Assembly: GCA_014380255.1 (NCBI GenBank)
Contig: JACMKG010000322.1
Location: 1-11,007 of the forward strand
DNA length: 11,007 nt
Direction: 5' to 3'
From: Prolixibacteraceae bacterium
GTDB lineage: Bacteria > Bacteroidota > Bacteroidia > Bacteroidales > Prolixibacteraceae
Each line of letters opens with the position of its first letter. The first letter of the stretch is position 1. Position numbers and translations under genes: made by a program. The notes beneath the pieces are model-generated. The model worked only from the letters and a program-made list of their open reading frames with translations. It searched no databases and had not been told where the DNA came from. Positions 1-11,007 of the stretch are shown piece after piece.

Positions 1-26
1 AATTGTAAAATTGATAATAATATGGC

Positions 27-73
27 AGTTTATACTGATAGTCTCACTTTAAGTGAGACTATCAGTATAAACT
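27..73 (-). terminator. 23-bp-stem palindrome at the end of the exporter operon, possible terminator
   Basis: Bases 27-49 are the exact reverse complement of 51-73, with one central base at 50, so this is a perfect 23-bp inverted repeat. It begins inside the stop codon (72-74) of the exporter gene on the minus strand, where a terminator hairpin would be expected. On the minus strand the stem is followed by AT-rich sequence with short T runs, not a clean U-tract, so intrinsic termination is inferred. A protein-binding palindrome, or a terminator shared with a gene left of the window, is also possible. Confidence 0.5.
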
Positions 74-572
74 ATATCACCGCCTTTTTCTTATTAAACT
101 TCGATTTCTTGATGGATTCCTTGCGCGATAAAAGCATGGGAATAGCAACTCCGATACCAAGCGACAGGAGAATAAAGAGCATTTTTACCCCGTTGTTAAC
201 GGTTTCAATGAGTGTTTGCAGATAGGCATCCGTATTTTCAAGGCTGGTAAGATCTATAAGTCCCAGCATCATCTTGTAGGCAAAAAAGCCCGGAACCATG
301 GGTATAACCGATGGAATGGAGAAAACCAGTGGAGGGCTCTTTCTTAAATGAGCCATTTGGATACTGAAAATGCCCACAGCAATAGCTCCAAGGAAGGAAC
401 TAAACACAATTCCCATATCCAGATGCATGGCCGAGAATTTAACCAGTCCGCCTACCATGCCAATAGCTGCAATGGCATAAATGGTCCTTTTGGGAACATT
501 GAACAGGATGGCAAATCCGATGGCAGCTACTCCTGCCCAAACACTTTTTGTGAGTATATCTAGTAAAATCAT
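72..572 (-). CDS. Threonine/serine exporter, small subunit (ThrE_2/YjjB-like)
   Basis: This is the C-terminal half of a split ThrE-type exporter, an inner-membrane protein expected to work with the product of the gene just upstream. The 166-residue sequence is almost wholly hydrophobic with about four to five membrane segments (roughly 1-24, 30-48, 52-75, 82-106, 128-148). It has the conserved PSVIPMVPG turn at 87-95 and a lysine-rich cytoplasmic tail (151-163). Length and layout fit YjjB-like proteins (about 160 residues). Its ATG follows the partner's stop codon by one base, so the two are surely co-transcribed and probably translationally coupled. ThrE homologues export threonine and serine, while E. 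coli YjjPB has been linked to succinate export. The substrate cannot be told from sequence. The stop codon lies inside the 27-73 palindrome. Confidence 0.85.
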   Translation of the reverse strand: MILLDILTKSVWAGVAAIGFAILFNVPKRTIYAIAAIGMVGGLVKFSAMHLDMGIVFSSFLGAIAVGIFSIQMAHLRKSPPLVFSIPSVIPMVPGFFAYKMMLGLIDLTSLENTDAYLQTLIETVNNGVKMLFILLSLGIGVAIPMLLSRKESIKKSKFNKKKAVI

Positions 573-573
573 C

Positions 574-1341
574 TTAGAAGTTTAAAATCATTTTTACTGC
601 CAGAATTCCCATGGCAATGGAGAAGGCAATCATCAGCCCATTCATGGCACGCACCATCCCGTTTTGGATGTTTCCGTCCACTAAGTCGGTTACCGAATTA
701 ATCAGAGGAACCCCTGGTACCAGGAAAAGTACCGAGGTGGCAAAGGCCTTGTCAGGTTGCATACCGATGTGATAATGTTCGGCTAGCCCTGCTATAAAGG
801 AGGCGGTAAAGGCAGCAAAAAACACGCACAGGTAAGGATTGAATTTCTTTTTGATGGCTTCCTGCCTGATAAATAAACCGGCCACAGTGGCCACAAAAGC
901 TACCGTCATTTCAATATATCCTCCCCCAAATATATTGCAGAAACCAGCGCCTGCCAACCCTACAGCTCCCAGAATAATGGGGCGCGGATAATGGGGAAGC
1001 GATTTTAACCGGTGCAGTTCTTCGGCGATCTGTGCAACAGTCCAGTTCTGTTCCATCACATTCCAGCTTAGATGGCTGATACCACTTACAATGCGGAAAT
1101 TTACCCCATGAGGGGAGATGCGCTTCATGCGGCTGAAAAAGTGCTGATGGTCTTTTTCAATGATGGTAAGCATTAGGGCCCTTTGGGTAATCAATAGTTC
1201 AATGCCGTAACCCAGACCCTTGGCAATACGCCCCATAGTGATACGGGTACGGTTAGTACTGGCACCTGAACTCATCAGCAAAGCCCCTATTTCCAGCAGA
1301 ATATTGCCCACCGATTGGGCATCTTCTTTCAAAATCTTCAT
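574..1341 (-). CDS. Threonine/serine exporter, large subunit (ThrE/DUF1212, YjjP-like)
   Basis: This is the N-terminal half of the split ThrE exporter and the first gene of a two-gene operon. Residues 1-115 form the soluble domain of the family, with an early G-x-L-x-x-S-G-A-x-x-x-R pattern at 19-31 (GALLMSSGASTNR). Residues 120-255 hold about five membrane segments. The PGVPLINSVTDLVDG stretch at 209-223 is a hallmark of DUF1212 proteins. At 255 residues it matches YjjP-like proteins. The ATG is preceded by an A-rich leader and by a good -7 box at 1373-1380, giving a short 5' UTR of about 25 nt. Family assignment is secure. The exported compound (threonine, serine, or a dicarboxylate as in E. 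coli YjjPB) is not. Confidence 0.88.
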   Translation of the reverse strand: MKILKEDAQSVGNILLEIGALLMSSGASTNRTRITMGRIAKGLGYGIELLITQRALMLTIIEKDHQHFFSRMKRISPHGVNFRIVSGISHLSWNVMEQNWTVAQIAEELHRLKSLPHYPRPIILGAVGLAGAGFCNIFGGGYIEMTVAFVATVAGLFIRQEAIKKKFNPYLCVFFAAFTASFIAGLAEHYHIGMQPDKAFATSVLFLVPGVPLINSVTDLVDGNIQNGMVRAMNGLMIAFSIAMGILAVKMILNF

Positions 1342-1372
1342 CTACAATGTTTTTATTATTTCAATGGCACTG

Positions 1373-1380
1373 CAAAAATA
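1373..1380 (-). promoter_or_regulatory. -7 box (TATTTTTG) of the exporter operon
   Basis: Read on the minus strand, 1380-1373 is TATTTTTG, an exact match to the Bacteroidota sigma-A -7 consensus TANNTTTG. It lies 31 bases upstream of the ATG at 1341. No good -33 TTTG lies at the usual spacing; the nearest is 28 bases further upstream. The same octamer precedes rlmN. Confidence 0.55.
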
Positions 1381-1520
1381 GGTGTTTCATCTTTTTTACT
1401 GTCCATGCCAAATCCTTTCACACTGATAATTGAACGAAAAGTTCACATTGGCAACCTTTAGCCTGTCATTAAACCTAAAGTTGTTTTGCTTGTTATTCAC
1501 CAATAAAAAATCTTATTGCC

Positions 1521-2201
1521 ATGTCCAGATCCAAGGAATATGTAGGCACCCCAACCGAGCTTACAGAAGTTACCCTAACCGGGAATAAAGAATTGTCGCC
1601 GGGAGTACATCTTATTTCATGGAAACGAGACCATGATTTTGAGCCAGGTATGGTTGTAAAGTTAACTGTAAATAATGAAATAGTACCACGGATTTACAGT
1701 ATTTGCAGCGGAAGGGAAGAGGATGAAATAAGCGTGCTGTTTCACATCAAGGAGGATGGCCTTCTGACTCCCCGCCTGGCCCAGGTAAGCGAGGGAATGA
1801 AAATATGGGTAAGCGACCCCTATGGCAGCTTTCTGGATCGTAAAAAACCAGCGTGGTGGATTGCCACCGGCACAGGCATCGCTCCCTTTTACAGCATGTT
1901 CCGCTCAGGAATTGCGCAAAACAGAACGCTCGTTCATGGGGCCCGCAGCCTTCACCAGTTTTATTTTGAAGAAGAATTCAAACACACGCTGGGCAACCGT
2001 TACATTCGCTGCTGTGCCAATGAAACCTCGCCCCAGGTATTTCCTGGACGCGTTACCACCTATTTGCAGGAAATAAATAATCTGCCGACCGATGTGTACT
2101 ACTATCTTTGCGGCAAGGCCTTGATGGTGGTCGAGGTGCGTGATTTACTGATTGCCAAAGGCGTTCCTTACGAAAACATCCTTTCCGAGATTTATTTCTA
2201 A
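1521..2201 (+). CDS. Ferredoxin-NADP(+) reductase-like FAD oxidoreductase
   Basis: This is a flavoprotein of the ferredoxin-NADP reductase fold, expected to be cytoplasmic and to pass electrons between NAD(P)H and a small carrier such as ferredoxin or flavodoxin. Residues about 13-105 form the FAD-binding barrel, with the R-x-Y-S motif at 57-60 (RIYS). Residues 110-226 form the NAD(P)-binding domain, with a GTGIAP pyrophosphate loop at 117-122 and CGKALMVVEVRDLL at 197-210. The chain ends in IYF, and a C-terminal aromatic stacking on the flavin is typical of the family. At 226 residues it is slightly shorter than usual bacterial Fpr (about 250). No iron-sulfur domain is fused. It stands alone, divergent from the exporter operon with a 179-bp gap, so the partner is unknown. 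Only imperfect -7 matches (for example 1481-1488) are seen upstream. Confidence 0.8.
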   Translation: MSRSKEYVGTPTELTEVTLTGNKELSPGVHLISWKRDHDFEPGMVVKLTVNNEIVPRIYSICSGREEDEISVLFHIKEDGLLTPRLAQVSEGMKIWVSDPYGSFLDRKKPAWWIATGTGIAPFYSMFRSGIAQNRTLVHGARSLHQFYFEEEFKHTLGNRYIRCCANETSPQVFPGRVTTYLQEINNLPTDVYYYLCGKALMVVEVRDLLIAKGVPYENILSEIYF

Positions 2202-2221
2202 ATATTATCAAATGCTATTAT

Positions 2222-2327
2222 CACAAAGTCTATATTAACTCTATGTCAAGTCTATACAAGGACTAACTTACGTTTTCAAATTATAGAGCTGACATAGACC
2301 TAATATAGAGTTAATATAGAGTTTGTG
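2222..2327. repeat. Inverted array of 11-bp units (TCTATR + 5 nt)
   Basis: The left block has three consecutive 11-bp units at 2229-2239, 2240-2250 and 2251-2261, each starting TCTAT. The right block has four units at 2282-2292, 2293-2303, 2304-2314 and 2315-2325, carrying the same motif in reverse complement. The two blocks can pair into a hairpin of about 35 bp with a 25-nt loop. The right arm carries one extra 11-bp unit; removing 11 bases makes the arms match with three differences by eye. It starts 20 bases after the flavoprotein stop codon and has no T-tract after it. Function is unknown; a transcript-end structure or a protein-binding array are possibilities. Confidence 0.75.
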
Positions 2328-2449
2328 GCTATGGAAGGTTATTTTCTAAAAGAAATCCCGTGCATGCCCTTTGGATGATCCATTCGTATTATCCACCGTG
2401 TTTTGTAATTGGTCCGATACCGTCCATGCCCCTTGCCCCAAGCTCCGGG

Positions 2450-2563
2450 CTAGTTAGTATTACATCGTCTCGACAATATTTCCGCTTGATCCTTAAAAAC
2501 AGGATTGCTTTCTCGTAGGTTGATAACATTTTTTTTACTAGCTTTAGTTGTTGGAATGCTCAT
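2450..2563 (-). other. Possible 37-residue small ORF or gene remnant
   Basis: On the minus strand an ATG at 2563-2561 opens a 37-codon frame ending at a TAG at 2452-2450. The peptide is basic and hydrophilic, with KASKKN near residue 7 and SRRC near the end. I do not recognise it. After the stop a second frame stays open for about twenty codons, which could mean a decayed longer gene. No promoter or ribosome-binding site supports it, and chance is a likely explanation. Confidence 0.15.
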
Positions 2564-2598
2564 AGGGGTAATGTTCTAAAAGGCTGTTATTTTGTGAA

Positions 2599-2626
2599 TT
2601 GTGAATTAATTTCATAAGTATCTTTT
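2599..2626 (+). promoter_or_regulatory. Candidate promoter of the sugar operon
   Basis: A TTG at 2599-2601 is separated by 17 bases from TATCTTTT at 2619-2626, a seven-of-eight match to TANNTTTG. The start codon at 2687 would then have a 5' UTR of about 55 nt. No clear operator palindrome was found between this site and the start codon. Confidence 0.35.
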
Positions 2627-2686
2627 AGTTTTATGAATTGTTCAGGTTAGGTTAAAGCAATTATTTCTCACTTAAAAATAAGTAGT

Positions 2687-3361
2687 ATGAAACGTAGCGA
2701 AATAAACCAGATTCTCTACCAAGCCAAAGCGTTTATGGCTGAGAAACAATTCTTCTTGCCCCCGTGGGCTTATTGGAGCTTTGACGACTGGAAAAAGAAT
2801 GAACAGGATGCCCGGGAAATAACACAGAATATGTTGGGCTGGGACATTACTGATTTCGGATCGGGCGATTTTTATACCAGGGGTTTGTTCTTATTTACCT
2901 TGCGCAATGGGAAACCGGATGTCGATAAAAAGCCTTATGCTGAAAAAATTATGATTGTGGAAGAGAGCCAGGAAACCCCGATGCACTATCATCAGTCGAA
3001 GATGGAAGATATTATCAACCGGGGAGGGGGAAACCTGGTGATCGAATTGTACAACGCCACTGCCGACAATCAATTTGACACCACTGCGGTTAATTTCAAA
3101 ATTGACGGTGTAAAGTGCACTGTAGAAGCAGGAGGAAAAGTTGTGCTTACCCCGGGTGAAAGCATTTGCCTGGAACAGGGAATGTATCACCGGTTTTACG
3201 GAGAAGCCGAAAAAGGGAAAGTCCTGGTGGGGGAAGTCAGTATGGTGAATGACGATAACTCTGATAACTTCTTTTATGAGTCTATCGGCCGTTTCCCCGA
3301 GATTGAAGAAGATGAGTTGCCCGTGCATTTGTTGGTCTCTGATTATCAAAAATATATATAA
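2687..3361 (+). CDS. D-lyxose isomerase (cupin-type ketol-isomerase)
   Basis: This is a metal-dependent cupin sugar isomerase of the D-lyxose isomerase family (EC 5.3.1.15), cytoplasmic. It interconverts D-lyxose and D-xylulose, and characterised members also convert D-mannose to D-fructose. The sequence shows the cupin metal site: H100 and H102 in the PMHYH turn, E107 five residues later, and H168 in GMYHRFYGE. This is the H-x-H-x4-E ... H spacing of the family. Its 224 residues match the E. coli O157-type enzymes (about 227), not the shorter B. subtilis YdaE type. It is the first gene of a three-gene operon, with only three bases before the kinase start. The neighbouring kinase and mannitol-1-phosphate dehydrogenase make mannose/fructose at least as likely as lyxose/xylulose for the real substrate; that is inference. 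Confidence 0.85.
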   Translation: MKRSEINQILYQAKAFMAEKQFFLPPWAYWSFDDWKKNEQDAREITQNMLGWDITDFGSGDFYTRGLFLFTLRNGKPDVDKKPYAEKIMIVEESQETPMHYHQSKMEDIINRGGGNLVIELYNATADNQFDTTAVNFKIDGVKCTVEAGGKVVLTPGESICLEQGMYHRFYGEAEKGKVLVGEVSMVNDDNSDNFFYESIGRFPEIEEDELPVHLLVSDYQKYI

Positions 3362-3364
3362 GCG

Positions 3365-4579
3365 ATGCCCTCCTCCAGATTGTTTCGAATATCGGGAACA
3401 GGCTGTGCCTTGGTGGATTATCTCTATAAACCAGTTTGTTTTACCGATACGCATTTTAAAAAGTATCTTTCAGAAAGCCCTGGGGATGGTGGACTCACGC
3501 CCGGGAAACTTGTTTTTAAAGATGAATTCGAGAAGTATTCAAAGGAAACGTATTTGCAGGTACGTAACGCTATTTCCGGGGGGAAAGATCCGGTTGCCTT
3601 GAATATTGGAGGCCCTTCCATTGTTTCCCTGATCCATGCGGCACAACTGTTAAACGGGTCCGGTACTGAAGTCTATTTTTATGGTAGCAAAGGAGCTGAT
3701 GGGGCAGGAGCTTTTATGGATGAGAAACTGAAGATGACCCCATTGAAAATTGGCTTGTATAAAACAGGGACTCAATACACTCCATTCACGGATGTTTTGT
3801 CTGATCCGGATTTTGAAGATGGTCAAGGTGAGCGAATATTTATTAATAATATCGGAGCAGCATGGGAATTTTTACCTGAAGATTTGGATGACTTATTCTT
3901 TCAGAGTGATATGGTTGTATTTGGTGGCACAGCTTTGGTGCCATTCATCCATCAGGATCTGGAAAATTTGCTTTCCAAAGCTAAATCGAATAACGCGATA
4001 ACTGTTGTAAATACTGTTTATGATTTCTTAAGTGAAAAACAAAGTTCTCAAAAGCCTTGGATGTTGGGCCGATCCATAGAAACCTACAAGTTTATAGATC
4101 TACTGATAACTAATATGGAAGAGGCTATTCGGTTAAGTGGAACCACATCCATTGATGAGGCCATCATGTTTTTTAAAAACACTGGTGTTGGAGCTGCAAT
4201 AATCACACATGGATCGAACCCTGTCTATTTTTTCGCTGATAATTTATTGTTCGGCACTATTCCGCAAACCAGCATGCCTGTTTCTGAAAAAGTGGTTAGA
4301 GAACTGATGCAGGACAAAGATAAATCGGGCGATACTACCGGATGCGGCGATAATTTTGCAGGAGGAGTGATAGCCTCAATTGCGATGCAGCTTACTGAAA
4401 ACCCGGGCGCTCAGCTCGATTTAGAGCTTGCGATAGCTCTTGGTGTAGCCTCAGGCGGATATGCGTGCTTTTATAATGGGGGAACGTTTTACGAGAATTT
4501 TCCCGGGCAAAAGAAGAGTTTGATTGATACTTTTTATCAGGACTATTTAAATCAAATTGGAGTGAGCGAAAACAGATAG
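3365..4579 (+). CDS. PfkB-family carbohydrate kinase, long form
   Basis: This is an ATP-dependent sugar kinase of the PfkB/ribokinase family, expected to phosphorylate a ketose or related sugar in the cytoplasm. Diagnostic motifs are the N-terminal GGPS at 82-85, the TNMEEA stretch at 249-254, and the C-terminal signature DTTGCGDNFAGG at 323-334, with D329 as the catalytic base. The usual motif is TTGAGD; a Cys replaces the Ala here. At 404 residues the protein is some 80-100 longer than a standard PfkB kinase. The extra length lies mainly before the GGPS motif (residues about 20-78) and between about 135 and 180, perhaps a lid or dimer element. It sits three bases after the isomerase and two before the dehydrogenase. 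From context its substrate could be fructose (giving fructose 6-phosphate) or xylulose. Motifs alone do not decide the sugar. Confidence 0.85.
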   Translation: MPSSRLFRISGTGCALVDYLYKPVCFTDTHFKKYLSESPGDGGLTPGKLVFKDEFEKYSKETYLQVRNAISGGKDPVALNIGGPSIVSLIHAAQLLNGSGTEVYFYGSKGADGAGAFMDEKLKMTPLKIGLYKTGTQYTPFTDVLSDPDFEDGQGERIFINNIGAAWEFLPEDLDDLFFQSDMVVFGGTALVPFIHQDLENLLSKAKSNNAITVVNTVYDFLSEKQSSQKPWMLGRSIETYKFIDLLITNMEEAIRLSGTTSIDEAIMFFKNTGVGAAIITHGSNPVYFFADNLLFGTIPQTSMPVSEKVVRELMQDKDKSGDTTGCGDNFAGGVIASIAMQLTENPGAQLDLELAIALGVASGGYACFYNGGTFYENFPGQKKSLIDTFYQDYLNQIGVSENR

Positions 4580-4581
4580 AA

Positions 4582-5733
4582 ATGAATCAAAAAAAAATGG
4601 TACTCTTTGGTGCAGGAAAAATAGGCCGCTCATTTATTGGCCAGTTATTCAGCCGTTCTGGATATGAAGTGGTTTTCATTGATATTAATCAGCAATTAAT
4701 TGAAAATCTAAACAAATACAGAAGATATAAGATCATCATTAAGCATGAGGATAGAAATGAGGTCCTGGATATTACGAATATAAGAGGCATTCATATAAAC
4801 GAGAAGGAAAAAGTCGCCGATGAATTGGCGAATGCCACTATTGCCGCTTTATCTGTTGGTCAACAAGGTCTTTCAACAGTCATACCGTTAATGGCTAATG
4901 CCTTGATAAAAAGAAGGAAACAATTTGGTGAATGCCCGCTCGACATTGTAATTGCTGAGAACATGCGCAATTCCGATCAATATTTAGCAGCGGAGTTAAA
5001 ACATTATCTTCCTTTAGATTATCCGTTTGAAGATCTGGTAGGATTGGTTGAGACCAGCATTGGAAAAATGGTGCCTATGATGTCTCAGAAAGATTTGGAT
5101 AATGATCCGCTTCAGGTATTTGCAGAACCTTACAATACATTAATCGTATCAAAAAAAGGGTTCAAAAACCCGGTACCTGAAATTATCGGGATGGAGCCGA
5201 AAGAGAATATAAAAGCATGGGTTGACCGAAAGCTATTTATTCATAATTTAGGCCATGCAACCATCGCTTACTTAGGTTTTCAGAAATATCCAAAAGCTAT
5301 TTATATATACGAAGTTCTTGAAGATGCTGAAATTCTTGATAAAACAAGGAAAACCATGATGCAATCGGCTGATATTCTAAGGGCGCTTTATCCCGGTGAA
5401 TTTAGTAGTAATCAGTTGGAAGCTCATATTGATGATTTATTATGCCGCTTCCAAAACAAAGCTCTTGGCGATACTATTTTCAGGGTTGGATGCGATCTGT
5501 ACCGCAAATTGAGCCCGGAAGACCGGTTAGTTGCACCTATAAATGCTGCAATAAGGCTCAATAAACCTTTTAATCTTATTTTTGATGTGCTAGTGGCTGC
5601 AATGTCATTCGGTGCCACTAATGAGAAGGGGGAAAAATATAAAGGAGACGAAAAGTTTTCAAAAGAATTGGGAAAAGGGAAAAATTATATTCTAAGAAAT
5701 ATTTGCAAGCTAATTCTTGACTTTCAAGGTTGA
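4582..5733 (+). CDS. mtlD: Mannitol-1-phosphate 5-dehydrogenase
   Basis: This is an NAD-dependent polyol-phosphate dehydrogenase of the polyol-specific long-chain dehydrogenase family. It interconverts D-mannitol 1-phosphate and D-fructose 6-phosphate in the cytoplasm. The Rossmann motif GAGKIGRSFIG is at 10-20, followed by an acidic VFID end of beta-2 at 31-34. The catalytic K-x4-N-x2-H signature is present as K217, N222 and H225, in the family-typical stretch ending GHATIAYLG. Its 383 residues equal E. coli MtlD (382). It closes the isomerase-kinase operon and starts two bases after the kinase stop. No mannitol PTS, phosphatase or regulator is adjacent, so the operon is unlike the classical mtlADR arrangement. 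The enzyme might make mannitol phosphate rather than consume it, or act on a pentitol phosphate. Confidence 0.88.
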   Translation: MNQKKMVLFGAGKIGRSFIGQLFSRSGYEVVFIDINQQLIENLNKYRRYKIIIKHEDRNEVLDITNIRGIHINEKEKVADELANATIAALSVGQQGLSTVIPLMANALIKRRKQFGECPLDIVIAENMRNSDQYLAAELKHYLPLDYPFEDLVGLVETSIGKMVPMMSQKDLDNDPLQVFAEPYNTLIVSKKGFKNPVPEIIGMEPKENIKAWVDRKLFIHNLGHATIAYLGFQKYPKAIYIYEVLEDAEILDKTRKTMMQSADILRALYPGEFSSNQLEAHIDDLLCRFQNKALGDTIFRVGCDLYRKLSPEDRLVAPINAAIRLNKPFNLIFDVLVAAMSFGATNEKGEKYKGDEKFSKELGKGKNYILRNICKLILDFQG

Positions 5734-5818
5734 AAATCACTTAGCTTTGGCAAAAAGCATTGCACAATGGCATTGTTTCATATTTTTATGCAATCGTACG
5801 CTCGTACCTTCTATTTCC

Positions 5819-5846
5819 CGTCTTCGTTCTCCGTTCTCCATTCTCC
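5819..5846. repeat. Heptanucleotide tandem repeat upstream of rlmN
   Basis: Two identical GTTCTCC heptads (5826-5832, 5833-5839) are followed by ATTCTCC (5840-5846) and preceded by a degenerate copy (5819-5825). The tract lies 67 bases before the rlmN -7 box. Copy number is low, so it may simply be low-complexity sequence. Confidence 0.45.
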
Positions 5847-5912
5847 CTGCACCTTGCCATTCAAACAATCCAATCCATTTCTCCGTTATATCCACTTGTA
5901 CTGAATGTTTTG

Positions 5913-5920
5913 TATTTTTG
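5913..5920 (+). promoter_or_regulatory. -7 box (TATTTTTG) of rlmN
   Basis: TATTTTTG matches the Bacteroidota -7 consensus TANNTTTG exactly and is followed by CAC, a plausible start-site region. It is 20 bases upstream of the rlmN ATG, so the leader would be only about 10-15 nt. A TTG at 5896-5898 is the only candidate -33 element, with a rather short spacer of 14 bases. Confidence 0.55.
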
Positions 5921-5940
5921 CACACTGAAAAAGATAAATT

Positions 5941-6978
5941 ATGCTGTTAAAAACTCCGCTTTTTGGAAAGACTCTTGAAGAACTCACTGCTTTGGCCGTT
6001 GAACTGGGCATGCCTAAGTTTACCGGCAAGCAAATGGCCGAATGGCTTTACCAGAAAGATATCTCTTCGATTGAAGAGATGACCAATCTTTCCAAGAAAG
6101 CCCGTGAACGGTTAATGGAAAACTATGAATTCGGATTAGTGGATTCAACCAAAATTCAGGAAAGTATAGACGGCACAAAAAAATATCTTTTTCCTACGGT
6201 AAAGGGAAAGTTTATTGAAACAGCAATGATTCCTGATGAGGATCGTAAAACGGTTTGTGTCTCATCACAAGTGGGCTGTAAAATGGGTTGCCTGTTTTGC
6301 ATGACCGGAAAGCAGGGCTTTCAGGGACAGCTTACAGCAGGGGAGATTGTCAACCAGATTCGCAGTATCCAGGAAAGACACGATGTTACCAACATCGTTT
6401 ACATGGGCATGGGCGAACCTTTCGACAATCTGGAAGAGGTGCTTAAGAGCCTTGAAATACTTACTTCTGAATGGGGGTTTGCCATGAGCCCGCGCCGTAT
6501 AACGGTTTCAACCATCGGCATTATACCCGGGATGCTTACTTTCCTTCAACGCTCGGAAGCGCATCTGGCCGTAAGTATGCATACACCATTCGATGATGAA
6601 CGTGAAAAACTCATGCCTGTGCAGATTGCTTATCCTTTGCGCGAGGTAATCAATGAAATTAAAAGCTGGGATTTTGGACGCCAAAGAAGGGTATCCTTTG
6701 AATACATCGTTTTCAAAGGACTCAATGATACCCCACGCCATGTACGTGAGATGGTTCAGCTTCTAAATGGCATTAAATGCCGCATTAACCTCATCCGCTT
6801 TCATCCCATTCCTGGTACTCCGCTTGAAGGAACAGATGAGACAACGCTTCAGCGATTCAAAGATCAGCTGAACGACAAAGGCATTTTAACCACTATCCGT
6901 GCTTCACGCGGACAGGATATTTATGCTGCCTGTGGATTGTTATCCACCAAGGAATTAGTGGGAAAAGAGCAAAGCTAA
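5941..6978 (+). CDS. rlmN: 23S rRNA (adenine-2503-C2)-methyltransferase RlmN
   Basis: This is a radical-SAM enzyme that methylates C2 of A2503 in 23S rRNA, and in E. coli also A37 of some tRNAs. The 4Fe-4S cysteines are C113, C117 and C120 in a C-x3-C-x2-C motif, followed by MTGKQGF. The SAM-binding GEP motif is at 158-160 (MGMGEP at 155-160). The methyl-carrying cysteine is C331 in the AACGLL stretch near the C-terminus. The N-terminal 1-90 region is the helix-hairpin accessory domain of the family. A length of 345 is normal for this phylum. The start is supported by the promoter directly upstream. It is transcribed separately from mtlD (207-bp gap) and converges on the DUF4242 gene with only 13 bases between stop codons. 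Confidence 0.97.
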   Translation: MLLKTPLFGKTLEELTALAVELGMPKFTGKQMAEWLYQKDISSIEEMTNLSKKARERLMENYEFGLVDSTKIQESIDGTKKYLFPTVKGKFIETAMIPDEDRKTVCVSSQVGCKMGCLFCMTGKQGFQGQLTAGEIVNQIRSIQERHDVTNIVYMGMGEPFDNLEEVLKSLEILTSEWGFAMSPRRITVSTIGIIPGMLTFLQRSEAHLAVSMHTPFDDEREKLMPVQIAYPLREVINEIKSWDFGRQRRVSFEYIVFKGLNDTPRHVREMVQLLNGIKCRINLIRFHPIPGTPLEGTDETTLQRFKDQLNDKGILTTIRASRGQDIYAACGLLSTKELVGKEQS

Positions 6979-6991
6979 ATTCTTCAATCTG

Positions 6992-7282
6992 TTATTCCTG
7001 ATAGACGTGTTGTTCGGCCGTTACCGGATCAATAATCGTAGAGACCTCGCTTACTGAATTGGCCGGAAACCCGCCCTGCCTTGCATGTTCCCTGATCATT
7101 TCTTCATTGGGTGCAATGTATACGCAATAGATTTTGTCACTTGCAATATAGCTGTGAATCCATTGAATTTCAGGACCCATATTCCTTAATACATCACAGG
7201 AAGTTTCTGCCATTTCTTTTAATTCTCTTGATGAGAGTTTGCCAGCTCCTGGCACTTCTCTTTCAATTACATACTTAGGCAT
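6992..7282 (-). CDS. DUF4242 (SCO4226-like) small protein
   Basis: This is a small cytoplasmic protein of the DUF4242 family, whose member SCO4226 from Streptomyces is described as a nickel-binding ferredoxin-like-fold protein. The 96 residues carry the family pattern: MPKYVIERE at 1-9, GPEIQWIHSYI at 36-46, DKIYCVYIAPNEEMIREHA at 49-67, and a terminal TIIDPVTAE. Candidate metal ligands are H43, C53 and H66. The gene has a leader (7283-7335) nearly shared with a truncated copy at 8283-8345. That leader has AGGAG 16 bases before the ATG, too far for an ordinary Shine-Dalgarno. It is 372 bp downstream of the DoxX gene and convergent with rlmN. Physiological role is unknown. Confidence 0.85.
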   Translation of the reverse strand: MPKYVIEREVPGAGKLSSRELKEMAETSCDVLRNMGPEIQWIHSYIASDKIYCVYIAPNEEMIREHARQGGFPANSVSEVSTIIDPVTAEQHVYQE

Positions 7283-7335
7283 ACTGTTTGATTTTAATCT
7301 CCTACTCGTGTGGCTTTTCGGTTTCGCCCCGTTTT
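7283..7335 (-). repeat. Leader of the DUF4242 gene, copy A of a duplicated leader
   Basis: The 53 bases upstream of the ATG at 7282 align without gaps to 8346-8398, with about 45 identities counted by eye. Both copies contain AGGAGATTAAA 16 bases from the start codon and an ACGGGG near the 5' end. The duplication continues for roughly nine codons into the gene and then fades. Confidence 0.7.
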
Positions 7336-7654
7336 TTATTAGTGGTTGCTGGATTCCACTACTGCAGATGGGCTGAAGTTTTTATATGCTTAAAATTAAG
7401 GAATTTATCGATGAGAAGCAATAGTAGAAGATAGAAATATCTTTTATTTTGGCTGTTGATTGAAAGCCAGGAATCATGGAAGAGCCTTAACAGGGAATAG
7501 CCATCATTGCATAGTAAATGTTATTAATTTAGAGAAAATTCAAGGTATTCTCTTAGAGACCTGGTTGCTTGGTGGCATGAAAAAATAGCCACAAGGACAT
7601 CATAGCACTAAGTCTAAAAAAGAAAATATTAACCTAATAAACATGTTTTTACCT
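7336..7654. other. Gap between DoxX and DUF4242 genes
   Basis: No gene is seen. The stretch is AT-rich. It has a weak hairpin (TAGTGG at 7340-7345 pairing with CCACTA at 7356-7361, ten-base loop) just upstream of the duplicated leader. No exact TANNTTTG box was recognised on the minus strand, so whether the DUF4242 gene has its own promoter remains open. Confidence 0.4.
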
Positions 7655-8083
7655 TCATTTCCGCTTTATGTTTTGATAAATCCAATGATCCATTGAGAAT
7701 TTTCCTGCCCCTGCAAGGGCTATTGACAGATAAACTACCCCATACAGGAATGGCAATTCCTTTCTTCCAAATTCATCGTTTGCATGAACGATAATAGCTG
7801 CCACCAGCATGGTGATAAGCAATGGAATGGCGGCAAAGCGGGTTGCTATTCCAAATATCAAAAGAATGGAACACAATACTTCCGCAAAAACGGCAAGCAC
7901 TAACGATGCTGTTTCTCCAATTCCTATCGGGTCAGCAAATTTTATAGGTTCTTCTCCAAATAAGGTAGAAAATTTGCCCATACCATGGGTCAGCATAAAA
8001 ACGCCGGCTGTTACGCGAAGTAGGAACAGAACCAGGTTTATATTATTTGAATACCTTCCTGCATTGAAAATAGTTTTAATCAT
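7655..8083 (-). CDS. DoxX family membrane protein
   Basis: This is a small integral inner-membrane protein of the DoxX family. The 142 residues form four membrane segments at about 15-35, 58-78, 82-100 and 111-127. It has the early R-x-x-x-G-x-x-x-x-x-H-G-x-x-K-F pattern (R23, G27, H33, G34, K37, F38) typical of DoxX. The loop after the first helix (39-55) is predicted outside or periplasmic by position only. Family roles are varied and mostly unproven (quinol-linked respiration, thiosulfate oxidation in archaea, redox stress in mycobacteria), so no specific function is claimed. It sits between an intact DUF4242 gene and a DUF4242 remnant on the same strand. Confidence 0.85.
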   Translation of the reverse strand: MIKTIFNAGRYSNNINLVLFLLRVTAGVFMLTHGMGKFSTLFGEEPIKFADPIGIGETASLVLAVFAEVLCSILLIFGIATRFAAIPLLITMLVAAIIVHANDEFGRKELPFLYGVVYLSIALAGAGKFSMDHWIYQNIKRK

Positions 8084-8282
8084 TGATTGTTTATTTGTTT
8101 TTGACTACTCAACCCTTTGTGTAACAGGGTCTGTTTGCTCTCCTGAAAATTCAATCTTTGCCTTTTTAATGCATGGATAATGTCTTGATGCTTTTACAGT
8201 ATTGAAGTATGAAACAAAATTTCATTCAAAGTGTTTAACCAAAGTTTATTCAATTATGTTGCATTTGGATGTAAATATTTTT

Positions 8283-8345
8283 TTACTCGGCAGTGGTAAA
8301 CTTGCCATTCCAGGGGATCTCTCTTTCAGTTACATATTTAGGCAT
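8283..8345 (-). pseudogene. Truncated DUF4242 copy (20 codons)
   Basis: The frame starts MPKYVTEREIP, matching the intact DUF4242 protein (MPKYVIEREVP), and keeps some similarity to residue 16 (GK). It then stops at a TAA after 20 codons. Beyond the stop no frame resumes the family sequence. It is preceded by the same leader as the intact gene and starts 54 bases after the stop of the TPR lipoprotein gene. This is best read as a decayed duplicate, probably once co-transcribed with the TPR gene. A functional leader peptide is a less likely alternative. Confidence 0.75.
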
Positions 8346-8398
8346 GCTGTTTAAATTTAATCTCCTGCTCGTTTGGCTTTTCAGGTTCACCCCGTTTT
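8346..8398 (-). repeat. Copy B of the duplicated DUF4242 leader
   Basis: This is the counterpart of 7283-7335 (about 45 of 53 bases identical by eye). It begins one base after the TPR gene stop codon and runs up to the ATG of the truncated copy. The leader is as well preserved as the first nine codons and better preserved than the rest of the remnant. Confidence 0.7.
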
Positions 8399-8399
8399 C

Positions 8400-10130
8400 T
8401 TAATTTGTTTTTATCCTTGAATTCGACAATTCAACATCAGCGGTAGCCCATGAACTGGCCAGCTTTTGATCCATTTCCTTCAATTTATTGAGTTCATTTA
8501 ATTTCGCGTAGGCCAGTTTCATCCCATGATGAGCCCATCCATTTTTGGGTAGCCTGTTTAAATCTTCTTCAAAGGTTGTGAGGGCATCCCTGTATTTTCC
8601 TGCTTCAATCTGAACGGCTCCCAAATGATGCCTTACCGAAAAGAACCAATCCGGAGGCTCGTTGTAATTCAATTGATCCTCCATCTCCACTGCTTCTTTC
8701 AAAAGTGCAATGCTTTGATCGTAGCTTGCTTCGCTGGCCATGATTTCTGCTTTGAGCACCCTTTGGGCAATTTGCAATAAGTCGTAAACAGAGTTAATTT
8801 CCCAAATGGTAAGTTCCTTCAGGCTTTCATCGCTGGCATACTTTTCCAGTATTTGCAACTCTTTCTTGCTGTTCGTTAAATCGTTCAGTCCCAGGTAAGC
8901 CATTCCCCGGGCATAATGTCTGACCGCCTCAGGGTACTTAAGGCTTGTATCCCGGTTGCTCATTTCAAGAATTTCCTTCCATTTCCCAAATTTCACATAC
9001 ACGTTGTAGGGTATGGTGTAATAATGCTGAAGGGTTCCCCAGCCGGGTTCTTTCATAAGCTGCTGGTTGGCATGTTCAGCCGTTTTTCGGGCCGCCAGAA
9101 TGGCCCACTGGCTGTTTCCTTCCAGGGTTGCCGTAGCAGCCATAAAATGATAATTGTGGGGATAATAAGCCAAAGGATAAGCTCCCTGTGCATTGCACAC
9201 AGATACATAGGCACTATCTTTTTTGATGGCCTGTATATTCGACAGGGTTCCTTTATGGTAATCCCCCGTTCGGATATAAATATGCGATGGCATATGAAGC
9301 AGATGACCCGCTCCCGGTACCAATCCTTCATCAAATAACTGCGCGCTTTTTAATCCTTTTTCAGGTTCACTGGAAGCCTCTACTGCATGCATGTAAAAAT
9401 GATGGGCACCGCAATGTTTGGGATTGATTTTAAGCACCTGATCCAATGTAGCAAGTATTTCAGGGGTCCACTCCTTGGCCTGGCCCTGTTTGTCAAACAG
9501 ATCCCAGGGGTGCAGGTTCATTTGTGATTCCGCATACAAGGTACCAATATCAGCATCATTGAGAAAGGCTTTAAAAACTTCTCCCATGGCTTTTGAATAA
9601 GCCACATCCAATTCTATTCGATCCTCTACCGGCTCTTTCACATACCTTTTGGCTAAAGCATTGATCAATGCAATCTCCTTGGTCGTCGAATTGGTTTTTG
9701 ATAAGGTGATTGCTTTTTGGATCGCTTCATAAGCTCTCTCGTAATTGTCACTTTCCATTCCCGCATTATAGTTGGGACCCAAGACATAGGCATACCCCCA
9801 GAAAGCCATCGCGCAATTGGGGTCAAGCTTGGAGGCATAATAAAATGAACGTGCCGCCTCAGCATGGTTGAACCCGTAGGCCAGTACCAGCCCCTGATTA
9901 AAGTACTTTTGAACTAATTTATTATCAGTGGAAATAGGAAAGTCTACGACATCAAGGCCTTCAAACAAAGGAGCTTTATTGTCCGTTTTATACCATTCGG
10001 TATCGGTTGGGAAAAAGTTGCAGATGAATTGATTAACCCCGACGCTCTCAGATGACTGTTTGTTTACGTTTTTGCATCCTCCTATCATAAAGACGAGAAC
10101 AACAATGCCGGATAAGGGAAGAATTTTCAT
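8400..10130 (-). CDS. TPR-repeat lipoprotein with conserved His motifs
   Basis: This is a secreted, lipid-anchored protein of 576 residues when started at the ATG at 10130. That start gives a proper lipoprotein signal: MKILP, a hydrophobic stretch to about residue 15, and a lipobox ending IGGC with the modified Cys at 19. The longer frame to 10175 begins with TTG and puts 15 charged and mixed residues before the signal, so I reject it. Tetratricopeptide-like helical pairs are seen at about 73-103 (GFNHAEAARSF), 404-430 and 470-541 (GKYRDALTTFEEDL). Between them are motifs of an uncharacterised TPR family: HPWDLFD at 207-213, HHFYMHAVEAS at 243-253, GHLLHMPSHIY at 275-285 and YYPHNYHF at 322-329. 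The His clusters suggest a metal or ligand site; that is inference. It lies upstream of the DUF4242 remnant. Confidence 0.8.
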   Translation of the reverse strand: MKILPLSGIVVLVFMIGGCKNVNKQSSESVGVNQFICNFFPTDTEWYKTDNKAPLFEGLDVVDFPISTDNKLVQKYFNQGLVLAYGFNHAEAARSFYYASKLDPNCAMAFWGYAYVLGPNYNAGMESDNYERAYEAIQKAITLSKTNSTTKEIALINALAKRYVKEPVEDRIELDVAYSKAMGEVFKAFLNDADIGTLYAESQMNLHPWDLFDKQGQAKEWTPEILATLDQVLKINPKHCGAHHFYMHAVEASSEPEKGLKSAQLFDEGLVPGAGHLLHMPSHIYIRTGDYHKGTLSNIQAIKKDSAYVSVCNAQGAYPLAYYPHNYHFMAATATLEGNSQWAILAARKTAEHANQQLMKEPGWGTLQHYYTIPYNVYVKFGKWKEILEMSNRDTSLKYPEAVRHYARGMAYLGLNDLTNSKKELQILEKYASDESLKELTIWEINSVYDLLQIAQRVLKAEIMASEASYDQSIALLKEAVEMEDQLNYNEPPDWFFSVRHHLGAVQIEAGKYRDALTTFEEDLNRLPKNGWAHHGMKLAYAKLNELNKLKEMDQKLASSWATADVELSNSRIKTN

Positions 10131-10652
10131 CTTTTCTTTTATTCGTTGATATAGCGTGAATGGGGCATTTTTCAAAAGAAAGGTTTAAAAAAGACAATAC
10201 GAGATTGGATATTCTTAAGTTACCAGTGGTCTCTACTAATTTAAGGCTTCATTCAAGGGGCTTTTCCTTAAACGAAGTGCGTTTAGTCAATGGTTAAGCC
10301 ATAAAAACTTCCTTCATTAACTTCCTTGTTTTTCTGAGGTTATTCGAAGGTCGTTCGATGGTTGTTCGAAGGTCGTTCGAAGGTTGTTCGTTGCCGGACG
10401 AATAATCTTCTAACAACTATCGAATCACTTTCGTATGATTTTCCAATCACCAATGAAAATAAGGTGAAAGGTCTTAAGGAAGAGAATGATAAATACACTT
10501 CTTACCAACGGCTAGTCAGATAAGAACCCTTTGTGTAAAGTAAGTTTCTTCGGGTAAAAGGCAAATGCCCGACCAGTCAGCAATGGATTGATACGGCACT
10601 AAAACAGGGAATCAATAATCGGGATAAGTCAACTCCTTGAAGGGGAAAATCG
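10131..10652. other. Long intergenic region around the second 11-bp array
   Basis: This 522-bp stretch has no supported gene. Its centre is the inverted 11-bp array at 10330-10459. CTTCCTT occurs at 10308-10314 and again at 10321-10327, and its complement AAGGAAG is at 10476-10482, so the fold may extend outward. No exact TANNTTTG box was found on either strand. Confidence 0.5.
10330..10459 (+). repeat. Inverted 11-bp-period array, possible structured RNA
   Basis: The left block has four good 11-bp units of consensus TTCGAWGGTYG at 10343-10353, 10354-10364, 10365-10375 and 10376-10386, then a degenerate one at 10387-10397. The right block (10398-10448) keeps the 11-bp phase in reverse complement with more divergence. 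Pairing base 10392-n with 10397+n gives a hairpin around a six-base loop (10392-10397). Over the first 51 positions I count about 35 Watson-Crick pairs, 8 G.U pairs if read as plus-strand RNA, and 8 mismatches. A few further pairs extend to 10330/10459. It lies downstream of the partial minus-strand gene and upstream of the TPR gene. Whether it is transcribed is not known. Confidence 0.65.
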
Positions 10653-11007
10653 CTAATTGACAATAGTTAACTTCAGTTCTTTTTGAGCGGCGTAATTCTT
10701 GATTTCATCCATGGTAGCCTGATCTGGTAAAGCCAGATTTCCTCCATCACCCTGAACTCTGACAATCCATGAGATATATTCGTTCGTTGGAAACTTATCA
10801 AGCAACAGTTTAAGGGAATCTTTTCCCACCACGGTAGTTTTATTTGCAATCACCTCCTTGTACGATTTCACCCTGTTGGTTCCGGGTAGGATGGAATAAT
10901 TCCAATCATCTCCGTTGGCCCAACTGTACAATTCCCATCCTTTCATTAAATGAATAAAGGAAGAGGTAGCCCCAGTGTTTTCACTGATTAGCAAGGTGAC
11001 AACCAGG
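10653..11007 (-). CDS. Unrecognised small protein, 5' end outside the window
   Basis: The frame is open from the window edge to a TAG at 10655-10653, giving 117 visible residues. The first visible residues (LVVTLLIS) could be the end of a signal peptide, so the true start lies beyond 11007; the internal TTG at 10994 need not be used. Recognisable stretches are MKGWELYSWANGDDWNYS, then LPGTNR, GKDSLKLLLDKFP, WIVRVQ and a C-terminal helix DEIKNYAAQKELKL. The W/Y-rich start followed by an alpha/beta-looking tail suggests a small compact domain. I recall similar hypothetical proteins in this phylum but know no function. Confidence 0.7.
   Translation of the reverse strand, partial: LVVTLLISENTGATSSFIHLMKGWELYSWANGDDWNYSILPGTNRVKSYKEVIANKTTVVGKDSLKLLLDKFPTNEYISWIVRVQGDGGNLALPDQATMDEIKNYAAQKELKLTIVN

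Follow-up and report, generated by a model that had tools for sequence, protein, structure and literature searches.

A facing 11-bp-period array in a Prolixibacteraceae genome belongs to a dispersed repeat family that is probably linked to DUF6266 genes

Results

Two facing arrays in one window

The window, a stretch of 11,007 nucleotides from a Prolixibacteraceae bacterium (GenBank assembly GCA_014380255.1, contig JACMKG010000322.1), holds two intergenic arrays of 11-bp units in facing blocks, whose unit sequences are unrelated to each other (Table 1). The gene beyond the left block of array 2 is not a DUF6266 gene and is taken as an unrelated neighbor; ORF inspection, Pfam and a remnant search found neither a DUF6266 gene nor a convincing remnant of one in the window. 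The rlmN protein shares up to 90-91% identity with its counterparts in six genomes from the family of the Draconibacterium mangrovi genome, which makes the window a close relative of that family group.

Table 1. Arrays and flanking genes in the window
Feature	Position	Strand	Description	Evidence
Array 1	2222..2327	.	facing 11-bp blocks, unit about AACTCTATATT; arms 2222-2255 and 2294-2327	TRF, inverted repeats
Gene beyond left block	8400..10130	-	three tetratricopeptide models weakly matched, all below cut-off	
Array 2, left block	10338..10392	+	five 11-bp units, consensus GGTYRTTCGAW, core TTCGA	sequence, TRF, F1 match
Array 2, center GCCG	10393..10396	.	loop of predicted + strand hairpin	RNAfold of 10330-10460
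Array 2, right block	10397..10451	-	five diverged inverted 11-bp units	sequence, inverted repeat I1, F1 alignment
Other flanking ORF	10653..10994	-	no Pfam family at E 0.001	

Read directly, the five left units of array 2 are, in order, GGTTATTCGAA, GGTCGTTCGAT, GGTTGTTCGAA, GGTCGTTCGAA and GGTTGTTCGTT. TRF reports this block at period 11 (10343-10390, score 75) and at period 22 (10337-10390, score 94). At period 11 the window's best segment scores 27.0, against a maximum of 10.5 in 100 dinucleotide shuffles; periods 9, 10 and 12 score 7, 6 and 7, within their own dinucleotide-shuffle range, and the highest of the remaining periods from 5 to 20, scored without shuffles, is period 7 at 15.0. 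When the right region is reverse-complemented, the left block matches it at 69% over 55 bases, compared with at most 61% in 2000 shuffles of that region. The facing 11-bp-period array proposed by a sequence-only reading of this DNA is therefore real.

The two arms of array 2 differ in regularity: the left units are 0.83 alike and the right units 0.56, and in the alignment of relatives from the F1 family, described below, the same arm is again the less regular. Sliding the arms past each other by one or two units gives 68% and 67%, nearly equal to the aligned value since the units repeat, and mirrored unit pairs are 0.66 alike against 0.61 for non-mirrored pairs (four units compared). This near-equality suggests that the arms have a unit in common more than they are complementary unit by unit. 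The + strand is predicted by RNAfold to fold at -52.5 kcal/mol (z -6.7), and the - strand at -35.4 kcal/mol (z -3.6). An Rfam search of the window at E up to 1 gave no match at the array, the only hit being DUF805 RNA (RF03081) elsewhere. That motif lies on the minus strand at 7295-7364 (73.1 bits), directly upstream of an SCO4226-like gene, and a second minus-strand copy at 8358-8426 scores 45.4 bits, below the cut-off of 51.1.

In array 1 the arms are 79% identical (shuffle maximum 70%), mirrored units are 0.70 alike versus 0.67 for non-mirrored ones, and the predicted fold is about equal on both strands. No array family matched it (best E among the compared loci, 0.43). The oxidoreductase gene at 1521-2201 has a 3' end that matches the rlmN loci of relatives, about 120 bases before rlmN in L136. 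In the window, positions 2202-5940, holding array 1 and a lyxose-isomerase/kinase/dehydrogenase operon, separate this gene from rlmN, which likely reflects an insertion of about 3.7 kb.

Unit families and their abundance in relatives

Two related genomes, G007 and G008, hold several families of such arrays, each with its own unit: F1 (GGTNRTTCGAA), Fb (core GTGTA), F2 (CTTTCTGTAAG), Fa (CTGTCRTACCA in the outside units and ACAAATTCGTA in the inside units) and others. Array 2 matches the F1 arrays of one G008 locus (L285/L334) at 78.9% over 109 bp (E 1e-20), and the gene-linked F1 arrays L336 and L337 at 70% (E 6e-8 and 9e-6). By these alignments, array 2 is a member of the dispersed F1 family; its flanks matched nothing in the loci compared (best E 0.88). 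The F1 pattern, which matches several times within an array, has 26 hits in G007 and 95 in G008; six other relatives have none. The earlier proposal that unrelated units on a shared geometry define a class of elements is strongly supported by these findings, with several families in relatives keeping to one 11-bp ruler.

Some G007 copies of F1 lie within an element with inverted ends near GGGTCTGCTGAAAAAC, of about 620 bp in L239 and L323. TA adjoins the ends of this element in most copies and is absent on the left of L239. One divergent F1-like array, L307 (G008:C389), has a palindrome that extends past the 11-bp units, with matching outer ends. Around the Fa arrays L230, L234, L240, L241 and L242, apparent common motifs extend over about 100 bp outside the arrays on both sides; these were judged by eye and are weak in alignment.

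Period-11 arrays are abundant in G007 and G008, at 85 and 68 per Mb; in the other genomes sampled they are few or missing altogether. In stretches not chosen for arrays, and with counts made per arm so that a facing pair usually counts as two, period 11 or 22 accounts for 22 of 45 tandem arrays in G007 (260 kb), 24 of 89 in G008 (353 kb) and 2 of 8 in G014 (199 kb), compared with 0 of 15 in G006 (420 kb), 0 of 8 in G025 (102 kb) and 0 of 1 in G013 (120 kb). A strict scan of the window together with 80 other loci, most of them labelled Bacteroidota (1.62 Mb in total), detected two period-11 arrays, both in the window; a looser scan of the 80 loci placed 3 of 71 tandem arrays at period 11 or 22. 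Three TTCGA cores spaced by 11 bp, a pattern that detects a single core type only, are present in 9 of 140 family genomes, with 105/112 matches in G008 and 36/30 in G007; the backwards pattern gives at most 3 per strand. Of the 27 placeable array entries in these unselected stretches, 23 lie between ORFs. The four exceptions, all in G007, fall inside ORFs of at least 100 codons called by a simple script, and three of them belong to L237, an array with an N run. Arrays of period 8 and 9, facing or tandem, occur at L162, L165 and L239 (G008, G007), and perhaps form a related class.

Arrays upstream of DUF6266-type genes

One G007 copy of F1 lies just upstream of an intact ORF of 207 residues (L243). 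F1 arrays stand directly upstream of intact DUF6266-type genes in both genomes: L243 in G007, the same gene as L336, and L315 in G008, the same gene as L337. The upstream regions of L336 and L337 match all ten F1 arrays and array 2 of the window, while those of two further G007 genes match only the Fa arrays (L351, 7 of 7) and only the Fb arrays (L360, 4 of 4). When these four upstream regions were compared with the two window arrays and 21 others drawn from three families, no cross-match between families appeared at E 1e-3. Each family was seen with one G007 gene, which does not prove a single gene each, and families do mix: L351 carries an Fa array but also has a copy of F1 about 430 bp upstream.

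The association extends beyond F1. We fetched 30 genes of this type, 28 of which had enough upstream sequence for a period spectrum. Upstream of these 28, the best segment scores 17.5 on average at period 11, whereas each of the remaining periods from 5 to 20 averages 4.6-5.4. The best period is 11 in 20 of the 28 genes, four of which score only 8-11, and another period in the remaining eight. Three of these eight exceptions are the G120 genes L346, L357 and L364; the two of them that were scanned are both good matches to the DUF6266 profile. Among the 23 genes outside G007 and G008, a set that leaves out the six genes of those genomes and the truncated L350, 13 carry a period-11 segment in the 300 bp before the gene, and such segments occur at 1.88 per kb upstream versus 0.04 per kb in the remaining 67 kb of these loci. 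Across the class, where the listing holds 26 matches for 295 genomes with the family present in 15, we took 20 further upstream regions; period 11 is best in 10 of the 20 and period 10 in 4, several of them weak. The enrichment of period 11 over 9, 10 and 12 anticipated by the sequence-only reading is thus seen in G007, in G008 and upstream of DUF6266 genes. Unit sequences vary among these genes, and the 11-bp spacing is what they have in common.

Not every linked array is a facing pair. L375 has a long direct array (period-11 score 46) with a best inverted score of 11 and fold z values of 0.2 and -0.9. The repeats upstream of the DUF6266 genes L384 (G008) and L372 (G391) have period 10, not 11. 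A TAnnTTTG box, which we take to be the Bacteroidota -7 promoter box, lies within 140 bp of the gene on the sense strand in 8 of 18 cases and on the antisense strand in 4 of 18, a weak difference. Only four of the 9 genomes with TTCGA arrays are also among the 15 with the protein. Overall, array 2 is very probably linked to DUF6266 genes through its family.

The DUF6266-type protein

The 207-residue ORF of L243 has no Pfam or NCBIfam match, and its relatives match DUF6266 (PF19781) with scores from well above to below the Pfam gathering score of 23.4. Of the 11 linked proteins that were scanned, three (L346, L357 and L360) exceed this score and L355 is at the cut-off; the F1-linked L337 (17.1), L338, L339 and L354 are below it, and L341, L343 and L243 have no DUF6266 match at E 1. 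One relative, P0032, is named 'DUF6266 family protein' by its source. Of 140 family genomes, 15 have the protein. G007 holds at least 22 matches and G120 at least 19 (22 of the candidates were scored in each of these two), G008 holds 9, G077 and G138 hold 6 each, and the ten remaining genomes hold fewer.

A fairly confident AlphaFold2 model (mean pLDDT 86.7, pTM 0.72) predicts three strands and three helices followed by a fibronectin-III-like domain. The N-terminal half alone has no convincing match to any solved fold, and Pfam matched no DNA-binding family among the 11 linked proteins. The name DUF6266 was found in no paper of the open-licence literature searched. A phage record, OP209177.1 (L386, 8038 bp), has two neighboring ORFs with DUF6266 matches (E 6e-5 and 0.0024), just or well below the cut-off, and also encodes a G2P-type replication protein. 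The first of these ORFs has 2301 relatives; among the 120 listed, one of them without a length, no longest contig exceeds 11.6 kb. No period-11 array was found upstream of the OP209177.1 relative. A link of the chromosomal DUF6266 genes to small replicons is worth a look.

Hairpins or rows of sites

Homologous copies allow the arms to be compared for paired changes. From 65 F1 matches, one orientation per element was chosen by hand and copies that were truncated or contained N were left out, as were L298 and L307, which are complete but divergent. This gave 34 copies for comparison of folds and, for covariation, 22 five-unit copies in a gapless alignment that includes the window. Conservation in F1 consists of short cores every 11 bp in both arms. 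In the 22 copies the mirrored hairpin pairs 79.4% of cells, and this mirrored pairing exceeds that of slid partners, as expected if both arms carry one unit. Arm-to-arm covariation is 0.134 versus 0.128 in shuffles, of which 91 of 500 are as high, and two-sided changes number 14 pairs versus 13.8. The compensatory changes in homologous loci that the earlier reading had set as a test therefore do not rise above shuffles in these copies, and because arm-to-arm covariation is absent a conserved RNA hairpin is not supported for F1.

Other families are built differently. Mirrored units are 0.75-0.89 alike in Fa, versus 0.55-0.64 for non-mirrored ones (seven elements, L205 and L240 being the same one), and 0.96 versus 0.61 in L136, whereas Fb has only a slight excess (0.57-0.76 versus 0.56-0.69). 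Some families are thus long palindromes and others facing rows of a common site. In 31 of 34 F1 copies the better fold is that of the strand on which the regular arm comes first, the one antisense to the gene; this asymmetry deserves little weight, since the copies are related and their base composition is skewed. The upstream regions of several other genes have no significant fold.

Orphan copies and gene remnants

Some arrays stand beside pieces of the gene. L331 is an F1 array with the start and end of the gene alongside, and L237 has a C-terminal piece of the gene beside an Fa array; at least these two orphans retain parts of a gene that has an internal deletion. The unit common to L243 of G007 and L315 of G008 runs from the array to the stop codon of the gene (L243 10094-10865, 74.7%). 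On our best reading, array 2 would likewise be an orphan copy of an array that, where the gene survives, stands immediately on the 5' side of a DUF6266 gene.

Around the two intact F1 genes no paired element ends were found, each having one weak single match with 4 mismatches allowed. At array 2, no MITE-type ends were recognised among the short inverted repeats of the window.

Discussion

The reading that we prefer, at a probability of roughly 0.5, is that the array is a cooperative protein-binding array with one site per helical turn, probably the operator of the DUF6266 gene, which has spread as gene-less relics. Each 11-bp unit would be one protein-binding site, about one per helical turn, and copies of the protein would assemble cooperatively from both sides along a single face of the DNA. 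The binder would most likely be the product of the adjacent DUF6266 gene, in which an unassigned N-terminal segment of three strands and three helices stands ahead of the fibronectin-III-like domain, and the bound proteins would probably control that gene's own promoter. Units of array and gene would then have spread, with genes lost by internal deletion or with units carried by other mobile elements, and free arrays such as array 2 would be what remained. The binding mechanism within this reading is tentative, drawing on gene linkage and spacing. The idea, already present in the earlier reading, that conserved parts lie on one face of a duplex at each turn remains plausible, for DNA more than for RNA.

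That the arrays act as RNA, forming a long hairpin in which each A-form turn presents one recognition feature, appears improbable. The strong + strand fold of array 2, the unit-by-unit mirrored arms of Fa and L136 and the strand asymmetry of the F1 folds would fit such a role, the last of these not being predicted by plain operator DNA, although shared ancestry or base composition may explain it. However, the 22 F1 copies do not covary above shuffles, both window arrays are barely mirrored, the favored F1 strand is antisense to the gene, L375 has a direct array with no strong facing arm, several upstream regions lack a significant fold, and period 10 is best in 4 of 20 genes. Still less credible, and already disfavored, is that tandem slippage and quasipalindrome correction alone make and keep the arrays with no function: one arm is often far more uniform than the other, as in array 2, but slippage should favor neither 11 bp across unrelated units nor a site just upstream of one gene family.

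A further account, which we hold possible but doubtful, takes the arrays as the recognition ends of a REP- or MITE-like mobile element, of which the DUF6266 unit would be the full form and the orphans deleted, mobilised derivatives, with any operator role secondary or absent. The many dispersed F1 copies in G007 and G008, the patchy occurrence of the TTCGA pattern (9 of 140 genomes), the orphans L331 and L237 with their gene pieces, and the common unit of array and gene ending at the stop codon all fit mobility. MITEs are dispersed, internally deleted relics, and some G007 copies of F1 resemble them in lying between inverted ends, mostly TA-flanked, within the element of about 620 bp. Against this stand the two intact F1 genes, which lack a pair of those ends; no transposase family matched among the proteins scanned, and no ends were recognised at array 2.

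Known systems share parts of this arrangement. RAYTs are tyrosine transposases of the IS200/IS605 kind that lie between two REPs, which are short hairpins (PMC2817692). The likeness is a gene with its own palindromic repeats, many orphan copies and repeats that differ by gene (PMC2817692); here, three families in G007 and the F1 family in G008 combine a gene with cognate repeats that are scattered through its genome. The difference is that here a DUF6266 protein is paired with 11-bp-period arrays on its 5' side, and no Pfam transposase matched among the 11 linked proteins scanned. In the ParR-parC system of plasmid R1, 11-bp sites are likewise arrayed at the gene's promoter; R1 ParR needs at least two 11-bp repeats, and cooperative binding is told for the pSK41 and pB171 proteins (PMC9426499). 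Unlike that system, the arrays described here have facing blocks, many chromosomal copies and many unit sequences, and neither ParM nor ParR (actin-like and ribbon-helix-helix) matched among the 11 linked proteins or the ten window proteins scanned. As far as tested, then, the array-gene system falls outside RAYT/REP and ParMRC as defined by their proteins. The TAACTGA heptamer repeats of Beggiatoaceae, Cyanobacteria and some Bacteroidetes are likewise direct repeats scattered between genes, and in one genome most of them lie just before start codons; they differ in having a fixed heptamer, 7-nt steps and linked genes whose functions follow no pattern (PMC4679880).

More speculatively, and with considerable doubt, the array-linked DUF6266 proteins might be new sequence-specific nucleic-acid binders whose target has repeatedly changed while the one-turn ruler was kept, the gene and its array forming a new self-spreading unit that litters some Bacteroidota chromosomes with free binding arrays. 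Apart from this, the linkage connects a protein family of unstudied function with one particular DNA feature, through which the role of DUF6266 can be tested directly. Many gene-array pairs with different units and fixed spacing would lend themselves to studying changes in a binding code, and the linkage would also explain why this class of repeats abounds in a few genomes yet is rare in their close relatives.
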